Assembly: GCF_007004735.1 (NCBI RefSeq)
Contig: NZ_SSNL01000004.1
Coordinates: 620,001 to 684,000 of the forward strand
From: Salinigranum halophilum
GTDB taxonomy: Archaea > Halobacteriota > Halobacteria > Halobacteriales > Haloferacaceae
DNA: 64,000 nt
Direction of reading: 5' to 3'
The translations under genes were made by a program, and so were the position numbers. The notes under the pieces were generated by a model. It worked only from the letters and a program-made list of their open reading frames with translations. It searched no databases and had not been told where the DNA came from. Numbering within the stretch: the stretch's first letter is position 1; every line of letters begins with the position of its first letter. Of this stretch, positions 1 through 64,000 are shown piece by piece.

Positions 1-2694
1 CCCGACGGTGGGCGCGTTGCGAGCGAACGTCGAGAGCGGCTCGGCGTCGGCGGCTCGTTCGTACGTCGTCACGTCACCCGCTGTATCGGCGGATTCGCCT
101 CGAGAGCCGTCCGTGGGTCGTCGAGCGGAGCCCTGTCGCTGGAGGCGACAGTACTCCACCCCCACGACGTCGATCGCCGCGTCGACGCCCATTCGGGCGG
201 CTTCGGCGGCGTCAGCCACGTCGATCAGTTGGCTCGTGTACTCCTGGAGCTGTTCGAGCTTGCGCCGGTGTTTCTCGAACGAGGTGACGTCGGCGGTGAT
301 GCCGGCGACCTGGGCGACCGCGCCGGTGTCGTCTCGAATCGGGGAGAGACGCGAGCGGAGCCACCGCGTCCCCCGCTCGGGGTGTCGGAGACGGAACTGC
401 TGGATCTGCGGCCAGGTTGCCTCGCCCGTCGCCTGTGCCTCGACGTCCGCTTCGAGTGCCTCGACGTCGTCCGGGTGGACCCTGTTGAGCCACGCATCGG
501 GATTCCGACGCAGTTCGTGTTCGGAGACGCCGTAGAGGTCCTCGGCAGCCGAGTTCACGAACAGCACCGCCGAGTAGTCCGGCGGGACGAGAAAGAGCCC
601 CTGGTCGACGTTCTCGGTGAACGTCTCGAACTGCTGTCGCGCCCGTCGCAGTTCCCGTTCCTGCCGTTTCTGCGCGGTGATGTCTTGGAACACGCCGCGC
701 AGAACGCGGGCCCCGTCGCCGTCACCCACCGGCTTGCCCCACGCGCGAACGTCTCTGCGGTCGCCGTCGGCGCGGACGATTCTGAGGTCGTGTTCGTACG
801 ACTCGCCCGTGTCGAGCGCTCGCTCGACAGCAGCGGTGATCTGCTCTCTGTCGTCGGGGTGATAGAACTCGATGCCGTCGGCCAGCGTCGGCTCGTAGCC
901 TGGGTCGACCCCGTGGATCCGTCGGACGCCGTCGGACCAGTAGAGCTCTTCGGCCCCCGGGTCGTACTCCCAGATGCCAATCTCCGCGATGTCCTGCACG
1001 CGCTCGAAGAGGAAACTCTGCCGCTCGAGTTCGGTCCGCCGCCGCCCGCGGGCGAGTTCCGTGCTGATCAGTTCGGCGACGAGTTCCACGAGCGTGCGGC
1101 CGAACCCGTCGAACGGTTCGTCTCGGGCGCGTGGACTGGAGAAGTTGAGTGTGCCGAACCGGTCGCCCTCGACGGTGAGGGGAACGCCGATGTACGCCTC
1201 CAGTTCGAACTGCTGGTACGCCGGATGCGACTCCTTGCCGGCGTCGAACGCGTCGACGAACGAGCAGACGGCGTTCTGGTCGAGCACCTCGTGACAGTAC
1301 GTCGCGGATAGGTCGAACCGGTCGCCGGGTTCGATCGGGGCCGCCGGCGCGTACGCGTGCTCGACCCGGTACGTGTCGTCGTCGACCCCCGCGACCAGGC
1401 CGATGTCGAGGTTCAGCGCCTCACACCCGATCTCGAGGAGCGACTCGATGCGCTCGTCACTCGAGCGGGACTCGTCGGCGACGACCGTCTGCACCTCTCG
1501 GAGTCGGTCGCGCTCGTGTTCGAGCTGCTGTTGGACTGCGTGTTGGTCGGTGACGTCTCGCGCGACGACCACCACCTCCTGGGCGTCGCCGCTTGCGAGC
1601 GGCGTCAACCGGACGTCGAACCACTGGCGGTCGAACGGTGTGTCGAGGCCGAGCCGGAGGTCGAAGTCGGACACGCCGGTCACGTCGCTGTCACTCTCCA
1701 TCTCGCTGAACGTCTCTTCGACCGCGTGGGTGAACGCCTCGGCGTCGGCCGTGGAGACCATCCCCTCGACGAGGCCGGCCAGCGACTCGCCTTCGATGCG
1801 CCCTGCCCTGCGTCGACCGAGGGCCTGTGCGGCGGCGGCGTTCGCGAACTGCACGGTGAGCGCGTCGTCGACGACGAACACCGCGTCGTGGACGCTCTGG
1901 AGCACGGTCTCGTGTCGCTCGAGTTCACGCTGGTGCTCGCGTTCGTCGGTGACCTCCCGGGAGAAGACGGTGAGGCCGTCCGTGTCGGGAAAGACGCGGA
2001 CGTGAACCCAGTAGTCGAACGGCTCGCCGACTCGTTGTTCGAACGAGACGGGGAGGCCGGTCTCCATCGCCGTCCGGTACTTCGCTTCGAGGTCCGACCC
2101 GACGACCGACGGGAACTCCTCCCAGAGCGTGTTCCCGACCACGGCGTCGGGGTCGCGACCGACACGGTCTGCCATGGTGTCGTTCATGTACTCGATTCGC
2201 CACGCCGTGTCGACCGCGTACACCGCGTCGGTCGTCCGGTCGACCGTCTGGTGAAACCGCGTCTCGAGTCGCGCGGCACGCGTTCGTGCCTGTACCGTCT
2301 CGAGATGTGTGTGGACGCGGTCGGCGAGAAGCGCGAGCCCGTCGTCGGCCGTCTCGTACGGGAGGTAGTCGGTGACACCCGCCTGGAGCGCGGCTCGTGC
2401 GACCGCGTCACACCCGCTGTCGGTGAACAGAACGACGGGGAGTGTCTCGTCCCGTTCTCTGACCGCGGTGACGAAGTCGACGCCTCGCTGAGCCGGCGGG
2501 TCCTGCGCGGTGACGACACAGTCGATGCGCCCGGCCGAGACCCGTTCCAGCGCGTCGTCGCCGCACGCAACCGAACGGACATCGACGCCGGCGTCCAGCC
2601 CGAACTGTGCTCGCAACGCCCCCGCGAGTGACGCGTCGGTCCCGACGCACAGAACCCGCGCCGGTGCGTCTCGTCTGTCCGCCGGTTCACTCAT
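1..2694 (-). CDS. Receiver-PAS-PAS-GAF-PAS-PAS sensory regulator (C-terminus outside window)
   Basis: The minus-strand frame starts at ATG 2694 and stays open for 898 codons to base 1, so the C-terminus is missing. Residues about 13-125 look like a response-regulator receiver, with D58 in GRIDCVV as probable phosphoacceptor. PAS-like blocks follow near 144-249, 259-379, 559-670 and 686-809. A GAF-like block lies near 404-532, and a second GAF appears to begin near 816. This is the layout of haloarchaeal cytoplasmic sensors that end in either a histidine kinase core or a bacterio-opsin-activator HTH; the window does not show which. No membrane segment is seen. Long plus-strand open frames over the same bases have unnatural composition and are shadows. 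Confidence 0.85.
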   Translation of the reverse strand, partial: MSEPADRRDAPARVLCVGTDASLAGALRAQFGLDAGVDVRSVACGDDALERVSAGRIDCVVTAQDPPAQRGVDFVTAVRERDETLPVVLFTDSGCDAVARAALQAGVTDYLPYETADDGLALLADRVHTHLETVQARTRAARLETRFHQTVDRTTDAVYAVDTAWRIEYMNDTMADRVGRDPDAVVGNTLWEEFPSVVGSDLEAKYRTAMETGLPVSFEQRVGEPFDYWVHVRVFPDTDGLTVFSREVTDEREHQRELERHETVLQSVHDAVFVVDDALTVQFANAAAAQALGRRRAGRIEGESLAGLVEGMVSTADAEAFTHAVEETFSEMESDSDVTGVSDFDLRLGLDTPFDRQWFDVRLTPLASGDAQEVVVVARDVTDQHAVQQQLEHERDRLREVQTVVADESRSSDERIESLLEIGCEALNLDIGLVAGVDDDTYRVEHAYAPAAPIEPGDRFDLSATYCHEVLDQNAVCSFVDAFDAGKESHPAYQQFELEAYIGVPLTVEGDRFGTLNFSSPRARDEPFDGFGRTLVELVAELISTELARGRRRTELERQSFLFERVQDIAEIGIWEYDPGAEELYWSDGVRRIHGVDPGYEPTLADGIEFYHPDDREQITAAVERALDTGESYEHDLRIVRADGDRRDVRAWGKPVGDGDGARVLRGVFQDITAQKRQERELRRARQQFETFTENVDQGLFLVPPDYSAVLFVNSAAEDLYGVSEHELRRNPDAWLNRVHPDDVEALEADVEAQATGEATWPQIQQFRLRHPERGTRWLRSRLSPIRDDTGAVAQVAGITADVTSFEKHRRKLEQLQEYTSQLIDVADAAEAARMGVDAAIDVVGVEYCRLQRQGSARRPTDGSRGESADTAGDVTTYERAADAEPLSTFARNAPTVG

Positions 2695-2885
2695 GATACT
2701 TGTAGTGAAGAGAAATCCGAATATAACGGTTTCCGGAAGGATTCAGAAGTGATACCGACCACGCGAGCAGGTCACAGAGAAGCAAGGCGGAAGCCCACGA
2801 GTGAACTCGTGGGAGGAAGCCGACGAGTACTCAGTCGGTCGATGGACCGCGTTGGCCGACTCCTCCATGTCGAGGTTTAAATACT

Positions 2886-4269
2886 ATGCCGGCGAAAATC
2901 GACGTACGGATGGAAGACGTGATTCGCACCGTCAAAGTCAAACTTGATGTCCCCACAGCCCGGTGCGACGATCTCCACCAGACCAAAGATCGCTTTCTCC
3001 ACTGCGCGAACACCACCGCAAGGTGGGCGTGGAGATACCCGAACGACTACTGTGTGACCTCGAAGAAACAAGCCGAGAGCGCTCTGTACGACCAACTCCG
3101 TGAAGAGACGGATTACATGCACGCTAACCTCGTGCAAAAAGGAATTCGGCGTGCAATCGAGGCCATCAAAAGCGGGGTCGCCAGACTCAAGAAAGGCGAG
3201 AAGACGAGTCAACCCTACTTCGATGCGTGGAGCGTCGTCTACGACAAACGAAGTGCAACGTTCCACCGCGACCATGTGTCCGTTTCGACGCCGAATGGGC
3301 GTCTTGAGTGTGACTACGTGCTTCCCGCCGACCCCGAGGGAACACCCATTGGCGAGTACTTGCTGAACGAGGACTACGAGTTCCGCATGTCCACGTTACA
3401 GTACGACCGCCAAACAGCGTCGTTCTATCTCCACGCACGGATGCGTCGAACGACAGACGAAACTGAGCAGTCCACGATTGATTCTTCCAATGCCAAGCAC
3501 AGAACAGTCCTTGGGGTTGATTTGAACGTGGACGGCTCGCTCGCCGTGACCTCGACGGGTGCGTTCATCGGGAACGCCGACGAGATGAATCATCGACGTC
3601 ACCAGAAGCCTCTGGCTTCTGGTTGGCTCACGAGAGCTCCGCTCTCGTGAACGCCGAGAGTACGAGAAAACGCGCGGGTCGATGCAGCGGACGGGAACGC
3701 GGTCGGCGCACCTGTCGATTCGGTCGATGAACGACCGCGAGCACTGCTGGATGCAGGACGAACTGCACCGTGCCTCGAACCGGATTCTCGACGAAGCCCG
3801 CGACCACGAGTGTACGCACATCGCGTTCGAGAATCTGACCGATATTCGCAATCGGATGGCCGGAGCAAAGCGATTCCACGCATGGACGTTTCGACGCTTG
3901 TTCGAGTACGTCGAATACAAAGCCGAGATGTATGGTATTGAGGTCGAGCAGGTGAGCCCGGCGTACACGAGTCAGCGGTGTTCGAAGTGTGGGTCTCTCC
4001 ACGAGTCGAGTCGGCGGTCGAAGCATCGGTTCAAGTGTCAGAAGTGCGAATACGAGTTGAACGCGGACTACAACGCGAGCAAGAATATCGCTCGGAAGCT
4101 TCTGAAGAAACTCCACTCGGGGCAGACGTCTTCGAGTGGAGGCGCACCCTGTCAGTGTGCGCTAACGTCAGGGACGTTGAACCTGAATGGCGATTTCCAC
4201 GCCTCCGTCGGTTCGACGGCAGAGGGGGAGTCCACTGACAAGCCCACGAGTTCAGTCGTGGGTTACTGA
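2886..4269 (+). pseudogene. tnpB: tnpB (RNA-guided RuvC nuclease family), frameshifted by a 55-bp insertion
   Basis: The reading frame begins at ATG 2886 and runs through the RuvC-I motif GVDLN. A 55-bp insertion (3599-3653) interrupts it at the motif NHRR and a stop follows at 3648-3650. The other frame then continues to 4269 with the RuvC-II glutamate (AFENL), two CxxC zinc pairs (CSKCG, CQKC) and the RuvC-III aspartate (NADYNASKN). Removing exactly 55 bases restores a continuous frame, with CGC CGA GAG TAC across the junction, so the gene was otherwise intact. It is probably a recent knockout. The stop codon lies inside the right-end sequence of the element. Confidence 0.85.
3599..3653. 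repeat. Twin-hairpin insertion, copy 1 (55 bp) inside tnpB
   Basis: Two perfect 10-bp stems with 3-nt loops stand side by side: ACCAGAAGCC-TCT-GGCTTCTGGT, then TGGC, then TCACGAGAGC-TCC-GCTCTCGTGA. The unit sits between flanks CGACG and CCGAGAG and ends in AACG. Its removal repairs the tnpB frame. Copies 2 and 3 (45132-45185, 57397-57453) have different stem sequences but the same architecture and the same edges. Confidence 0.85.
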
Positions 4270-4283
4270 CTGGTCGACCCACC

Positions 4284-6269
4284 TCAGTCGTCGGCCGGGC
4301 GCGGGTCGGCGTCGGCCTGGCCGTTCCAGAGGTCGGCGTACGTCCCGTCCATCGAGACCAACTCCGCGTGCTCGCCCTGTTCGACGATGCGCCCGTCGTC
4401 GAGGACCACGATTTCGTCGGCGTGCTGGATGGTGGAGAGCCGGTGGGCGATGACGAACGCCGTGCGCGCTTCGACCAGCCGCTCGAGGCTCTCCTGGATG
4501 AGGTCCTCGGTCTCGGTGTCGACGTCGGACGTCGCCTCGTCGAAGATGATGATGGCGGGGTCGTTCACCAGCGCGCGGGCGATGGCGAGCCGCTGGCGCT
4601 GGCCGCCCGAGAGCTTCACGCCGCGTTCGCCCACCTGCGTGTCGTAGCCTGCGGGGAGGTCCCGGATGAACTCGTCGGCGGCTGCGGCGGTCGCGGCCTC
4701 GACCACGCGCTCGCGGGCCGTCTGGTCGCCGTCGCCCACGTCGTCACCGTCGCCGGCCCACTCGGCCTCGAGTGTCGCCTCGTCCCCGTAGGCGATGTTC
4801 TCGGCGACCGTCCCCGAGAAGAGGTAGGGGTTCTGCTCGACGATGGCGATCTCGTCGCGGAGCGCCTGGAGTTCGTAGTCGCGGACGTCGACGCCGTCGA
4901 CGCGGACGGCCCCCCCGTCGACAGCAGCGGACTCGCGCCTCGATTCTGGCTGGCCGACAGAGGCAGGGCGTCCGTCGACGTCGTGGAAGCGGGCGACGAG
5001 TTTCACGAGCGTCGACTTGCCCGCCCCGGTCGCGCCCGCCAGCCCAACGGTCGTCCCCGCGGGCACGTCGAGCGAGACGTCGTGGAGGACGGGGTCGCGG
5101 TCACCGTACGAGAACGTCACCGAGTCGAACGCGACGTGGCCGTCGACGCCGTCGGGGTGATACGGGTCGGGCGGGCTCGTGATGGTCGGCTCGCGGCCCA
5201 GGAGGCCGAAGACGCGTTCGGCGCTGGACTTCGCGAGCTGGTACTTGTTGGCCGACTTCCCGACGCGACGCATCGGCGAGTACAGTCGTCGGAGGAGGAG
5301 GAAGAAGAGGGCGAACCCACCGAGAGTGAGCGCGCCGTCCGTCCCGGGCACGCCCGTGATGATGTCCGTTCCCCCGAGATAGAGCACGAGGACGAACACG
5401 ACGCCCGTGAGGAGGCGGAGGGTGGCGAAGAAGCCGCGGCGGATGCGCAGGGCGTGGACCTTCTCGTTGTGGTAGGCCTCGCTCTGGGCGGCGACGCGGT
5501 CGCGCTCGAAGTCGTAGCGGTCGAACGTCTTGATGACGGCCGCGCCGCCGAGGTTGTTCTCCAGCCGCGTGTTCAGCCGGGCGACGGTCTCGCGGATGGA
5601 CTTGTATCGCGGTTCGATCCACGTGAGGAACTGCCCGCTCGCGAGGCCGATGAGCGGGACGGGCGCGAGCGCGACGAGCGCGAGTTTGGGCGAGTAGGTC
5701 CAGAGGATGACCGCGATGCCGCCGACGGTGGCGACCACGCGGATGAGCTGTCTGAACTCGGTGTTGAGGAACTGCTCGAGTCGGTTGATGTCGCTGTTGA
5801 GGATGGACATCATCCCCCCGGTCTGGTGGTCGACGAAGAAGTCCATCGAGAGGTGCTGGAGGTGGTCGTACGTGTCGTTGCGGAGGTCGCGCTGGACCTT
5901 CTGTGCCGCCGACTGGAGGAGGTATCGAGAGGCGAAGCGGGCGACAGAGCGGAGGAGGTACGCAAGCACCGCGATAGCGACGAGTCGTTCGAGGAGTGCG
6001 AGGCGGGCGGCCTGTCCGGTGACCTGTGCCGCGGGGAGGAGGCCGACGTCGGTGAGGAGGCCGGTCTCACCCGACTGTCGGATGGCGCGGTCGATGGCGG
6101 CCGCGACGACGATGGGCGGCACGAGACGGGCAAAGCGGGTGAGGAACGCCGCGAGCACGCCCAGCGAGAGCCGCATCCAGTACGTGCTCGCGTACCCGAG
6201 GAGGTTCACCATCGGGTGGCCGTCGACGTTCTCGCGGACGTGCTCGAAGCCCCCGTGGTCGTCTGGCAT
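4284..6269 (-). CDS. ABC exporter, fused membrane and ATPase domains (MsbA/MdlB-like)
   Basis: A 661-residue half-transporter. The N-terminal 330 residues hold hydrophobic segments of a type I exporter fold. The C-terminal nucleotide-binding domain shows Walker A GATGAGKST, signature LSGGQRQRLAIARAL, Walker B IIIFDEATSDVD and the switch histidine in AHRLSTI. An acidic insertion of about 40 residues between Walker A and the Q-loop region is longer than usual, as often happens in haloarchaea. Such proteins act as homodimers or heterodimers that export lipids, drugs or peptides; the substrate cannot be read from sequence. The gene stands alone, and its stop is 14 bp from the right end of the IS element. 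Confidence 0.92.
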   Translation of the reverse strand: MPDDHGGFEHVRENVDGHPMVNLLGYASTYWMRLSLGVLAAFLTRFARLVPPIVVAAAIDRAIRQSGETGLLTDVGLLPAAQVTGQAARLALLERLVAIAVLAYLLRSVARFASRYLLQSAAQKVQRDLRNDTYDHLQHLSMDFFVDHQTGGMMSILNSDINRLEQFLNTEFRQLIRVVATVGGIAVILWTYSPKLALVALAPVPLIGLASGQFLTWIEPRYKSIRETVARLNTRLENNLGGAAVIKTFDRYDFERDRVAAQSEAYHNEKVHALRIRRGFFATLRLLTGVVFVLVLYLGGTDIITGVPGTDGALTLGGFALFFLLLRRLYSPMRRVGKSANKYQLAKSSAERVFGLLGREPTITSPPDPYHPDGVDGHVAFDSVTFSYGDRDPVLHDVSLDVPAGTTVGLAGATGAGKSTLVKLVARFHDVDGRPASVGQPESRRESAAVDGGAVRVDGVDVRDYELQALRDEIAIVEQNPYLFSGTVAENIAYGDEATLEAEWAGDGDDVGDGDQTARERVVEAATAAAADEFIRDLPAGYDTQVGERGVKLSGGQRQRLAIARALVNDPAIIIFDEATSDVDTETEDLIQESLERLVEARTAFVIAHRLSTIQHADEIVVLDDGRIVEQGEHAELVSMDGTYADLWNGQADADPRPADD

Positions 6270-6390
6270 TACTGCTGGTATCGGATTCGGAGTAAAATAT
6301 CCCCGGACTCGGCGTGCGGGTCGGTCCTCGTGGGTCGTCCCGAAAAGGCGATGCGAGAGACACCCGTTATGATTCCGACTGCCGTCGGGA

Positions 6391-6421
6391 AACCTCCGTC
6401 TTCAGACGGATGAGGATGTCA
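6391..6421. repeat. Solo right end of an IS1341-type element at the stop codon of the HTH gene
   Basis: A hairpin (CCGTC-TTCA-GACGG) is followed by ATGAGGATGTCA. The same tail, GAGGATGTCA, ends the complete elements near 34.83 kb and 56.1 kb and a relic at 49.1 kb. Read on the minus strand, the TGA that begins TGACATCCTC is the stop codon of the neighbouring regulator gene. Confidence 0.6.
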
Positions 6422-7135
6422 AACCCCGTTCAGGTACTCCGTGACGAGCTGTTCTTCGGCGCGTCGCAGTCGGTACGAGAGCGTCGACCGTGGCACGTCC
6501 AGTTTCGACGCCAGTTCGTCGAGCGTGATCTCACTCGGTGCCCGGTAGTAGCCGTGGCGGGCGGCCGCGCGTAACGCAGCCCGTTGGTCGGGGTCGAGCG
6601 AGACTGTGCCGAGCGAGTCGTGTCCCCACCGGTCGGCGTCCCGGAGGTGACCCATGTGGAACGAGAGTTCGGACCGCAGGTTCGCGCTGAGAGCGTCGTA
6701 GAGCAAGCCGACCTTCTCGTCCGACCGCATCAGGATGCGCCACTCGCATCGCCCCTGCGACCGGCGAGAACAGAGGAGCGACCCCCGCGGGAGATACCGA
6801 CCGGCGAGCGTCTGGACGGATTTGCCGCCGCTGATTCGCTCGACGTACGTGTAGAACACCCGCTCCCCGTCGGACCGCTCCAAAATATCGTGGTGTTCCG
6901 TGGCGAGGTAGTCCGTCTCGGTCACTGACTCCGTTCGGACGTCCTCGTCGAGGTGGAGCCGTTCGACCGCGTCGAGCGCCGTCGTCGGCCCGCTGAAACG
7001 CTCGATGCGCCAGAAGCCATCGTCGCTGACACAGCCGTGTAACCCCCGTGCGACGAGCGACGGGTGATCGATGAACACGTCCATCATCGGGTCGGTGCCG
7101 GCCGTGTAGTCGATGCTGAACGTGAACTCGCGCAT
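6419..7135 (-). CDS. HTH regulator, bacterio-opsin-activator type
   Basis: A 238-residue protein from ATG 7135; an upstream extension in frame looks non-coding. The N-terminal 150 residues form an uncharacterised sensory region common in haloarchaeal regulators. The C-terminal 70 residues, around DPDQRAALRAAARHGYY and ITLDELASKLDVPRSTLSYRLRRAEEQL, match the HTH_10 domain of Bat-like activators. The gene diverges from the methanethiol-oxidase operon. Two inverted repeats lie in the shared 161-bp intergenic region, so it probably regulates that operon and itself. Its stop codon lies within a solo IS end. Confidence 0.85.
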   Translation of the reverse strand: MREFTFSIDYTAGTDPMMDVFIDHPSLVARGLHGCVSDDGFWRIERFSGPTTALDAVERLHLDEDVRTESVTETDYLATEHHDILERSDGERVFYTYVERISGGKSVQTLAGRYLPRGSLLCSRRSQGRCEWRILMRSDEKVGLLYDALSANLRSELSFHMGHLRDADRWGHDSLGTVSLDPDQRAALRAAARHGYYRAPSEITLDELASKLDVPRSTLSYRLRRAEEQLVTEYLNGV

Positions 7136-7216
7136 CACGCACCCTCCGGTCCGTCGCCGGGACTTGGCAACACACCGTCGAACTACGCCGGCGAGTGCAA
7201 AAACGTTCCCACCCCG

Positions 7217-7268
7217 GTTGTCGCTCGACAACTCTGAATTGTCATCCGACAACTAAACTATTATTTAT
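7217..7268 (+). promoter_or_regulatory. Paired operator-like inverted repeats and TATA element upstream of the methanethiol oxidase gene
   Basis: A perfect 7-bp inverted repeat, GTTGTCG-CT-CGACAAC (7217-7232), is followed by a near copy, TTGTC-ATC-CGACAA (about 7239-7252). Their centres are about 21-22 bp apart, roughly two helical turns. An AT-rich TATA-like stretch (ACTATTATTTAT, 7257-7268) comes directly after, about 30 bp before ATG 7297, as expected for a leaderless haloarchaeal transcript. The divergent regulator is the likely binding protein. Confidence 0.6.
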
Positions 7269-7296
7269 GATTGATACAGCTATGGTAGTGGCTACC

Positions 7297-8700
7297 ATGA
7301 GCACCGACGAACCCAGTCAGTCGACCGACAGACACGGCCACGAGCATCACGAGGTAGAGGGGCCGGGGTATCCGACGCCGGCGGCGATGCGCACCGAATC
7401 GGAACGCGAGAAGACGGCCTTCGTTATGGGGCTCCGGGTCGGGATGGACGTGGACGAACCCGACTTCGTCGGCGTCGTCGACGTCGACCCCGACTCCGAC
7501 ACCTACGCGGAGTTGATCGACACCGTCGAGATGCCGAACAAGGGCGACGAGCTCCACCACTTCGGCTGGAACACCTGTTCGTCGTCGTGTCACGCCGAAG
7601 GGCTGATGCGGGACCACCTCATCGTCCCCGGGCAACGCTCCTCGCGGATCCACATCCTCGACGCCTCCGACCCGCGGAACCCCGCAATCGAGAAGGTGAT
7701 CGAACCCGAGGAGGTGTTCGAGCACGACCTCTCGGCCCCGCATACGGTTCACTGCGTGCCCGAGGGAAAAATCGTCATCAGCATGCTCGGCAACGCGGAT
7801 GGCGAACTACCCGGTGGCTTCCTCCAGCTCGACCAGGAGGACTTCTCCATCGACGGCCACTGGGAGGCGGACCTGGGGGAGATGGAGATGAACTACGACT
7901 ACTGGTACCAGCCCCGTCACGGCGTGATGCTGTCGACGGAGTGGGCGGCACCGGAGACGTACTACCCGGGGTTCGACCTGGACGACGTCGAGGCGGGCAA
8001 GTACGGCGACAGCATCCACGTCTGGGACTGGGAGACGAAAGAACACCAGCAGACGCTGACGTTCGGCGAGGAGGGGCTCATCCCGCTCGAGATCCGGATG
8101 CCTCACAACCCCGAAGAGACCGAGGGCTACGTCGGCGCGGCGCTCTCTTCGAACATCCTCCGGTTTTGGGAGGCGGAGGACGGCCACTGGGAGTGGGAGA
8201 AGGTCATCGACGTCGAGGACCGCGAGCATCCCGACTGGGACATGCCCGTGCCGGGACTGGTGACGGACATCCTCCTCTCGCTCGACGACCAGTACATGTT
8301 CTTCTCGAACTGGCTCCACGGCGACGTCCGGATGTACGACATCAGCGACACGGGGAACCCGCGGTTGGTCGACCAGTGCTGGGTCGGGGGCAACTTCGCC
8401 GAGCGCCAGTCCGTCGGCGGCCACGACGTCCGCGGCGCGCCGCAGATGCTCCAACTCTCCCGTGACGGCCGACGGCTCTACTGGACCACCTCGCTGTTCT
8501 CCTCGTGGGACAACCAGTTCTACCCCGAAATCGGCGAACAGGGGTCGCTGATGATGAAAGCGGACGTCTACCCCGACGAGGGTCGGATGGAACTGGACGA
8601 GGAGTTCGTCGTCGACTTCGGCGACGCCCCCGGCGGCCCGGCCCGCGCGCACGAGATTCGCTGGCCCGGCGGCGACTGCACCAGCGACGTCTGGCAGTAG
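7297..8700 (+). CDS. Methanethiol oxidase / selenium-binding protein SBP56 family
   Basis: A 467-residue protein with the SBP56 features: HHFGWNTCSSSCH near the N-terminus, histidine motifs in APHTVHC and RMPHNP, and a C-terminal region PARAHEIRWPGGDC. Proteins of this family bind copper and oxidise methanethiol to formaldehyde, hydrogen sulfide and peroxide; selenium binding is described for the animal members. ATG 7297 was chosen because it lies at the right distance from the TATA element, though ATGs at 7267 and 7282 are in frame. Six bases separate it from the ferredoxin gene, so the two are surely co-transcribed. Confidence 0.9.
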   Translation: MSTDEPSQSTDRHGHEHHEVEGPGYPTPAAMRTESEREKTAFVMGLRVGMDVDEPDFVGVVDVDPDSDTYAELIDTVEMPNKGDELHHFGWNTCSSSCHAEGLMRDHLIVPGQRSSRIHILDASDPRNPAIEKVIEPEEVFEHDLSAPHTVHCVPEGKIVISMLGNADGELPGGFLQLDQEDFSIDGHWEADLGEMEMNYDYWYQPRHGVMLSTEWAAPETYYPGFDLDDVEAGKYGDSIHVWDWETKEHQQTLTFGEEGLIPLEIRMPHNPEETEGYVGAALSSNILRFWEAEDGHWEWEKVIDVEDREHPDWDMPVPGLVTDILLSLDDQYMFFSNWLHGDVRMYDISDTGNPRLVDQCWVGGNFAERQSVGGHDVRGAPQMLQLSRDGRRLYWTTSLFSSWDNQFYPEIGEQGSLMMKADVYPDEGRMELDEEFVVDFGDAPGGPARAHEIRWPGGDCTSDVWQ

Positions 8701-8706
8701 CCGCCG

Positions 8707-9024
8707 ATGCCCCACGCAGTCACGCTGGAGTGGCGCGACGGCCGGGAGGCGACCGTCGAGGTCCGGGAGGCCGAGACGGTCATCGACGCGACCGAGCGTG
8801 CCGGCCTCGGCGTCCCGTACGGCTGTCTGTACGGTGCGTGTGCCACCTGCACCGGACGCCTGCTGGAGGGTGACCTCGTCCACGTCGAACGCCCGCGGGG
8901 GTTGAAACCCCGACATCGACAGGACGGGTACGTCCTGCTCTGTGTGGCCGAGCCGCGCTCCGACTGCCGGGTCGAGGTGGGTGCGGAGGTACAGGCCGAC
9001 CTCGTGCCGAACCCGTGGAAATGA
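8707..9024 (+). CDS. 2Fe-2S ferredoxin, plant type
   Basis: A 105-residue soluble electron carrier. The cluster ligands are visible as CLYGACATC (three cysteines spaced CxxxxCxxC) and a fourth cysteine in LLCVAEP near residue 80. It lies between the methanethiol-oxidase gene and a membrane protein and overlaps the latter by four bases (ATGA). It may take electrons from, or deliver them to, the oxidase or another sulfur-metabolism enzyme; the partner is an inference from position. It lacks the acidic N-terminal insertion of the classical halobacterial ferredoxin. Confidence 0.9.
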   Translation: MPHAVTLEWRDGREATVEVREAETVIDATERAGLGVPYGCLYGACATCTGRLLEGDLVHVERPRGLKPRHRQDGYVLLCVAEPRSDCRVEVGAEVQADLVPNPWK

Positions 9025-9746
9025 AGATGAGTTCGATTACCCGACGCGCGGTCGCCGCCGCCGCACTCGGTGTCGCTTTCCTGTCGACGCCGACGTCCGC
9101 CCACGGCGTGAGCGCCGCGGCGACGGGTCTCGCCTTCCCGGTCGTCGTCGCCGGCGTCGTCCTCGTCAGCCTGCTCGGCGGCGGGGTCGTCCTGAGTGCG
9201 TACGGCCGACTTTCGTGGTCGCCGGGACGGGCGGCGCTTCCCGTACTCGTGGTCGCGCTCGGCGTCGCGGCGCTGGCGCTCGCCGTCACGCAGGCGGCGG
9301 CCGCGACCCTCGTCGGCCTCGCGGCCGGGGTCAGCGTCGTCTACGTCGCCCGCGACGCGGCGGTCACGGACTGCGGGACCTGTGCGGACGCGGCGCTGGG
9401 GGCCGTGACGCTCCACCGCGGCCTCGAAGGTGTCGTCCTCGCCACCATCTACGCCGCCGATGCGGCGCTCGGCCTGGTGGGCGCCCTCGTCGTCGCCGGG
9501 CACGCCGCCGCCGAGACGGCCGCCGTCGGGTCGCTGTACGCTCCCGCCGGCCGTCGGTACGCCCTCGCCGCGGTTCTCGTCGTCCAGACGGGGTTCGTCG
9601 GCGGGGTCGCGGCGGGATGGGGAATCGTCGGCGGCGTCTCGCCGACTGCCGAAGCCGGTCTGCTGGCGCTCGTCGGGGGTGTCCTCCTCGCCGTCGGCAC
9701 CCGGGAGACACGGCGTCGGCACGTAGTTGGCGCTGTACCAGCGTGA
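9021..9746 (+). CDS. Polytopic membrane protein, ZIP-like
   Basis: About 241 residues from ATG 9021, which overlaps the ferredoxin stop as ATGA; ATG 9027 is also possible. It starts with a signal-like hydrophobic segment ending TSAHG, then shows seven or so strongly hydrophobic helices rich in Ala, Val and Gly. The motifs HRGLEG and GHAAAE resemble the metal-binding HxxxE motifs in helices IV and V of ZIP metal transporters. This suggests metal uptake, perhaps copper or zinc for the adjacent oxidase. The assignment is moderate, since the helices are compositionally simple. Confidence 0.6.
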   Translation: MKMSSITRRAVAAAALGVAFLSTPTSAHGVSAAATGLAFPVVVAGVVLVSLLGGGVVLSAYGRLSWSPGRAALPVLVVALGVAALALAVTQAAAATLVGLAAGVSVVYVARDAAVTDCGTCADAALGAVTLHRGLEGVVLATIYAADAALGLVGALVVAGHAAAETAAVGSLYAPAGRRYALAAVLVVQTGFVGGVAAGWGIVGGVSPTAEAGLLALVGGVLLAVGTRETRRRHVVGAVPA

Positions 9747-9805
9747 GTCACAGCGATGCACGAAGGAACCCCACGGCTTTAGCCCACAGCGGAGTGAGCG
9801 CAGGT

Positions 9806-10198
9806 ATGGACCCCGAAGCCGTTCTCGAAGAGTGCGTCGTCGAGGTCGCCGCAGCGTCGTATGCAGTGGTCACGACCGACGAGGACCACGACGTGGCCGA
9901 GACGTTCGCGACGGTCGACGACGGCCGGGAACTGACCCACGTCGTGGCGGAGACACGGCTGGCCGACCTCGAGACGGAGGCTGTCGAAGACGGGTGGCGG
10001 GTGCTCACCTTCGACGTCGTCCTCCCCTTCGAGTTGGTCGGGTTCCTCGCCGTGGTGGCGACGGCGCTCGCCGAGCGTGACGTCTCGATATTCGCGCTCT
10101 CGGCGTACTCGACGGACCACGTCCTCGTCCAGGGCGAGGACCTCGACCGGGCGCTCGCGGCACTGACTGACCTCGGGTGTGAGATTCGACGGCTGTGA
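9806..10198 (+). CDS. ACT-domain protein (small amino-acid sensor)
   Basis: A 130-residue acidic protein. The C-terminal half, including VLPFELVGFLAVVATALAERDVSIFALSAYSTDHVLV, has the ACT-domain pattern of a hydrophobic strand, a helix and the ISIFALSAYSTD-like strand of ACT_7 (CASTOR-like) proteins. Stand-alone ACT proteins of this kind bind amino acids and regulate partners. It follows the ZIP-like gene after 59 bp and may have its own promoter. The partner is unknown. Confidence 0.75.
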   Translation: MDPEAVLEECVVEVAAASYAVVTTDEDHDVAETFATVDDGRELTHVVAETRLADLETEAVEDGWRVLTFDVVLPFELVGFLAVVATALAERDVSIFALSAYSTDHVLVQGEDLDRALAALTDLGCEIRRL

Positions 10199-10216
10199 GC
10201 GGGTGTGGTCGCGGCG

Positions 10217-11584
10217 TCACCGATGTGCGTCGAGGGCCGAAGCGTGACCCGTCGTCTCGTTCCGTGCCGGCAGCCAGTCCGGTCGGTCGACGGTCGTCTC
10301 GCCGACGTTCACGTGCCGCAGCGAGACCGTCGCGACCCGCTCACTGGCCGGGAGCCGGTAGGTCGCGTCGACCCGGACGACCAGTCCCCGTTCGGAGATG
10401 AGACTGGTGGCCCGGTAGGCTTCGAATCGACGGTCGGTGGTCCCCTCGACGGTGACGCGGTAGGCGGTCTCGTTCCGGTGCTGAACCTGGTCGACACGCG
10501 TGGAGCGCTCCCCCGACAGGTACCAGGTGACGAGCGCCTGTGAGCGGTCGACGACCTGTCCCGTCCCGGGGTCGTCGGCGTCGCCGACCCTGAGTGCCTC
10601 GTCGCCCTGTCGGAGGTACCGACTCTCCCCGTCCGCGTAGAGGTCCCGGGCGATGACCGGAACCAGGTCGGATTCGAGGTCGCCCGAACGGGTGCCACGT
10701 GAGCGATAGACCGTCCCGTTCTCGACAGTGACGACCTCCCGGGCCGTCCCGACGGTCTCGCCGTCGACGCGCTCGGTGTACCGAACGTGCATCGTGAACG
10801 AGCGGCCCTCGAGCACTGCCGCGTGACCCTGCGTGAGGACGGCCGTATCGTTGATTCCTGCCGCGGTCAGGCCGGGGAGTATCGCCTGGGACGCCGCGGT
10901 CGACACCGCCGTGTCCGTCGACGCGGTCGTCAGCGAGGCCGTGTCGTCCGCAGTGTCGGCCCCCAGCGCCGCATCGGTCCGCGCTGTGTCGGTCCAGGCC
11001 TGCGCGGCGAGCGCACCGCCGACGAGGCTCACGCCGAGGATCAAGAAGACGACGAGTATCCAGCGAGGGGTGTGGTCCGTCGAAGACTCGGTGAGGGCTG
11101 CTGTGGACCGGTTCGTGGCCCCGTCTCGTCGGTCGTCGTCAGCGGCGAGCACACCGGAACGTGGGCTCTCGGACCCGACATCCCCGGGCGTGGCTGGCCG
11201 GCCGATGGCCTCGCTCGTGACGCCGAAGTACTCGCCGAACAGGCGGTCGGTCGACGACCGGTCGAGTCCGTACCGCGCCATGTCGTAGACCGCGCTGGCG
11301 TCCCAGACGCTCACGTTGCGGTCCCGGGCCAGTTGTGTGGCCCGCTTCGCGTCGATGCTCACCACGGCGTCGACTGGCTCTCGTGGCAGGCCGCGACCGA
11401 GACGCGGAGAAAGGCCTTCGGAGGCGACAGCGACGACCTGCCGCTCGTCCCCTCGCGTCGCCCGAATCACCGGTGGGTCGACCTCGACGGTCCACCCGCG
11501 GGCGCTCAAGAGCGCGCCGACGAACGCGGTCCGCTCTCGTCTCGAGAGCCGAGTCAGGTGGTCGTCGAAGGGGTCCCGAGCCAT
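10217..11584 (-). CDS. Membrane protein: decayed Mrr-like N-domain, one TM helix, secreted C-domain
   Basis: A 455-residue protein. Residues 1-120 (RERTAFVGALLSARGWTVEV) resemble the start of Mrr-type restriction-endonuclease folds, but the catalytic D and QxK positions are not seen. A single membrane helix (WILVVFLILGVSLVGGALAA) near 175-195 follows a Ser/Thr/Asp linker. The remaining 250 residues form a presumed extracellular beta-rich domain ending near PDWLPARNET. The same order and similar C-terminal motifs occur in the protein at 26071-27363. No function is known. The gene converges on the ACT gene. Confidence 0.8.
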   Translation of the reverse strand: MARDPFDDHLTRLSRRERTAFVGALLSARGWTVEVDPPVIRATRGDERQVVAVASEGLSPRLGRGLPREPVDAVVSIDAKRATQLARDRNVSVWDASAVYDMARYGLDRSSTDRLFGEYFGVTSEAIGRPATPGDVGSESPRSGVLAADDDRRDGATNRSTAALTESSTDHTPRWILVVFLILGVSLVGGALAAQAWTDTARTDAALGADTADDTASLTTASTDTAVSTAASQAILPGLTAAGINDTAVLTQGHAAVLEGRSFTMHVRYTERVDGETVGTAREVVTVENGTVYRSRGTRSGDLESDLVPVIARDLYADGESRYLRQGDEALRVGDADDPGTGQVVDRSQALVTWYLSGERSTRVDQVQHRNETAYRVTVEGTTDRRFEAYRATSLISERGLVVRVDATYRLPASERVATVSLRHVNVGETTVDRPDWLPARNETTGHASALDAHR

Positions 11585-11717
11585 CGTCTACACGAGGGGA
11601 GCGAGGCATAAATCGTCTCGCCTCGCCTTGTGGGCGACGTCCAGAGTCGCTCGGGGTCCTGGCAGTCATCGACGAGAGAAGACGGGGTGCTCGCGCGACA
11701 CGGTCTGTCGCTCTCAT

Positions 11718-11768
11718 GTCAGTAACCCACGAGTGAACTCGTGGGGTTCCGCCTTGCTTCTCTGTGAA
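11718..11768. repeat. 51-bp solo transposon-end unit, copy 1
   Basis: The unit begins GTCAGTAACCCACGAG, forms an 8-bp hairpin with loop TGAA, and ends TTGCTTCTCTGTGA. It matches the left end of the element at 2771 fused, just after the hairpin, to the TTACTGAC right terminus. It contains no coding sequence. Copies of exactly the same length lie at 32960, 38206 and 41558. Confidence 0.8.
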
Positions 11769-12091
11769 CTACCTCGGGGGCAAGTGGTTCGAGATGCCAC
11801 AGGCGTCTCGTCATCACGAGAGAGCGTCGCTCTCTCGAACGACCCCGAGGCCCTCGTCTCGAGTTATCTGTAGTCTTCCGAGGTACGACGGTCGATAGCG
11901 TTCACGACTCGCGCGAGACGCAGATACCCTGGCCTTCCCGACCGTTGAGCAGCCGACACCGTCGGGACAGAGCGGACTATACGAACGAATACATAATACT
12001 TTCAGAGATATTCTTCTGAATCGAGTAAAAATACCGCTTTTCTTACTAATTCGAGAAGACCTATTACCGAACCGCGCCATCTAAGACGGCG

Positions 12092-12637
12092 ATGAGTTCT
12101 CAGCAGACCATCCGTCAGGAGTTCGGAACCGTCAGAGAGAATCCCGTCCGCCTCGACGAGGAGAAGGCCAAACAGAGCATCGACGCGCTGAACTCGGATC
12201 TGGCAGCGACGTACGTCCTCTACCACCAGCTTCGCAAGCACCACTGGAACGTCGACGGGGCGGAGTATGGGCAACTCCACGATTGGTTCGGCGATGCCGC
12301 CGAGGACGCCGAGGAGGCTGCCGACGAGATGGCCGAGCGGGTGGGCGCACTCGGCGGCGTTCCCATCAGCGGTCCGGCCGCGCTCGAGGAGCACTCACCG
12401 GTCGACTTCGAGGGAGCAGACGTCTACGACGTCCGAACGTCGATGGAGAACGACCTCGAACTGTACGGCGACGTCATCGAGTACTTCCGAGAGCACGTGA
12501 TGCTCGTGGAGAACCTGGGCGACTACGCGACGAGCGAGCTCTTCCGGGACCGTCTCGAAGAACTCGAGGAGGACGCGGACGACCTCCAGAGCTTCCTCGC
12601 CGACGACACGCTCGTCCTCGAGAGCGCGACTCACTGA
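12092..12637 (+). CDS. dpsA: DpsA-type ferritin (DNA-binding protein from starved cells)
   Basis: A 181-residue Dps-family protein that oxidises and stores iron and protects DNA. The canonical inter-subunit ferroxidase ligands are visible by alignment to E. coli Dps: the histidine before W in RKHHWNV, the histidine in QLHDWF, and the aspartate and glutamate in ADEMAERV. An AT-rich promoter region with TATA-like runs lies at about 11985-12060. It is the first of three tandem paralogues and the only one with a complete ligand set. The intergenic space to the next gene is 13 bp. Confidence 0.92.
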   Translation: MSSQQTIRQEFGTVRENPVRLDEEKAKQSIDALNSDLAATYVLYHQLRKHHWNVDGAEYGQLHDWFGDAAEDAEEAADEMAERVGALGGVPISGPAALEEHSPVDFEGADVYDVRTSMENDLELYGDVIEYFREHVMLVENLGDYATSELFRDRLEELEEDADDLQSFLADDTLVLESATH

Positions 12638-12650
12638 ACGGGTGCGTCGA

Positions 12651-13226
12651 ATGGAACACAAACACGGACGGCTCGTTCGAGAGCCAGAGACGGGCGAACG
12701 CCGGCAAGAGTGGGGGACTCTCGCGGAGAACGCACTCCGTATCGATCCCACGGACGCCGAGGTGCTCGTCGACGCCCTGAGCATCGACCACGCGGGGTCG
12801 TTCAACCTGTTCTACCTGCTCCGCAAGCACTACTGGACCGCTGCGGGTGCCGAACACGAGGAGGTCGCCGACGTCCTCCTAGACGCGTACCGGCGTGTGC
12901 GTGCGGTGAACGACGACCTCGCGATTCGAATCGTCGAACTCGGTGGCATCCCCCCCAACACGCCGCCGACGATTCAAGAACGCGCCGAAGTCCACCTCGA
13001 AGCCGAGGACCTCTACGACCTGCGCGCCTCGCTGGAGGGCGACCTCGAGGGGTTCGCCACGCTAATCGAGACCATGCGTGAGCACGTCGGCCTCGCAGAG
13101 GAACGGGGTGATCCAGGGACGGCAGAACTCCTCCGGAACCGTCTCGCAGGGCTCGAAGCGGACGCCGACGATATCGAGAGCGCCCTCGCAGACGAGACGC
13201 TCGTTCGAGCAGCGGTGTGGAGGTAA
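12651..13226 (+). CDS. Dps-like paralogue with altered ferroxidase ligands (second in tandem)
   Basis: A 191-residue protein from ATG 12651 (GTG 12642 is an alternative). It keeps the four-helix Dps layout and the framework RKHYW, LGGIPP and EREDPGT-like turns. By eye, three of four ferroxidase positions differ from DpsA: the first histidine is Y (KHYW), the second is A (EEVADVL) and the glutamate is I (DDLAIRI), while the aspartate remains. It is likely to form a Dps-like cage or a mixed cage, or to have another ferritin-like role, without the classic iron-oxidation site. It lies in an operon with its neighbours. Confidence 0.85.
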   Translation: MEHKHGRLVREPETGERRQEWGTLAENALRIDPTDAEVLVDALSIDHAGSFNLFYLLRKHYWTAAGAEHEEVADVLLDAYRRVRAVNDDLAIRIVELGGIPPNTPPTIQERAEVHLEAEDLYDLRASLEGDLEGFATLIETMREHVGLAEERGDPGTAELLRNRLAGLEADADDIESALADETLVRAAVWR

Positions 13227-13232
13227 CGTACC

Positions 13233-13802
13233 ATGTCGAGTACACCACACCTGCGGAGCCTCGATCCCTCACACGTCCGCCAAGAGTGGGACACGGTCGC
13301 TGACAACGCGGTCCGGCTCGACCGGGAGGCGGCCGAACAGCTGGTGACGGCCCTGAACAGCGAAGTGTCGGGGCTGTACATCCTGTTCAACCAGGTCCGC
13401 AAGCATTACTGGCTCGTCGACGGGGCCGAGTCGGACGCAGTCGGCGAGTTCCTCGAGGCCGCGGCTGACCGACTCACCGAGATGACCGACGACATCGCCA
13501 TCCGCATCCACACGCTCGGGGGCGTCCCGGCCTGTGGACCGATGGGGATCCGTCAGCACGCCCCGATCTACATCGAGGCGGCCCACCGGTACGACGTCCG
13601 CTCGTCGCTCGAGCGTGACCGCGACGGGTACGCGACGCTGGCCGAGCAGTGGCGCGAACACGTCGAACTGGCAGAACGGCTCGGTGACGTGACGACGGGC
13701 AAACTCCTGCGCCGACACCTCAAGACGCTCGAGCGGGACGCGTACGTCCTCGACCGGTATCTCGGTGACGAGACGCTCGTCCTACACGACGCGACCGGGT
13801 GA
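13233..13802 (+). CDS. Dps-like paralogue with altered ferroxidase ligands (third in tandem)
   Basis: A 189-residue protein starting 7 bp after the previous stop. It shares with the second gene the changes H to Y (RKHYW), H to G (DAVGEFL) and E to I (DDIAIRI), and resembles it more than DpsA. The two therefore form a subfamily rather than random decay of DpsA copies. Length and helix pattern are normal for Dps. The strict tandem order suggests co-expression with DpsA and perhaps heteromeric assembly, which is an inference. Confidence 0.85.
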   Translation: MSSTPHLRSLDPSHVRQEWDTVADNAVRLDREAAEQLVTALNSEVSGLYILFNQVRKHYWLVDGAESDAVGEFLEAAADRLTEMTDDIAIRIHTLGGVPACGPMGIRQHAPIYIEAAHRYDVRSSLERDRDGYATLAEQWREHVELAERLGDVTTGKLLRRHLKTLERDAYVLDRYLGDETLVLHDATG

Positions 13803-14149
13803 GTCGCTCACGACGAGCGAGGAGCGTTCCCCGCGGCAGCCACTCCCCGGGTCCGTTCGCTGGTCTCGCTGTCGCGAGAACACGGCCGGCCCGGTGCTGT
13901 CGGCGTGAGCCCCAGACTCGCCGGATACTGGGCTCGCGGAGGGCGCGACCCTGTCCAGAACAGTCGTATATCTCCAACTCACCGGTCGTGGTCAAGCCCG
14001 GATTTCTCGTGCTCGACTCGCGCGCTGTATGCAGCACGACCTCACCGAACGACAGGGACCCTGTCAGTATCGACGTGACCGATACCGCGGAGACAATCAG
14101 CAACCGATTCTCGACTGTTTCGGCTTCGGTCCGCTGCATACGGCGACAA
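13803..14149. other. Intergenic region without recognised gene
   Basis: The 347 bases lie between the third Dps-like gene and the stop of the convergent lipoprotein gene. Open frames here have unnatural composition on both strands. No hairpin typical of an IS end, no tRNA and no clear promoter was recognised. Confidence 0.5.
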
Positions 14150-15082
14150 TTACGCCGGGTGGCTCGTGCCGATAATCGTCACGAACCGGCCGTCACGAGA
14201 GACCGCCGTCTCATCCCACGTGCGCATCACATCCGACTGCGGGTCAGCGGCGAACGCCTCCGCGTCGTCTCGCGTCTCGAATGCGAGCACTCGTGTGGCA
14301 TTCTCGGTTTCGGCGCTCGTGCGGGCAGTGCCGCTCGCGGCCGGGTCGCCATCAGAAGCGTCGCCCCCGACGGGCGGTGACCCGGCACGGACAGTCATCC
14401 CGGTGCCGAGCCGACGGACGACACCCGCCAGAGTCTCGTCAGTATCAGTGTACCGCCCCTCGCCGTCTCGGGCGTCGATAATCGCCTCGACGGCCGCTCG
14501 CTTGTCACCCAATGGATCCGGCGCCATGCTGGCGAACGCCTCGATGACGACCCCAGCCTTGATACCGACGACCCAGTCAGTGTCGGGGGCACCGAACAGT
14601 CGATATCCTTCGTACTCGCCGAGACCGTCGAACGGCTCTTTGATCGGCTCGCTCGATTCTGGGGTTTGGAACGCCTCGATGATGGTGTCATCGAGGAGGT
14701 CAGTCTCCAGTACAGACAGCCCCCGCCCGCCGGCACGGAGCTCCATACCTGCTTGGCTCGGCTCGATGTCGAGCACCGGGTGTGCGTTGCCGTCTCGATA
14801 TCGTTCCTCCGACTCGAATGCTCTTCCCCGGTCGTGGAGATACGCTGCCAACTCGTCGAAGCGCCGGGCGCGGAACGGGTACCACCGTTGTGCAGGGTCG
14901 GTGTCCGAAGCGAAGACGCGGCCGGGCGCTGGGAGCCACGTCGCAGGGTACGGAACGTCAGGGCTCCCGTCGATGATCGACCCGACTCCCGAACAGCCAG
15001 CCAGGCTCGCAAGCGTCGCTGTCGTGGCGGCCGTTGTGCCGCGACGGAGTAAGGCCCGACGCGTGCAGGAGGGCTGTTGCAT
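14150..15082 (-). CDS. Tat-exported lipoprotein of unknown function
   Basis: A 310-residue protein with a twin-arginine signal (CTRRALLRRGTTAATT) and lipobox LAGC, so it should be exported folded and lipid-anchored. The mature part has no recognised catalytic motif. It has two similar alpha/beta halves (around DTIIEAFQT... and around ATRVLAFETRDDAEAFA...), perhaps a duplicated ferredoxin-like fold. It reads away from the pxp cluster across a 311-bp intergenic region that must hold both promoters. Confidence 0.8.
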   Translation of the reverse strand: MQQPSCTRRALLRRGTTAATTATLASLAGCSGVGSIIDGSPDVPYPATWLPAPGRVFASDTDPAQRWYPFRARRFDELAAYLHDRGRAFESEERYRDGNAHPVLDIEPSQAGMELRAGGRGLSVLETDLLDDTIIEAFQTPESSEPIKEPFDGLGEYEGYRLFGAPDTDWVVGIKAGVVIEAFASMAPDPLGDKRAAVEAIIDARDGEGRYTDTDETLAGVVRRLGTGMTVRAGSPPVGGDASDGDPAASGTARTSAETENATRVLAFETRDDAEAFAADPQSDVMRTWDETAVSRDGRFVTIIGTSHPA

Positions 15083-15393
15083 ACGGACGGCGATACCTGA
15101 TGTCCGAACAAATAGCTACTGGGGAGTACTGCCAGCATATCCTCTTGAATTCGCGCTGTGTATCTTGCACACGCGTCTTGCCGAGACCCGGTGTGAGGGG
15201 GCGATGGATGCGTCAGCGGGTTCAGCCGCGCATCATGGCGACCACGCGGCGTACCGAAGGGGTGAGCGAAGTGTCGGGACGACACTCCACAACCGCCCCA
15301 ATTAACGTAGACAAAACAGCAATCATCTCAACATTTAACCAATAAATACCCGGAAAACCTATGCTATAGAGCCTGATTTCCCAATATACGCTG
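15083..15393. promoter_or_regulatory. Divergent intergenic region with promoters of the lipoprotein gene and the pxp-ABC-chaperonin cluster
   Basis: An AT-rich stretch at about 15300-15392 (including TTTAACCAATAAATACC and CTATGCTATAGAG) lies within 100 bp of the first cluster gene and is the likely promoter. The rest is GC-rich with no open frame worth calling. No inverted-repeat operator stands out. Confidence 0.5.
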
Positions 15394-16296
15394 ATGACAG
15401 AGAGTAGAATTCGACGGGTCGACCTCCCGGAGCCGCAGTACGGGTTCGGTGGGGACGACCACGTCTTCGTCGAACTGGACCGTCAGATGTCGTTCGACGC
15501 CAATTTTCAGGCGATGGCGGTTACACAACAGATTCGAGAGCGTGACCTCGATGGCGTCATCGAGGTGTGTCCCGCGAACGCCTCGTATCTCGTGCGGTTC
15601 GATCCGGATGTGATTCCGCCCGCAACGATGATCGAGACGCTGCGGGAGATCGCCGAGAGTACAGATATCGAAGAGTACCAGTGGGAGGCACGAATCATCG
15701 ACTTTCCCGTGTTGTATCAGGACCCCTGGACACACGAGACACAGATGCAGTTTCGAGATCGTCACCAAGACCCCGATTCGACCGATCTCGAATACTGCGC
15801 TAAGATCAACGGGTACGACACGGTCGAAGCACTCATCGACGCACATGCGGGCGAACCCCACATGGTGACGATGATCGGGTTCGTTCCAGGGTTGGCGTGG
15901 TGTCATCAGATGGTCCCACGCGCTGCACAACTCGAAGCTCCGAAGTACGAACAGCCACGGACTGACACGCCAGCTCGTGCCATGGGATTCGGCGGGGCGT
16001 TCACGACTCCATACCCAGTCCAGGGTGCGGGAGGGTACCAGCTGTTCGGACGAACGCCCCTCGAGGTCCTCGATATCGAACAAGCGTTGCCGGACTTCGC
16101 GGAGTCGATGGTCCTTCCAAACCCCGGAGACATCTTCGACTTCCGTCAGATCGACCGCGACGAGTATGACCAGATCAGAGACGAAATCGAGGCCGGCGTG
16201 TACGAGTACACCATCGAAACGGTGGAGTTCTCGCCCGAGGCGTTCTTTGCGTCGCCGTACGAGTACAATCGGTCGCTCACGGAGGCGTTAGACTGA
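15394..16296 (+). CDS. pxpB: 5-oxoprolinase subunit B / KipI-like carboxyltransferase-domain protein
   Basis: A 300-residue protein of the PxpB/KipI (carboxyltransferase C) family. The diagnostic blocks are GFVPGLAW, the run of PR and PAR residues before GFGGAF, and GAGGYQLFGRTP near residues 215-226. In bacteria PxpB works with PxpC and PxpA to open 5-oxoproline with ATP; other homologues belong to allophanate and urea carboxylase systems. No pxpA (LamB/YcsF) gene is visible in the window, so the reaction is uncertain. The stop overlaps the next start by one base, so the two subunits are translationally coupled. Confidence 0.85.
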   Translation: MTESRIRRVDLPEPQYGFGGDDHVFVELDRQMSFDANFQAMAVTQQIRERDLDGVIEVCPANASYLVRFDPDVIPPATMIETLREIAESTDIEEYQWEARIIDFPVLYQDPWTHETQMQFRDRHQDPDSTDLEYCAKINGYDTVEALIDAHAGEPHMVTMIGFVPGLAWCHQMVPRAAQLEAPKYEQPRTDTPARAMGFGGAFTTPYPVQGAGGYQLFGRTPLEVLDIEQALPDFAESMVLPNPGDIFDFRQIDRDEYDQIRDEIEAGVYEYTIETVEFSPEAFFASPYEYNRSLTEALD

Positions 16297-17261
16297 TGCT
16301 GGATATCATCGACGGAGGCGTCTCGACCACGGTTCAGGACCTCGGCCGGTTCGGTCAGTACCACATCGGGATGCCCCCGTCGGGCGCGATGGACAGCTAC
16401 GCTCACAAACTAGCCAACTATCTCGTCGGCAACGCCGAGGATGCCGCCACGCTCGAGATGACCTACCAGGGTGTCGACGTCCGCTTCACCACCGATACCG
16501 TCGTCGCGCTGACTGGTGCCTCGATGCCTGCCACACTCGACGACGAGCCAGTGCCGATGTACGAGTCGTTCTCGGTGACGGCCGGACAGACGCTCGAAAC
16601 CGAGTTCGCGACCGAAGGCGTACGAACCTACCTCGCCGTGTCCGGCGGCATCGACGTCGACCCCGTCATGGGGAGCCGGTCGACGTACACGCTCGTCGGA
16701 ATCGGCGGTCACGAGGGCCGACCACTGGAGGCCGGTGACGAGCTTCGAATCGGAAGCGACTCCGACCGACCGCCAGTTGGGGTGCAGGTCCCCGATCGAT
16801 ATGTCCGTGACTACGGAACACGGGAGACGGTTCGGGTCCTGGTCGGGCTCTGTGAGTATCGCCTGACCGACGAGAGTCGCGAAGCACTCTGTGAAGCCGA
16901 GTGGAAGGTGACACCCGAGGCCGACCGGGTTGGGTACCGGCTGGAGGGCCCGGAACTGGACTTCGTCAAGCGTGAGCAGCCGTTCGGTGCAGGAAACGAC
17001 CCCTCGAACGTCGTCGACCTGGGCTACCCGATCGGGTCGATCCAGATGCCCAAAAAGCCGATCGTGTTGCTGCAGGATGCCGTGACCGGGGGCGGATACG
17101 CAACGGTAGGAACGGTGATCAGCGTCGACCGCTCTATCCTGGCTCAGCGCCGGACTCACCAGGCAGTGTACTTCGAGCCAGTCACCGTCGACGAAGCGGC
17201 CGCGGCCCGAGACGAGGTGCATGACGACCTACACGGAGCGTATGAATCGATCGGTCACTGA
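16296..17261 (+). CDS. pxpC: 5-oxoprolinase subunit C / KipA-like biotin-dependent carboxyltransferase domain protein
   Basis: A 321-residue partner of the preceding protein. It shows the family opening STTVQDLGRFGQYHIGMPPSGAMD and the central GGIDVDPVMGSRSTY, and ends near GGGYATVGTVISVDRSILAQ. The pair should form a heterodimer with a composite active site. Its place ahead of an importer operon suggests that the imported compound, or a product made from it, is the substrate, but this is inferred only from position. A gap of 140 bp with an AT-rich tract separates it from the ABC ATPase gene. Confidence 0.85.
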   Translation: MLDIIDGGVSTTVQDLGRFGQYHIGMPPSGAMDSYAHKLANYLVGNAEDAATLEMTYQGVDVRFTTDTVVALTGASMPATLDDEPVPMYESFSVTAGQTLETEFATEGVRTYLAVSGGIDVDPVMGSRSTYTLVGIGGHEGRPLEAGDELRIGSDSDRPPVGVQVPDRYVRDYGTRETVRVLVGLCEYRLTDESREALCEAEWKVTPEADRVGYRLEGPELDFVKREQPFGAGNDPSNVVDLGYPIGSIQMPKKPIVLLQDAVTGGGYATVGTVISVDRSILAQRRTHQAVYFEPVTVDEAAAARDEVHDDLHGAYESIGH

Positions 17262-17401
17262 AATCGTGACGGAACCCGCTTGAGCGACGATAGCAGTTCG
17301 CGCCGCTGTGTCTTGAAATAGTCGAGACCAAAGACGAGACCGGATGACACTTCCTATTCCGAAAAGTTATTCCCGTATTCAAAATCATATGACCACACTC
17401 A

Positions 17402-18517
17402 ATGAGTGAAAGTGAAAAATCAACTGCCAGTGGTGATTCCTCTCAGTCCACTCCACAGAGCGTCATCGAGATCGACAACGTGCGGAAAGAATACCCCGGC
17501 GTCGTCGCGAACGACGACATCACGATCGACATCTACGAAGGCGAGTTCTTCACGCTGCTCGGTCCGTCGGGAAGCGGAAAGTCAACCCTGTTACAAATCA
17601 TCACAGGGACCAACACACCGACGAGTGGTGATGTGTACATCAGCGGCCAGCGAGTCAACGACGTGAAACCGTACAACCGGAGCACGAGCCTGATCTTTCA
17701 GGAATACGCGTTGTTCCCGCACATGACCGCTCGGGAGAACGTCGAATTCGGTCTGATGATTCAGGGGGTGGACAAGGCGGAACGCCAGCGGCGGTCGGAT
17801 TCGATGTTCGAGTTGATGGACCTCACGGGGAAAGAAGATCGGAAGATCTCAGCGCTCTCGGGAGGGGAACGCCAGCGGGTGGCCATGGCCCGGAGCCTCA
17901 TCATCGAACCCGACGTGCTCTTGCTCGATGAGGTGTTGAGCGCGCTGGACGTCAACCTCGCGAAAGAGATGCAAGTCGAGCTCAAACGCCTGCAAGAACA
18001 GATCGAGAAGACGTTCGTCTTCGTCACGCACAGTCAAGAAGAGGCGTTCACCATGTCCGACCGAATCGCGATCATGAACAAGGGGAAGGTGGTGCAAGTC
18101 GGGGCCCCACTAGAGGTGTATCAGAACCCCGATTCGGAGTTCGTCGCAGCGTTCCTCGGCGTGAGCAACATCTTCAGTGGGACCGTCACGTCGGTCCACG
18201 GAGAGACGGTCACCATCGATACCGGTGACTATACGTTCACCGTCACGGACACAGCGCAGTCTAGAGACCCCGGAGATGATATCGGCTTCATCATCGCAAA
18301 CGAGCGGCTGAACATCGGTGACGAGGGTGCGAACACGGTGGAAGGGACGATCCGGGACACCATCTTCAAGGGCCCATCGACGGAGTACACCGTTCGACTG
18401 GACAAGTCAGGAGAAGAGGTCACGGTTCACGAGTCCACTGGTGAGGTCCTCCACGAGGAAAAGACATCGGTAACCGTGAGCTTCGAACCGACGGCAGCGA
18501 AGTTACTAAAGAGATAA
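17402..18517 (+). CDS. ABC importer ATPase, spermidine/putrescine (PotA) type
   Basis: A 371-residue ATPase with Walker A GPSGSGKST, signature LSGGERQRVAMA, Walker B VLLLDEVLSALD (V replaces the usual P) and switch histidine VTHSQEEA. The C-terminal 110 residues form the regulatory TOBE-type domain typical of PotA/FbpC-like ATPases. An AT-rich tract precedes ATG 17402 (17350-17400), so the importer may also be transcribed from its own promoter. Together with the next three genes it makes a complete importer. Confidence 0.92.
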   Translation: MSESEKSTASGDSSQSTPQSVIEIDNVRKEYPGVVANDDITIDIYEGEFFTLLGPSGSGKSTLLQIITGTNTPTSGDVYISGQRVNDVKPYNRSTSLIFQEYALFPHMTARENVEFGLMIQGVDKAERQRRSDSMFELMDLTGKEDRKISALSGGERQRVAMARSLIIEPDVLLLDEVLSALDVNLAKEMQVELKRLQEQIEKTFVFVTHSQEEAFTMSDRIAIMNKGKVVQVGAPLEVYQNPDSEFVAAFLGVSNIFSGTVTSVHGETVTIDTGDYTFTVTDTAQSRDPGDDIGFIIANERLNIGDEGANTVEGTIRDTIFKGPSTEYTVRLDKSGEEVTVHESTGEVLHEEKTSVTVSFEPTAAKLLKR

Positions 18518-18581
18518 TGTCTCCCCGCTAAAGAGTTATACACTCATAGAATATTGGCTGATATCAAGTGTTCGTTTTCAT

Positions 18582-18609
18582 ATATGGCGTTCATCGCCAT
18601 ATTTTTAAA
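18582..18609 (+). promoter_or_regulatory. Perfect hairpin followed by a T-rich run between ATPase and binding-protein genes
   Basis: The stem ATATGGCG / CGCCATAT (18582-18589 and 18595-18602, loop TTCAT) runs into TTTTTAAA. It could end part of the transcript before the binding-protein gene, act as an operator, or form the TATA region of a promoter for the abundant binding protein starting at 18636. Differential expression within importer operons is often set at this position. Confidence 0.5.
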
Positions 18610-18635
18610 CTACTCTTTCCCTTGGATGCGTGTTC

Positions 18636-19931
18636 ATGAAATCGAACGAGAAATCTAGGCGGGATGTTCTCAGAATCACGGGCGCGACGGCTGGTGCAGG
18701 CGTGATCGGGGGGCTCGCTGGCTGTACGGGCTCTGGTGGCGCTGGTGGCTCGAGTGATGAGAGTTCGGGCGACGAGAGTTCCGGCGGCGAGAGTGCCGAG
18801 AGCGGGTCGTCACAGACCGAATCGAGCTCCGAGAGTGTCGGCGAACTCAACTACTGGGGCATTTCGACGACGTTCCCGTCAGAGTGGACGCCGTTCACCG
18901 ACGAGAGCGGAATCAGCATCAACGGTCAGACCGCTCCCTGGCGGCAGGGACAGGTCATCAATAACATGGTTCGTGGCTCGGCGGCGTCCGACTACGACGT
19001 CGTCAACATGGACGTGACGATCACTCGTCCGGTCGCTGAACAGGGTGCGATTGTGAACATGGATGTCGAGAGCCTCCCACTGTGGGAGGAAACGTACGAA
19101 GAGGTCAAGACCAACGGGCCCACCGCGACGGACTACAACGGCGACAGAGAGTGGGACGTCGATGCGGAGACGGGCGACCAGTGGGCAATGACCGCCGTCC
19201 AAAACGGTGACTCCGTCGGGTACCTCCCCGAATACATCGGCGACCCATCGACTGTCAGTTCGTACGGAATCCTCTTCGATGACGAGTTCAATGGCAAGAC
19301 GTCGATGGAAGCGGGGTGGGCAACGGCGTTCACCAAGGTCGCGAACTATCTGAAATACAACAACCTCGCGGACATCTCCACGCTCGATATCCAGATTCCG
19401 ACCGAAGAATCAATCGACACCGTCATGGAGTTCATGTTGGAGCAGAAAGACGATGGACAGTTCCGCACGTTCTGGAGTGGCTGGGAGTCCGCCGTGAACT
19501 TGCTTGCATCGGGTGAGGTCTGGGCGATGGGAACGTGGGAGCCGGTGGTGTTCGCGCTCCGTAACGACCAGAACATCGACGCACAGTACCTCACCCCCGA
19601 CGAGGGATGGTCGCTGTGGGGAGAGGCTCCATGGATGACCACCGGTGCAGTCGAGCAAGGGAAACGAGACGCTGTCCGCAACCTGGTCAACTGGATGATC
19701 GATGGGTACTATGGCGCAGAGATGATCGAACTCCGCGGCTATCTCCCGGCCTCCGCGCGTGGTATCCAGTACGCAGAGGAGAACGACGGCTACGACGCCG
19801 AGTTCCATGCGAACCGGCACGAACTCGTTCGTGCGAAGTTGCAGGACGAACGGAGCGTCTACGGATACAACTTCCCGGACCCCGAGACGTTCCAGTACGT
19901 CAATAGTCAGTGGAGTCGGCTGTCCGGATAA
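18636..19931 (+). CDS. Extracellular substrate-binding lipoprotein, PotD-like
   Basis: A 431-residue protein from ATG 18636. The Tat signal (KSRRDVLRITGATAG) ends at lipobox LAGC, followed by a Gly/Ser/Glu linker typical of haloarchaeal lipoproteins. The mature part has the periplasmic-binding-protein type II pattern of polyamine binders, with LNYWGIST near its start and repeated W and Y positions. The ligand is not predictable; polyamine, an opine-like compound or an amino-acid derivative are possible. It is followed by two permease genes. Confidence 0.9.
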   Translation: MKSNEKSRRDVLRITGATAGAGVIGGLAGCTGSGGAGGSSDESSGDESSGGESAESGSSQTESSSESVGELNYWGISTTFPSEWTPFTDESGISINGQTAPWRQGQVINNMVRGSAASDYDVVNMDVTITRPVAEQGAIVNMDVESLPLWEETYEEVKTNGPTATDYNGDREWDVDAETGDQWAMTAVQNGDSVGYLPEYIGDPSTVSSYGILFDDEFNGKTSMEAGWATAFTKVANYLKYNNLADISTLDIQIPTEESIDTVMEFMLEQKDDGQFRTFWSGWESAVNLLASGEVWAMGTWEPVVFALRNDQNIDAQYLTPDEGWSLWGEAPWMTTGAVEQGKRDAVRNLVNWMIDGYYGAEMIELRGYLPASARGIQYAEENDGYDAEFHANRHELVRAKLQDERSVYGYNFPDPETFQYVNSQWSRLSG

Positions 19932-19964
19932 CGGCACGCGAACACCTACCTACTCTCTCGAGTC

Positions 19965-20915
19965 ATGGCAACAGAAGACAAAACCACGACAGACGAATTT
20001 GAAACTCAAACCCGGTCGCCCCCATCAGCGAAGCGGACATCTGGCCTCATCAGGCTCGTGTTGGAGCACGACCGTCTCCGGTTCTACCTGCAGTTGCTTC
20101 CCGCGGCGCTCATGCTCGGCGTCTTCATGTTCGTCCCGATCTTGGCCATCATCGTTCTCAGCTTCGCGCAGCCGTCACCGTTCGGGATTGAGTTGGGCTT
20201 CGAGATTCAGAACTATCTCGACTTCTTCACCACGTATCGGTTCACTCGGTTCATCGATACGGTCCTGGCCGGGGTGCTTCAGGTCGGCATCGCCTTCGTG
20301 GTCGGGTTCCCCCTCGCGTACTATACGGGGATCCGGATGCGGGGCTCGAAGTACACGTTCCCGATCTTGTTGCTGTTTACGATTCCGTTCCTCACGAACT
20401 ACATCATGCGGACGCTGTCGTGGATCGCGTTCCTCGGCCGTGAGGGCGTGTTCAACACCGTGTTGGTGTCACTCGGCATCGTCAGTGCTCCCCTCGAGTG
20501 GATGCTCTACTCCGACTTCGCTGTTCACGTGAGTCTCATCGCGAGTTACGTCCCGTATCTGCTGTTCCCGACGTGGTTAGCCATGAGCCGAATCGACGAC
20601 GACGTCCTCCGCGCGAGCGGTGACCTCGGCGCGAGTCCACTACAGACGTTCCGCTACATCGTCATGCCGCTGGCGATGCCCGGCGCAGTGATCGGCGCGA
20701 TCTTCGTGTTCGTCGGGGTGCTTGGAGAGGGAACCGTCCCGACCCTCCTCGGCGGACCGAACGTCACCTACATCGTCACGAGCATCAACAACGCGGTCTC
20801 GGGGCTCAACCTCCCGCTCGCCAGCGCCATCAGTACGACGCTGATGATCGTTGCAGGCGTTATTCTCCTCGTGTGGGAACGGGTCTTCGGGTTGCAGAGT
20901 ATTGGTGAGATCTAA
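19965..20915 (+). CDS. ABC importer permease 1 (PotB-like)
   Basis: A 316-residue membrane protein with a soluble N-terminus of about 40 residues, then six predicted helices. The EAA loop that docks on the ATPase is visible as RASGDLGASPLQTFRYIVMPLAMPG. It starts 33 bp after the binding-protein gene, and its stop is 1 bp from the next start, so it is coupled to the second permease. Confidence 0.9.
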   Translation: MATEDKTTTDEFETQTRSPPSAKRTSGLIRLVLEHDRLRFYLQLLPAALMLGVFMFVPILAIIVLSFAQPSPFGIELGFEIQNYLDFFTTYRFTRFIDTVLAGVLQVGIAFVVGFPLAYYTGIRMRGSKYTFPILLLFTIPFLTNYIMRTLSWIAFLGREGVFNTVLVSLGIVSAPLEWMLYSDFAVHVSLIASYVPYLLFPTWLAMSRIDDDVLRASGDLGASPLQTFRYIVMPLAMPGAVIGAIFVFVGVLGEGTVPTLLGGPNVTYIVTSINNAVSGLNLPLASAISTTLMIVAGVILLVWERVFGLQSIGEI

Positions 20916-20916
20916 C

Positions 20917-21789
20917 ATGGCAACTGATACGAACTCCGTCAAGAACCGGCGAAAGCGAATCTGGGGTGTCTTCCCAACGGACCCAGTCGAGTGGGTGCAT
21001 GCATCAACGAGAAGTCGGATGTGGAAGCTCTTCGTGGCGTTTTGGGTGCTGTACATCCTCGCGCCACCGGTGATGCTCGTGTTCATCTCCTTCGACACGG
21101 CCTCGTACATCCGCATCCCACAACAGATCAGTCTGGAACGGTACCAGCTGATGATTCAGAACCCGAACGTCATCGATGCGATTACCGAGTCGTTGAAATA
21201 CGCGGTCATCACAACGGTGTTCGCGCCGTTGCTCGCGCTCCTCACCGTTCTCGCGTACCGGAAGGTGCGTCGGAAGGCCCTGTTCGTCGCACTGATCATC
21301 TTACCCCTGTTCATCCCGGGTGTCGTCCACGGCATCGGGCTACTCATCTTCTTCCAACAGCTCGGTATCCAAGAGCAGCTCGTTCGAGTGAGTGTCGCTC
21401 ACATCCTGTGGGCGTTCCCCTTCGCGTTCCTCGTGTTGCTGACCAGTATGTCGTCTGTCTCAGAGGAACTGCTCCGCGCGGGTGCCGACCTCGGGGCAAA
21501 CGAGTTCCAGACGTTCCGGTACATCGTCTTCCCGCTAATCAAGCCGGGAATCATCAGCGCGACGATCTTCAGCTTCGTCCTCTCGTTCAACGAGTTCTCG
21601 AGGACCTTCTATCTGCTCGGGAACACGAACACAGTCCCGACGTTCGTGTGGGCAAGTCTCCAAGTGGAGTTCTCGCGCGAGCTCTACGCAGTCGCGGGGT
21701 CTGCGGTGATGCTCTCGCTAGGACTCATCGGCATCGGAATCTTCTACCTCTATCTCGAGTCGAGTCGAGCCCAAGAAGACCACCAGTAA
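20917..21789 (+). CDS. ABC importer permease 2 (PotC-like)
   Basis: A 290-residue membrane protein from ATG 20917. Six helices are expected, and the EAA loop reads RAGADLGANEFQTFRYIVFPLIKPG. It forms a heterodimer with the preceding permease. Only 15 bp separate its stop from the first chaperonin-like gene, which argues that the importer and the chaperonin paralogues are on one transcript. Confidence 0.9.
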   Translation: MATDTNSVKNRRKRIWGVFPTDPVEWVHASTRSRMWKLFVAFWVLYILAPPVMLVFISFDTASYIRIPQQISLERYQLMIQNPNVIDAITESLKYAVITTVFAPLLALLTVLAYRKVRRKALFVALIILPLFIPGVVHGIGLLIFFQQLGIQEQLVRVSVAHILWAFPFAFLVLLTSMSSVSEELLRAGADLGANEFQTFRYIVFPLIKPGIISATIFSFVLSFNEFSRTFYLLGNTNTVPTFVWASLQVEFSRELYAVAGSAVMLSLGLIGIGIFYLYLESSRAQEDHQ

Positions 21790-21804
21790 CTCACCAGCAC
21801 GCAA

Positions 21805-23460
21805 ATGCAAACACACCACTCGGCCACGCCGTCCGCTCCTGAAGAACACTCACGCGGTGCAGAGCGAACAGCTCTGGACGCGGCGATCAGTCTCGCAGCA
21901 CTCTTCAAGACGTGCTTGGGTCCGGATGGACGGAACAAACTGATCGCGACGGGAGAGGAGACCATCGTCACAAACGATATCCATCGGATATTCGACGCAG
22001 TGGACATCCCGGACCCAGTCGGTCGATTCGTCGTCCAGCATGTCGTCGCTCAGAAAGAAGACGTCGGCGATGGCTCCTTGACGACGCTCCTGCTCGCCGG
22101 TGCACTCTGTCGGAACGCAGACCGGCTCCTCGACGACGGCTACCGAAGAGCCACGATCGAAGACGGCTACGACCAAGCGCGGGCAGAAGCGCTGGCGGAA
22201 CTACAGCGGAGCGAGCGAGCGATCGGTGAACGCTCGACCGACAGAGCGAGCGCAGTACGGGGAGTCGCTCGTGGGGCACTCAACAGCTTCCGAGCCGAGC
22301 TCGTCGATATCGTTGTCGACGCCGCGACGCAAATCCACACCGAACGCCGGAAACGCAATCGTGGGCTCGACCTCTCGGACATCCGCATCCGGCTCGACGA
22401 CAAAGTGGACGACGCACCCGTCGAACTCATTCAGGGGCTCGTTCTCGACCGTGACGTCGTTCACGAATCCATGGCTCGGCGAGTCGAGCAGCCACGTATC
22501 GCGATCATCGGTGGGGGGAAGAAAGCCGGAAGCGGTATCGAGGAGCGCTCGCTGTTTCGCGCCGGTGGTTCTGACGGAGAAGGACGGACAGAGGTAACCT
22601 TCTCCGCGAGCGACGCGGATGATATCACCGCACTTCGTGAAGCCGAAGCGGCGCAAGTGCGTGCTCAGGTCGCTCGACTCGAGGACACACACGTCGATGC
22701 CGTGTTCTGTACGATGGGAATCAGCGACGTCGCCAAGCGACTGTTACACGACGCCGACATCACCGCGTTTCGCACACTGACCGAAACGGACGCGGCCCTG
22801 CTCGCTCGCGCGACCGGCGGGACTGTAGTCTTGGATATCGCCGATTTGACCGAGGAAGCCATCGGAACCGCTGGACGCCTCGTGGTCGATTCGACTGACG
22901 ACCCGACCGTCACCATCGCAGGCTGTCCTGCGGGAACGGTTGCGACGCTGCGTGTCTCCGGAGCACTCGGGGAGTATCGGACAGAGCGAGAGCGCGATTT
23001 TCGAGCCGCGATGGCGGTGGTGCTGGATGTCTTGAGCGAAGAGACCGTCGTCCCTGCCGGCGGTGGAATCGAGATACGACTGGCCACGGCCGTGCGAGAG
23101 CGTGCACGGACCGTCGGCGACCGACGTGCAGTGGCGATGGACGCGTATGCGGATGCACTCGAGGAGATTCCGCGAACCCTGGCAACCAACGGCGGTGTGG
23201 CTGCCATCGACATCGTTACCGAACTCCGTCGGTGCGAGGACAGCGGGTTCGACACAGCGAGTGGTGACGTTCGCGAGGCGTTCCCTGCGGGCCCGCTCGT
23301 GAGCCCGCGAGTCGTCTCCGCGTCTCTCGACACGGCGACACACATCGCGACGCGACTGGTTCGAATCGACGACGTACTCACAGGCGGTGAGGACGAGGAG
23401 TGGATTTCGGCTGACGAAATCGACCCACGCCCGGTACCGTCGCGCGACTTCGACTACTGA
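21805..23460 (+). CDS. Divergent group II chaperonin paralogue A (thermosome-like, catalytic Asp lost)
   Basis: A 551-residue TCP-1/cpn60 family protein. Recognisable landmarks are LGPDGRNKLI (normally LGPKGMDKML), TND (normally TNDGATI), VGDGSLTTLLLAGALC at 87-102 (normally GDGTTTAVVLAG), VVPAGGGIEIRLA and the C-terminal VRIDDVL. The aspartate that activates water for ATP hydrolysis (in the DA of EDAL in ordinary haloarchaeal subunits) aligns with A401 in RAAM, so hydrolysis should be lost or weak. The glycine-rich Met tail of standard thermosome subunits is absent. It is co-oriented with the importer upstream and paralogue B downstream, a setting not typical for a housekeeping chaperonin. 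Confidence 0.88.
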   Translation: MQTHHSATPSAPEEHSRGAERTALDAAISLAALFKTCLGPDGRNKLIATGEETIVTNDIHRIFDAVDIPDPVGRFVVQHVVAQKEDVGDGSLTTLLLAGALCRNADRLLDDGYRRATIEDGYDQARAEALAELQRSERAIGERSTDRASAVRGVARGALNSFRAELVDIVVDAATQIHTERRKRNRGLDLSDIRIRLDDKVDDAPVELIQGLVLDRDVVHESMARRVEQPRIAIIGGGKKAGSGIEERSLFRAGGSDGEGRTEVTFSASDADDITALREAEAAQVRAQVARLEDTHVDAVFCTMGISDVAKRLLHDADITAFRTLTETDAALLARATGGTVVLDIADLTEEAIGTAGRLVVDSTDDPTVTIAGCPAGTVATLRVSGALGEYRTERERDFRAAMAVVLDVLSEETVVPAGGGIEIRLATAVRERARTVGDRRAVAMDAYADALEEIPRTLATNGGVAAIDIVTELRRCEDSGFDTASGDVREAFPAGPLVSPRVVSASLDTATHIATRLVRIDDVLTGGEDEEWISADEIDPRPVPSRDFDY

Positions 23461-23498
23461 ACGCCCCAACAGAAGCGACGAGAATCCACCGACTACAC

Positions 23499-25079
23499 AT
23501 GCGCGACATCCCCGAAAGCGAAAGTGAGATTGCAGGAATCGTCAGCCCGGAGACAACCCGTTCCGGGCCGAAATCGGCCCGTGAGATCAATCTCTCGGCG
23601 GTTCAATCCGTCGTCGAGACGGTCAGGTCGACGCTTGGCCCTCGCGGGAAAGACAAGTTGATCGAGAAGCCGGATGGCGAAGTGCTGATCACGAACGACT
23701 CCGAGACGATCCTGTCTGAGACGGCAGTATCAAATCCAGTTGCATCCCTGACGATCAGCGTGGCGAAGGCGGTCGGACAGGAGTACCACGACGGATCGAC
23801 GACAGCGGTGATACTGACCGGCGCGCTGCTTGACGCTGCGGAGTCTCTCATCGAACAGGGCGTCGCGCCGAACGTGGTTGCGCGTGGATTCGAACGCGCA
23901 CGACAGTGTGCCGATCGCTCGCTCGATGACGTGATGATACCGGGTGGCTGGAACGTCGAGGTACTGACGCATGTCGCAGAGACCGCGACGACCGGAACCG
24001 GACTCGGCATGGCGGGGTCCGACGTGGCGACGCTGGTCGTCGAGGCGGCAGAGCTGGTTCGGGACGCTGACTCGTTCGACCCAGACCGGATACGAATCGT
24101 GACACAGACCGGGCAGTCTCCAGCGACCTCGACTGTGAGCCGTACGGTTGCATTGGCCAAGGACCCAGTGCGGCAAGCGATGCCGGACGAGGTTATCGAT
24201 GGCCGTGTCCTCTTCATCCGTGGTTCTCTCGAGCTTTCGGATACCAACCAAAAGACGTCTATCGTCATCGAGGATGTCGACTCGTTCACGCGCTTCCACG
24301 AGCGAGAGGCCACCGAGATTCGCGACCTCGCTGGACGCGTCGTCGACCTCGGTGCTGACGCCGTCCTCTGTTCGAGGAGCATCGCCGACGAGGCACAGTC
24401 CGTCCTGAGCCGCGAAAACGTCCTGGCGATCCGCCAAGTGGATGAGGACGCACTCAATACGATCGCAGCCTCACTCGGCGGAACGGTCGTCTCGAGCGTC
24501 ACGGAAGCGACCACCGACGACCTCGGCTCCGGTGACTTCCGACGCGACCCGGACGACGAGTTGTTCTGTATCGAAGGCAACGGGGAGCCACGACCGACGA
24601 TCATCATCCGCGGCCCGACACAGGGGATGGTCGACGAACTCAGCCAGCACGTAGAGACAGGACTCGAAATCGTCGCCGGGGCGAGTGACGGCGGCGTCGT
24701 CGGCGGAGCAGGAGCGCTCGAGGTGGAACTCAGCCACAGGCTCCGCCGGGCCGCACGGGGGATCGACGGCCGAGAGCAACTCGCGTTCGAGGCGTTTGCA
24801 GATGCCTTAGAGCAGATTCCACAGACGCTCGGAGAAAACGCCGGTCTTGACCCGGTCGATGCACTCGTCTCACTCCGGACAGCACACGCGAGCGGTGATC
24901 GCTGGGCTGGCATCGGGGAAAACGGAGACATCATCAACGCCGTCGACACGAACGTGTACGAGCCCGTCGAGATGAAACGACAGGTGTTGAAGAGTGCGAC
25001 CGAGGCAGCGACACTGGTCTTACGTATCGACGATGTCCTGACAGTCGATGCGTTATCCGAGTCGCTCAGCTCGGACTGA
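23499..25079 (+). CDS. Divergent group II chaperonin paralogue B (thermosome-like, catalytic Asp lost)
   Basis: A 526-residue family member closer to normal than A. Landmarks are LGPRGKDKLIEK, ITNDSETIL, HDGSTTAVILTGALL at 97-111, VVGGAGALEVEL, GREQLAFEAFADALEQIPQTLGENAGLDPVDAL, DRWAGIG and LRIDDVL. The catalytic aspartate position is T387 (VETGL in place of VEDAL). The metal and phosphate-binding D98 and neighbouring T residues remain. It probably still binds ATP. Two dead-looking subunits side by side suggest a heteromeric ring, or regulatory partners of the main thermosome; this is inference. It ends the co-directional cluster and converges with the SDR gene. Confidence 0.88.
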   Translation: MRDIPESESEIAGIVSPETTRSGPKSAREINLSAVQSVVETVRSTLGPRGKDKLIEKPDGEVLITNDSETILSETAVSNPVASLTISVAKAVGQEYHDGSTTAVILTGALLDAAESLIEQGVAPNVVARGFERARQCADRSLDDVMIPGGWNVEVLTHVAETATTGTGLGMAGSDVATLVVEAAELVRDADSFDPDRIRIVTQTGQSPATSTVSRTVALAKDPVRQAMPDEVIDGRVLFIRGSLELSDTNQKTSIVIEDVDSFTRFHEREATEIRDLAGRVVDLGADAVLCSRSIADEAQSVLSRENVLAIRQVDEDALNTIAASLGGTVVSSVTEATTDDLGSGDFRRDPDDELFCIEGNGEPRPTIIIRGPTQGMVDELSQHVETGLEIVAGASDGGVVGGAGALEVELSHRLRRAARGIDGREQLAFEAFADALEQIPQTLGENAGLDPVDALVSLRTAHASGDRWAGIGENGDIINAVDTNVYEPVEMKRQVLKSATEAATLVLRIDDVLTVDALSESLSSD

Positions 25080-25115
25080 ACGCCACGCGTCGCCGTTGAG
25101 CACCCTGTGCGATCA

Positions 25116-25871
25116 TCAATGCATTGCGTCGCCACCGTCCGGGCTCAGGACCTGCCCGGTGTAGTAGTCACTCTCGTCGGACGCAAGGAACACGGCGGTC
25201 GGAGCAACGTCTTCGACAGTCCCAAATCGTTTCATCGGGAGTTCCGCAGCTTTGGCGGTCTTCCACTCCGCTGTGATGTCGTCCATCAACGGGGTCTCGA
25301 TCGGCCCGGGTGCGATGGCGTTCACGTTCACTGTTGGTGAGACCTCACGGGCGAGAGCACGAGTCATCCCGATGACACCCGCTTTCGCTGCGGAGTAGTG
25401 AACTAACTCCTCACCCCCTTTGATCCCGAGTTGTGATGCGACATTGATGATCTTCCCCGACCCCCGGTCCAACATCCCTGGCAAGACGAACCGAGTGACG
25501 AGAAAGACCCCACGGAGGTCGACGTGCATCGTTTCGTCCCACATCTCGACCGACATCTCAGCGAGTGGAGACTGCGTGAGTATGCCGGCGTTGTTCACGA
25601 GGACGTCCGGTGTTCCGTACGCCTCTTCTACCTCCTGCACCATCGAACGAACGCTGTCTTCACTGCTCACGTCCGCTTCCAGTAACACGCCGTTGCCCCC
25701 GTTCTCCTCGATAGACCTGAGAACGTCCTCTGCGCGCTCTCGTTCGCCCTCGAACGGGGGATAGTTGATACCGACTGTCGCGCCGGCGGCTGCGAGTGCA
25801 GTGACGATTCCTCTTCCGATTCCGCTCGTCGAACCAGTGACGAGTGCGACTGTCTCATCCAATCTCGACAT
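25116..25871 (-). CDS. Short-chain dehydrogenase/reductase, FabG-like
   Basis: A 251-residue SDR from ATG 25871. The nucleotide-binding TGSTSGIGRG, the NNAG motif (VLVNNAGIL), the catalytic serine in INVASQLG, and YSAAK with catalytic Y and K are all visible, followed by PGPIETPL. It is likely a 3-oxoacyl reductase or sugar/alcohol dehydrogenase using NADP(H) or NAD(H). The enzyme is convergent with the chaperonin cluster, so it is probably not part of that operon. A longer upstream frame is rejected because the coding pattern begins at MSRLDE. Confidence 0.9.
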   Translation of the reverse strand: MSRLDETVALVTGSTSGIGRGIVTALAAAGATVGINYPPFEGERERAEDVLRSIEENGGNGVLLEADVSSEDSVRSMVQEVEEAYGTPDVLVNNAGILTQSPLAEMSVEMWDETMHVDLRGVFLVTRFVLPGMLDRGSGKIINVASQLGIKGGEELVHYSAAKAGVIGMTRALAREVSPTVNVNAIAPGPIETPLMDDITAEWKTAKAAELPMKRFGTVEDVAPTAVFLASDESDYYTGQVLSPDGGDAMH

Positions 25872-26070
25872 ACATCGAGGATATCTGTGTGTTAGCAACC
25901 AAAAAGGTTCTATACGGGCAATTAGCTTGAATGAACGTATGAGATGGGTGGCTTTCCCAAACTTGCGTGGGATTCTTGGAGACCATCTTCGGTGACGGCC
26001 GTCGACAGCAGCATCGGGCGCGGTCATCTCGACCCCCGCAACACAGGGCTTGACCGAGTCGTGCTGACCA

Positions 26071-27363
26071 ATGCCAATCATTGAATCGCGGGAGTTGAGA
26101 CGACACATCCGCACCCTCGACAGTCAGGAGTTCACCCGATTCGTCGCCGATCTGTGGCGCTGTCGAGGCTACGACGTCACTGTCCACGACGGAGTCATCC
26201 ACGCCAGTAATCCGGTGCGGGGGACGAACGAGCGTATCGTCGTTGCCCAGCGGTCGCTCATCGGGTGGACGGTCCCGTCTGATGAGGCTGAGATCGTCGT
26301 TGCACGACGAACAACACGTGCGACCCGGCGAGTAGCTCGGTCATGTTCGGCCACGTTCGTCGGCCTCGACACCCTCCGCGAGATGGTCAATTTCGCCGTG
26401 ACTCGGGCGGATAGACACCGGCTGTTCGAGACGCACTTCGGCCGTTCACCGGACGAGGGACGGTCGAACGATGAGACACGATCCACGGCCTCTCGTCGCG
26501 GCCTCGTCGTCGTCGTCGTACTGGTACTCGCCGGTGTCGGTGTCATCGGGACGGTCGTGTCGCTGAACGAACCGCCTGCGGACCAGACCCAGCAGCGAGC
26601 GACACCACGAGACGCGGGCCAGGTTGTGACGCAGCTACCCGACCCACCGAGTCGTGGGGGTGACCTGTACCCACCGGGGATAGATGAGAACGGCGTATAC
26701 GATGCCGCTCGTCTCAGTCGTAGTCATGCGCAACAACTGGAGAAGACGTCGTATCACTTCTTGCGAACCACGCGGATTGCGTCCGCTGGCCCACGAGCGG
26801 GAGACCAACGGGAGGGATATCGTCGAATCGTGGTGAACGACACGCTCCGATTCCGGACCGAGAGTGACGGAAATCTCCCACTGTCTGAGGGTGGGTTTGG
26901 GTCAGTACACGCGGAGGTGTTTGCTGACGGGACGAATGTGTATCGGCGTGTCCACGGAGAGGACGGGTCAGTGTATCTGACCGGACCGAGGCTGCGCGCA
27001 GACCGGTTTCAGAATCAAGGCGCGTGGTTCGTCTCCGTGTACCTCGCGACAGCGGAGAGTGCGGTCTCACAGTCGAGTCGAAGCGCGCAACGGACGTATC
27101 TCGTCACTGGACGCGGAACGCCCGAGCAGTTAGACGGGAACATCTCGAACTATACCGCAACCGCCGTCGTCGACTCCGATGGGTTGGTACGCTCGCTGAA
27201 CGTGTCGTATGACCGCACCACGAATGGGACAACACAGCTCGTTAGCCTCGCGTTCGAATACCGTGATGTCGGAAACACCACTGTGACGGCTCCGTCGTGG
27301 TATCCGGAGGCTCGTACTGTGACGGGAGCGGCCAACGAGTCACCTGCGCTCTTGATATATTGA
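26071..27363 (+). CDS. Membrane protein: decayed Mrr-like N-domain, one TM helix, secreted C-domain (paralogue of 10217-11584)
   Basis: A 430-residue protein of the same architecture as the 10217-11584 product. The N-terminal domain contains FTRFVADLWRCRGYDVTVHDG, close to the start of true Mrr nucleases, but the NERIVVAQRS segment lacks the expected catalytic pattern. A TM helix (VVVVLVLAGVGVIGTVV) lies near 150-168. The C-terminal extracellular domain ends with the motif SWYPEAR (PDWLPAR in the paralogue). Function unknown; perhaps a sensor or anchored DNA-binding protein. It starts at ATG 26071, 200 bp from the divergent SDR gene. Confidence 0.8.
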   Translation: MPIIESRELRRHIRTLDSQEFTRFVADLWRCRGYDVTVHDGVIHASNPVRGTNERIVVAQRSLIGWTVPSDEAEIVVARRTTRATRRVARSCSATFVGLDTLREMVNFAVTRADRHRLFETHFGRSPDEGRSNDETRSTASRRGLVVVVVLVLAGVGVIGTVVSLNEPPADQTQQRATPRDAGQVVTQLPDPPSRGGDLYPPGIDENGVYDAARLSRSHAQQLEKTSYHFLRTTRIASAGPRAGDQREGYRRIVVNDTLRFRTESDGNLPLSEGGFGSVHAEVFADGTNVYRRVHGEDGSVYLTGPRLRADRFQNQGAWFVSVYLATAESAVSQSSRSAQRTYLVTGRGTPEQLDGNISNYTATAVVDSDGLVRSLNVSYDRTTNGTTQLVSLAFEYRDVGNTTVTAPSWYPEARTVTGAANESPALLIY

Positions 27364-27455
27364 GCCACAGGGAGCGAATCGTACGGTTCTCGGGGAGGCT
27401 GTTTCCGTAGCGATAGAACCCATTGTGGAGGTGCGTGTTCGAGAGAAAAGACAGC

Positions 27456-28892
27456 TCAACTCTCGGACTCGATCTCGTCTTCCTCTTCGTCTGTTTCTTC
27501 TTCCTCTTCTTCTTCGTCTGTCTCTTCTTCCTCTTCCTCTTCCTCTTCCTCTTCCTCTTCCTCTTCCTCTTCCTCTTCATCGGTCGGCGTCTCGGGTTCC
27601 TCGTCGTCACCCTCGGACGTCGACGCGGGTTCGGATTCCGTCTCCTGTTCGTCCTCCTCGACGTCTTCGAACTCGAATTCGAGTTCGGCCTCGGCGTCGT
27701 CGGTTTCCGCCGTGAGTTCAGCCTCGTTAGTGGCGGGGAGCGTCACCGTCACACGGCCATCACTGTCGGTCGTTCCCACTGGCCGGCCGTTCAAGTAGAC
27801 AGCCACGTTCTCGGCTGGTTCACCGTTCGCGAGGACCTGAACGGTGATCCTCTCGTTCGGGCCCGGCGTGCCCTCGGCGACGACCATCGTCAGCTCCCGG
27901 TCGCTGTCGTCCCGCTCGTCGTCGGCCTCCTCGCGGGGTTCGATCTCCTCTTCGAGTGAGAAGATGTCACCCGACGATCCATCCACGGCGACCTCGGCTT
28001 CGCCAGTCAGGTTCGCGGCGTTCCGGAGCACGAACGCGAACTCGTAGACACCACCGTCTTTGTCGACCTCCGAGCTGCTAAGAACCCACTGTCCGCCCAC
28101 TGATGAGAGTGCGCCGCGTGCCGTCTCGAGGGCGGCTGACTGGCTCACGGTGACGGTGTCGGTATCGTCGCGTGGCCGCTCGAATTCGCGGGACCGCTCG
28201 CCGTCCTCGCTCTCCACCTCGATCGAAAGGCCGTTTTCCGTCTCGAGTTCGATCTCACCCGCCGATTCGCCAGTGAACTGTTTGAGGAGCGCGTTGGTGC
28301 CCGTACCGGTGACGCTACTCAAGTTCTCGACGGACCGGTCGAGCGCTGACTGGGTGACGCCGGCGGCCCTGAGCTCGGTCGCGGAGACGTCCGCGGCCCG
28401 CTGTCGGAGCTGCTCGTAGCTGTTGAGTAGATTGGTCGCGCGGGCGTTCAGAACCGCGAGACGCCGGGCGTACTCGGACCTGGTGAGGTCGCCTTCCTCG
28501 TACGCTTCGGTGGCCTCGTCGAGATCGTCGCGGATGGATTCTGCACGGTCACGGAGTGCATCGGCTCGTTCCGCTATCACGTCGGCCTTGGCTTCCTCGC
28601 TGGCGCCCTCGACAGAGAGCTCGAAGGCAGTGTTATCGACATCTGTCCGCACCTCGTCGCTCGAGACGTCGATGACCGTCGAGAGCTGCGGCCCGGCCCT
28701 GGCGTTCACGCGGGCGTCGGTCTGCGCGGCCTGGGTACCCGAATCAGTCTGGGCGGTCACCCTGGTCGACGTCCCTGTGAGGGCACTCGTCGATGGCTCG
28801 CCGGTGTTCGTCGAGAGTGCCATCGCCGGGACAGCCACCCCGATGACGACGAGCGTCGCGAACAGGACGGAGCCGAGAGCCGTCCGATCCAT
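27456..28892 (-). CDS. Secreted PepSY-type protein with a poly-glutamate tail
   Basis: A 478-residue protein from ATG 28892. A signal segment (GSVLFATLVVIGVAVPAMA) precedes a helical region (ADALRDRAESIRDDLDEA), then a PepSY-like block around SAALETARGALSS to SGDIFSLEEEI (about 265-330). An Ig- or carbohydrate-binding-like beta domain (GEPAENVAVYLNGRPVGTT) follows. The last 60 residues are nearly all Glu with some Asp and Thr, encoded partly by a hexanucleotide repeat. It is divergent from another PepSY protein with a different acidic repeat tail, suggesting a related pair of surface proteins. Function unknown. Confidence 0.8.
   Translation of the reverse strand: MDRTALGSVLFATLVVIGVAVPAMALSTNTGEPSTSALTGTSTRVTAQTDSGTQAAQTDARVNARAGPQLSTVIDVSSDEVRTDVDNTAFELSVEGASEEAKADVIAERADALRDRAESIRDDLDEATEAYEEGDLTRSEYARRLAVLNARATNLLNSYEQLRQRAADVSATELRAAGVTQSALDRSVENLSSVTGTGTNALLKQFTGESAGEIELETENGLSIEVESEDGERSREFERPRDDTDTVTVSQSAALETARGALSSVGGQWVLSSSEVDKDGGVYEFAFVLRNAANLTGEAEVAVDGSSGDIFSLEEEIEPREEADDERDDSDRELTMVVAEGTPGPNERITVQVLANGEPAENVAVYLNGRPVGTTDSDGRVTVTLPATNEAELTAETDDAEAELEFEFEDVEEDEQETESEPASTSEGDDEEPETPTDEEEEEEEEEEEEEEEEEEETDEEEEEEETDEEEDEIESES
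27531..27578 (-). repeat. Hexanucleotide microsatellite (8 units of CTCTTC) in the poly-Glu coding tail
   Basis: Eight exact CTCTTC units encode repeated Glu-Glu on the minus strand. Gain or loss of units would change tail length in steps of two residues without frameshift. Further imperfect units extend the tract at 27475-27530. Confidence 0.9.
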
Positions 28893-29055
28893 TATTGAGG
28901 GGAAGTACAGCCCACAGCGGTATAAACCGACGAGATACTCGGGGTGAGTTGCGGACGTTTGCAGCCGCTTTCGTCGTTCCCACTCGTTTGCAGGCTGCAA
29001 CTCACCGCGAACGTCTTCTCGACTTATTGTCACAACGATCGAAGACACATCTGCA

Positions 29056-29916
29056 ATGGATTTCACAAAGATCCTCGCAGCCGGTCTCGTGGTGCTACTC
29101 GCAGCTGGCGCCGTCACGGCCGCTGGCACGGGGAGCAGTGGTCAAGCCGCAACGAGCAACGCAGGCAGTGTGACGAACGCCGACGTAGACGCGACGTACG
29201 TGAACGGAACGGTGACCGTGACGCTCGTCGACGAAGCCAACGGCGAGAGCGAGGGTGAGGGTGTCGCGAACGCGACCGTCGACGTGAAGCGTGAGTATCA
29301 GGGCGACCACGACGCACGAGAGGACGACGACGGCGCGTACGAGCGCATCGGGATGACCGATGTGAACGGGACGATTGCGTTCGACCTCACGCCCGAAAAC
29401 GAGTCGCGGAGCGTCACCGCCTTCGAGGTCCACCTCACGGACGGTGTGTTCAGTGCCGAACTCGAGTACCGCATCGAGGACGACTCGCTCGTGCTGATCG
29501 AAGAGGAGTACGAGTACGAGCGAGCGGAGGACCGCGAGGACCACGACGACACGACGCAGTACAGTGACGACGCGCGACTGAGCGTCAGCATGGCCGATGC
29601 GCGTGCCACTGCGGACGCTGCCCTCGAGGAACTACCACAGGGCAACTGGCGGCTCGTCGAAGCGGACGCACACGAGGAGGACAACTACTACGAATTCGAG
29701 TACGTCCTCGTCGACGCTGACCGCCCCGGTGAGGCCGAGATTCGCGTTCACGGCAGCAGTGGAGATGTGATCGAATACGAGCAGGACATCGACCGAGACG
29801 ACAGAGACGACCGAGACGACAGAGACGACCGAGACGACAGAGACGACCGAGACGACAGAGACGACCGAGACGACAGAGACGACCGAGACGACAGAGACGA
29901 CCGAGACGACGACTGA
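29056..29916 (+). CDS. Secreted PepSY-type protein with Arg-Asp-Asp repeat tail
   Basis: A 286-residue protein with an N-terminal signal (KILAAGLVVLLAAGAVTAAG). A beta domain around NADVDATYVNGTVTVTLVDE is followed by a PepSY block (ARATADAALEEL to AEIRVHGSSGDVIEYEQDI, about residues 180-245). The tail is a tandem RDD/DRD repeat. The PepSY segment closely resembles that of the divergent neighbour. The mix of Arg and Asp is unusual for a haloarchaeal surface protein, where acidic residues dominate. The promoter lies in the 163-bp divergent region. Confidence 0.8.
   Translation: MDFTKILAAGLVVLLAAGAVTAAGTGSSGQAATSNAGSVTNADVDATYVNGTVTVTLVDEANGESEGEGVANATVDVKREYQGDHDAREDDDGAYERIGMTDVNGTIAFDLTPENESRSVTAFEVHLTDGVFSAELEYRIEDDSLVLIEEEYEYERAEDREDHDDTTQYSDDARLSVSMADARATADAALEELPQGNWRLVEADAHEEDNYYEFEYVLVDADRPGEAEIRVHGSSGDVIEYEQDIDRDDRDDRDDRDDRDDRDDRDDRDDRDDRDDRDDRDDRDDD
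29794..29910 (+). repeat. 9-bp minisatellite, 13 units, encoding the RDD tail
   Basis: Thirteen units of (C/A)GAGACGAC alternate almost perfectly as an 18-bp pair. Each encodes RDD, so unit gain or loss preserves frame. The regular C/A alternation suggests expansion of the 18-bp unit by unequal crossing-over or slippage. Confidence 0.92.
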
Positions 29917-30077
29917 TGCAGTCGCGCTTCCGATGGCCTGACCGACCGGATGCGTCGTCAGTCGCCGTGGGAGGCGCCCGTCCAGATCGCCGTGCCCGTC
30001 GGTCGAGTTACGGGCTGAGCCGGCGAACGATGTATTGAAAAAGTCATATGGATCCCGTCGGAATGTACCGTATCTGA

Positions 30078-31193
30078 ATGGCCGTGTCATCAACCGTTGG
30101 GCTACGGACGGTCATCTCCGTTGCCGTCGTCAGCCTCTTACTCGGTTCGGCGCTGGCGCCAGTCGCAGCCGACACGGCCGTTGCCCAGCAGACACAGCCC
30201 GACGCTGACAACACAGTCACGCGAATCGAGCTATTCGAGAACGGGTCGGCACGCTGGACGATTCAGATCCGGACGCGACTCGACACCGACCAGCGTGTCA
30301 CCGAGTACACCGCGTTCCAGTCTCGATTCAGAAACGACACGGCGCAGTATCTCGACCCGTTCCGCAGTCGAATGCACGGCGTGGTCGCGAACGCAGCGAA
30401 TGCGACTGGCCGACAGATGCGGGCGACGAACGTTACTGCCTCGACCAGTATCCAGGAGGTTCCTCGACGATGGGGAATCGTCACCTACGATTTCATGTGG
30501 ACGAACTTCGCGGCCCAGGAGAACGGCCACGTGATCGTTGGCGACATCTTCCAGGGAGGCTTTTTCATCGCGGCGAACGACACGCTTCAGATTGTTGGCC
30601 CCGACGGATACGAGATGACTCGCGTTGAGCCGACCCCGGACAGCCGAGAGACGAGCAGGGCGACGTGGAACGGTCGGGAGGACTTCGCGGATGCCCATCC
30701 ACGCGTCGTATTCGTTCCGACGACTGGACAGACGGATGAAAACGACGCAGGCACGGCTTCAGACGTGTCGTCTACCGAAGGGGAATCCTCCCTGAAGGGG
30801 ATGGGAGGACTGGCTATCATTGGATTCGTCGCGGTGGTCCTTCTCGGACTCGGCGGAGCAGTGGTGTACAGTCGGCGAAACAGTGACACCGACGAACCTG
30901 ACGGACCGAGAGAACGAACCAGTGGCCGAACCGGAGAGCCCCTGTCGACTGGCAGAGCGGTCGATTCCGATGGGCACGGAACACAGGAGGCAGTCCTGAC
31001 GGACGACGAGCGGGTCCTCGAACTCCTGGATGCGAACGGAGGCCGAATGCGACAAGCGGTGATTGCCGAGGAATTCGACTGGTCGGCCTCGAAAACATCA
31101 CGTGTGGTCGGGCGACTGTCGGACGAGGGGTCGGTTGAGAAACTCCAGCTCGGTCGGGAGAACCTGGTCACGCTGCCCGATGAGAGCAGTTGA
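30078..31193 (+). CDS. Membrane-anchored winged-helix regulator with extracellular domain
   Basis: A 371-residue protein. A signal segment (VISVAVVSLLLGSALAPVAA) leads to an extracellular domain of about 190 residues rich in Asn-x-Ser/Thr sites. A TM helix (GLAIIGFVAVVLLGLGGAVVY) lies near 240-262. The cytoplasmic C-terminus (LTDDERVLELLDANGGRMRQAVIAEEFDWSASKTSRVVGRLSDEG) is a MarR-like winged helix. This layout is common in haloarchaea and suggests signal-dependent DNA binding at the membrane. No target is evident. Confidence 0.85.
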   Translation: MAVSSTVGLRTVISVAVVSLLLGSALAPVAADTAVAQQTQPDADNTVTRIELFENGSARWTIQIRTRLDTDQRVTEYTAFQSRFRNDTAQYLDPFRSRMHGVVANAANATGRQMRATNVTASTSIQEVPRRWGIVTYDFMWTNFAAQENGHVIVGDIFQGGFFIAANDTLQIVGPDGYEMTRVEPTPDSRETSRATWNGREDFADAHPRVVFVPTTGQTDENDAGTASDVSSTEGESSLKGMGGLAIIGFVAVVLLGLGGAVVYSRRNSDTDEPDGPRERTSGRTGEPLSTGRAVDSDGHGTQEAVLTDDERVLELLDANGGRMRQAVIAEEFDWSASKTSRVVGRLSDEGSVEKLQLGRENLVTLPDESS

Positions 31194-32039
31194 ACGCCTT
31201 CTCGATACGACGGCTCTCGTCGGCTGACTGTACTCTCATAAAAAATCCCGCATCGCCATATCCCGATTCTCTATGACATCCCTCTCACGATGCCAGTGGT
31301 TCCTCCGAGCAACCACAGATACGCACCACTCGACGTTGGAGTAGGTCAAGAGGTGGTTAGATCAGACATACGTACTATGTATTTGCACAGAGGTGCACTC
31401 GCGGGTTCGTATCGACTCTGGTGGGCGAATCCAGAGACGGATTCCAAACACGGATCAAGGACGTAAGAACTCGTTATTGGCCCCCTCGTCGGCATTCAGG
31501 CCGTTACATCGCATCCAAAGGGAGTGCTTCTATCCGCAAAAAGACAGAGACTCGGAGCGAAACCGGTGGATCAGGGACAGGAGAACACATCGGCGACGGG
31601 GGTGCCCTCGAGACGAATATGCGCGAGAAAGGCCGTCAGACGAGGGGATTCAGGGTTTCACGAGGAAGAGAACGGCCGAACGACGAGCGCATAGAGAGGG
31701 GGTACAATCATCCAAACACGGTTGCAGTCATGCGGTTTTGCTGTCGGCACCGAGGCCGGAACCAGGCCGAATCCTCCCGCGCGGCTTGGTGGTCCTATGC
31801 ACCGGTTACCTCGGTTGAGTCCTGCGATTTCGGGGGCAAGGGACCCCGATCTTGGATTTGACACGCGACCGCAAAAATATCATCCATCGAATACAACTAC
31901 CCAAACCCATCTTCGATTCCTCTCTCAGGGGCCTTCTTGCGGCCGAAAACACCGTGTTTGGATTCGGAACGAAGCCACAACACACGGCCGTGTCCGTTCT
32001 CGGCTCCACTGCGACGCTCACACCGAGTTTGGAGACCCG
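31194..32039. other. Long region without an intact gene at the left edge of the accessory zone
   Basis: About 850 bases separate the winged-helix membrane protein from the ATPase remnant. Short frames exist on both strands but none has haloarchaeal composition or a recognisable motif. The 3' part (31880-32039) is directly upstream of homologous ATPase sequence and probably replaced its lost 5' half. No tRNA was recognised. Confidence 0.5.
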
Positions 32040-32978
32040 AGTTATGAGAGCCCGCTGTACGGGCGTCGGACGGGACAGTGGCGGCTCGAACCGATGGTCC
32101 TCGGAGAGGTAGCTGGATTCTTCCCGGCAGCAGACGCGACCGAGTTGATCCGGCTGGATAGCGTCATCGGTGGCGTCCCTGCGTATCTCGAACAGTTCGA
32201 CCCCGATATCGACGTGGCGACGAACATCGAGCGCCACATCCTCTCGAAAGGGTCGTTTCTCTACGAGGAGCCAGAGTTCCTCCTCAGACAAGAACTCCGA
32301 GAGCCAGCGACGTACATGGCGATTTTGGAGGCGATTGCAGGCGGTGCGACACGTGTGTCTGAAATCGCCAGTGAGATCGATCGGCCCGCAAGCAGTCTCT
32401 CTCGCTACTTGCAGAACCTCACCCGACTCGCACTCGTCGAACGGGAAACCCCGGTGACCGACCCCGACGCTCGAGGGGTCTATCGGCTGACCAATCAGTA
32501 TCTTCGCTTCTGGTTTCGATACGTCCTGCCGAATCGGAGTTCCCTCGAACAGGGGCATACGACTCCCGTTCGAGATGCAATCGTCGACTCACTTCCCACA
32601 CACGTCAGCTGGACGTTCGAAGACGTGTGCCGACAAGCGGTCAGAACCCCTGCATTTCCAGTTCCCTGTTCGCGGGTGGGTCGCTGGTGGGACGGTGAGG
32701 ACGAGATCGACGTGGTTGGGGTCGATGCGGGAACGGAGACGCTCCTTCTCGGCGAGTGCAAGTGGACGGCAGCTCCCGTCTTTTCGGGGGTATTGTCGTC
32801 GCTCGAAGCGCTCGAATCGACGGTTCGGTGGCGGGGCGACGACCGAACCGTCGTGTACGCGCTGTTCGCGAAGCGTGGATTCGATGCCGACGTCGAGGAG
32901 GCCGCAGCCACTCGAGACGACGTGTGCTTGTTCACACCGCGTGACCTCATCGAGTTGTGGTCATCAACCCACGAGTGA
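32040..32978 (+). pseudogene. 5'-truncated DUF234-type archaeal ATPase
   Basis: Similarity to archaeal AAA+ ATPases (PF01637 with C-terminal DUF234) begins abruptly at SYESPLYGRRTGQW and runs to the end: GGVPAYLEQFD, a winged-helix (ATRVSEIASEIDRPASSLSRYLQNL), YLRFWFRYVLPNRS and the nuclease-like GECKWTAAPV. Walker A and B and about 150 N-terminal residues are absent. The frame is open upstream but reads unrelated sequence. The final residues STHE and the stop come from a solo transposon-end unit. The intact paralogue is at 39890-41317. Confidence 0.8.
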
Positions 32979-33010
32979 ACTCGTGAGGTTCCTCTTAGCA
33001 TCTTTGTGAC
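32960..33010. repeat. 51-bp solo transposon-end unit, copy 2
   Basis: The unit starts GTCATCAACCCACGAGTGAA, has the CACGAG/CTCGTG hairpin, and ends CATCTTTGTGAC. It supplies the stop codon (ACC CAC GAG TGA) of the truncated ATPase frame. Confidence 0.78.
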
Positions 33011-33083
33011 ATCCGCCCTGTGCTGAACGACGGGGTGGCTGTCCTGCGCGTGTGGGCACGCAGGGCGACGGGCGCTCTCGAAC

Positions 33084-33737
33084 GTGTCAGTCATACAGCG
33101 AGCTAGTTTAATTCGGGGATTCGCGCACTGGTCTCATGCCTCAGGAGGCATGCATCTACAACGTGTTCATCCCGACCGGGGTGTCCGCACAGGCGCAACC
33201 CCCACACGAAGCCCTGGGGAGAGTACGACATTACTGGAGGCAGTTGGCGAGGAGACGCCCTGGCCGACAGCGAGTGCGGCACAGACAAGCATCAACACGG
33301 GTGTAGCGGTGGTTCTCTGTCTCGGCAATTCTGAGCGGACTCCACTCATCTGGGCCACACCGGTATACACGAATATCAGCGCCGTCGAGCATCACAATTC
33401 GGGCTCGGACGAGCGGTTCGACTTCGCGGCGCTCTTTGCTGTGGTCGACGCACAGCCAGACCCGATCGAGACGCGCCGATGACGTGGCGGCGTGCTGGTC
33501 GCTGCTGCGAACACACAGACGTACACAGACACGCCGGACGCATTCAGGACCGATCTGGAAGCCGCCTGTGACTGGGCCACCTCACTGGCATCAATCCCCG
33601 AGAACGACGCCCGCGGTCTGCAGGTTCGTGCCGCGCTCAGCCGGCAGACGAAACTGGGGCAGCTCAATCTCGAGTATGAATTCCGCCCGCAGAACAAGCA
33701 TGATGTATCATCCCCGCGTGTGTCCCTGCCGATCTGA
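33084..33737 (+). pseudogene. Possible decayed gene of unknown family, interrupted by an in-frame TGA
   Basis: One frame reads on both sides of a TGA at 33480-33482. The part from about 33385 (ERFDFAALFAVVDAQPDPIETRR, then GVLVAAANTQTYTDTPDAF, and ENDARGLQVRAALSRQTKLGQLNLEYEF) has credible haloarchaeal composition, while the first 250 bases are less convincing. No family was recognised. It could instead be chance open frame in GC-rich DNA. Confidence 0.3.
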
Positions 33738-33803
33738 AAAGGTGCCTCAGCGAAACTCGTCGGAGGTGAGCGTTTCGAGATACTCGACGCTGACGTATCG
33801 AAA

Positions 33804-34274
33804 TTACAGACGTTCGCCGAAGCCGTACTGAGGAAGGAGCGTCTCGGCTGCCCGCCCCGCAGGTTTGTCGGTGGTCAAGAGAACGACTCGATTTGCCTCC
33901 CCATCATCAAGCACTTGGACCGCAAGGCCAACGAGCGCTGTATCCGCTTTCTCGATGATGTCTTCATCGCGATTCGTCTCGTTGGCGATGAAGCGGCGGG
34001 CGTCGTCCATCACCGACGAAACGAGCGGATGTGTATAGTTGAACTCATCGGCGACGGCGATCCAGCCTTCTTCGAACCCATCCGGATACGGAATGTCTCC
34101 CGAGGGGTACGCATCCGCTGCTGGGTCGCCCCCAAGTTCCTCGTAGACACGCTGTGGGATACGGAGTGAGACACCAGCTTTTCGAACGGCCCGGCAAAGT
34201 CGTTGGAATTTTTCATTGTTTGGACCGCCACATCGAACGAAGACACCAGTATCTGCGAGGTAGGCTGTCGTCAT
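33804..34274 (-). CDS. PIN-domain toxin-like ribonuclease
   Basis: A 156-residue PIN-fold protein. The first acidic residue appears in YLADTGVFVRC, a central one in NRDEDIIEKADTALVGLA, and the last in VVLLTTDKPAGRAAE, fitting the metal-binding quartet of PIN nucleases. It overlaps the upstream winged-helix gene by four bases. The pair looks like a type II toxin-antitoxin module in which the HTH protein is antitoxin and regulator. The target RNA is unknown. Confidence 0.85.
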   Translation of the reverse strand: MTTAYLADTGVFVRCGGPNNEKFQRLCRAVRKAGVSLRIPQRVYEELGGDPAADAYPSGDIPYPDGFEEGWIAVADEFNYTHPLVSSVMDDARRFIANETNRDEDIIEKADTALVGLAVQVLDDGEANRVVLLTTDKPAGRAAETLLPQYGFGERL

Positions 34275-34807
34275 ACAGCCGCGTGGGCGTACTCCGTGGC
34301 GACAGGTTCCAGTGCCTGGAGGATGATTTCAGCCTCGAGCGGCGAGAGGTCGAGTTCCCGTGCCGCAATCCGGTGATTGACCGTCCCGTCGACGAACTCT
34401 GCCGCGTACTCAAGAACGACAGCAAGACCGTCAAGACCATGTCGCTCGATGTAGATGTCGATGTCTTCGTCCTCATCCCGACGGGCGACGGCTGCGATGA
34501 GGGCCGGCGTAATCGTTCGGGTCTCCCCATCCGTCGAGAGCGTGAGTGCAATCGCCTCTGCGTCATATTCACATGGGCGTTTCTCACGGGTCTTCTCCAC
34601 GAAACCGGTGGTCTCGAGTTTCTGGATGTAGTCGTAGGTGGTTCCCTGTGGAATGTCGAGCGCGTCGATAACCGCTGACACAGTGACCGGGCCGTGTTGC
34701 AGTATATGTGCATACAGCCGAGCGAGCGTTGGTGTGTCGAGGAGGTCTGCGACCGCCTGCAACTGCTGAATAGGTGGTCGGCCTGACTGCGGGGGCGAGT
34801 GAGCCAT
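34271..34807 (-). CDS. Winged-helix antitoxin-like regulator paired with the PIN protein
   Basis: A 178-residue protein. A winged helix (LARLYAHILQHGPVTVSAVIDALDIPQGTTYDYIQKLETTGFVE) occupies residues 28-75. The C-terminal half (TVNHRIAARELDLSPLEAEIILQALEPV) is helical and may bind the toxin. Stop and start overlap with the PIN gene as ATGA. The right end of an IS1341-type element lies immediately upstream of its start codon, so that element probably separates it from its original promoter or now forms part of it. Confidence 0.82.
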   Translation of the reverse strand: MAHSPPQSGRPPIQQLQAVADLLDTPTLARLYAHILQHGPVTVSAVIDALDIPQGTTYDYIQKLETTGFVEKTREKRPCEYDAEAIALTLSTDGETRTITPALIAAVARRDEDEDIDIYIERHGLDGLAVVLEYAAEFVDGTVNHRIAARELDLSPLEAEIILQALEPVATEYAHAAV

Positions 34808-34825
34808 CTTAATTATGAGTTATAC

Positions 34826-36290
34826 TTGACATCCTCCCCGCCCTAAAGGGCGAGGATTCCCGAGCGTTGGGATATTAAGGTTCGCAACCCACCTGTTCGC
34901 TCGGTGCGAAACGCCCCGAGGTTTGATTGAACAGGTAAGCTACTGGCCGTGCCAAACGACCGTTACTCATATCCTCCGTCGGAGGATTCTGAGTTATCTT
35001 TCTGCGAATATTCACCGCACCATTCACGTCCGCGTTCATCGCCGCACCGCACGACTCACAGACGTACAAACCACGCTCCACACGATTCGCATCACGCTTT
35101 CGACCACAACACGAACACGTCTTCGACGTGTCGCGCTCGCTCTTTCGGTCAACGAGGATACCATGTTCCTCGGCCTTGTATTCGAGCAACCGAGTGAAGC
35201 GGTCGAACTCCCAACCGTGGAGCTTCTTGTTCCCACGCTTCCCCCAATTCCGCGAGTCACCGTCCTCATCCTCACGAATCTTACTCAAGTCACCGATGGC
35301 GATGCGACCAACCTCGTGGTCGATGCACTGCTCAACGATGTGCTTGGCGAGGGCGTGCAGGAAGTGGTCTTTCCGACGCGAGAGTTTCTGTCGAGCGCGG
35401 AGCGCACGGCGCGACGGGCCGTTCTCGCCCTCCGTGTCGTACTCGTCGCGGGTGAAGTAGTGCTTGTCCTGTTTCAGCACGTTCCCCGGATACAACTCAG
35501 CGTCACCGTCGTCGTAGGCGATGGCGAGGTAGTTCTTGATGCCGAGGTCGATTCCAGCCGTCTTGTCACCGGGCGCGTCCTCGACAGGTATCTCGACCTT
35601 GCAGACGATGTGAAGCTCCCAACGGTCGCCGTTCCACACGGCTCGCACTTGCTGGATGTTCTCCACAGTCACGTCCGGTCGGGTTTCGTACTCACAGAGG
35701 ATGAAGTCCGAGCGGTGGTTCTTCAGGTTGAAGCCTTTGCTCAGACGGAGTTGGTTGTGCTTGGAATCGTGCTTGATGCCGTTCTGCTTCCACGTCACGG
35801 TGGAGCGTGGATGGTTGTCGCCTCGCTTTCGGTAGCTGGGTGGATTCGCGTCTGTGTCACCGTTCTTGCGCTTTTTGAACCAACCGTTGAACGACTCAGC
35901 AAGCTCTTCAAGAACTCGCTGACTTGACTGAGAATGCAGGTCACTGTATCGTTCGTGGTCTTTTAATTCGCGCTTGAGGTCGGCTTCGGACGGAATCTCG
36001 CCAGTTTCATCCCATTCTTGTTGGGCGTGGTATCGGGCGACGTTCCACAGTTTCGAGGCTGAGTGTCCGCAGTCATCGAGGTCGTCACTCACCTGTGAGT
36101 GGTTGACGATTTTCGCTCGATAGGTGCGGGTTGTTTCCAGCATCGGACTGTGCTCATAAGTACTTATGAGAATTATTATATTAAAAGTAACGACCAAGGC
36201 GTGGAATATCCGGCCTGCAATCGAACGTGGTTAGTGGAGGAATTGTCGGCTGTATCCCCGCCCTGAAGGGCGGGGTTTTAGCCTTGCAAC
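34826..36290 (-). mobile_element. IS1341-type element with intact tnpB
   Basis: Right end: TTGACATCCTCCCC with hairpin near 34836-34855. Left end: a perfect 8-bp hairpin CCCCGCCC-TGAA-GGGCGGGG at 36256-36275. The element holds a single tnpB and no tnpA. The same left-end consensus (GTGGAATATCCGGCC, then TTGTCGG) recurs around the tnpB fragment at 57.3 kb. Confidence 0.75.
34875..36143 (-). CDS. tnpB: TnpB, RNA-guided nuclease family (IS1341-type)
   Basis: A 422-residue protein from ATG 36143; the in-frame extension upstream is IS end sequence. RuvC-I is GIDLGIKNYL, RuvC-III is MNADVNGAVN, and a four-cysteine zinc site reads CSCCGRK and CESCG. The RuvC-II position reads IAIGDLSKI, with G where most TnpB have E, and D next to it. 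Many haloarchaeal relatives appear to share this GDL form, so activity is uncertain rather than excluded. The C-terminus ends FAPSEQVGCEP within the region expected to template the guide RNA. Confidence 0.9.
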   Translation of the reverse strand: MLETTRTYRAKIVNHSQVSDDLDDCGHSASKLWNVARYHAQQEWDETGEIPSEADLKRELKDHERYSDLHSQSSQRVLEELAESFNGWFKKRKNGDTDANPPSYRKRGDNHPRSTVTWKQNGIKHDSKHNQLRLSKGFNLKNHRSDFILCEYETRPDVTVENIQQVRAVWNGDRWELHIVCKVEIPVEDAPGDKTAGIDLGIKNYLAIAYDDGDAELYPGNVLKQDKHYFTRDEYDTEGENGPSRRALRARQKLSRRKDHFLHALAKHIVEQCIDHEVGRIAIGDLSKIREDEDGDSRNWGKRGNKKLHGWEFDRFTRLLEYKAEEHGILVDRKSERDTSKTCSCCGRKRDANRVERGLYVCESCGAAMNADVNGAVNIRRKITQNPPTEDMSNGRLARPVAYLFNQTSGRFAPSEQVGCEP

Positions 36291-36849
36291 TTCCATATAA
36301 GGGCTCCGGCGACTCAAGATGTGGAGGTCAATTGCTCACAACCGAAGTCGTGGGGTGATCACACTGTTGACACTCGAGCTGGGCGTCAACCGCCGATTCG
36401 ATTCGGTTCGGTTCGGTTCGTGACCCGCTGGGTATGGACCCACAGTGGATGTGTCTCTCGAACTGCGACGCGTGGGAACGCTTCGCCTCGGCGTCGCGGA
36501 CACGGCGTGTCCACTGGTCGTGTGGGTACTCAGTACGACGGACGCTTCCAAACGCGTCACTCATGCAGTGAGGAGTGAGCGGACTCGACGAGCGCCGAGC
36601 CGAACCGGCGTTCGCCCTCAACGCCGAGGACGTGACGGGTGCGGTGTGGATATCGACAAAGACCGATTCTGTCACTTCTCGAGTTCATATACGATGCCGA
36701 GCTAACCTGGAATACCCACATGAAGACTGACACACCGAGTCAACCGTGTTCTCGGACGAACCGGTTGCTCCACGAGAGTACACCGCCCCCTTGCGGCGAG
36801 AAGTATTTGATCAGGGCTGTTGCACACTCGCACAATACGGAGTCCTCGA
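36291..36849. other. Intergenic region; no clear gene
   Basis: The 559 bases include a short GGTTC direct repeat near 36405-36420 and a region (36430-36560) whose plus frame reads MDPQWMCLSNCDAWERFAS, possibly a decayed fragment. A promoter for the next gene is likely within 36790-36849. Nothing else could be supported. Confidence 0.45.
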
Positions 36850-38097
36850 ATGCCTGAGTTACAATCGCCGGATACGATCGCCCATCTCCTCGCGACGAGC
36901 GTCGGGTCGCCAGCTCGATTCTTCCTCGTCGACGAAACTGCGGCAATCCCGATCACGCCGTATCGCGACCGAACTGGTGTCAAGACGACCACGGTCCCTC
37001 TCTCGTCGTTCGACGCCGTGATCGAGCGGGCCGACGTCGACGATGGCGGACTCTCTCTCACCAGCTTCGGCGGGATTCACCTCCCTGAATCAGAGTGGCG
37101 CCGGATTGGTCTGAAAAAACACTGGCATGCTGACGACGTTGACCTCGAAGCGCCATTCACCGACCCCCGGCGACGGCTCGAACTCTGGGCGAGCCGCGAA
37201 GACAACCTGTGGGACGTGGATGACCCCGAGGAGCCGTCATATGACCACCTCGAAGACATCCCCGACGATTCCCCGCTTATCACCGAGTGGGAAGCACACT
37301 CGCCCAACGACGAACCACCACGGCCCTACGTCCCATTCGATAGGCCGACGCTCAGCGTGTACGCACTTCACGCTGAGGGGGCAGGCGATCCTCGCGGATT
37401 CGACCGAATCGAAGTCGGCGAGATCGCTCGCGTCGATATACTCGACGAGGGCGACCTCGATGAGTGGCCCGAAGACCCTGACATCGAGACACGAGAACTC
37501 GACGGTGAGCTCACCCCACCGCCGCGGTATCCCGACATCAACTACGACGACCTCGACGCACTCCCACAGACGAACGACGTTCTTCAGTCCATCTATACGA
37601 TTAATCGCCATGCCAAGCAGTTCGGTGAGCAAGCGGCCAGCGCGTACCACGCCGATCAGGGCGCAGAGGCACGCGCCTACTCGCTCCGGAAGCGGGCACT
37701 CTACCGGACGAAAACGGTCGCGATTCACCGACTCGTCAAAGCCGACCCCACCGCCGTCCGAATCGTCCGACACGAACTCAACGGGGATACCGAAACCTAC
37801 TGCCTGTCTCTCGCTCCGATTAATCGGGACGAAGACCGAGAGTATTCGTTTCACCAGCCGCTTGCCGCCGTCGCACCCGAACTGTTACACGACGTGACTG
37901 GGAGCGACGACCGCTCGACACTCCCGCTCGAAACAATCTCCTTCGATCCCACCAGCGAGACCGACTCCCTCGAACGCTCGCTGTCGGAGGCCATCAGCAC
38001 GCTTCGACAGCACGATCTCGACCCGGACGACTACCTCGATGCGACCGTTGTCGAAGACTACGAATGGAGCTACGAAATTTCCACCACGTTCTCCTGA
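36850..38097 (+). CDS. Conserved-looking hypothetical protein, acidic, soluble
   Basis: A 415-residue protein from ATG 36850. It has no signal, no membrane segment and no recognised motif. Regular haloarchaeal codon use, high Asp/Glu content and two compact halves (1-130 and 180-400) joined by an acidic Pro-rich linker support a real gene. The second half starts with a helical region (NRHAKQFGEQAASAYHADQG). It lies between IS1341-type sequences and an RNA ligase gene, on the same strand as the latter but 450 bp away. Confidence 0.75.
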   Translation: MPELQSPDTIAHLLATSVGSPARFFLVDETAAIPITPYRDRTGVKTTTVPLSSFDAVIERADVDDGGLSLTSFGGIHLPESEWRRIGLKKHWHADDVDLEAPFTDPRRRLELWASREDNLWDVDDPEEPSYDHLEDIPDDSPLITEWEAHSPNDEPPRPYVPFDRPTLSVYALHAEGAGDPRGFDRIEVGEIARVDILDEGDLDEWPEDPDIETRELDGELTPPPRYPDINYDDLDALPQTNDVLQSIYTINRHAKQFGEQAASAYHADQGAEARAYSLRKRALYRTKTVAIHRLVKADPTAVRIVRHELNGDTETYCLSLAPINRDEDREYSFHQPLAAVAPELLHDVTGSDDRSTLPLETISFDPTSETDSLERSLSEAISTLRQHDLDPDDYLDATVVEDYEWSYEISTTFS

Positions 38098-38205
38098 TGA
38101 GCTTCCAACGCACAACCCGAATGTCAACGGCTACTTCTCGGACTCACTCGCATAGACGACATCAGTCTTCCAGCGGCGAGTGGTTCTGAGGTTCTTCGCG
38201 GAGCA

Positions 38206-38256
38206 GTCAGTTACCCACGACTGACGTCGGGGGCTTCCTCCGTGCATCTGTGTGAC
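38206..38256. repeat. 51-bp solo transposon-end unit, copy 3 (most diverged)
   Basis: It starts GTCAGTTACCCACGAC, has a shorter hairpin (ACGAC/GTCG region), and ends GTGCATCTGTGTGAC. Same length and edges as copies 1, 2 and 4. Confidence 0.7.
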
Positions 38257-38553
38257 TACTGTGGTACTGACTGCGCCCTCGCTTCGCTCACTCTGACACG
38301 GGTCCGTCCCGGATACACACCACCGTCGCGAGTGTATAGGTCACAGAGGACAGTCGATGACGACCGCGCATCAAGCAGGCACCACCTCCAAAAATCGAGG
38401 ACGAAGTCGAGAGTGATCGACGATTGCAGTGCTCCTGTGGGGTAGACTGTCCAGACGTACGCCGACGAGTTGACGCCCCGAATCTGTGTCCGACCCGTTC
38501 GCCGAAAGGCTCTCGATGACGGGATGTGTGCGTCACTGTACACCAAAGACTCG

Positions 38554-39627
38554 ATGAAAGTCTATCCGAAAATCCCACGCTATGACCATCCCGTGGTGCC
38601 GTCGTCGTTCTTCGAACGAGACGACCTGACGCTTCTCGAAAAGTTCGACGGCAGTGCCTTCCGATTCACTCTCTACGACGAACGCGACACAGGAGCGTAT
38701 CCGGAGCCGGTCGTCGACGCTGCGGACGGAGACGGCAGTCTCGTCTTCGGGACACGACAAACGATTCGAGGGTCGCACCGCGACTCGCTTGCGACGGTCG
38801 ATGGTGCGTTGCATCGGGCTGTGCGCTGTCTGCGTGCGGGAATCGATCGGGACGCCCTTCGGGCTGCACACGACGAGTTCAATGGACCGCTCATCGTCTA
38901 CGCAGAGAACCTCGTGTACTCGACGCTCGATTACGGCTACGGCGACACGCCGCTGCCTGTGCTTGTCGGATTCGACGTCCTCCCGTATGCTGAGATCGAG
39001 ACGATGACGCCACCGGGGAATCCGTACGAGGAAACCTTCGAGGGGTTCCTCGGCAGAGAGGCTGCGTGGGACCTCTTCGAGCGGATTGCTCTCTCAGCCC
39101 CACCCGAGTTGTCGTTCGTCCCGGCGACGGTTCTCGAACACCCGTCCCGTGGGTTCGACCCCGACACGTACACGGTTCCACACTCCTCGCTCGCCGATGC
39201 CGTCCGCGCGGAGGGTGTCGTCATCCGGAGCGACGAGGCTGGCCGCCGGGTCAAGTGTGTCCGGGAGCGGTTCGAGGAGCTGAACCGTGAGCAGTTCGGA
39301 ACACCCCCCTCGGCGGCGGAGTCAGGAGCGGAGTACGTTGTCGCGACGTACTGTACGGCCGCACGAATCCGGAAACAGGTTCGATCGATGGTCGTCGAAG
39401 AGGGCCGAGAATTCGGACTGCACCTCAACGATGACCTGTACCCACGCGTCGTCGAGGACATCTGGGCCGAGCACTGGCCGGAGCTGATGCAACTGGACGT
39501 CTCCTTCACACCTGCGGACGTGTATCCGCTGGTTGCAAAGCGCTGTATCACCGAACTCCGGACAATGCAGACGAACGCCGAACTCAACGACGCCGACCCC
39601 ACAACCCTCTGGCGACATCTCGAGTAG
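38554..39627 (+). CDS. RNA ligase family nucleotidyltransferase (Rnl2-like)
   Basis: A 357-residue protein from ATG 38554. Covalent nucleotidyltransferase motifs are visible: motif I EKFDGSAFRF with the adenylation lysine, motif IIIa-like PLIVYAENLVY, motif IV EGVVIRSD and motif V RRVKCVRERF. The C-terminal 100 residues are helical. Such enzymes seal nicks in RNA, often after tRNA or rRNA cleavage. In this neighbourhood of PIN and HEPN ribonucleases a repair role is attractive but unproven. A TTAACCAAC inverted repeat lies just after the stop. Confidence 0.85.
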   Translation: MKVYPKIPRYDHPVVPSSFFERDDLTLLEKFDGSAFRFTLYDERDTGAYPEPVVDAADGDGSLVFGTRQTIRGSHRDSLATVDGALHRAVRCLRAGIDRDALRAAHDEFNGPLIVYAENLVYSTLDYGYGDTPLPVLVGFDVLPYAEIETMTPPGNPYEETFEGFLGREAAWDLFERIALSAPPELSFVPATVLEHPSRGFDPDTYTVPHSSLADAVRAEGVVIRSDEAGRRVKCVRERFEELNREQFGTPPSAAESGAEYVVATYCTAARIRKQVRSMVVEEGREFGLHLNDDLYPRVVEDIWAEHWPELMQLDVSFTPADVYPLVAKRCITELRTMQTNAELNDADPTTLWRHLE

Positions 39628-39642
39628 ATTATGTTCCTGAGT

Positions 39643-39673
39643 TTAACCAACAAACGGGACGTCTGTTGGTTAA
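39643..39673. promoter_or_regulatory. TTAACCAAC inverted repeat, copy 1
   Basis: TTAACCAACA and TGTTGGTTAA (10-bp perfect arms) are separated by 11 bp, 15 bp after the RNA ligase stop. Three similar sites occur at 46646, 59403 and 60786. The role is unknown: operator, partition site or recombinase site. Confidence 0.7.
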
Positions 39674-39773
39674 GACGGCCAGAACCTATCTCGAACGCGC
39701 CGGGCGCTCGACTCGGGGGGCTTGCTGTGCGCTTCAGCTCGCTCGCCTCCAGTGCTTAGGTCGCCCGCCTTCA

Positions 39774-39834
39774 TCGAACGACTCGCTCCGCTCGCCGTTC
39801 GAGCCATCCGCTCGCTTCGCTCGCGGAGACGCCG
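39774..39834. repeat. Degenerate twin-hairpin unit, copy 4
   Basis: Two imperfect hairpins lie side by side (39774-39802 with CGAACG/CGTTCG base and 3-nt loop TCC; 39807-39827 with TCCGC/GCGGA base and loop TTC), separated by GCCA and followed by GACGCCG. Mismatches in the inner stems suggest an old copy. It is 50 bp from an IS right-end relic. Confidence 0.5.
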
Positions 39835-39880
39835 AACGCCCGGCCCCGTTCAGTCCCTCGCACGAATACGAGGTGGAACC

Positions 39881-39908
39881 CCCACGACGTCACTCGTGGG
39901 CCACTGAC
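39881..39908. repeat. Solo IS right end supplying the stop codon of the ATPase gene
   Basis: CCCACGACGTCACTCGTGGG followed by CCACTGAC matches the right end of the element at 4243-4270. On the minus strand it encodes the final SVAHE and TGA of the DUF234 ATPase. Confidence 0.7.
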
Positions 39909-41317
39909 TGGTCGGCTCGTTCGAGAACAGCAACGACGTCGGACAACTCAACGAGGCGGAGGTCGTCACGTTCGTCTGCAGCCTCCTCGACCGAGCGTTT
40001 GAACCCAGAGCGGCTGAACAGAGCGAACTCATACGTCGGCTCACCACCTCCAGTGGGTGTCCAGTCGATATATTTCACGTCGTCTTCGAGACTCGAAAGC
40101 ACGTCATAGCCGAGGGGTTCACTGGTGAATTTCGCTTCACCAGCAATCAGCGTTGACTCGGCAGTTGGTGCGACAGCATCTATCTCCCGACCCCTGTACC
40201 ACCACTGGCTCGGTACCTGTGTGAGCTGGTAGTCTGCGTACAGTGCCGGCATTGCCTGGTGACAGAGCGATTCGAACGTTTCGCTGACGAAGTCCGGGAG
40301 CTCCGGTTCAATGAGATTCGCGTAGGCGTTCTCACCGTAGAGCTCGTACTGTCCCTCGCGGCCGTAGAGATACCGGAAGTAAAACCGGAATACGGGGTCC
40401 CGAATCCGGTACCGAGTCCGCTTGCTGCGCGCCGGGTCGGCGAGTGCTGGATGGTGCTTCTCGATGATTTGGAGCGTTTCCAGCCGGTCGAAGTAGTACG
40501 ACGTGTTGGTGCTCTCAATGCCAGCTCCCTGGGCAATCTCGTTTCGACTGCGGTTCCCGCTGGCCATCGACTCGAGAACCGAGAAATACGTGTTCACCTC
40601 GGTGAGCTCCATCTGTAGGACGATTTCTGGTTCGTCGTGCAGTGGGCCATCCGGGTCGCACAGCAGGCGCGTGATGTTCTCTCCAAGGGTCCGTGATACG
40701 TCGAGGGGGCTAAGATATCGGGGCGTGCCGCCGAAGACGCCATAGACGAACACCCGTTCTTCGGGATCGTACGTCGGCACGAACTCTTGGATGGAGCGAA
40801 ACGGCAGCGGGGTGAGTTCGAGACGGCCATTCGGTGTCTGAGACACGCGGCCGTAGAGTGGCGCACCGCCATCAAGAACGTGAGTGTGAATCATGCCGAT
40901 TGCAGAGCCTGTGAGTACGAGCGTTGCCTGACTCTCGTCGACGGCTGTATCCCACAGGTGCTGAATGACCGACGGAAGCCCCTCGTTCGACTCGATGAGG
41001 TACGGAAATTCGTCGATAACGATGACAGCGTCTCTGTCGGTGAGGTACGTCAAGAGCGGCTCCCACTCTTCTTTGACGGCCGTGATATCTGGATAGGTTG
41101 TCGCTGCTGCCTCGACGAATCGCCTGCGCTGTGTCGTCGCTGTGCCTTGGACTGCCTGATAGTACACGGCACCGTCGCGATCAGCAATCGATTGGCGAAC
41201 GAGTTCGCTCTTGCCGATCTGCCGACGGCCATAAATAATCGCGAGTTCGGCAGCGTCACTCTCATACAGAGTCTGCAACCGCTCGAGTTCATCGAGGCGG
41301 TTGACGAACTGGTCCAT
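39890..41317 (-). CDS. DUF234-type archaeal AAA+ ATPase
   Basis: A 475-residue protein from ATG 41317 (GTG 41341 possible). Walker A is degenerate but positioned in IIYGRRQIGKSELV, Walker B is AVIVIDEFPYLI, and the sensor region is TLVLTGSAIGMI. The C-terminal half holds a winged helix (NRSRNEIAQGAGIESTNTSYYFDRLETL), then DPVFRFYFRYLYG and the DUF234 nuclease-like core (GREIDAVAP, AGEAKFTSEPL). The D and ExK residues of a PD-(D/E)XK fold seem present. Proteins of this family spread with mobile DNA in archaea; a defence or element-maintenance role is suspected. Its last codons come from an IS end. Confidence 0.88.
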   Translation of the reverse strand: MDQFVNRLDELERLQTLYESDAAELAIIYGRRQIGKSELVRQSIADRDGAVYYQAVQGTATTQRRRFVEAAATTYPDITAVKEEWEPLLTYLTDRDAVIVIDEFPYLIESNEGLPSVIQHLWDTAVDESQATLVLTGSAIGMIHTHVLDGGAPLYGRVSQTPNGRLELTPLPFRSIQEFVPTYDPEERVFVYGVFGGTPRYLSPLDVSRTLGENITRLLCDPDGPLHDEPEIVLQMELTEVNTYFSVLESMASGNRSRNEIAQGAGIESTNTSYYFDRLETLQIIEKHHPALADPARSKRTRYRIRDPVFRFYFRYLYGREGQYELYGENAYANLIEPELPDFVSETFESLCHQAMPALYADYQLTQVPSQWWYRGREIDAVAPTAESTLIAGEAKFTSEPLGYDVLSSLEDDVKYIDWTPTGGGEPTYEFALFSRSGFKRSVEEAADERDDLRLVELSDVVAVLERADQSVAHE

Positions 41318-41479
41318 ACGGCCAGTTGGTGTGAGACGCACATATGAGCTCCGAAATTATGAATTGGACTATAATAGTTTGAACTATAATACTTCGGCCA
41401 ATAACGAGTCGGGTGAAATATTCGAACAGTCACCGGACATACTCGTCGATGGGCGCTTCCAGCCAGCCACGTTCGTGCT

Positions 41480-41530
41480 CCCAGAAGGACCAGGCGGAAG
41501 CCGACGGGTACTCGGTCGGCCGATGGACCT
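41480..41530. repeat. Relic of an IS1341-type left end
   Basis: CAGGCGGAAGCCGACGGGTA and CTCGGTCGGCCGATGGACC match the left end at 2780-2850 with the hairpin removed. It is 28 bp from solo unit copy 4, so the two may be the remains of one element. Confidence 0.6.
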
Positions 41531-41557
41531 CGGTTACCGACTGCCCGCTGTCGATAC

Positions 41558-41608
41558 GTCAGTGACTCACGAGTGAACTCGTGGGCTTCCGCCTTGCTTC
41601 TCTGTGAC
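41558..41608. repeat. 51-bp solo transposon-end unit, copy 4
   Basis: It starts GTCAGTGACTCACGAGTGAA and ends TTGCTTCTCTGTGAC. It is nearly identical to copy 1, indicating recent spread. Confidence 0.8.
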
Positions 41609-41893
41609 CAGAGTCAATGGGAGTGTCCGGCGGTCCCGACCTCGAAGAAGGATAGGACATCGACTTCGACATCCAGCAGGCTCCCAAGGGTCCCCGCGCG
41701 ACGAACGTCATCTGCAACTAGCTCCGAGTTTCGACCGTCGTCTTCCGATGACGACCTGTCGACTCCGTTCTTTCGCACTGCGCACTGATACACCTGAGAG
41801 CCGGAGGTGTGAGTCACGAGGGGCGTCAAGCAGGGCGCTCACCGGGACTAACCACGGCGTCTCCGAACCATGGTCGAGGGCGGGAGCCGACGA

Positions 41894-42229
41894 CTATGCG
41901 TCGGTCTCGCCGACCTCGCCACTCGCGGACTGGTCGGACAGCGCCGTCTCGAGCGTCCGCTCGACGACGTCGACTGCGCGCTCGATGCTCTCGTAGGAGT
42001 TCGTGCCGGCGCTCCGACACCCCTTGACGAAGTCGACGCGGACGGCCGCGTCGCCGAGAACGTCGGGCCGGACCTGTACCTTCCCTGCAGTACAGACGCC
42101 CTCCTCGCTCGGGAGTCGGTACTCGACGAGGCCGCTGGTCTCGACCGTCCGCGTCCACGCCGCCGGCGGGTCGGCCGGCAGGGCGGCGGCGAGTCGCTCC
42201 GGGTCGGCTGCGGAATCGTTCAACGACAC
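41894..42229 (-). CDS. Small conserved-looking hypothetical protein
   Basis: A 111-residue acidic protein. The centre (PAAWTRTVETSGLVEYRLPSEEGVC and VRVDFVKGCRSAG) alternates hydrophobic strands, then an amphipathic helix follows (YESIERAVDVVERTLETAL). No family was recognised. Codon use is typical of the host chromosome. It is followed by another minus-strand gene upstream across 117 bp. Confidence 0.65.
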   Translation of the reverse strand: MSLNDSAADPERLAAALPADPPAAWTRTVETSGLVEYRLPSEEGVCTAGKVQVRPDVLGDAAVRVDFVKGCRSAGTNSYESIERAVDVVERTLETALSDQSASGEVGETDA

Positions 42230-42346
42230 TGCCGTTGTCTACGGCGACGACAGACAAGCGTCTTGTGACGGGTGCGAGAGCACTTCCGAGTGGGCCTGAC
42301 CGCGAGTCCGACGACAGCCGTCGCGGGTCGTGGTTGTCGACGGCTC

Positions 42347-43003
42347 TCAGATTCCGTACGGATTGTATTCGGGGCGGCTGTCGGTCCCCAGTTCGCAGTC
42401 GTAGCGTCCCCTGAGTCGCTCAGCAGTCGACGTCCCCGCGTCGGTGAAGAGGTAGACGACACCGTACGGCACCGAGTGCGACGACGCCTCGGGCGGGTCG
42501 GGGTCGACGAACACGGCCTCGACGGCGGGCCTCCCGAGTTCCGGAACGGACGCGAACTCCGACTCGAGCGGCACCAGTCCGCTCAGGACGCTCGGGACGA
42601 ACGCCTCACTCGGAAGCGGCGACCGTGGCTGGACGACACAGACACCGACCGGCGTTCCGTCCTCCTCGAGGACCGTGTAGCTCGGTTCCGTCTGGCCGGG
42701 CGTCCACGAGTCGCGGGCAGTCGCGGGCGGTTCCGCGTCCACGGCGAAGGACGTCCGCACCCGGCCGACTCGCTCGACCGCCTCGAACCGCCACGGGTCC
42801 GTCTCGTCGCCCGCGTCGCCGACGAGCGTCGCCTCCACGAGATCGCCCGTTCGGAGGTCGTCGACAGTGGCTTCGAGCGCGTCGTCGGCGTACCCAGACT
42901 GGTAGACCGAGTAGAGGACGGGTGACTCGGTGGACTGCACGTTGATGTGTGGGACCGACTCGATGACGCGGTAGACGCGGAACTGCCCCGACCGTTCGTC
43001 CAT
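42347..43003 (-). CDS. Hypothetical haloarchaeal protein, about 218 residues
   Basis: A soluble acidic protein from ATG 43003. The N-terminal half (RVYRVIESVPHINVQ, DLVEATLVGDAGDETDPWRFEAVERVGRV) looks like a beta-rich OB-type fold. The C-terminal half carries PTGYGVVYLF-like strands and ends RYDCELGTDSRPEYNPYGI. No enzymatic motif was recognised. Composition is that of a housekeeping haloarchaeal gene, unlike the IS-rich flanks. Confidence 0.7.
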   Translation of the reverse strand: MDERSGQFRVYRVIESVPHINVQSTESPVLYSVYQSGYADDALEATVDDLRTGDLVEATLVGDAGDETDPWRFEAVERVGRVRTSFAVDAEPPATARDSWTPGQTEPSYTVLEEDGTPVGVCVVQPRSPLPSEAFVPSVLSGLVPLESEFASVPELGRPAVEAVFVDPDPPEASSHSVPYGVVYLFTDAGTSTAERLRGRYDCELGTDSRPEYNPYGI

Positions 43004-43081
43004 GTCTTCGAGTGGTGTCACGACGCCGTATAGCTGCTGGCAGGCGGCTATGAGCGCGACGGCACACCCGATTCACGATCG

Positions 43082-43366
43082 ACGTTCGGTCTTGACGACG
43101 GCGAAACCGATGGCATCGTTCTCGCGAACGCGCTTGACGTCGACGGGTTTCTGACCGATGAGTTCGGCGGGACGAATTTTGCGCTCATTCATGCAGTCCT
43201 ACAGGGCCCGCGGATCATCCCGACACCACGGCTCATCGTCGAGTACGCTCGGAACAGGCATATGAGCCACGAGGAAGCTGGAACGCTGACCACGACGATC
43301 AGTCCGCGTCGGAGCTGGGAGAACAGCCCCTACGTCACACAATTGTTCCAACGCCTTGACGCGTAA
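43082..43366 (+). pseudogene. C-terminal fragment of a PIN-domain toxin
   Basis: One frame without a start reads LDDGETDGIVLANALDVDG, then FLTDEFGGTNFALIHAVL and ends TQLFQRLDA. The string of D and E residues around DDGET and TDEF matches the second half of haloarchaeal PIN toxins. The N-terminal half, with the first catalytic aspartate, is absent. There is no upstream antitoxin gene. The remnant adjoins an IS-rich segment that probably removed the rest. Confidence 0.7.
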
Positions 43367-43493
43367 CCGGTCTCCAAGTGAGGACTCCGAACACCCAGCC
43401 TGCCTCGTCAATCGGTCGTGAACGTCGCGGAGGAGGGTGCGCTGTGTATAGCGGTCGCGACCGGCAAAAAAATCATACTGTGAGAGCGGAGGA

Positions 43494-43664
43494 TTAGCTC
43501 GTGGCGCGGTCAGCCACGTCGGTCATCTGTTCGCGGGTGGCTTCCACATCCGAGTAGAGTTCCAGTGCGTGCTTGATGAGTCGGCGATCCGCCTCGTTCT
43601 CACGCCAGAACGCGATTTTATGACACACAACCGACTCAATCGAGATGGAAACAGTCCGACCCAA
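43494..43664 (-). pseudogene. 3' fragment of an unknown small gene cut by an IS element
   Basis: An open frame reading SISIESVVCHKIAFWRENE and then RLIKHALELYSDVEATREQ ends at TAA 43494. Upstream it runs into the right end of the IS1341-type element (TAGTTCAC boundary at 43665-43672). Amphipathic composition suggests a real helical protein. Family not recognised. Confidence 0.4.
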
Positions 43665-43680
43665 GGTGAACTACCCTCCT

Positions 43681-44925
43681 CTACTCGCTCACGGCTGACG
43701 CCGTTCGCTCCTTGAGGGTAGGGCTTCCTGCTTCCACGACGCGCTTTGCAGACACAGGTGTATCCACAGGGAGCGCAGTCTCCACAGGCGTTGATTCGGA
43801 GTATCCCACTCCTACGTCTTCGAGGCCCCGAGAAAGAATGTTCCACGCCGCGTTCGCGTCCCTGTCCGCCTCAAACCCGCAGGCGGGACAGGCATGTTCA
43901 CGGACCCACAACGGCTTGTCGGTCGAGACACCGCACGACGCGCACTCCTTGGTCGTCCCTCTCGGGTTGACCGCCACGAAGTGCGTCCCCTCTCGCTCGC
44001 ACTTGTATTCGAGCAACGAGAGGAACGTCCGCCACGCGGCAGACGCCGTGTTGCGGCTGTTCGACGGCGACTCTATCATCCCCTTCACGTTCAAGTCTTC
44101 GACAGCCACGAGGTCGTACTCCCGAGCGTAGTAGTTCGAGAGCTTGTGCAAGAAGTCGCGGCGCTTCCGTCGGAGGTCCGCATGACACTCCGCGACTCGA
44201 CGCCGTTGATTCTCGTAGTTGTTCGACCCGTGTTGCTTCCGCGAGAGTTTCCGTTGCTCGCGCTCCAAGCGTTCGCGCTCGTCGCAGAGGTCGAGCGACC
44301 CGACCGCCGTGCCGTCGGTGTCGTGGGCGTACTTGAGAATTCCTACGTCGATACCGACGCACTTCTCGGGGTTCTCAGGCGGTGCAGGCGGTTCACGGTC
44401 CATTTCGACGCCGAACGTGGCGAACCACTCGCCCGTTGGTTCCTTCTTGACCGTGACCTGCTTGAGTGTCGCGTCGTCAGGGATGGGTCGGTGGAGCCGT
44501 ATTGGTATCTCCGCGAGTTTCGAGAGTGACAAGATAGTCTGACCGCCCTTCTTGTCGAGCTTGAAGCCAGACTGACTGTACGTGAAACTGCGGAACTCCC
44601 GTGGCGGCTTCCAGTTGAGTTGACCGACGCCGTAGCCGTTCTGCTTGAGTCCTCCGAGTGATTTGACGTTCTGCTCGATTCTCATGACCGCTGTTTGCAG
44701 AACCGTCGAGTACACGTCTGAGAGGCCATCCCACCAGTCTTTCAGGGACGGTATTTCGTCTCGGATGGACCGAACGCGCTGATTGAGCGTGCCTGTATCC
44801 TCGGGGATTTGGTTGAAGCGGTAGAGCGCGTGATTGTACAGTTGCCTACAAATGTCTCGGTGACGGTCCAACTCCTCGCGGTGAGAGTCGGACGGCTTGA
44901 GACGGTACTTGTAGGCGTAATACAT
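43681..44925 (-). CDS. tnpB: TnpB, RNA-guided nuclease family (complete RuvC triad)
   Basis: A 414-residue protein. RuvC-I GIDVGILKYA, RuvC-II VAVEDLNVKGM, zinc pairs CASCG and CPACG, and RuvC-III DRDANAAWN are all intact. The N-terminal wedge region begins MYYAYKYRLKPSD. It is a close relative of the TnpB at 47262. The start lies 3 bp after the stop of a 40-residue RHH-like gene, suggesting coupled translation. Confidence 0.92.
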   Translation of the reverse strand: MYYAYKYRLKPSDSHREELDRHRDICRQLYNHALYRFNQIPEDTGTLNQRVRSIRDEIPSLKDWWDGLSDVYSTVLQTAVMRIEQNVKSLGGLKQNGYGVGQLNWKPPREFRSFTYSQSGFKLDKKGGQTILSLSKLAEIPIRLHRPIPDDATLKQVTVKKEPTGEWFATFGVEMDREPPAPPENPEKCVGIDVGILKYAHDTDGTAVGSLDLCDERERLEREQRKLSRKQHGSNNYENQRRRVAECHADLRRKRRDFLHKLSNYYAREYDLVAVEDLNVKGMIESPSNSRNTASAAWRTFLSLLEYKCEREGTHFVAVNPRGTTKECASCGVSTDKPLWVREHACPACGFEADRDANAAWNILSRGLEDVGVGYSESTPVETALPVDTPVSAKRVVEAGSPTLKERTASAVSE

Positions 44926-44928
44926 TCG

Positions 44929-45051
44929 TTACTCTCGTTCCTCGATTAGTTCATCCAGTTTCTCTTGGACGAACGACGAGAGGTCGAGGTAGTTGTCCTC
45001 GACCCACTCGGCTTGGTCGTCACGGATAGAGATGTTCTTGCGCGTTGCCAT
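44929..45051 (-). CDS. Tiny ribbon-helix-helix-like protein ahead of tnpB
   Basis: A 40-residue protein starting MATRKNISIRDDQAEWVEDN and ending LDELIEERE. The beta strand NISIRDD followed by two short helices (FVQEKLDELI) matches CopG-type ribbon-helix-helix proteins. Being inside the IS and next to tnpB, it could repress the element or bind its ends. It is absent from the sister element at 47116. A second short gene stands in the same place ahead of the tnpB at 54786. Confidence 0.7.
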   Translation of the reverse strand: MATRKNISIRDDQAEWVEDNYLDLSSFVQEKLDELIEERE

Positions 45052-45131
45052 ACCACACAATACACAAATACAGTTACGATTGCGTGGGCCTGTGGGCCTG
45101 CCACCGAATCGTGTATGAAAACTGTGCGGCG

Positions 45132-45185
45132 TTGACGAGACGCGGAGCGTCTCGTTCGCACACGAGAGCGAAGCTCTCGTGAACG
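45132..45185. repeat. Twin-hairpin insertion, copy 2 (54 bp) in an IS left end
   Basis: Hairpins ACGAGACGC-GGA-GCGTCTCGT and CACGAGAGC-GAA-GCTCTCGTG are separated by TCGCA. Flanks are GCGGCG and CTGTATCC. The sister element reads GCGGGCGCTGTATCC at this point (reverse strand of 47180-47200), giving an empty-site comparison for the insertion. Confidence 0.82.
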
Positions 45186-45289
45186 CTGTATCCGCTCCCT
45201 ACTCACTCCCTTCGGTCGTTCGTTGAGGAAGGGGGCTTAGCGCCTACTTTCAGCTAACACTTTTATAACTCGTAGCATACAATGAGATA

Positions 45290-45979
45290 GTGTCCGACGA
45301 AACGAAACAACATATAAATATTTGCCTCCCCGTCACTCCTGGCGACGACGCGAAGATATTCAGACTCCACGCGGCCGACGACGTGCTTCGACTGCTCGTC
45401 GACGCCCACCAGTCGGAGTTCACGCTGAAAGAACTGTCTGAGATGACCGACCGTAGCAGGTCGACAGTCTGGCGAGCCGTCGAGTTCCTCGACGAACTCG
45501 GCGTCATACAGGTGCGAAAGACGACACAGCGAAAGTACGTCTCTATCGACCCTGCACGATTACAGAAAGACGACCCGATACTCGGTCTCGAACAGACCGA
45601 GTACCACGCCCCGGTTCGTGCGTTCGTAGAGAGCGTCGAGACCGCGGTCGAGAAGTCGGAGACAGTCGATCAGTTACTCGGGGTTCTCGTATTCGGGAGC
45701 GTCGCTCGCGGCGAGGCTGACCGGAAGAGCGACATCGATGTGTTCGTCCTCGTCGACGGCAACCGAACGACTGCTCGCCGACTCATCTCGAACGTGGCCA
45801 GTGAACTCGGGGACAAACGATTCGACGGAGATCGGTACACGTTCGAGCCGTTCGTCGAGACAGAAGCAAGTGCTCTGCGAGCGAGCGAAACGCTCCGTGG
45901 AATCGTCCAGGAAGGGGTCACCGTCTACGGCACCGACGAGTTCCAGCGACTCCGAACGGAGGTGATAAGCGATGAGTAG
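45290..45979 (+). CDS. HTH-fused MNT-type nucleotidyltransferase (antitoxin-like)
   Basis: A 229-residue protein from GTG 45290. The N-terminus is a winged helix (FTLKELSEMTDRSRSTVWRAVEFLDELGVI). The C-terminal half is a minimal nucleotidyltransferase with GSVARGEADRKSDIDVFVLVDG, giving the GS and DxD active site. It overlaps the downstream HEPN gene by 8 bp. In HEPN/MNT modules the MNT protein modifies the HEPN ribonuclease (AMPylation is described) and silences it. The promoter may lie in the IS left end immediately upstream. Confidence 0.88.
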   Translation: MSDETKQHINICLPVTPGDDAKIFRLHAADDVLRLLVDAHQSEFTLKELSEMTDRSRSTVWRAVEFLDELGVIQVRKTTQRKYVSIDPARLQKDDPILGLEQTEYHAPVRAFVESVETAVEKSETVDQLLGVLVFGSVARGEADRKSDIDVFVLVDGNRTTARRLISNVASELGDKRFDGDRYTFEPFVETEASALRASETLRGIVQEGVTVYGTDEFQRLRTEVISDE

Positions 45980-46457
45980 TACTCGAATCGAGACGTTAGT
46001 CGACGAGGTACAGGCTGCCTTCGACAATCGTCCCGACGAGGTCGAAGCTGGTCTGGAGACGAACGAAGCGGACATCCTTCAACTCCGAAAATCCTGTCGA
46101 CTACTCGCAGGCGCAGAGACGCTGTTGACGCAGGGATTCTACACGTTGGTCATCGAGGCGTCGTTTGTCGCCATCGAGCGTGTCGTCGAGTTCAAACTCC
46201 TCGAAGGCGGTGTCGAACCGCGGGAGCTTCCTGGAACACACCCTGGCGTATATACAGAAGCGACGAGACGTGGAATCCTCTCGGAACACGTCGCCGACAA
46301 CCTCCAAGATCTGTGGCGGAACTACCGCGCCAAGACGTATTATCAGGACGGACTCGCCGCGGGAGAGCGTGCAGAGAGGATGTACGACCTGGCGGCGGAG
46401 ACCCACGAGTACGTCCTTAATCAGTCGACGAAAAAGCACGAGTGCATCTGCAACTGA
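45972..46457 (+). CDS. HEPN-like toxin partner of the MNT protein
   Basis: A 161-residue all-helical protein. The region LWRNYRAKTYYQDGLAAGERAERMYDLAAETHEYV corresponds to the HEPN catalytic segment; a canonical RxxxxxH is not obvious, with RAKTYYQ in its place. The overlap with the MNT gene and the gene sizes fit a HEPN/MNT toxin-antitoxin pair. Its RNase activity is uncertain because the histidine appears replaced. Confidence 0.75.
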   Translation: MSSTRIETLVDEVQAAFDNRPDEVEAGLETNEADILQLRKSCRLLAGAETLLTQGFYTLVIEASFVAIERVVEFKLLEGGVEPRELPGTHPGVYTEATRRGILSEHVADNLQDLWRNYRAKTYYQDGLAAGERAERMYDLAAETHEYVLNQSTKKHECICN

Positions 46458-46561
46458 TGTCTTCCACGAGTGCAAATGACGCTGCTGAGCGAATCAGCAG
46501 TTTGCTCGAGTTCGCCCGGGACGTTTCAGTTTCTCGCGAGTCAACTCCTCACGAGTCATAA

Positions 46562-46612
46562 CGACTGCAAGGCGGAAACCCGCGACTTTAGGTTCGGGAG
46601 GAAGCCGACAAC
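46562..46612. repeat. Relic of an IS1341-type left end
   Basis: GCAAGGCGGAAACCCGCGAC, a degenerate hairpin, then GAGGAAGCCGAC match the left end of the element at 2771. No tnpB follows. Confidence 0.6.
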
Positions 46613-46645
46613 CCGTTACGTGAACGAGCCGATATCATGAGGTTA

Positions 46646-46677
46646 TTAACCAACGCTGGTCGAATTCTGTTGGTTAA
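46646..46677. promoter_or_regulatory. TTAACCAAC inverted repeat, copy 2
   Basis: Perfect 9-bp arms TTAACCAAC and GTTGGTTAA with a 14-bp spacer. No gene start lies nearby; a GC-rich intergenic region follows. Confidence 0.7.
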
Positions 46678-47115
46678 TACTGTTCCGACGGGTACTCCAC
46701 CGCATCCGGCGTGACTCCGTGCGGTCCGTGGTGCACTCGGTCGTCTTTGGGGTGTGGACGCGCTGGGCGTCGACACAGTTCGTGAGTGAACGCGAGTTCA
46801 GTGTGGGCGTCGCTGAGTGTCGACACCGTTCGCCCAGTTGGTGGTGCGACGTCTCGGTGAGGGTTTATATGCGAAGACGAAGCCAGCGTGTCCCAGCAGA
46901 TGATGACTGCACAGACGAATTCGGTCACATTAGGGCTCGAGACACGCAGCGGGCGTTCCACCCAGCTGTCGAACACGCTCACGGCGGTTCGGCGTAGATG
47001 GATGACGCGCCTCAACATTCAGGGGGAGACGCGGCGGCCGCAGCGACGATGGGTCGAGCAGATACTCAATCGACACTCCCACGGCCAGATGTTCGTGAGT
47101 CGCGGTCAGTCTCAC
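46678..47115. other. Intergenic region without recognised gene
   Basis: About 440 bases lie between the inverted repeat and the next IS element. Open frames on both strands have unnatural composition. A TATA-like GGTTTATATG at about 46862 precedes no convincing start. Confidence 0.45.
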
Positions 47116-48566
47116 TTAGCTGAAAGAGAGGGCGCTAAGCCCCCTTCCTCAAGGAGCGACCGCAGGGAGCGAGTAGGGAAGGGATACAGCGCCCGCACGA
47201 GGAACAAACACGATAATCAGTACCCTTAACATATCTCAGACTGCACGAGTTGACACGTCGCATGAACTACAGCCCACGCTTCCGGTTGTTCCCGACGACG
47301 GAGCAACGCAGAGCGATGGACTGGCAACGAAACACCGTGCGACAACTCTACAACCACGCACTCAAGGAATTCAATCAAATACCCGAAGACGAAGGTACGC
47401 TCCGCCAGCGCGTCTGGATGGTCCGAGACACGCTTCCAGCGATGAAAGATTGGTGGCCAGACCTCACACAGGTCTACTCAACCATCCTCCAGAAAGCCGT
47501 CGAACGCATCCGAGATAACATCCAGAACCTCGGGAAACTCAAAGCCAAGGGCTACGACGTTGGGTCGTTGAACTGGAAGCCTCCACGAGATTTCAGGAGT
47601 TTCACGTATCGACAATCGGGCTTCGAACTCGACAAAAAGAGTGGCCCGAACGGTCGAGGACTCCTCATACTCAAGAAACTCAAGGGAGAAACTCGGGAGA
47701 TTCCAATCCGTCTCCATCGAGACCTTCCCGACCACGACTCCATCAAAGAAGTCACGCTCAAGAAAGACCCTACTGGTGCGTGGCACGTCTCGTTCTGCAT
47801 CGAGACTGGGACGCCGGAGAAACCTGCCGTCGAAAGCATCGACACAGATGATACTGTGGGGATTGACCTTGGTGTTCTCAACTTCATCCACGACTCAGAC
47901 GGGCGTTCCGTTGGGAGAGTTGACTTGGATGACGACCGGAAACGACTCGAACGCGAGCAACGCTCGCTCTCCCACAAAGAATACGAGTCGAACAACTGGG
48001 AAGAACAGCGACGACGAGTCGCGAAGGTTCACGCGCGAATGTCGAACAAGAAGCACGACTACAAGCACAAACTTGCGCACTTCTACACCGCGGAGTATGA
48101 CGCCGTGTTCGTTGAGAACCTCAACGTCAAGGGAATGCTCGAATCTGGGGATACTGCGCGGAACAAGGTGGATGTCGGTTGGCGAGGGTTCATCACGATT
48201 CTCGAACACCACGGTGAGAAGAACGGCTGTCACGTCGTGCAGGTTGACCCGCGTGGAACGACCAAGGAATGCGCGTCGTGTGGGGTCTCAACAGATAAGC
48301 CGTTGTGGGTTCGTGAACACTCATGCCCGACGTGTGGGTTTGAAATAGACAGGGATTGGAATGCGGCGTTGAACGTCCTCAATAAGGGACTCTCGAAACT
48401 AGGAGTGGTTCACTCCGAAGCAACGCCTGTGGAGACTGCGACCGCTGTGTCCACTGACGGGGGCGATTATTCGTCCATCGTCGTGGATGCAAGTCGCGTC
48501 ACAGAAGCAGGAAGCCCCGCCCTCAAGGAAGCCGCGTCAGCGGCTGAGTAGGGCGGGGTAGTTCAC
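47116..48566 (+). mobile_element. IS1341-type element with intact tnpB
   Basis: Left end TTAGCTGAAAG with GGCGCTAAGCCCCCTTCCTC; right end GGGCGGGGTAGTTCAC. It is sister to the element at 43665-45257 but lacks both the RHH gene and the twin-hairpin insertion. It abuts a TFB-like gene fragment, which it may have truncated. Confidence 0.78.
47262..48551 (+). CDS. tnpB: TnpB, RNA-guided nuclease family (complete RuvC triad)
   Basis: A 429-residue protein from ATG 47262. RuvC-I GIDLGVLNF, RuvC-II VFVENLNVKGM, zinc pairs CASCG and CPTCG, and RuvC-III DRDWNAALN are all present. The last 40 codons overlap a hairpin-rich region (48510-48566) expected to give the scaffold of the guide RNA, with the guide lying beyond TAGTTCAC. 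It is close to the 43681 protein. Confidence 0.92.
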   Translation: MNYSPRFRLFPTTEQRRAMDWQRNTVRQLYNHALKEFNQIPEDEGTLRQRVWMVRDTLPAMKDWWPDLTQVYSTILQKAVERIRDNIQNLGKLKAKGYDVGSLNWKPPRDFRSFTYRQSGFELDKKSGPNGRGLLILKKLKGETREIPIRLHRDLPDHDSIKEVTLKKDPTGAWHVSFCIETGTPEKPAVESIDTDDTVGIDLGVLNFIHDSDGRSVGRVDLDDDRKRLEREQRSLSHKEYESNNWEEQRRRVAKVHARMSNKKHDYKHKLAHFYTAEYDAVFVENLNVKGMLESGDTARNKVDVGWRGFITILEHHGEKNGCHVVQVDPRGTTKECASCGVSTDKPLWVREHSCPTCGFEIDRDWNAALNVLNKGLSKLGVVHSEATPVETATAVSTDGGDYSSIVVDASRVTEAGSPALKEAASAAE

Positions 48567-48574
48567 TGAGTGAG

Positions 48575-48940
48575 GTGCCTCCAACCCAGGCGTGGGCGGT
48601 CGACGCGGTCGTCGAGGTGCTGGGCGAGCGTGAAGGACTGTCGCTCGAGGTGTGTCTCGAACTCAGGCGGGTCGGCGAGTTCCTTCTGGAAATAGCGGAC
48701 GAGGCGTGTATCGGACCGGGAACGACGCGGGTGACGGTCGCGGCTGCGGCGGTGTACGCGGCTGACCGGCTGACGGAGGGAAAGGTGGTGACCCAACAGG
48801 CGGTGACGGACGCGGCGAGGACGATTGTGCCGATGTCGAAACCCGTGGTCGCGGGGTACTCTCGTGAAGTGTACGATGCCTACGAGCGGAGATACGGGAC
48901 GCGTGCGGTCGAGACGGTGCTGACGGGTCGGCTGGCCTGA
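48575..48940 (+). CDS. Cyclin-like TFB C-terminal fragment or small TFB-related protein
   Basis: A 121-residue frame from GTG 48575. The segment TRVTVAAAAVYAADRLTEGKVVTQQAVTDAARTIVP resembles the second cyclin repeat of archaeal TFB, and the protein ends with a conserved-looking YDAYERRYGTRAVETVL. A zinc ribbon and first repeat are missing. The IS right end lies 9 bp upstream, so it is likely a truncated gene, although a free-standing cyclin-box protein is possible. Confidence 0.6.
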   Translation: MPPTQAWAVDAVVEVLGEREGLSLEVCLELRRVGEFLLEIADEACIGPGTTRVTVAAAAVYAADRLTEGKVVTQQAVTDAARTIVPMSKPVVAGYSREVYDAYERRYGTRAVETVLTGRLA

Positions 48941-49100
48941 GCAGGCCGGCTGGCTCTCTTTTTCTGCCCACCACCCACAACCCGCCCACGCCCCCCTCCC
49001 CACCCACCGCTCCGTGCTCGCGCCAAGGGCGCTGCGCGCGCAGCCACGACCGTTCTAACAGGTCAACCCATGGGCCATGTGTCAGCTATCTTTTTCAAGC

Positions 49101-49136
49101 CGAGAATCCCGCCGTTTACGGTGAGGAGGATGTCAC
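49101..49136. repeat. Solo IS1341-type right end
   Basis: GAATCCCGCCGTTTACGGTG, then AGGAGGATGTCAC, matches the right ends near 6.4, 34.83 and 56.1 kb. No tnpB is attached. Confidence 0.6.
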
Positions 49137-49169
49137 ATTGAGGGCGTATTCGGCAGAATCGGTCGACGT

Positions 49170-49538
49170 TCACTCGTGGAGCCAGTCGTACCATTCTCCG
49201 AGGTCGACGAGTTGGTTTTCGATGCTGTCCGTCCCATACTGTGTGAACACTTCGTCGACGGTGCGGGCAAGGCCCTCGGGGTCGGCATCTGGAAGTTTCT
49301 GGTCGTAGTAGAGCAGAATCCCCGCGTGGTCGTGTTCGTGGTGTAGTGGCTCGAAATCTTTCGCGTTGTTCGTCACCAAGACCGTCCCGGACTCACCACA
49401 CCACCTGAGGAGTTCGGCGTCGCTCGTGTGCTCGCCGAACCGGTCCTTTGCCTGTTCGACCGTGTGGCCGCGTTCTCGGAGAAGTCGCTCGAAGACTCGG
49501 CCGACGTGCTCGTCGAGCAGAATCTGGACGCTCGTCAC
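49170..49538 (-). CDS. DUF5615 PIN-like toxin
   Basis: A 122-residue protein. The family opening ILLDEHVGRVFERLLRERGHTVEQA and the central VLVTNNAKDFEPL give the acidic residues of the PIN-like Mut7-C/DUF5615 fold. It overlaps the upstream DUF433 gene by four bases. This pairing is a known type II toxin-antitoxin arrangement. Length is normal for the family. Confidence 0.88.
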   Translation of the reverse strand: MTSVQILLDEHVGRVFERLLRERGHTVEQAKDRFGEHTSDAELLRWCGESGTVLVTNNAKDFEPLHHEHDHAGILLYYDQKLPDADPEGLARTVDEVFTQYGTDSIENQLVDLGEWYDWLHE

Positions 49539-49810
49539 TGCACGGTCTCTTTGGGCTTCAGCGAGGACTCACGAACTCGCTCGAACGCCGCTTCGTTCGC
49601 GCCTTCGAGTTCACGCATCTCGTCGATGTGACCATAGTAGTACGAGAGCGCTTCGTACACGTCTGCAAGGGCCACATCAAGTTGATCTGCGACGTGAGCT
49701 GGGGATTGGCCGCTGTCGATCACCCGCGCAGCAACGTGGCGGACCCCGATGCGCGTGCCATCGATTCGTGGCTCGCCACCGAGCACGTCTTCGTCACGGG
49801 TGAGACTCAT
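49535..49810 (-). CDS. DUF433 antitoxin
   Basis: A 91-residue protein with the DUF433 pattern GGEPRIDGTRIGVRHVAARVI and a helix-turn-helix-like segment DVALADVYEALSYYYGHIDE. It neutralises and co-regulates the DUF5615 protein encoded directly downstream. The start at ATG 49810 leaves about 50 bp to the neighbouring IS right end, which may limit its promoter. Confidence 0.88.
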   Translation of the reverse strand: MSLTRDEDVLGGEPRIDGTRIGVRHVAARVIDSGQSPAHVADQLDVALADVYEALSYYYGHIDEMRELEGANEAAFERVRESSLKPKETVQ

Positions 49811-49867
49811 GCGGTGTGATAGACGCTCCCTTCGGTTATACCTTTTCGCGGGTGACTTCTCCCACGA

Positions 49868-51046
49868 CTAAAGTCGTGGGCTTCCCTCACTGAGGGTTAG
49901 CCCCACACTGTCTGGGGAGTTCGCAGGTTCCATCTCAATCTCACCGTTGGGTCCTTTGAGTACGACCTGCGTTTCGGGCTGAGCCACAACAGCCCCCACC
50001 GTCGATAGCGGACTCTGAATGTTCTTACCGACGGCTCGTTTGCCGATGTTCGTCGCGCCATTCTTGTCGCCGTTGTCGTCCAGTCCACAGTCGTGGCACT
50101 CGACACGCCCTTGCACTCCCCGCGATGTGTTCTGCGACCCACACCGCCAGCACGTCACAGACGTGTCATACTCCTCGACCGGAAGACACTCTCGACCGTC
50201 AAGATGGGCTTTATACGTGAGGATGTTCGCCATCTTCGCGTACGGCATCTTGTGGGTCTTGTCGTTCACGTACCGACCCTTGTCGTTATCGAAGCGCAAT
50301 CCAGTCATATCACCGAACACGAGGACGGCGTTGCGCTCCCGAGCGCGAGCGACGAGTTCGTTCGCCACCTGATGTAGTTCGTGTTCGACCGTTCTGGATT
50401 CCTTGTTCCCGAGGCGTTCGATGACCTGCGCTCCCGAGCGAACCTTCGCCTTTCCGATGGACTTGCGGAGTTGCTTGTAGTGTTCGCGGACACGGCGGAC
50501 TTCCGCCCCGTGGAACTGTGTGTGCCGGTCTGAGAGGAACGTGCTGACGGCTATCCACTTCGCACCCATATCGACGGCGAGTACGTCGTCGTATTCGTCT
50601 GCGACGGCCACAGACCGCTTGCAGACGAGGTGGACGTACCATTCGCCGTCTCGGTGGACGAGTTCCGAGTCGCGGATGTACTCGTCGGTGAGCAGGTGCG
50701 CGTCCTTCTCGGGGACGCGGACGGGCACCCAGATGCTATCTCCGCGCTCTTTCTCAGGGTTGTAGACGGGGAGTTTGAACCACCACGACGAGAGAACCGT
50801 ATCCTCGTCGTGTTCGATGGTGATGCAGTCGTTGCGGAGGACGACGGGTTGCTCGGTGTCCGCTCGCGGGTTCTTGTTCGAGCGGACTTTGCCCGCCTGT
50901 TGTTTGGTGGCGGAGTAGAGGTTCGCGTCGTCGTCACCGTGAACGGCGTCTTGGAACGCGGAGTATTCGCGTTCGATGAGTCGGGCTTTCCGCTGAGTGA
51001 GCGAGTGGAGTTTGACCCGTACCGTGGTGGTGACTTCTCGATGCAT
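49868..51046 (-). CDS. tnpB: TnpB of the IS200/IS605 element
   Basis: A 392-residue protein from ATG 51046; an upstream in-frame extension overlaps tnpA and is rejected. RuvC-I is VDMGAKWIAVS, the zinc pairs are CWRCG and CHDCG, and RuvC-III is DDNGDKNGATN. RuvC-II reads VLVFGDMTGL, with G where E is usual, as in the 34875 protein. The gene follows tnpA directly. Confidence 0.9.
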   Translation of the reverse strand: MHREVTTTVRVKLHSLTQRKARLIEREYSAFQDAVHGDDDANLYSATKQQAGKVRSNKNPRADTEQPVVLRNDCITIEHDEDTVLSSWWFKLPVYNPEKERGDSIWVPVRVPEKDAHLLTDEYIRDSELVHRDGEWYVHLVCKRSVAVADEYDDVLAVDMGAKWIAVSTFLSDRHTQFHGAEVRRVREHYKQLRKSIGKAKVRSGAQVIERLGNKESRTVEHELHQVANELVARARERNAVLVFGDMTGLRFDNDKGRYVNDKTHKMPYAKMANILTYKAHLDGRECLPVEEYDTSVTCWRCGSQNTSRGVQGRVECHDCGLDDNGDKNGATNIGKRAVGKNIQSPLSTVGAVVAQPETQVVLKGPNGEIEMEPANSPDSVGLTLSEGSPRL

Positions 51047-51048
51047 CG

Positions 51049-51438
51049 TTATTGTCCGGTCTGTGCTTCGATGTACTCCTCGATTATCTGACTCGACACC
51101 TCGCCTGCCGAAGAGACGAAGTACGAGCGCGTCCACAGTGATGGAAGACCGAAGTCGAACTCGTCGCGGAGGTTCCGCGAGGTGTAGCCCTTGACCTGTT
51201 GGATGATCTTGTTCGGAGCGAGTTTCGGATCGCCCGTGATGAACAGATGTACGTGGTCGGGTTGGATTGCCAGTCGGAGGATGTCGAGGTCGAGTTCGTC
51301 GGCTTTCTCTTCGATGAGCTGTTCGAGGCGGTCGGCAACCTCATCTGTCAGCACCGGCTTGCGGTACTTCGGGCACCACACGAAGTGGTAGTGGAGGTTG
51401 TGAACCGACGTTCGCTCTCGACTGTACCCCCGTGGCAT
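51049..51438 (-). CDS. tnpA: TnpA, Y1 HUH single-strand transposase (IS200/IS605)
   Basis: A 129-residue protein of normal length. The HUH metal-binding motif is HVHLF. The catalytic tyrosine lies in the C-terminal helix IIEEYIEAQ. The N-terminus HNLHYHFVWCPKYRKPVL is characteristic of the family. It cuts and joins single-stranded ends by recognising subterminal hairpins. The TGA stop is just before the tnpB start. Confidence 0.95.
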   Translation of the reverse strand: MPRGYSRERTSVHNLHYHFVWCPKYRKPVLTDEVADRLEQLIEEKADELDLDILRLAIQPDHVHLFITGDPKLAPNKIIQQVKGYTSRNLRDEFDFGLPSLWTRSYFVSSAGEVSSQIIEEYIEAQTGQ

Positions 51439-51706
51439 ACGATTAGATAAACGTCAATCTATATTAGGTGTTACGACTCCATCAACCCTCTGTCGGCTAT
51501 CGAGGATGGCTTGTGTCGTGTGTGGTCGGATTCATCCCACGACTGAAGTCGTGGGCTTTCTCCTCGATTTTGTGTAAAGTTGAAGATGAAGCGGGCACTC
51601 GTCGGTATCCTACGTCGACGAGTGCTCGCTTCGTCTCTCTGTGGACATCGTGCGTACAAAACCCCGTCGTCACTCCGCGGTGGTCGGTCCATGGGCTACA
51701 CCTGCT

Positions 51707-51976
51707 TCACTCGAGCACATCTGGCGGTTCTTGGTCGCCAGTGGTGTTGTTCGCGGGGTCGATTCCCAGCGCCCGAAGTTCTTCGTCCGTCGGTTCACGT
51801 CCACGCGTCCCGGTGTGGACTGCAACAGCATCGTCGAGGTTGCCTAGTGCTTCCTCTCTGGACGCTCCCTGTGTGGTCACGCCCGTATCGACCTCTTTCG
51901 CAATCCACCAGCCGTCCTCTTGCTAGAGACGAATCTCGCCTTCGTTGGTATCGCCGTGACGAGTCGAACTGGCCAT
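51707..51976 (-). pseudogene. HicB-like antitoxin with an in-frame stop
   Basis: A 90-codon frame from ATG 51976 reads STRHGDTNEGEIRL, then TAG, then QEDGWWIAKEVDTGVTTQG, SREEALGNLDDAVAVH and EPTDEELRALGIDP. The pattern (EIRLW.E..W.AK.V.TGVTTQG..R..AL.NLDEAVA) is that of haloarchaeal HicB-like proteins. The TAG stands where W is usual, a single-base change. No intact hicA follows. It lies downstream of a small RHH gene. Confidence 0.72.
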
Positions 51977-52003
51977 CTTACCCCTCGTTGCCGGATGAAC
52001 TGT

Positions 52004-52153
52004 TTACGGGCCCTGTTGGATGAGTCGACGGAACACCTCCGACCGGTCGGCACTCATCTCCTCTTCACGTTCGGCGAATGCCTCCTCGTCTTCGTCCGAA
52101 ATGCGCGTATCGACTGTTTTCGTCGGTACAAAAGGGTGCGTTACGATACGCAC
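52004..52153 (-). CDS. Small ribbon-helix-helix protein
   Basis: A 49-residue frame from GTG 52153: a strand (KTVDTRISDED) followed by two helices (EAFAEREEEMSADRSEVFRRLIQ), the classic CopG/RHH layout. Such proteins are DNA-binding antitoxins or repressors. It is followed after 27 bp by the broken HicB-like gene, so it may be part of the same decayed module. The GTG start is a choice, since no ATG lies in range. Confidence 0.6.
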   Translation of the reverse strand: MRIVTHPFVPTKTVDTRISDEDEEAFAEREEEMSADRSEVFRRLIQQGP

Positions 52154-52279
52154 TGGCTGTGACGACGGTCAGAACCCATGTCGAATCGGAACTGACGCCT
52201 GAACGTGACGGCTTTACCCGGTGCTAGATATCAGTATATTTGTGCCAAAGCTAATATGCTTACTCGAGAGAGGTAACGT

Positions 52280-52834
52280 ATGACCAACGACCTCGCCGAC
52301 GTGAACGAGCGTGTCGCCGAGGAGTGGACGTCCGAGACCACTCCCGGCGAACGCGTTCGCACCGTGATGAAGCGGACGTACGACCCGCAGTCGGTTGCCA
52401 CCATCGCCGAGCGCGCGCTGACCTCAGAGACGACCGCACGCAAGCATCTCGGCGTCCTCGCCGAAGACGGGGTCGTCGAGGCAGTCTCTCTCCCCGATAC
52501 GCGCGGAACGTGGTACAAACGCTCTTCGCGCTCGGTCGTCCTCGAACGTGCGGGGCAGATACTCGACTCGGTCGATGTCGAGACCCTGTCGGAACGCGTC
52601 ACGGAGCTTCGCGAGACCGTTCGTGAATTCGAGGAACAGACCGGTGCAGAATCTCCACGCGCCGCGGCCATCGCTGGAGCGGATCTGGACTCGGCGGCAA
52701 TGACGGAATGGCAGACGACACGTCGGAATCTGAAGCTTGCACGGGCCGCACTCGCGCTCGCGGACGCGACTGATGCTGTCGAGGGTGACACGGGAACCAC
52801 CGAGCACGGCGACCCAGCCGGTGTCATCGGCTGA
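52280..52834 (+). CDS. Winged-helix regulator (ArsR-like, first gene of a pair)
   Basis: A 184-residue protein. The HTH (YDPQSVATIAERALTSETTARKHLGVLAEDGVVEAV) is followed by TRGTWYKRS and a long coiled-coil-like helix (VETLSERVTELRETVREFEEQTG). This architecture is frequent in haloarchaeal plasmids and islands. It is followed 3 bp later by a short gene of unknown family, forming a two-gene unit that may be toxin-antitoxin-like. A TATA-like tract lies at about 52236-52260. Confidence 0.8.
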   Translation: MTNDLADVNERVAEEWTSETTPGERVRTVMKRTYDPQSVATIAERALTSETTARKHLGVLAEDGVVEAVSLPDTRGTWYKRSSRSVVLERAGQILDSVDVETLSERVTELRETVREFEEQTGAESPRAAAIAGADLDSAAMTEWQTTRRNLKLARAALALADATDAVEGDTGTTEHGDPAGVIG

Positions 52835-52837
52835 CGT

Positions 52838-53302
52838 ATGCGATATGCTGAATCTCACTCGCTACGTGGCGCCATCGATGCTGGCGCGCTCCATGACTTT
52901 CGCTCCGAGTTCGAACGCCTCGACCCACTCGCAAGCGGGTCGCTGGACGACCCACTGAGTCCAACTGAATTGCGTCTCCATCTGGATGACGGGATTGGCG
53001 AGGCGACGAGTGCGACCATCACCGTCCGGTGGTCAGTGCGGGACGACTACAACGTTCACTACAGCGACGATACGGATCGAAATCTCCGATGGGACGTACA
53101 TCCGCACGACTACACCGACCCCAACGGTGACGGTCACTACCACCCACCGCCGAACGCGGCGAGCGACGACGCCGACGTCGAAGCGTCCTGTATCACGGTC
53201 ACGGAACTCGTCCTCGTCGCCCGTGCCGTCCATCAGTTGTGGCGGGCTGGGTACGACAGCGGGATTGTCGACCCGCTCAATGACGCGAACAACTCACCAT
53301 AG
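52838..53302 (+). CDS. Unknown protein paired with the winged-helix regulator
   Basis: A 154-residue acidic protein. The centre WSVRDDYNVHYSDDTDRNLRW, with later HPHDY and GHYHPPP, is rich in His, Asp and Tyr and could bind a metal. The C-terminus (ITVTELVLVARAVHQLWRAGY) is a helix. No family was recognised. Immediate linkage to the HTH gene suggests a functional pair. Confidence 0.7.
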   Translation: MRYAESHSLRGAIDAGALHDFRSEFERLDPLASGSLDDPLSPTELRLHLDDGIGEATSATITVRWSVRDDYNVHYSDDTDRNLRWDVHPHDYTDPNGDGHYHPPPNAASDDADVEASCITVTELVLVARAVHQLWRAGYDSGIVDPLNDANNSP

Positions 53303-53353
53303 CGGTAGTCGTGGGAACGGTCAGAGCTGGTCTCGCACTCACTGAGCGATCTG

Positions 53354-53779
53354 TTAGCTGTACGTGTCATACACCGAGCGTCCGGTTTGGAGTGTTTCGT
53401 ACACGTTAACTGCATCAATATGGCCATATTCGTGTGCGAGAACGTTTCTGAACCCGATCGCGGAGACAATCGTGGTCATCGTCTGTTCGTTGATGACACC
53501 CTCTTCGTGCAAAACACGAACAGCCCCCGTGGCAGTCTAGCCCTCGAAGTCGAACGCGCGTGTTGCGATGTGTTGGGCGAGGGCAGAACACGCCTGTATC
53601 GCGTTCTCGAACATCCGTTCGACCGCACGCTGTTCGGTCGTACTCTCGACTTGGAGTGCGGCCTTCGCAATGTGGAAGACCCAATCGCGTACGTTGAGCA
53701 GTCGCCAAACGACACGGAGCAGGTACTCCACCCGTCTTGACAGCACCGTTCTGCGGAGATCGATCCTGGTCTCACCCAC
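53354..53779 (-). pseudogene. HepT-like HEPN ribonuclease gene with frameshift
   Basis: From ATG 53779 the frame reads a helical N-terminus (TTEQRAVERMFENAIQACS, ALAQHIATRAFDFEG) and stops at 53537. The adjacent frame then continues AVRVLHEEGVINEQTMTTIV and GFRNVLAHEYGHID and ends at 53354. RNVLAHEY is the HEPN RxxxxH catalytic site of HepT toxins. The two halves join by one indel near 53525-53540. The cognate MNT gene is not adjacent; the next gene upstream is of another type. Confidence 0.75.
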
Positions 53780-53785
53780 CCTGAC

Positions 53786-54541
53786 TCAGCCGTGCGTGGG
53801 CCCTGGGATGGTCTCGACGACGAGGGCAGGGAGAGCAGCCGGGTCCATCCACGAGTGAAACCGACTGTGGAGTTCGAACTTTCTGAATTTGTTTTTGTGT
53901 GGCCAACTGTACGACGCAGGTGGTTCATCCGCTTCGACTCGTCTGTCCACGATGTCTTGAATCGTGTCTCGACTGAGCATCGATTCGCTCTCGGTGAGCC
54001 GTCTCGCCAGTCGCTGTTCGCGTTCGTCGGCATCGAGTTCTGAATCGAAGTAGTCGGAGAGCGTTTGCACGACGAGGTCGAAGTCGTGAGTAGGGTTCGG
54101 GTCGTAGTCACGAGCGTAAACGTAGGCTTTCTCGAAGAACGGTGGGTCGTCTATCTCTCCGAGTTCAGGTGCTTCACCACCACTGTCTTTCTCGTAAATA
54201 GCCACGATGTAGCTGCTGAACGCAGCAATTAGAGTGAACATGATGTCTTCGTCGGGCAGTCGCCGCGTTCGGAGCTGTTTGACGTCCCCGAGAATGACGG
54301 TGTACGCGCCGTACTTGTTGAGCTCGTGAGCAGTGCTTCGGAGACGGTATCGGTACGGCGAGCGATAGCTCCCGAGAATGAAATACGACGTGACCGGAGA
54401 ACGAAGTGGCGTAATCTCGTGTGCGTCGAACTCGAGAATCGCATGAAGTTCTTCTTGCTCAAGGTCGATGCCGTCCCCGATTGCGTGGGTGACGTACTCG
54501 AAGAGTTGCGTGGCGTGTGGTGGCGGTGTGGGATCTTCCAT
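53786..54541 (-). CDS. Unknown protein with possible TIR/deoxyribosyltransferase-like fold
   Basis: A 251-residue protein from ATG 54541. The first half contains SYFILGSYRSPYRYRLRSTA (a strand-glycine-strand start), GAYTVILGD, IAAFSSYIVAIYE and SGGEAPELGEID. This order resembles the Rossmann-like TIR and nucleoside 2-deoxyribosyltransferase folds, in which the glutamate of ELG contributes to catalysis. The C-terminal half is helical and charged. This is pattern reading only. The setting beside a HepT remnant and HTH pairs would suit a defence role. Confidence 0.65.
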   Translation of the reverse strand: MEDPTPPPHATQLFEYVTHAIGDGIDLEQEELHAILEFDAHEITPLRSPVTSYFILGSYRSPYRYRLRSTAHELNKYGAYTVILGDVKQLRTRRLPDEDIMFTLIAAFSSYIVAIYEKDSGGEAPELGEIDDPPFFEKAYVYARDYDPNPTHDFDLVVQTLSDYFDSELDADEREQRLARRLTESESMLSRDTIQDIVDRRVEADEPPASYSWPHKNKFRKFELHSRFHSWMDPAALPALVVETIPGPTHG

Positions 54542-54649
54542 CTTCCTACAAGGAGGGAATCCGACAACTACTGAACTAACCACGCTCTGACACTCAGCAC
54601 GAATGCCGACCGTTATTTTTAATTTACGCTATTACTTACGTTTTGTTGG

Positions 54650-54811
54650 ATGAGAGCCGACTTCGATATGGAGCGAGGCGGGCCACTTCACGAAGCCGTG
54701 AAGGAGTACGCCCGCGACCACGGGATACGCCACTCACGAGCGTACCCCGAACTCCTCCGCAAAGCACTCGAATCCGAAGGCTACGATGTCAACGACTCAG
54801 ACAGCGAATAA
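54650..54811 (+). CDS. Short helical protein overlapping tnpB start
   Basis: A 53-residue protein from ATG 54650, ending RAYPELLRKALESEGYDVND. It overlaps the tnpB start by 26 bases. The C-terminal helix pair resembles the second half of small ribbon-helix-helix proteins. Position and size parallel the RHH gene ahead of the tnpB at 43681, although the sequences are not obviously related. Confidence 0.6.
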   Translation: MRADFDMERGGPLHEAVKEYARDHGIRHSRAYPELLRKALESEGYDVNDSDSE

Positions 54812-56057
54812 AACACTGGAAGCCACGCTCGCACCACCCACGCGGTGCAAGGAGCAACGCCTCCAGCAAACGCTGTCTGAATACCGAGACGCTCTCAACG
54901 ACGCCTTCGAGCAACACTGTACCACGATGAGCGCCACGAACGACGTGGTGACGCCGTACAACCTGCCGTACCAAGCGAAAGACGCCCTCAAATCCTACGT
55001 CCCGAAACTCCACAAGACGTACAACGCCAACGAGTTGGACGACGAACACCCGCTCAGGTTCGTGAATCGAGCCGGGAAGTTCGACCACGACTCTTCGCGT
55101 GAATACGAAATCTGCTGGGAAGTCCCCCAACCCGGTCGCGGAACCAACTTCTGGATACCACTCCGACTAAATCCCGATCAAGAGGAACTGTGGGACGAGA
55201 TGCTCGATGACGAGTCGAGTACCAAAGTGGGTGAACTTCGCTTACAGAAACATCGGAAGACGTGGACACTCCACGTCACCGTCGAATACGAGATCGGAGA
55301 CACTTTCGAACTGCCCGAGAATCCGACTCGGGTTGGGTTCGATATTGGCGAGTCGATGTTGGTCACGGGCTGTGCCCTCCACCACGACACTCCCACGAAC
55401 CCACTGTTAATCAACGGGAAGGAGGCCAAGCGAATCCGCAAAGAGATGTTCACGACGCTCAAGCGCCTCCAAAAGCGAGACGCTTCTGAGTGGCGCGTCG
55501 AAGAACGCTTCTCGTACTACCAGAACCGACTCACAGACATCATCGAGAAAGCATCTCGTGAGTCAGTCGAGTACGCTCGTCAGTTCGAGAACCCTGTCAT
55601 CGTGATGGAGGACTTGGCGTCCATCCGTGAGTCGCTGGACTACGGGAAGTATATGAATCGACGCCTGCACTCGTGGGCGTTCGCTCGATTGCAAGGACGT
55701 ATCGAGGACAAGGCGAAGGATGCGGGGATTCCGGTTCGGTACGTTCACCCGCAGTACACGAGCAAGACGTGCCACTCGTGCAAGCACGTTGGGTATCGGC
55801 CTCGGCAAGCCGAGTTCAAGTGCAAGAACTCCGAGTGCCACGTATCGACGTTTCAAGCGGATATTAACGCGAGTGCGAACATCGCACGTCGCGTGGACCC
55901 GAGGGGAGAGAGCCTGCCGTGGAAACAGGCAGGCGATGACTCGCCACAGGACGGGAGCGGTTGTGACACCGCCACGACTCAGTGTGAGCAGAGCGTACCA
56001 GCGCAGATGAAACTCACACCGTTTCAAGAGTTGAAACCCACTGCCAGTGACGAGTAA
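54786..56057 (+). CDS. tnpB: TnpB, RNA-guided nuclease family (complete RuvC triad)
   Basis: A 423-residue protein. RuvC-I GFDIGESMLVT, RuvC-II IVMEDLASI, a zinc site CHSC and CKNSEC (an unusual second spacing), and RuvC-III QADINASAN are present. It belongs to a different subfamily from the other copies. The start overlaps the 53-residue gene, implying coupled translation. Confidence 0.9.
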   Translation: MSTTQTANKTLEATLAPPTRCKEQRLQQTLSEYRDALNDAFEQHCTTMSATNDVVTPYNLPYQAKDALKSYVPKLHKTYNANELDDEHPLRFVNRAGKFDHDSSREYEICWEVPQPGRGTNFWIPLRLNPDQEELWDEMLDDESSTKVGELRLQKHRKTWTLHVTVEYEIGDTFELPENPTRVGFDIGESMLVTGCALHHDTPTNPLLINGKEAKRIRKEMFTTLKRLQKRDASEWRVEERFSYYQNRLTDIIEKASRESVEYARQFENPVIVMEDLASIRESLDYGKYMNRRLHSWAFARLQGRIEDKAKDAGIPVRYVHPQYTSKTCHSCKHVGYRPRQAEFKCKNSECHVSTFQADINASANIARRVDPRGESLPWKQAGDDSPQDGSGCDTATTQCEQSVPAQMKLTPFQELKPTASDE

Positions 56058-56197
56058 CTGGCATTCCCACCGTGTGGGAAGCCCCGTCGTTTACCGCGGG
56101 GAGGATGTCACGGCAGGTGTCCGCTCCGGCTATCGTATCTCTTGATCAATCTATGTTAAATATTCTCTCGTTCTAACACTGGTGTAGGTGAATTATT

Positions 56198-56728
56198 ATG
56201 AGTGCTGGTCACCTACATCCGATAATGTCCGAACCCGCTGGCTCCAGTGCGAACGAACACATGCCCGACCCGTTCGGAGAGCAGCAACGCGTGTTCAAAC
56301 TCCTCTCTCAGGATACGCGTCACAAGATTATCCAGATGCTCCTCGGGCATCCTGACCATCTCGCATCACTCGACGAACTCGTCTACATGACCGGCAAGAG
56401 CAGCGGTGCGATTCGAAACCAGTTGGACGAGTTAGAAGCAGCGGACATCGTCGATGTGTACCCACACCTCGAAAACATGGACGAACGCGAGTATCCCGCG
56501 AAGTTCTACGGATTTACCCCCCACGGCGTGCGGCTCTTGGCGCAGTACAATTACCTCTCGGGGCTCCCCGTGATGCGTGCCCTCTACGACCGAACGAAGA
56601 AGGACGAAAAGGTCGAGACCCATGAAGAAGCTCCACGCCCGTCACTCCCCGAGGTGGTCGAGAACGCGCTCACGTTCGACGAGTCTGGAACGCGTGTGGA
56701 AGAAGAGACGCCGACGCATGGGTCATGA
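56198..56728 (+). CDS. Winged-helix transcriptional regulator
   Basis: A 176-residue protein from ATG 56198 (ATG 56225 possible). The HTH region FKLLSQDTRHKIIQMLLGHPDHLASLDELVYMTGKSSGAIRNQLDELEAADIV is ArsR/PadR-like, followed by KFYGFTPHGVRLLAQYN, typical of haloarchaeal wing regions. The C-terminal tail is Glu/Thr-rich. A TATA-like TTAAATATTC lies about 40 bp upstream. It stands alone; the target is unknown. Confidence 0.82.
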   Translation: MSAGHLHPIMSEPAGSSANEHMPDPFGEQQRVFKLLSQDTRHKIIQMLLGHPDHLASLDELVYMTGKSSGAIRNQLDELEAADIVDVYPHLENMDEREYPAKFYGFTPHGVRLLAQYNYLSGLPVMRALYDRTKKDEKVETHEEAPRPSLPEVVENALTFDESGTRVEEETPTHGS

Positions 56729-56842
56729 CGACTCGAGTCGCTGCGTGCCCGACGTTGCGCTCGTTGGCAGTGGTGACCACGGCGACGGAGTTGGGTGAAT
56801 CGATACCGGCTTCGTCGAGATCGTCCTCGACACCGAGACTGG

Positions 56843-57292
56843 TCAACCACGCAGGCCGTCCTCCGCAATCCGGTCAATCACGTCGCGTTGCTGGCGACGA
56901 ATCGTGTCACGTTGTTCAGCAAATGTCGTTTCAAGCTCTTGCGTGACCGTACTTCGTGGTCGGGTGTCGCCGTGTTTACGGTAGCCGGGCGGATTCGCCG
57001 TGTCGTCTTTCTGTCGTAGGTCGAACCATGACTGGAAAGCGTCGGAAAGTTCTTCGATGACTTTCTGACTGGATTGTGCGTTCAAGTCTTTCCAGCACGA
57101 CTGGTTCTTCATGTACGATTTCAGCGAGCCTTCGTCTGGGATTTTACCAATTTCGTCCCATACGCGGTCGGCTGTCCATCGTGCGACGTTCCAGATTTTG
57201 GAGGCGGAGTATCCGAGCGAATCGAGGCCATCGCAGACCTGTTGCTGGTTCTTGATGGAACCAACGTAGGTGCGCGTGACCTGAATCGCCAT
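56843..57292 (-). pseudogene. 5' fragment of a tnpB fused to foreign sequence
   Basis: From ATG 57292 about 118 residues match the N-terminus of the 34875 TnpB (SASKIWNVARW, SSQKVIEELSDAF, GYRKHGDTRPRSTVT). The frame then enters ELETTFAEQRDTIRRQQRDV and stops at 56843. The RuvC domain is missing. The new C-terminus may be the tail of another gene joined by deletion near 56940. The left-end sequence remains upstream and contains twin-hairpin copy 3. Confidence 0.75.
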
Positions 57293-57396
57293 ACATAGCC
57301 TATGTCGAATTAGTTACTTAATGATACGGGTTGGCGTGGAATATCCGGCCAGAGTGTTGTCGGTGGGTTATGTAGGAGTTGTCGGATTCACTCCCG

Positions 57397-57453
57397 TCCC
57401 CAGAACGCTTCGCGTTCTGGTGTGCAAACGAGACGCGAAGCGTCTCGTTAACG
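57397..57453. repeat. Twin-hairpin insertion, copy 3 (57 bp) in an IS left-end hairpin
   Basis: Hairpins CCAGAACGC-TTC-GCGTTCTGG and AACGAGACGC-GAA-GCGTCTCGTT are separated by TGTGC. Flanks CTCCCG and CCGTAAACGGCGGGA rejoin into a perfect 7-bp hairpin (CCCGCCG-TAAA-CGGCGGG), so the insertion split an IS end hairpin. Confidence 0.85.
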
Positions 57454-57493
57454 CCGTAAACGGCGGGATTCTCTCCTCGAAGAAAGATAGATG

Positions 57494-58020
57494 GACACCA
57501 TCCCCCGCGAGCACATCAGGGCGGTAAGTGTGGGGAGTTGACAGACACACACCACACTCGCGAGTGTAACGGTCGAAAGAGGCTGAATACTCATAAACAC
57601 ACACCTCCCTCGCGAGTGTAACGGTTGAAAGAGGCTGAATACTCACAGACACACACCATCCTCGCGAGTACATAAGGGCGGTATGTGTGGGGAGTCGACA
57701 GACACACACCTCCCTCGCGAGTGTAACGGTCGAAAGAGACTCAATACGCACACACCACACTCGCGAGTGAATATTCAGGGCATGCGGAGTCGATGACTCT
57801 CGTTTGATGACGAATACTCAGTGGTCCCCCTCACCCCATCCAGTTACACCCGCGAGGGAGGTGTGTGGCCCCAGTGACGATTCGAGGGATGCGAGAGTGA
57901 ACCTCCAGTTGTCGTCAGATACACGCGCGAAGTGACCGGGGACAACTCCATCGAGAGTTCTCGCCTCTCGAGCCCTCAAATCCGTCAATCTGCCGAACCT
58001 ACACACGCGAGGGACGTCCG
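57494..58020. other. Replication origin with ORB-like repeats upstream of orc
   Basis: Direct repeats with core CTCGCGAGTGTAACGGT start near 57557, 57609, 57661 (diverged), 57714 and 57760, spaced 52, 52, 53 and 46 bp. Inverted copies lie at 57843-57868 (TTACACCCGCGAGGGAGGTG) and more weakly near 57918 and 58000. Each core holds the palindrome CTCGCGAG. Adjacent text such as ACACACACCTCC and CGAAAGAG is also conserved. Such Orc-binding clusters next to an orc gene define haloarchaeal origins. No strongly AT-rich unwinding element was found. Confidence 0.8.
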
Positions 58021-58055
58021 GAGGTTCATGTACCAACCCGAAGGGAACAGTTCCC

Positions 58056-59282
58056 ATGAGCGAGGACGACACCGACCGAGACCCGCTGTTTCGCTACGAG
58101 CAGCCACTCTTTGCTGACGAGCAACTTCTCAAGATTTCTCACCTCCCTGGCCCAGCGCGTATCGTCGGCCGAGACAAGCACATGCAAGACGTAGCGAACG
58201 CGCTCAACCCGGCTGTCTTCGGTCAGGAGCCAACGCATCTATTCATCTTCGGGAAGACCGGGACCGGCAAGAGTCTGACCTCACGAAGTGTGTGCCAACG
58301 GGTCGTCTCAGAAGCTGCTCGGGAAGGTGTCACGGTCAACACAGCGTTCATCGACTGTGGAGAGCAAAATACCGAGGCGTCAGTCATCAAGACCATTGCT
58401 CGGACGATCAACAACCCGAACGAGACAGGGTTCTCAGTGCCCGAGCGTGGCCTGGCAACCGGTGACTACTATGCGAGACTGTGGACGGTCCTCGACACGT
58501 GCACCGACGTGGCGATACTCATCCTCGACGAAATCGATATGCTCTACGACGACGAGGTCCTGCGGAAACTCTCTCGGGCCGGTGAAAGCCGACGCCTCTC
58601 TTCGTCGAATATCGGAATCATCGGTCTCTCGAATAAGATCGACTTTCCCGAGTACCTGACCGAACGCGTCACGTCGAGTTTCCCCCACGACGAACTCGTC
58701 TTTCCACCGTACGACGCACACCAACTCCGCGAAATTCTCGAGCATCGGCGTGACGCCTTTCACGACGGCGTCTTGGCGGATGACGTTATTCCGCTCACTG
58801 CAGCGCTCGCGGCACGAGAACATGGAGATGCCCGCAAAGCGATTGATATCTTGCGCAACGCTGGCCGGCTCGCGACGAAAGCTGGTGACGACCAGGTCAC
58901 CGCTGAACACGTCCACGCTGCGAAGGAGAAGACAGAAGCTGATCGATTTGCCGAACTCATCGATGGTGCGCCGATGCAGGCGAAGCTCATTCTGTACGCA
59001 CTGACTCTCCTGACGGAGTCCCGCTCGAAAGACGAGTTCCCAACGAAGGAGATCTATCGGACGTATCAGTCGGTGGCCGCAGCCGTCGAGATGCAGACCT
59101 TGTCCGAACGGCGCGTCCAAGAGATTCTCAAAGAGCAGGACTTCCTCAACGTGATTCAATCGGAAAAACGAGGTCGCGGCCGTGGCCGTGGCATGTATGC
59201 AACGCATCGGTTGCTCGAAGATGCCGAGGTGATCAAACGCGTGTTGCAGCGGGATTCGAGACTAGCAGAGCTGAGTGCGTAA
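58056..59282 (+). CDS. orc: Orc1/Cdc6 family replication initiator
   Basis: A 408-residue AAA+ ATPase. Walker A is GKTGTGKS, Walker B is AILILDEIDML, and the sensor region is GIIGLSNKIDF. The winged helix of residues 300-408 includes the basic tip GRGRGRGMYATHR. It binds the upstream repeats and loads the MCM helicase. With its own repeat set, this gene and origin form an autonomous replication unit, which points to an integrated plasmid or a secondary replicon. A TTAACCAAC inverted repeat lies 120 bp downstream. Confidence 0.93.
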   Translation: MSEDDTDRDPLFRYEQPLFADEQLLKISHLPGPARIVGRDKHMQDVANALNPAVFGQEPTHLFIFGKTGTGKSLTSRSVCQRVVSEAAREGVTVNTAFIDCGEQNTEASVIKTIARTINNPNETGFSVPERGLATGDYYARLWTVLDTCTDVAILILDEIDMLYDDEVLRKLSRAGESRRLSSSNIGIIGLSNKIDFPEYLTERVTSSFPHDELVFPPYDAHQLREILEHRRDAFHDGVLADDVIPLTAALAAREHGDARKAIDILRNAGRLATKAGDDQVTAEHVHAAKEKTEADRFAELIDGAPMQAKLILYALTLLTESRSKDEFPTKEIYRTYQSVAAAVEMQTLSERRVQEILKEQDFLNVIQSEKRGRGRGRGMYATHRLLEDAEVIKRVLQRDSRLAELSA

Positions 59283-59402
59283 TCGATGTCGAGAATTGTT
59301 TCAGAATTACGGTACGGAATTGCTCGACGACGAGCGACCGACTCAGTGTACGTACCTCCGAGTTTGTCAGGAGAGACCCACGGAAAATAATACGGAACTG
59401 TC

Positions 59403-59442
59403 TTAACCAACATTCCACCCGGATTAGGACAATGTTGGTTAA
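59403..59442. promoter_or_regulatory. TTAACCAAC inverted repeat, copy 3 (longest arms)
   Basis: TTAACCAACATT and AATGTTGGTTAA (12-bp perfect arms) with a 16-bp spacer, 120 bp after the orc stop. The right arm overlaps the start codon of a possible 62-residue frame. Confidence 0.72.
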
Positions 59443-59620
59443 CCACGCTGAAGCGTATTCAGACGCATCTCTCTGCGCTTACAATGCAATGCTCGGATTT
59501 CTGCTTCGGACTGAGCGGAACGAGGGGCTGAGCGGTGGCTACTACGACGAGTACGAACGCAACCTCGACGAGGCGGTTGTCCTCGAAACTCGGGAGCAAA
59601 TCGAGTCTGAGGCCCGGTGA
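59432..59620 (+). CDS. Possible small acidic protein downstream of orc
   Basis: A 62-residue frame whose ATG lies in the right arm of the inverted repeat. Composition (LGFLLRTERNEGL, EYERNLDEAVVLETREQIE) is plausible for a haloarchaeal helical protein, but no family was recognised and length gives little support. If real, the inverted repeat would be well placed as its operator. Confidence 0.35.
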   Translation: MLVNHAEAYSDASLCAYNAMLGFLLRTERNEGLSGGYYDEYERNLDEAVVLETREQIESEAR

Positions 59621-59840
59621 GTGTGTGCCCGAAAGCACACGAAATGAACTCTGTGTGTATGGTTGAGGTGTGCTTCACCCGTGAGCCACGGGGGGAGACT
59701 CTCGCCCGTTCGGAGTGGCTGTGCGTCGACACCACGAACAAATACTGCTGGCGTCGGTGGAACAGGACGCACAGCGCACGGTCTCAGTGGTGCGAACCAG
59801 ACGGCTAGCGTTATGTCATCGCTCGTGTTCGACACAGCCG

Positions 59841-60398
59841 ATGGATGCCGTTATCGAAGCAATCCAACGCGGAATCCACGGTGAACTCGTCGGGAGCGGG
59901 CCGAAGACCGTCCAGTGTGACCTCACCAGCGATCACGGCCCGAATCGACTCATCGACCCCGCAGAGCCTGTGCAGTACGAACTCATCCGCGTCGTCGACA
60001 TCCCGATCATCGAGCGGACAGTCTTGCCCTCCAAGACGTGGGTTCCCGACCTGTTGCGCTGTCCCGCCTGTGAGCGATCCAGTCTGGGAGAGCCGACCAA
60101 AGGGTACGACGAAGCCCTGGTCGAGCTCAGACTCTCAGACTCGGGCGACGGATACACCATCGACGCGACGGACCTCCGGGTACTCGAGTACTCGCCGGCG
60201 ACTGATGGCGTGCACCAACCACACGTCCCCGAATGGATACTCAGGATCGCACAGCAACAGGTCGACCCCGGGCTCTACCGCGTCTCTCGACTGCAAACCG
60301 CCACTGAGGACCTCCACCGGGTAGGAGAACACGACCGTGCCGCACAGATTTCCGAACTCCTCGAGATTGCACGCGGGCTTACCGACGCTCGTGAGTGA
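59841..60398 (+). CDS. Hypothetical protein near orc, possible zinc-binding
   Basis: A 185-residue protein from ATG 59841. A CPAC pair lies in DLLRCPACERSS; a second CxxC is not visible, so zinc binding is doubtful. The N-terminus (AIQRGIHGELVGSGPKTVQCDLT) and C-terminus (DLHRVGEHDRAAQISELLEIARGL) look structured. Proteins of this size are often found near plasmid-type origins in haloarchaea, but no role is known to me. Confidence 0.65.
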   Translation: MDAVIEAIQRGIHGELVGSGPKTVQCDLTSDHGPNRLIDPAEPVQYELIRVVDIPIIERTVLPSKTWVPDLLRCPACERSSLGEPTKGYDEALVELRLSDSGDGYTIDATDLRVLEYSPATDGVHQPHVPEWILRIAQQQVDPGLYRVSRLQTATEDLHRVGEHDRAAQISELLEIARGLTDARE

Positions 60399-61057
60399 GC
60401 GCTCAACAGGTGCGTGGCGGACCTCAGTCGACTGCTGGCGGACGCGCCCTGGTCGGGACTGGCCTCGCTGTGAGACACACGATTCAGTACGCGAGCACTG
60501 TGTCGCCTCGTGCTCACGAGAAGGGGACCGTAGATTTCGCGTGTACTCTCGGTGCGAGCTGTCGATACATCCCAGAGCGAGTGAGAGACATCGTGTATCC
60601 TAGCATCACTCGTCATACGAATGGGTACAGAGAGGAGATTTCGTCTGCTTTCACCTGCCAGGCAGCGTGGCGGAGCATACTGATTCGAGGCGGAAGAACA
60701 CGGTCTCGGTCGTCGGCGACTGACAGGGAGCGTGACGACGGGCGTCTCTCGCTCGGTGAGGGGACGACGAGAGTGTGTAACAGTGTTAACCAACTCTTTT
60801 CGACAGTGTTGGTTAATTCTGCCCCATGCTGGATCGACTGTATAGCCTCCCACCGAGTGTGATATCCTCGCCCCACGCGATGTCGTGCCTCTCAACAGAG
60901 AAGCGCGAGCTGGTGCGGTGGACGACGTCGGGGGCGAGATGGGCCGCATCGGCTGAACGAGACATGGATGTTGGTCTCACCCACCTTGTCGTGACTCGCT
61001 GGCACGCATCCATCGAGCGCTAGTCAGACAGCGTGTCGACGATCGCTTGGACACGTC
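60399..61057. other. Intergenic region between orc-linked gene and Mrr gene
   Basis: About 660 bases without a convincing gene. It contains the fourth TTAACCAAC inverted repeat. A short frame at 60826-61023 begins just after that repeat but has unnatural composition. Confidence 0.5.
60786..60816. promoter_or_regulatory. TTAACCAAC inverted repeat, copy 4
   Basis: Perfect 9-bp arms TTAACCAAC and GTTGGTTAA with a 13-bp spacer, 1.4 kb from copy 3 and on the far side of the hypothetical gene. Confidence 0.7.
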
Positions 61058-61088
61058 ACTGTCGCGAGTGTAACACTTCTCGAAACGG
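61058..61088 (+). promoter_or_regulatory. Isolated ORB-like element upstream of mrr
   Basis: TGTCGCGAGTGTAACACTTC followed by TCGAAACGG resembles the origin core CTCGCGAGTGTAACGGTCGA with its trailing CGAAAG. It lies 3 kb from the main cluster, so it may be an outlying initiator site or an operator bound by the Orc protein. Confidence 0.5.
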
Positions 61089-61137
61089 AGACACCGATGC
61101 TGTCCTCGTTTTCACCGCCAACGCGAGGGTCGACGCC

Positions 61138-62187
61138 GTGAGTGAACGCGTCGACGAGGAGTCGGTAGCGGATCGACTAACTACGCTCGAAGAGGCAGTC
61201 GAGAGGCTCGAAGCACGACTAGACGCGCTCGAGACTGTCAGTGCCGAGATGACGAGTAAGGAAGAGAAGTACGCTGTCGTCCTGGAACTCGCGTTCGCAA
61301 AGCACACTGACTCGGAGACGGTCTCGGTCGGCCCGCACGAGATCCGAGAGTGTACCGACGTGTCGAGACGCTACGCCTACGACATGATCGACGCGATGGG
61401 GACCTCGATAGTGGGTTGTGAGGTCCGCGACTCGGACGTGGTGGAAACGATTACTGGCACCCGACGTCGTTCGAAGGCATTACTCGTTGATTGTACTGTC
61501 GTCCGAAGTCCCGAGTCTGTCACTCAGGCTTCGAATCCGGCTGCGTCGAACATGGAAGGCGCTGAGCCAGCAGCGACGTCAGCCGACGACGGCGGTGTCC
61601 CAACGGTGGTCGAGTTGGACGTGTTGACCGGACTGACGCCCCGCGGCTTCGAGGAGTACGTTGCGGACCTCTGGGGGGCACAGGGGTACAGCTGCCGTCT
61701 CACGAAACAGACTCGAGACAGCGGTGTCGACGTCATTGCCGAGAACGAGCGTGATCACGTCCTCATTCAGGTGAAACGGTACACAGAGCGTGACGTCGGT
61801 ATCGAGACCGTTCAACGGGTCGCTGGTCTCCTGGTCGACGACGAGTTCGAGGCATCGAGGGTTATCGTGGTGACGACGTCCGGGTTCACTGCGGATGCGA
61901 AACAGCGTGGCGAGCGAATCGGTGCTCTTGAGCTAGTCGACGGGTCCGAGGTCGTTGCGCGTGGAAGAGAGCGGGGGCTCTCGCTTCACGGCGAAGACCA
62001 TGGTTACGAAACAGAGCTGACGGACGAGCAGGTACTCTCCGTGTTGGATTGTGGAGAGCCTGTAACGACGGTTGAGGTGGCGGATGCGCTCGGGACCAAT
62101 TCACGGTCGGTGCTGGTCAATCTCGAGTCGCTCGTGGAGACGGGGGAGGTTCGAGTTAAGCGAGTCGGGGATGAGTACGGAGTGTAG
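61138..62187 (+). CDS. Mrr-type restriction endonuclease with N-terminal coiled coil
   Basis: A 349-residue protein from GTG 61138; the frame extends upstream over the ORB-like site, which argues against the earlier start. The N-terminus is a coiled coil (DRLTTLEEAVERLEARLDALE), followed by a winged-helix-like region. The nuclease domain (about 175-280) reads FEEYVADLWGAQGYSCRLT, SGVDVIAENERDHVLIQVKRY, with catalytic D, a hydrophobic strand and QVK. A C-terminal HTH follows (LDCGEPVTTVEVADALGTNSRS). It probably cleaves modified or foreign DNA, or serves DNA quality control. Confidence 0.85.
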   Translation: MSERVDEESVADRLTTLEEAVERLEARLDALETVSAEMTSKEEKYAVVLELAFAKHTDSETVSVGPHEIRECTDVSRRYAYDMIDAMGTSIVGCEVRDSDVVETITGTRRRSKALLVDCTVVRSPESVTQASNPAASNMEGAEPAATSADDGGVPTVVELDVLTGLTPRGFEEYVADLWGAQGYSCRLTKQTRDSGVDVIAENERDHVLIQVKRYTERDVGIETVQRVAGLLVDDEFEASRVIVVTTSGFTADAKQRGERIGALELVDGSEVVARGRERGLSLHGEDHGYETELTDEQVLSVLDCGEPVTTVEVADALGTNSRSVLVNLESLVETGEVRVKRVGDEYGV

Positions 62188-62362
62188 TATCGGTAGCGGC
62201 TTTGGGGGAATTGAATCGGAGACGAGTTCGATTCAACGAAGAGTCACAGCCTAATCGGGGTGAACCATAGCGACGTCCGATTGTGTTATAGTTTGAAAAT
62301 TAATCGACAAATCGCAGGGTTTAGATTCAGACGAACCGTTTGTTTTCGAATCTCCGGAATCA

Positions 62363-62890
62363 TCACACATGAAGACCCTCCGGAACGCCGGGAGCGTCGT
62401 CCTCGACAGAGAAGCCGTTTGTGAGTGGTCCGACCCGGACGGTCACACCCGCGCCGCCGTGGTCTACACTGTTCTCCGACCAGTCGGGGCTCATGCGGTA
62501 GACGACGTCTGAGGTTGCCGTGACGAACGCTTCGAGTCGCGCCTCGCTCTCGCGTACCGCCTCTTCGCTCTCTCGGCGTTCGCTGATGTCGATAACGAAT
62601 TTGACCTTGTCGGTGGCGTTCAGCCGCCGAGATTCGAACAGCCCCACAGCACAAGCCGTTGGCGTAGTAGTACTGTTTCCCGTAGGAGACGCCGCTCCCG
62701 TTCTCTTCGACCTCAATGAGGTGGCACTTTCCGGCTCGGTAGAACTCCTTCGGGCGAGAGGTCTCGCCGCGACGTGCCTAGCGCGTCATCGTAGTCAAGG
62801 CCCAGCATCTTGAGGAAAGCGTCGTTCGCGTCCGCGTTCGTACCGTCTCCGTCCCAGAAGATGACGCCGACTTTTTGAGTCGAACACAGG
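62363..62890 (-). pseudogene. Collapsed PAS sensor histidine kinase
   Basis: Read on the minus strand, PAS sequence (VGVIFWDGDGTNADANDAFL, MLGLDYDDALGT) shifts frame and then resumes (VKFVIDISERRESEEAVRES, VTATSDVVYRMSPDWSE). It then jumps directly into a HATPase segment (NSVDHGGAGVTVRVGPL, NGFSVEDDAPGVPE) before TGA 62363. The dimerisation and histidine domain is deleted, and at least one indel breaks the frame. This is a clear internal deletion of a haloarchaeal sensor kinase. Confidence 0.75.
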
Positions 62891-62948
62891 GTGCTATTGA
62901 AATTTGTATGTTAACAAAGCTAGAATGTGGATAAAAGTAGAAATCCAA

Positions 62949-64000
62949 TCAATTCAAACAGTACTTCGCAGCAGCAATTATTCCTCGTGCTGTAGAATCA
63001 ATTGACCAATCGTTAATGAGTTTTTTTGATTCAATTCCTGCAGACAATCTTAATTTGTCATCGGACACAAATGGTTCAATCTGGTTTTGTAGGCTACGAA
63101 CACTTCCAGATTTAAATACGGCACCATTTTCTTTAATCAAGTCTTGAGACGCTCCGACAGTGTCTGACGCAACAATTGGCAATGAAAAATTCATCGCTTC
63201 ATTTATTACTAAACCCCAAGGCTCATAATTGCTAGCTAGTACAAATATGTCTGAAATACCATACATTTTTGGCAGCTCAGATTGTTCCACAAATCCCGTA
63301 AAGTAGACACTATCAGACACTCCTAGCTCTGATGCCAGTCTCTCATAATTTTCTTTTTGAGGTCCATCACCAACTAAGAGTAGAGAAACGTTCTGTTTGT
63401 CTATTTTTTTAACCAATCTAATAAGTAAGTCCGCCCTCTTTCGATTGATGAGCTTACCAACCTGTAATATCACAATATCGGAAGGAGGTATGCCAATCTT
63501 CTCTCGAGTCTCAGCTTGTAAGACACGATCAGGATGGCGCTTTTGAAACCAAGAGTTATCCACGGTCAGAGGAGCATCAAATAATAAATTTTCTGATATT
63601 CCAAACGAATTATAAAACTCTCTGTTTGGGGTGCCCGTAACTGCAAATGCGTTTATATTCGAAAAAAGGGTTCGCAATACGAGTTCTCGAGTTTTCTTTA
63701 GCATTTGGGGGAGTCTCTGTGTGCTAGCTAAGGTTGAGTCTCCTCTGATGATTATGGGAGTCTTTGAAAAGCGAGCAACAGCGAATGAAAGCCAGTGAGT
63801 TATACCTTCCCAACCATGTACCCAAAGAACGTCTGTATTCTGCCGTACAATATGCCAAGCGATACTAGGGTTTACCATTCCTGCTACAGATGATTGATTG
63901 GGTTTTGGTGAAATGTTCGATAAGAATGTTGATTCATATCCTTTTAGAAGAGGGATGTCCCAACTAATCTCCCGGTTAAATTGTTTGTCAAAGCTATCAT
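62949..64000 (-). CDS. Glycosyltransferase family 4 protein (start outside window)
   Basis: The frame is open from 62949 to the right edge, so the N-terminus is missing; at least 350 residues are visible. GT4 features are VILQVGKLINRKRADLLI, LLVGDGPQKENYERLA, VYFTGFVEQSELPKMYGISDIFVLAS, and the EX7E-like EPWGLVINEAMN. Such enzymes add sugars to surface polysaccharides or glycoprotein glycans. The AT-rich sequence and Lys/Ile/Asn-rich protein differ sharply from the GC-rich acidic neighbours, indicating horizontal transfer, as is common for haloarchaeal glycosylation islands. Confidence 0.88.
   Translation of the reverse strand, partial: DSFDKQFNREISWDIPLLKGYESTFLSNISPKPNQSSVAGMVNPSIAWHIVRQNTDVLWVHGWEGITHWLSFAVARFSKTPIIIRGDSTLASTQRLPQMLKKTRELVLRTLFSNINAFAVTGTPNREFYNSFGISENLLFDAPLTVDNSWFQKRHPDRVLQAETREKIGIPPSDIVILQVGKLINRKRADLLIRLVKKIDKQNVSLLLVGDGPQKENYERLASELGVSDSVYFTGFVEQSELPKMYGISDIFVLASNYEPWGLVINEAMNFSLPIVASDTVGASQDLIKENGAVFKSGSVRSLQNQIEPFVSDDKLRLSAGIESKKLINDWSIDSTARGIIAAAKYCLN

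What the first reader, a model, noticed from the sequence alone, without database searches (positions are those of the whole stretch)
3599..3653. A mobile-looking twin-hairpin element with reconstructable empty sites (copies at 3599, 45132, 57397)
Three units of 54-57 bp share one architecture (stem 9-10 bp with 3-nt loop, short spacer, second stem 9-10 bp with 3-nt loop) but not stem sequence. Every copy starts with T, ends with AACG and sits directly after CG and before C. Removing copy 1 repairs the tnpB frame, removing copy 3 restores a perfect IS hairpin, and the sister IS lacks copy 2. This points to a non-coding element inserting precisely, possibly with CG or ACG duplication, into IS200/IS605-type sequences. 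Structure conserved without sequence suggests recognition of folded single-stranded DNA or RNA.
Basis: partly seen in the sequence, partly recalled or inferred. Interest (0 to 1): 0.8.

Follow-up and report, generated by a model that had tools for sequence, protein, structure and literature searches.

The report
Twin-hairpin mobile DNA in salt-loving archaea
The three short twin-hairpin units are copies of a tiny, gene-less mobile DNA element found in almost all haloarchaea; it drops precisely into CG dinucleotides, much like the bacterial "REP doublets", and what moves it is unknown.

Summary
In detail: three perfect twin hairpins (54-57 bp) at 3599, 45132 and 57397, none in shuffled DNA, plus a fourth at ~11785. 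They belong to a class-wide family: a covariance model hits 348 of 391 Halobacteria genomes but only 2 of about 240 other genomes of the phylum. The unit is symmetric: CGT(C/T)-hairpin-short spacer-hairpin-(G/A)ACG. One hairpin is usually of a CAGAA type and the other of a CGAGA type, so stem sequence is not free. Precise empty sites exist for 141 of 189 elements (43 contexts, not all independent); one CG is present when empty and two when filled. Loops are GNA on one strand or the other (69% versus about 12% in other hairpins), which points to recognition as DNA. Insertions concentrate in IS200/IS605 elements and other palindromes but are not confined to them. Copy 1 breaks tnpB; splicing or translational bypass is not supported. 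Other copies sit in frame in tnpB. Architecture matches head-to-head dimers of bacterial CGTC-tagged REPs and works like REPINs, but loop size and base composition differ. It is not Haloquadratum SMR-A. Most likely: archaeal REPIN-like elements mobilised in trans; the enzyme is unproven.

The parts
3599..3653 (+). copy 1: twin-hairpin element (CAGAA + CGAGA hairpins) inside tnpB, frame-breaking (55 bp)
   Evidence: empty site CATCGACG|CCGAGAG in about 75 homologues
2909..4269 (+). IS200/IS605-type tnpB reading frame interrupted by copy 1 (approximate bounds)
   Evidence: open frame only when the 55 bp are left out
45132..45185 (+). copy 2: twin-hairpin element (two CGAGA-type hairpins) in a non-coding IS end, site GCGGCG|CTGTATCC
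   Evidence: same site filled by other twins in other genomes
47172..47200 (-). sister IS end without copy 2 (empty site GTGCGGGCG|CTGTATCCC; approximate bounds)
57397..57453 (+). copy 3: twin-hairpin element in the 5' arm of an IS hairpin (CCCG|CCGTAAACGGCGGG)
   Evidence: occupied equivalents in L237 and L292
11785..11841 (+). fourth, divergent copy (type B, TGGTTCG...CGAACG) between the arms of a CCTCGGGG/CCCCGAGG palindrome; boundaries uncertain
   Evidence: (37 bits, E 5e-7)

Best explanation
An archaeal REPIN-like miniature mobile element without any gene. Two different hairpins face each other with CGT(C/T) tags outside. SHOWN: precise presence or absence next to a CG that is found at both edges when filled and once when empty; class-wide spread in Halobacteria; mostly paired CAGAA + CGAGA hairpins; stable GNA loops on either strand; frequent insertion in IS200/IS605 sequences and palindromes, including the ends of other twins. 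INFERRED: the unit is handled as single-stranded DNA in which the two hairpins are recognised together, cut at the CG edges and joined to a CG target by a single-strand nuclease acting in trans, most plausibly an HUH/Y1 enzyme. The enzyme itself is not identified.
For: Twin hairpins are absent from shuffles. Distribution: 155/170 genomes of the family, 348/391 of the class, and outside the class only 2 weak hits among about 240 genomes. Tags: 189 of 273 twins have CGT and ACG at the two edges, against a 20% background per edge. Empty sites: 141 of 189 elements in 43 contexts, 131 of 141 keeping one CG at the joint. Heterodimers: 131 of 149, 73.5 expected. Loops GNA/TNC: 147 of 212 (70 GNA, 77 TNC), against about 12% in other 3-nt-loop hairpins. 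Same sites filled by different twins, and one site in both orientations. Empty joints are more foldable than random CG sites (p about 0.008).
Against: No transposase is linked to the elements. G021 has 41 model hits and no Y1 match, and G043 and G055 have only Y1 fragments, while G142, G073 and G062 have intact Y1 genes and no strong hits. No movement has been seen in real time. Repeated occupation of the same site inside repeated sequences could also come from recombination between repeats.
Confidence: 0.6

Rival explanations
1. No transposition: the units arose rarely and spread by recombination, gene conversion and template switching between repeated sequences (IS copies, Halorubrum repeat), which polyploid haloarchaea do readily.
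For: The same tnpB site is filled in three separate tnpB lineages, two of them in one genome with identical elements. Most Halorubrum copies sit at one site of one repeat. Resident Y1 genes do not track the elements.
Against: 43 contexts at CG, many of them unrelated intergenic sites. Flanks of the two identical tnpB copies in G077 differ within 9-13 bp of the element, so any conversion tract would be very short. One IS site carries twins in both orientations.
Confidence: 0.25
2. An RNA-level element (terminator, stabiliser or processing hairpin) selected for regulation.
For: Many copies lie between genes or at IS ends; twin hairpins could stabilise or end transcripts.
Against: GNA loops occur on either strand about equally (70 against 77); the units are missing at homologous sites in the same genome; no Rfam match; some lie inside reading frames.
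Confidence: 0.08
3. A mini-intron or translational bypass element that leaves tnpB functional (CGU take-off, CGC landing codon in copy 1).
For: Window copy 1 and L139 keep both tnpB halves open, with pairwise dN/dS 0.12 and 0.19.
Against: The three filled tnpB genes fall in different clades among empty ones, so the pairwise dN/dS mostly predates insertion. L138 tnpB has decayed. Since its split from the empty L182 the L139 lineage has 14 nonsynonymous and 13 synonymous changes, against 7 and 13. Copies that persist in tnpB are mostly multiples of three and open, which bypass would not need.
Confidence: 0.03
4. Haloquadratum SMR-A elements (Dyall-Smith 2011) under another name.
For: Same kind of host: both insert in near-terminal palindromes of IS605-type elements (PMC3119063).
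Against: The 108-117 bp repeats recovered from G099, which fit SMR-A in size, ends and target, have TAGT...ACTA-like ends, no twin 3-nt-loop hairpins and no CGT tags.
Confidence: 0.03

Closest known systems
CGTC-tagged REPs, head-to-head dimers (Di Nocera 2013, PMC3733652; include Rickettsia RPE-4/RPE-6 and Neisseria dRS3)
   Same: CGTC tag outside each hairpin, head-to-head dimers predominant, heterodimers common, no known transposase, insertion in palindromes in some species, some copies in frame inside genes.
   Different: Those are bacterial, with 4-5 nt loops, AT first pairs, CCA tails and mostly 20-100 bp spacers. Here: archaea, 3-nt loops, CGTT as frequent as CGTC, spacers mostly 4-7 nt, CG-anchored empty sites.
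REPINs with RAYT transposase (Bertels and Rainey 2011, PMC3116915)
   Same: Inverted hairpin doublet that moves as a unit, no gene, clover-like fold.
   Different: No GTAG tag and no RAYT: only IS200-type Y1 enzymes were found in Archaea (PMC6006769).
SMR-A small mobile repeats of Haloquadratum walsbyi (PMC3119063)
   Same: Gene-less haloarchaeal mobile repeats that attack palindromes of IS605-type elements and PATEs; mobilisation enigmatic.
   Different: About 110 bp, well-conserved sequence, other ends, no twin hairpins.
PATEs / terminal-only IS605 derivatives (PMC3119063)
   Same: Very short (52 bp forms), palindromic, no gene.
   Different: Their palindromes are those of IS605 ends; no resemblance of the CAGAA/CGAGA hairpins to IS ends was noticed here, but this was not tested systematically.

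Membership tests
CGTC-tagged REP superfamily | terminal CGTC tag next to the hairpin | tested here: met
   189 of 273 twins carry CGT and ACG at the two edges; 4-base tag CGTC 175, CGTT 185, CGTG 15, CGTA 3, so the exact CGTC form is met by about half
CGTC-tagged REP superfamily | predominantly head-to-head dimers (tags outside) | tested here: met
   all modelled units have this arrangement; single hairpins were not surveyed
CGTC-tagged REP superfamily | loops of 4-5 nt | tested here: not met
   3-nt loops in all window copies; the wide scan sought 3-nt loops only
CGTC-tagged REP superfamily | AT pairs at the first and second stem position and CCA tail | tested here: not met
   true for ATCAG-type hairpins only; CGAGA-type hairpins start otherwise
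REPIN/RAYT system | GTAG tag | tested here: not met
   tags are CGTC/CGTT
REPIN/RAYT system | associated tyrosine (Y1) transposase | tested here: inconclusive
   Y1 content does not track element content: G021 none, G142/G073/G062 intact without strong hits
SMR-A (Haloquadratum) | about 110 bp with conserved sequence and prominent terminal inverted repeats | tested here: not met
   54-60 bp here; SMR-like 108-117 bp repeats of G099 have unrelated sequence
SMR-A (Haloquadratum) | targets near-terminal palindromes of IS605-type elements and PATEs | tested here: met
   copies in IS palindromes: window copy 3, L138, L322, L332; but other sites too
translational bypass or intron element | host gene stays functional with the element inside | tested here: not met
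   decayed L138 tnpB, 14:13 nonsynonymous to synonymous changes on the L139 lineage; no expression data
target-site-duplicating MITE | staggered-cut target duplication | tested here: inconclusive
   one CG when empty, two when filled; a 2-bp duplication and a CG target with a CG-ending element look the same

The most novel reading that the evidence does not exclude
A class-wide archaeal mobile element of about 55 bp that moves without any dedicated transposase: its two hairpins, extruded as single-stranded DNA, are cut and copied into CG sites of palindromes by the cell's own replication or repair enzymes, so that the hairpin pair alone is the replicator.
Probability: 0.2. Interest if true: 0.85.

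Novelty: new variant of a known kind. Interest (0 to 1): 0.62.

Why it matters
No description of REPIN-like doublets in haloarchaea was found in the held literature, yet the element occurs in almost every haloarchaeal genome searched. It extends the REP idea to haloarchaea, supplies many filled/empty site pairs for a type of element (CGTC REPs) whose movement was only suspected, and gives a genetically tractable host (Haloferax) in which to find the enzyme. It also shows how IS200/IS605 tnpB genes gain in-frame inserts or are broken.

Tried and rejected
(1) Constant part of IS ends: rejected, since about 75 tnpB homologues and many IS ends lack it. (2) Intron or translational bypass: looked attractive because both tnpB halves stay open with low pairwise dN/dS; rejected after the tree and the polarised changes. 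(3) SMR-A: rejected by direct comparison with repeats from the Haloquadratum-like genome G099. (4) Known RNA family: no Rfam hit. (5) Virus-borne repeat: no match in 50,697 phage records. (6) Y1 transposase as driver: no clear association. (7) A single-copy intergenic comparison in genus g13 showed the region missing in six relatives, but the intergenic sequence is too diverged to define the joint.

Full report
Check of the observation. The three units are real. They are the only perfect twin hairpins with stems of 8 bp or more in the 64 kb; 20 dinucleotide shuffles gave none. As single-stranded DNA they fold into two hairpins with z-scores from -4.6 to -6.9. The claims on copies 1, 2 and 3 all hold: removal restores the tnpB frame, the sister IS lacks copy 2, and removal of copy 3 restores a perfect 7-bp IS hairpin. 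A fourth, divergent copy lies at 11785-11841.

Anatomy. A covariance model found about eight copies in the genome. Printed side by side, copies are symmetric: CGT(C/T), hairpin, spacer of mostly 4-7 nt, hairpin, (G/A)ACG. Of 273 distinct twins, 189 have CGT and ACG at the edges, where 20% per edge is expected; the T-to-ACG length is mostly 55 or 57 bp. Read from the tag inwards, hairpins are of two types, CAGAA and CGAGA; 131 of 149 typed pairs combine one of each, 73.5 expected at random. Loops are GNA on one strand or on the other in 147 of 212 hairpins, about equally (70 and 77), against roughly 12% in other 3-nt-loop hairpins of the same DNA. GNA triloops are known to make very stable DNA mini-hairpins (own knowledge); the lack of a strand bias suggests that the DNA, not a transcript, is what is recognised.

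Distribution. 155 of 170 genomes of the family and 348 of 391 of the class, in 80 of 86 genera, have strong hits. Outside the class only 2 of roughly 240 genomes of the phylum gave weak hits, which is also the specificity control. Counts per genome are lower bounds because few candidates were scored; with more scored, G056 has 72 and the Haloquadratum-like G099 has 22. No annotation marks the unit itself in the two plasmid records inspected, and phage records have no match. One plasmid hit, in Salinigranum marinum, has the same coordinates as a hit in G165, a genome of the window's genus, which points to Salinigranum as the source.

Filled and empty sites. Joined flanks of 141 of 189 elements match uninterrupted DNA elsewhere, in 43 contexts; in 131 of 141 one CG stands at the joint. 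The anchor on CGT makes the left CG trivial; what is informative is that only one of the two CGs of the filled site is present when empty. A 2-bp duplication and an element ending in CG inserted after a CG target cannot be told apart. Contexts are partly related to each other, so 43 is an upper bound for independent sites. Hot sites are an IS end (GCGGCG|CTGTATCC), a tnpB site (GAATCAACG|CCTGTGGAG), IS palindromes, and a large Halorubrum palindromic repeat; different twins occupy the same site, in one case in opposite orientation. Units also stack on each other, sharing ACG|T joints. Joints fold better than random CG sites (10 of 43 in the top 10%, p about 0.008), but not all do.

Effect on tnpB. 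Copy 1 is 55 bp and breaks the frame with a stop 17 codons in. The window and L139 share the site, with low pairwise dN/dS, which raised the idea of splicing or bypass. The tree of about 50 homologues put the three filled genes (window, L139, L138) in different clades among empty ones; L138 has decayed, and the L139 lineage shows a higher share of nonsynonymous change than empty L182 after their split (small numbers). The idea is therefore not supported. In other tnpB genes, units of 54, 57 or 60 bp are read through in frame, as described for Rickettsia palindromic elements (PMC3733652).

Mechanism. The best-supported reading is a gene-less, REPIN-like doublet moved in trans. Shown: precise presence and absence, CG edges, doublet as the unit, DNA-level hairpin constraint, palindrome-rich targets. 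Inferred: single-strand cutting and joining by an HUH/Y1-type enzyme. The inference is weak: genomes with many units may lack intact Y1 genes and the reverse, and only IS200-type Y1 proteins were found in Archaea (PMC6006769). Spread by recombination between repeats remains a serious rival.

Comparison with what is known. The architecture is that of head-to-head dimers of CGTC-tagged REPs, bacterial repeats for which no transposase is known (PMC3733652), but loop length and stem base composition differ, so membership is not claimed. It works like a REPIN (PMC3116915) but has neither the tag nor a linked RAYT. In haloarchaea, SMR-A repeats of Haloquadratum attack the same IS605 palindromes (PMC3119063), yet repeats of that description recovered here have other ends and length. 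A recent survey of REPs in archaea lists no Halobacteria among its archaeal genomes (PMC12306157). Literature searches of the held library found no description of this family; subscription papers and supplements could not be checked.

Noticed in passing
L061-L089 (Halorubrum-like genomes, genus g22), around 1350-1700 in each locus: A large multi-copy palindromic repeat (AAAGCCCCAGCCGCGAGG...CCTCGCGGCTGCCCCTTTGAGTCCC) whose arms change together between copies, often with a TTTATAAA box upstream; it hosts up to four kinds of twin hairpins and has no Rfam match.
   Followed up: partly
L062:1402-1450, L095:9713, L103:9922, L126:9618: Further twin-hairpin types (TTCGA-type, GCCGGCGGC-type, GAGGGACC-type) with their own fixed sites in the same repeat; only the main type was modelled.
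   Followed up: partly
L309:4014, L313:2589, L314:2525, L289:1180, L159/L173/L174:2839: Twin hairpins in frame and open inside tnpB (54, 57 or 60 bp), at two recurrent sites.
   Followed up: partly
L349:15442, L353:18267, L356:13 (G099): 108-117 bp repeats with TAGT...ACTA-like ends, several of them inside IS palindromes, probably the SMR-A elements of Haloquadratum walsbyi.
   Followed up: partly
window 57500-58050: Array of repeats around CTCGCGAGTG just upstream of a gene that looks like orc1/cdc6; possibly a replication origin next to copy 3.
   Followed up: no
L035:423-511, minus strand: Sub-threshold Rfam match (35 bits, cut-off 40) to the c-di-GMP-II-GAG riboswitch; probably chance.
   Followed up: no

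Follow-up and report, generated by a model that had tools for sequence, protein, structure and literature searches.

Dps proteins are described as homododecamers (in the excerpted text of PMC9103930), and their canonical ferroxidase centre sits between subunits, with two histidines and an aspartate supplied by one subunit and an aspartate and a glutamate by the next (in the accessible sections of PMC6675082). The DpsA of Halobacterium salinarum has been solved in several forms (PDB 1moj, 1tjo, 1tk6, 1tko and 1tkp) and is represented by the NCBIfam model NF041388; residues are numbered here as in that protein (1moj). In this numbering, E154 is a nucleation residue (according to part of the text of PMC12532284). 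Ferritins built from unlike subunits are already known, as are proteins that combine the Dps fold with an unusual centre, and the available portions of the papers searched did not mention a heterododecameric Dps.

The window analyzed here is a stretch of 64,000 nt from Salinigranum halophilum (contig NZ_SSNL01000004.1 of assembly GCF_007004735.1, positions 620,001-684,000, forward strand), in which three Dps genes lie in tandem on the plus strand. Their first-pass annotation as Dps genes holds, since each is an intact open reading frame that scores above the PF00210 cut-off of 24.5 bits (54.3 bits for gene 2 and 64.6 bits for gene 3). Gene 1 (12092-12637, 181 aa) encodes a canonical DpsA with its ferroxidase ligands intact, and gene 2 (12651-13226, 191 aa) and gene 3 (13233-13802, 189 aa), which represent the groups we call class 2 and class 3, are each predicted to encode a ferroxidase-dead Dps subunit. 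The spacers measure 13 bases between genes 1 and 2 and 6 bases between genes 2 and 3, taking the ATG at 12651 as the start of gene 2 (translation could also begin earlier, at the in-frame GTG at 12642). The closest solved structure to gene 1 was H. salinarum DpsA (1moj and the four further entries, E=3.8e-59), which was also the closest solved relative by sequence of genes 2 and 3. Gene 2 shares 43% identity with gene 1, and gene 3 shares 46%. An AlphaFold2 model of gene 2 (pLDDT 79.7) has the Dps four-helix-bundle fold, and its best PDB matches were 1moj chains (1moj_A best, E=7.7e-9, TM 0.78/0.82). Against NF041388 (cut-off 170 bits), gene 1 scored 279.6 and gene 3 182.8, with gene 2 falling below the cut-off at 165.7; the model also matched 20 of 20 members tried of class 2 and 20 of 20 of class 3, scores being compared with the cut-off for the window genes only. 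Five PF00210 matches occur in the window genome; besides the trio of the cassette, these are a second dpsA of canonical type, located on a different contig, and a ferritin-like gene that is more distantly related. The reading frames flanking the cassette, both on the minus strand (10217-11584 and 14150-15082), had no Pfam match at E 0.001.

The ferroxidase site separates gene 1 from its two neighbors. In a four-sequence alignment, positions 52, 64, 79 and 83 read H, H, D and E in gene 1, Y, A, D and I in gene 2, and Y, G, D and I in gene 3, which bears out the first-pass account of a complete ligand set in the first gene and of histidines exchanged for tyrosine and for alanine or glycine in the other two. 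Because the alignment is gap-free across the ferroxidase helices, the ligands of genes 2 and 3 are absent rather than offset, and the idea that they had been displaced was rejected. Class counts included all members from the 44 loci described below (44 each for classes 2 and 3) and 29 class 1 proteins, comprising 27 encoded directly upstream of pairs, one 5 kb from its pair (locus L052) and the second dpsA of the window genome. All 29 class 1 proteins have H52, H64, D79 and E83. H64 occurs in no member of class 2 or class 3, and D79 persists in 43/44 and 44/44, respectively; position 52 is Y in 40, F in 2 and H in 2 members of class 2, and Y in 32, F in 2, H in 2 and other residues in the rest of class 3. 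The reported change of E83 to isoleucine applies to both window genes but is not universal, as 10 of 44 class 2 relatives keep the glutamate (0/44 in class 3). Among residues invariant in class 1, H46, E75 and D/E128 are gone from every class 2 and class 3 member, and E131 is retained in 3/44 of each class. The window pair has N (gene 2) and R (gene 3) at the nucleation position E154, so iron storage is not favored for it; E154 is kept only partly among relatives.

Residues around the lost ligands have become fixed in patterns particular to each class. Both classes gained R73 (43/44 in each), and they diverge at position 46 (Y in 43/44 of class 2 versus N in 44/44 of class 3), position 43 (N in 44/44 versus I/L/V), position 75 (R in 43/44 versus T/S/A) and position 72 (K/R in 30/44 versus D in 42/44). 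Judging from sequence, the contrast at positions 72 and 75, where class 2 is basic and class 3 has D72 and T/S/A75, could favor unlike pairs. The nearly fixed neighbors of the ligand positions are 42, 43, 45, 46, 73 and 75 in class 2 and 42, 45, 46, 72, 73 and 78 in class 3. Variability is close to its maximum at position 64 of class 3 and position 83 of class 2 (99th and 97th entropy percentile, respectively) and middling at the remaining ligand positions. The site seems to have been eliminated and the residues around it reshaped, and it does not look adapted to a different metal.

Among 170 genomes of the family, 16 have an orthologue of gene 3 (at least 52% identity, E 1.5e-57 or better), as do 38 of 392 genomes sampled from the order, where the orthologues span five families; the altered site is thus no chance feature of a single genome. 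The two samples overlap and together yield 44 loci. The pair was not found in any of the three other species examined from the genus of the window. At every one of the 44 class 3 loci, the first Dps gene met on the upstream side is a class 2 gene in the same orientation. The two genes overlap by 4 bases in 22 loci and are 1-6 bases apart in 18 (40/44 within -4 to +6); outlying gaps measure 13 bases at L088, where gene 2 is broken, and 403 bases at the damaged L092, and the other two loci are fused. A search from the class 2 side found class 3 next in 26/26 loci with downstream DNA (after ~380 bases in L097), a count that is not independent of the first since 22 of the 26 loci are already in the 44. 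Outside these 26 stand L120, which meets a contig end, L121, a match of only 27 residues that we count among the damaged-looking copies, and L122, a weak bacterial match.

Classes 2 and 3 are fused in one uninterrupted reading frame, through a hydrophilic linker, in Halogranum amylolyticum and H. rubrum (L100, 3501-4691, and L114, 3492-4736, both on the plus strand; compared with the single subunits in a 6-row alignment). A third Halogranum genome (G047) had a single Dps match and no pair. An AlphaFold2 model of the natural fusion (pLDDT 61.9, pTM 0.54, whole-chain TM 0.19) was too weak to describe the packing of its halves. In a sample of the phylum, a class 2 profile gave strong matches (E below 1e-88) in 6/392 genomes, and the matching genomes listed all belong to the window's own order, which makes up an unspecified share of the 392. 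Gene 3 had no match among phage records; gene 2 matched 15 plasmid records, exceeding 60% identity only in Halarchaeum sp. CBA1220, where the one annotated record inspected has three genes all annotated dpsA.

In a tree of 102 of the 132 aligned rows, built by a quick method with SH-aLRT support, class 2 (98) and class 3 (99) formed two clades that are sisters of each other (joint support 100) and are nested in a group (96) with 14 of 20 canonical genes labelled cassette partners. The window copies cluster with members from other families (support 99 for class 2 and 97 for class 3), which suggests that the cassette moved by horizontal transfer. Related loci were compared within eight informally named groups (three consisting of one species pair each), and dN/dS was below 0.43 in every pair; group medians were 0.17-0.33 for class 2, 0.16-0.41 for class 3 and, in four groups, 0.09-0.16 for class 1. 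Classes 2 and 3 are under purifying selection, on which ground recent pseudogenization was rejected, and their dN/dS, 1.2-2.1 times the canonical value in the four comparable groups, points to looser constraint. The copies at L088 (a frame break in gene 2) and L092 (an in-frame TGA in gene 3 besides its 403-base gap) look damaged. The first-pass proposal of a maintained subfamily is therefore right as to maintenance and as to the loss of the ferroxidase site, but these genes form two sister clades, not one.

A canonical dps lies directly upstream of the pair in 27/44 cassettes, 1-13 bases away or with a 1-base overlap, and 17/44 lack an adjacent canonical gene (that of L052 being the distant one noted above). 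More than one dpsA lineage is represented among the upstream genes: five family f7 rows, the Haloterrigena salina locus among them, lie outside the clade of most others. The canonical gene upstream of the pair is optional. With the Dps genes and the frames antisense to them set aside, clustering of the neighborhoods at the 44 loci (~6 kb on each side, less at contig ends) gave no gene family present at more than 7 loci, so the cassette seems to be a unit of its own. At 7/44 loci (L091 and six others), a reading frame that by eye resembles a heavy-metal P-type ATPase is found in the vicinity of the cassette, at varying distance. Elsewhere in the window, on the plus strand, adjacent carboxyltransferase-domain genes (CT_C_D then CT_A_B, 15394-17261) stand ahead of ABC transporter genes that begin at 17402, and directly after the transporter cluster come tandem Cpn60_TCP1-family chaperonin genes (21805-23460 and 23499-25079, also plus strand; 551 and 526 aa, 38 bases apart). 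We take the carboxyltransferase pair to resemble PxpB/PxpC of 5-oxoprolinase.

Many cassettes are preceded by a palindrome, TTTAGG-N4-CCTAAA, which we scored as present at 10 or more of 12 matches within 150 bases upstream. It precedes 28/44 cassettes (22/27 with three genes and 6/17 with two) and occurs in 23 of 4400 dinucleotide shuffles (0.5%) and 26 of 3758 random windows from the same loci (0.7%), an enrichment that is partly built in because the consensus was drawn from these upstream regions and the loci are related. The cassette of the window has no such palindrome (best score 7/12), and the whole window has no site scoring at least 10. In a sample of solo dpsA loci, the palindrome was found within 250 bases upstream in 4/17 and downstream in 14/17; we rejected it as a general dpsA operator and limit our claim to its preceding many cassettes. 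In the window genome (L002) and two genus-mates (L007 and L008), it lies downstream of the solo dpsA and before a reading frame that by eye is old-yellow-enzyme-like. The palindrome presumably resembles the sites of DtxR-type iron regulators. Four regulators of the DtxR type have been reported in Halobacterium (in the accessible part of PMC6978704).

Paired Dps genes without the iron-oxidizing site, fused in two species, suggest a two-part shell with a job other than iron oxidation. We lean towards the explanation that genes 2 and 3 encode paired non-catalytic subunits of a mixed Dps-type shell and give it, with its account of origin and its role in stress, somewhat better than even chances. 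A canonical dpsA copy would have lost its intersubunit ferroxidase centre and then duplicated, splitting into two complementary subunits that co-assemble, probably as a 12-mer. The Dps fold would have been kept, and the two-fold pocket de-metallated and remodelled with Y52, R73, D79 and the class-specific residues, so that the shell would be unable to oxidize Fe(II) as DpsA does. It may serve as a companion shell in the response to metal and oxidative stress, acting beside rather than inside canonical DpsA. Heteromer formation, which the first-pass annotation had offered as one of several activities, is a good possibility given the strict pairing and the natural fusion; counting against our explanation, genes can stay paired in one operon even if their products do not co-assemble. 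We hold more tentatively, as well short of an even bet, that the two unlike subunits form an obligate ferroxidase-dead cage with a role other than iron oxidation, in which the pocket is a heterodimer lock with K/R72, R73 and R75 of subunit 2 facing D72 of subunit 3. Such a shell, which would be a heterododecameric Dps, might house an anionic ligand, for example, or a guest molecule.

Shared assembly need not stop at the pair: subunits 2 and 3 might join canonical DpsA, whose ferroxidase centres they would then dilute or tune, as L chains do in vertebrate ferritin. The canonical gene directly upstream in 27 of the cassettes speaks for this, as do mixed-subunit ferritins such as Magnetospirillum Bfr1/Bfr2 (as given in part of PMC6529640). 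However, the other 17 cassettes have no adjacent canonical gene, the upstream ones derive from different dpsA lineages, and the natural fusion links 2 to 3, not to 1. Moreover, since a Dps centre takes its ligands from two subunits (per the available text of PMC6675082), an interface mixed with DpsA would hold half a centre at best, and we judge this arrangement unlikely. A centre rebuilt for a different metal, as the first-pass annotation suggested, or for a different cofactor would draw on Y52, D79 and R73, together with C94 in class 3. Near-invariance of D79 in both classes, the frequency of Y/F52 (42/44 in class 2 and 34/44 in class 3) and a cysteine at position 94 in 73% of class 3 fit this idea, but small or hydrophobic residues (A, G, S, V, I or L) predominate where the ligands once stood, two of these positions rank among the most variable sites, and several residues that have newly become fixed, namely R, N, T and F, are poor metal ligands. 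We find the suggestion unsupported and give it little credence.

Each subunit might instead form its own homomeric cage, one that binds and shields DNA without oxidizing iron. A basic DNA-binding tail is a feature of some Dps proteins, and in Lactococcus lactis Dps the N-terminal helix is reportedly required for DNA binding, a finding credited to Stillman in 2005. Class 2 and 3 tails are 8-10 residues longer than those of class 1 and have a conserved motif, and the proteins are less acidic than DpsA (median whole-protein charge -23 in class 2 and -14 in class 3, versus -32 in class 1). Their tails, however, are not basic, with a median net charge of -1 in both classes, and near-neutral tails on acidic proteins do not favor DNA binding; nor would homomeric cages need two separately maintained, sometimes fused subunits. 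We consider such cages very improbable, and the first-pass suggestion of DNA binding as the sole activity finds no support in these charges. Scarcely credible, finally, is that the pair consists of decaying duplicates heading for loss: three damaged copies (L088, L092 and L121), patchy presence and absence from the three congeners examined would agree with decay, but dN/dS below 0.43 in all pairs, presence in five families and fixed class-specific residues do not.

A mixed shell of subunits 2 and 3, if real, would mean that a metal-oxidizing cage can turn into a heteromeric scaffold, and would offer a natural two-component cage for protein engineering. The NCBI DpsA model, moreover, takes in proteins without the defining ferroxidase site. 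In the literature searched, which left most subscription journals outside, we found no report, structure or assay of the class 2-class 3 pair. Its nearest solved relative, by the sequence of both genes and the fold of gene 2, is H. salinarum DpsA, and the aligned part is gap-free; genes 2 and 3 differ from it in lacking H52, H64, E83, H46, E75, D128 and E131 and in having N or R at E154. Lactococcus lactis Dps proteins are also said to lack the usual ferroxidase centre and, unlike the pair proposed here, not to form an obligate unlike pair. Nostoc Dps4 (with a His-type centre), DPSL, Pseudomonas aeruginosa PA4880 and Microbacterium AAH likewise combine the Dps fold with altered chemistry (Dps4 and DPSL in the available parts of PMC6675082 and PMC12532284, PA4880 and AAH in published abstracts). 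As far as those texts describe them, the first three possess a genuine ferroxidase centre of another kind, and hydrolase activity is reported for AAH; classes 2 and 3, by contrast, have no clear replacement set of ligands. Magnetospirillum Bfr1/Bfr2 (in the accessible text of PMC6529640) and vertebrate H/L ferritins (in that of PMC12532284) resemble the pair in placing distinct paralogous subunits in one shell, as we infer for subunits 2 and 3. Those ferritins assemble as 24-mers, with a ferroxidase centre preserved in one kind of subunit at least, whereas both partners in the class 2-class 3 pair lack the centre, and their shell would be of the 12-mer kind.
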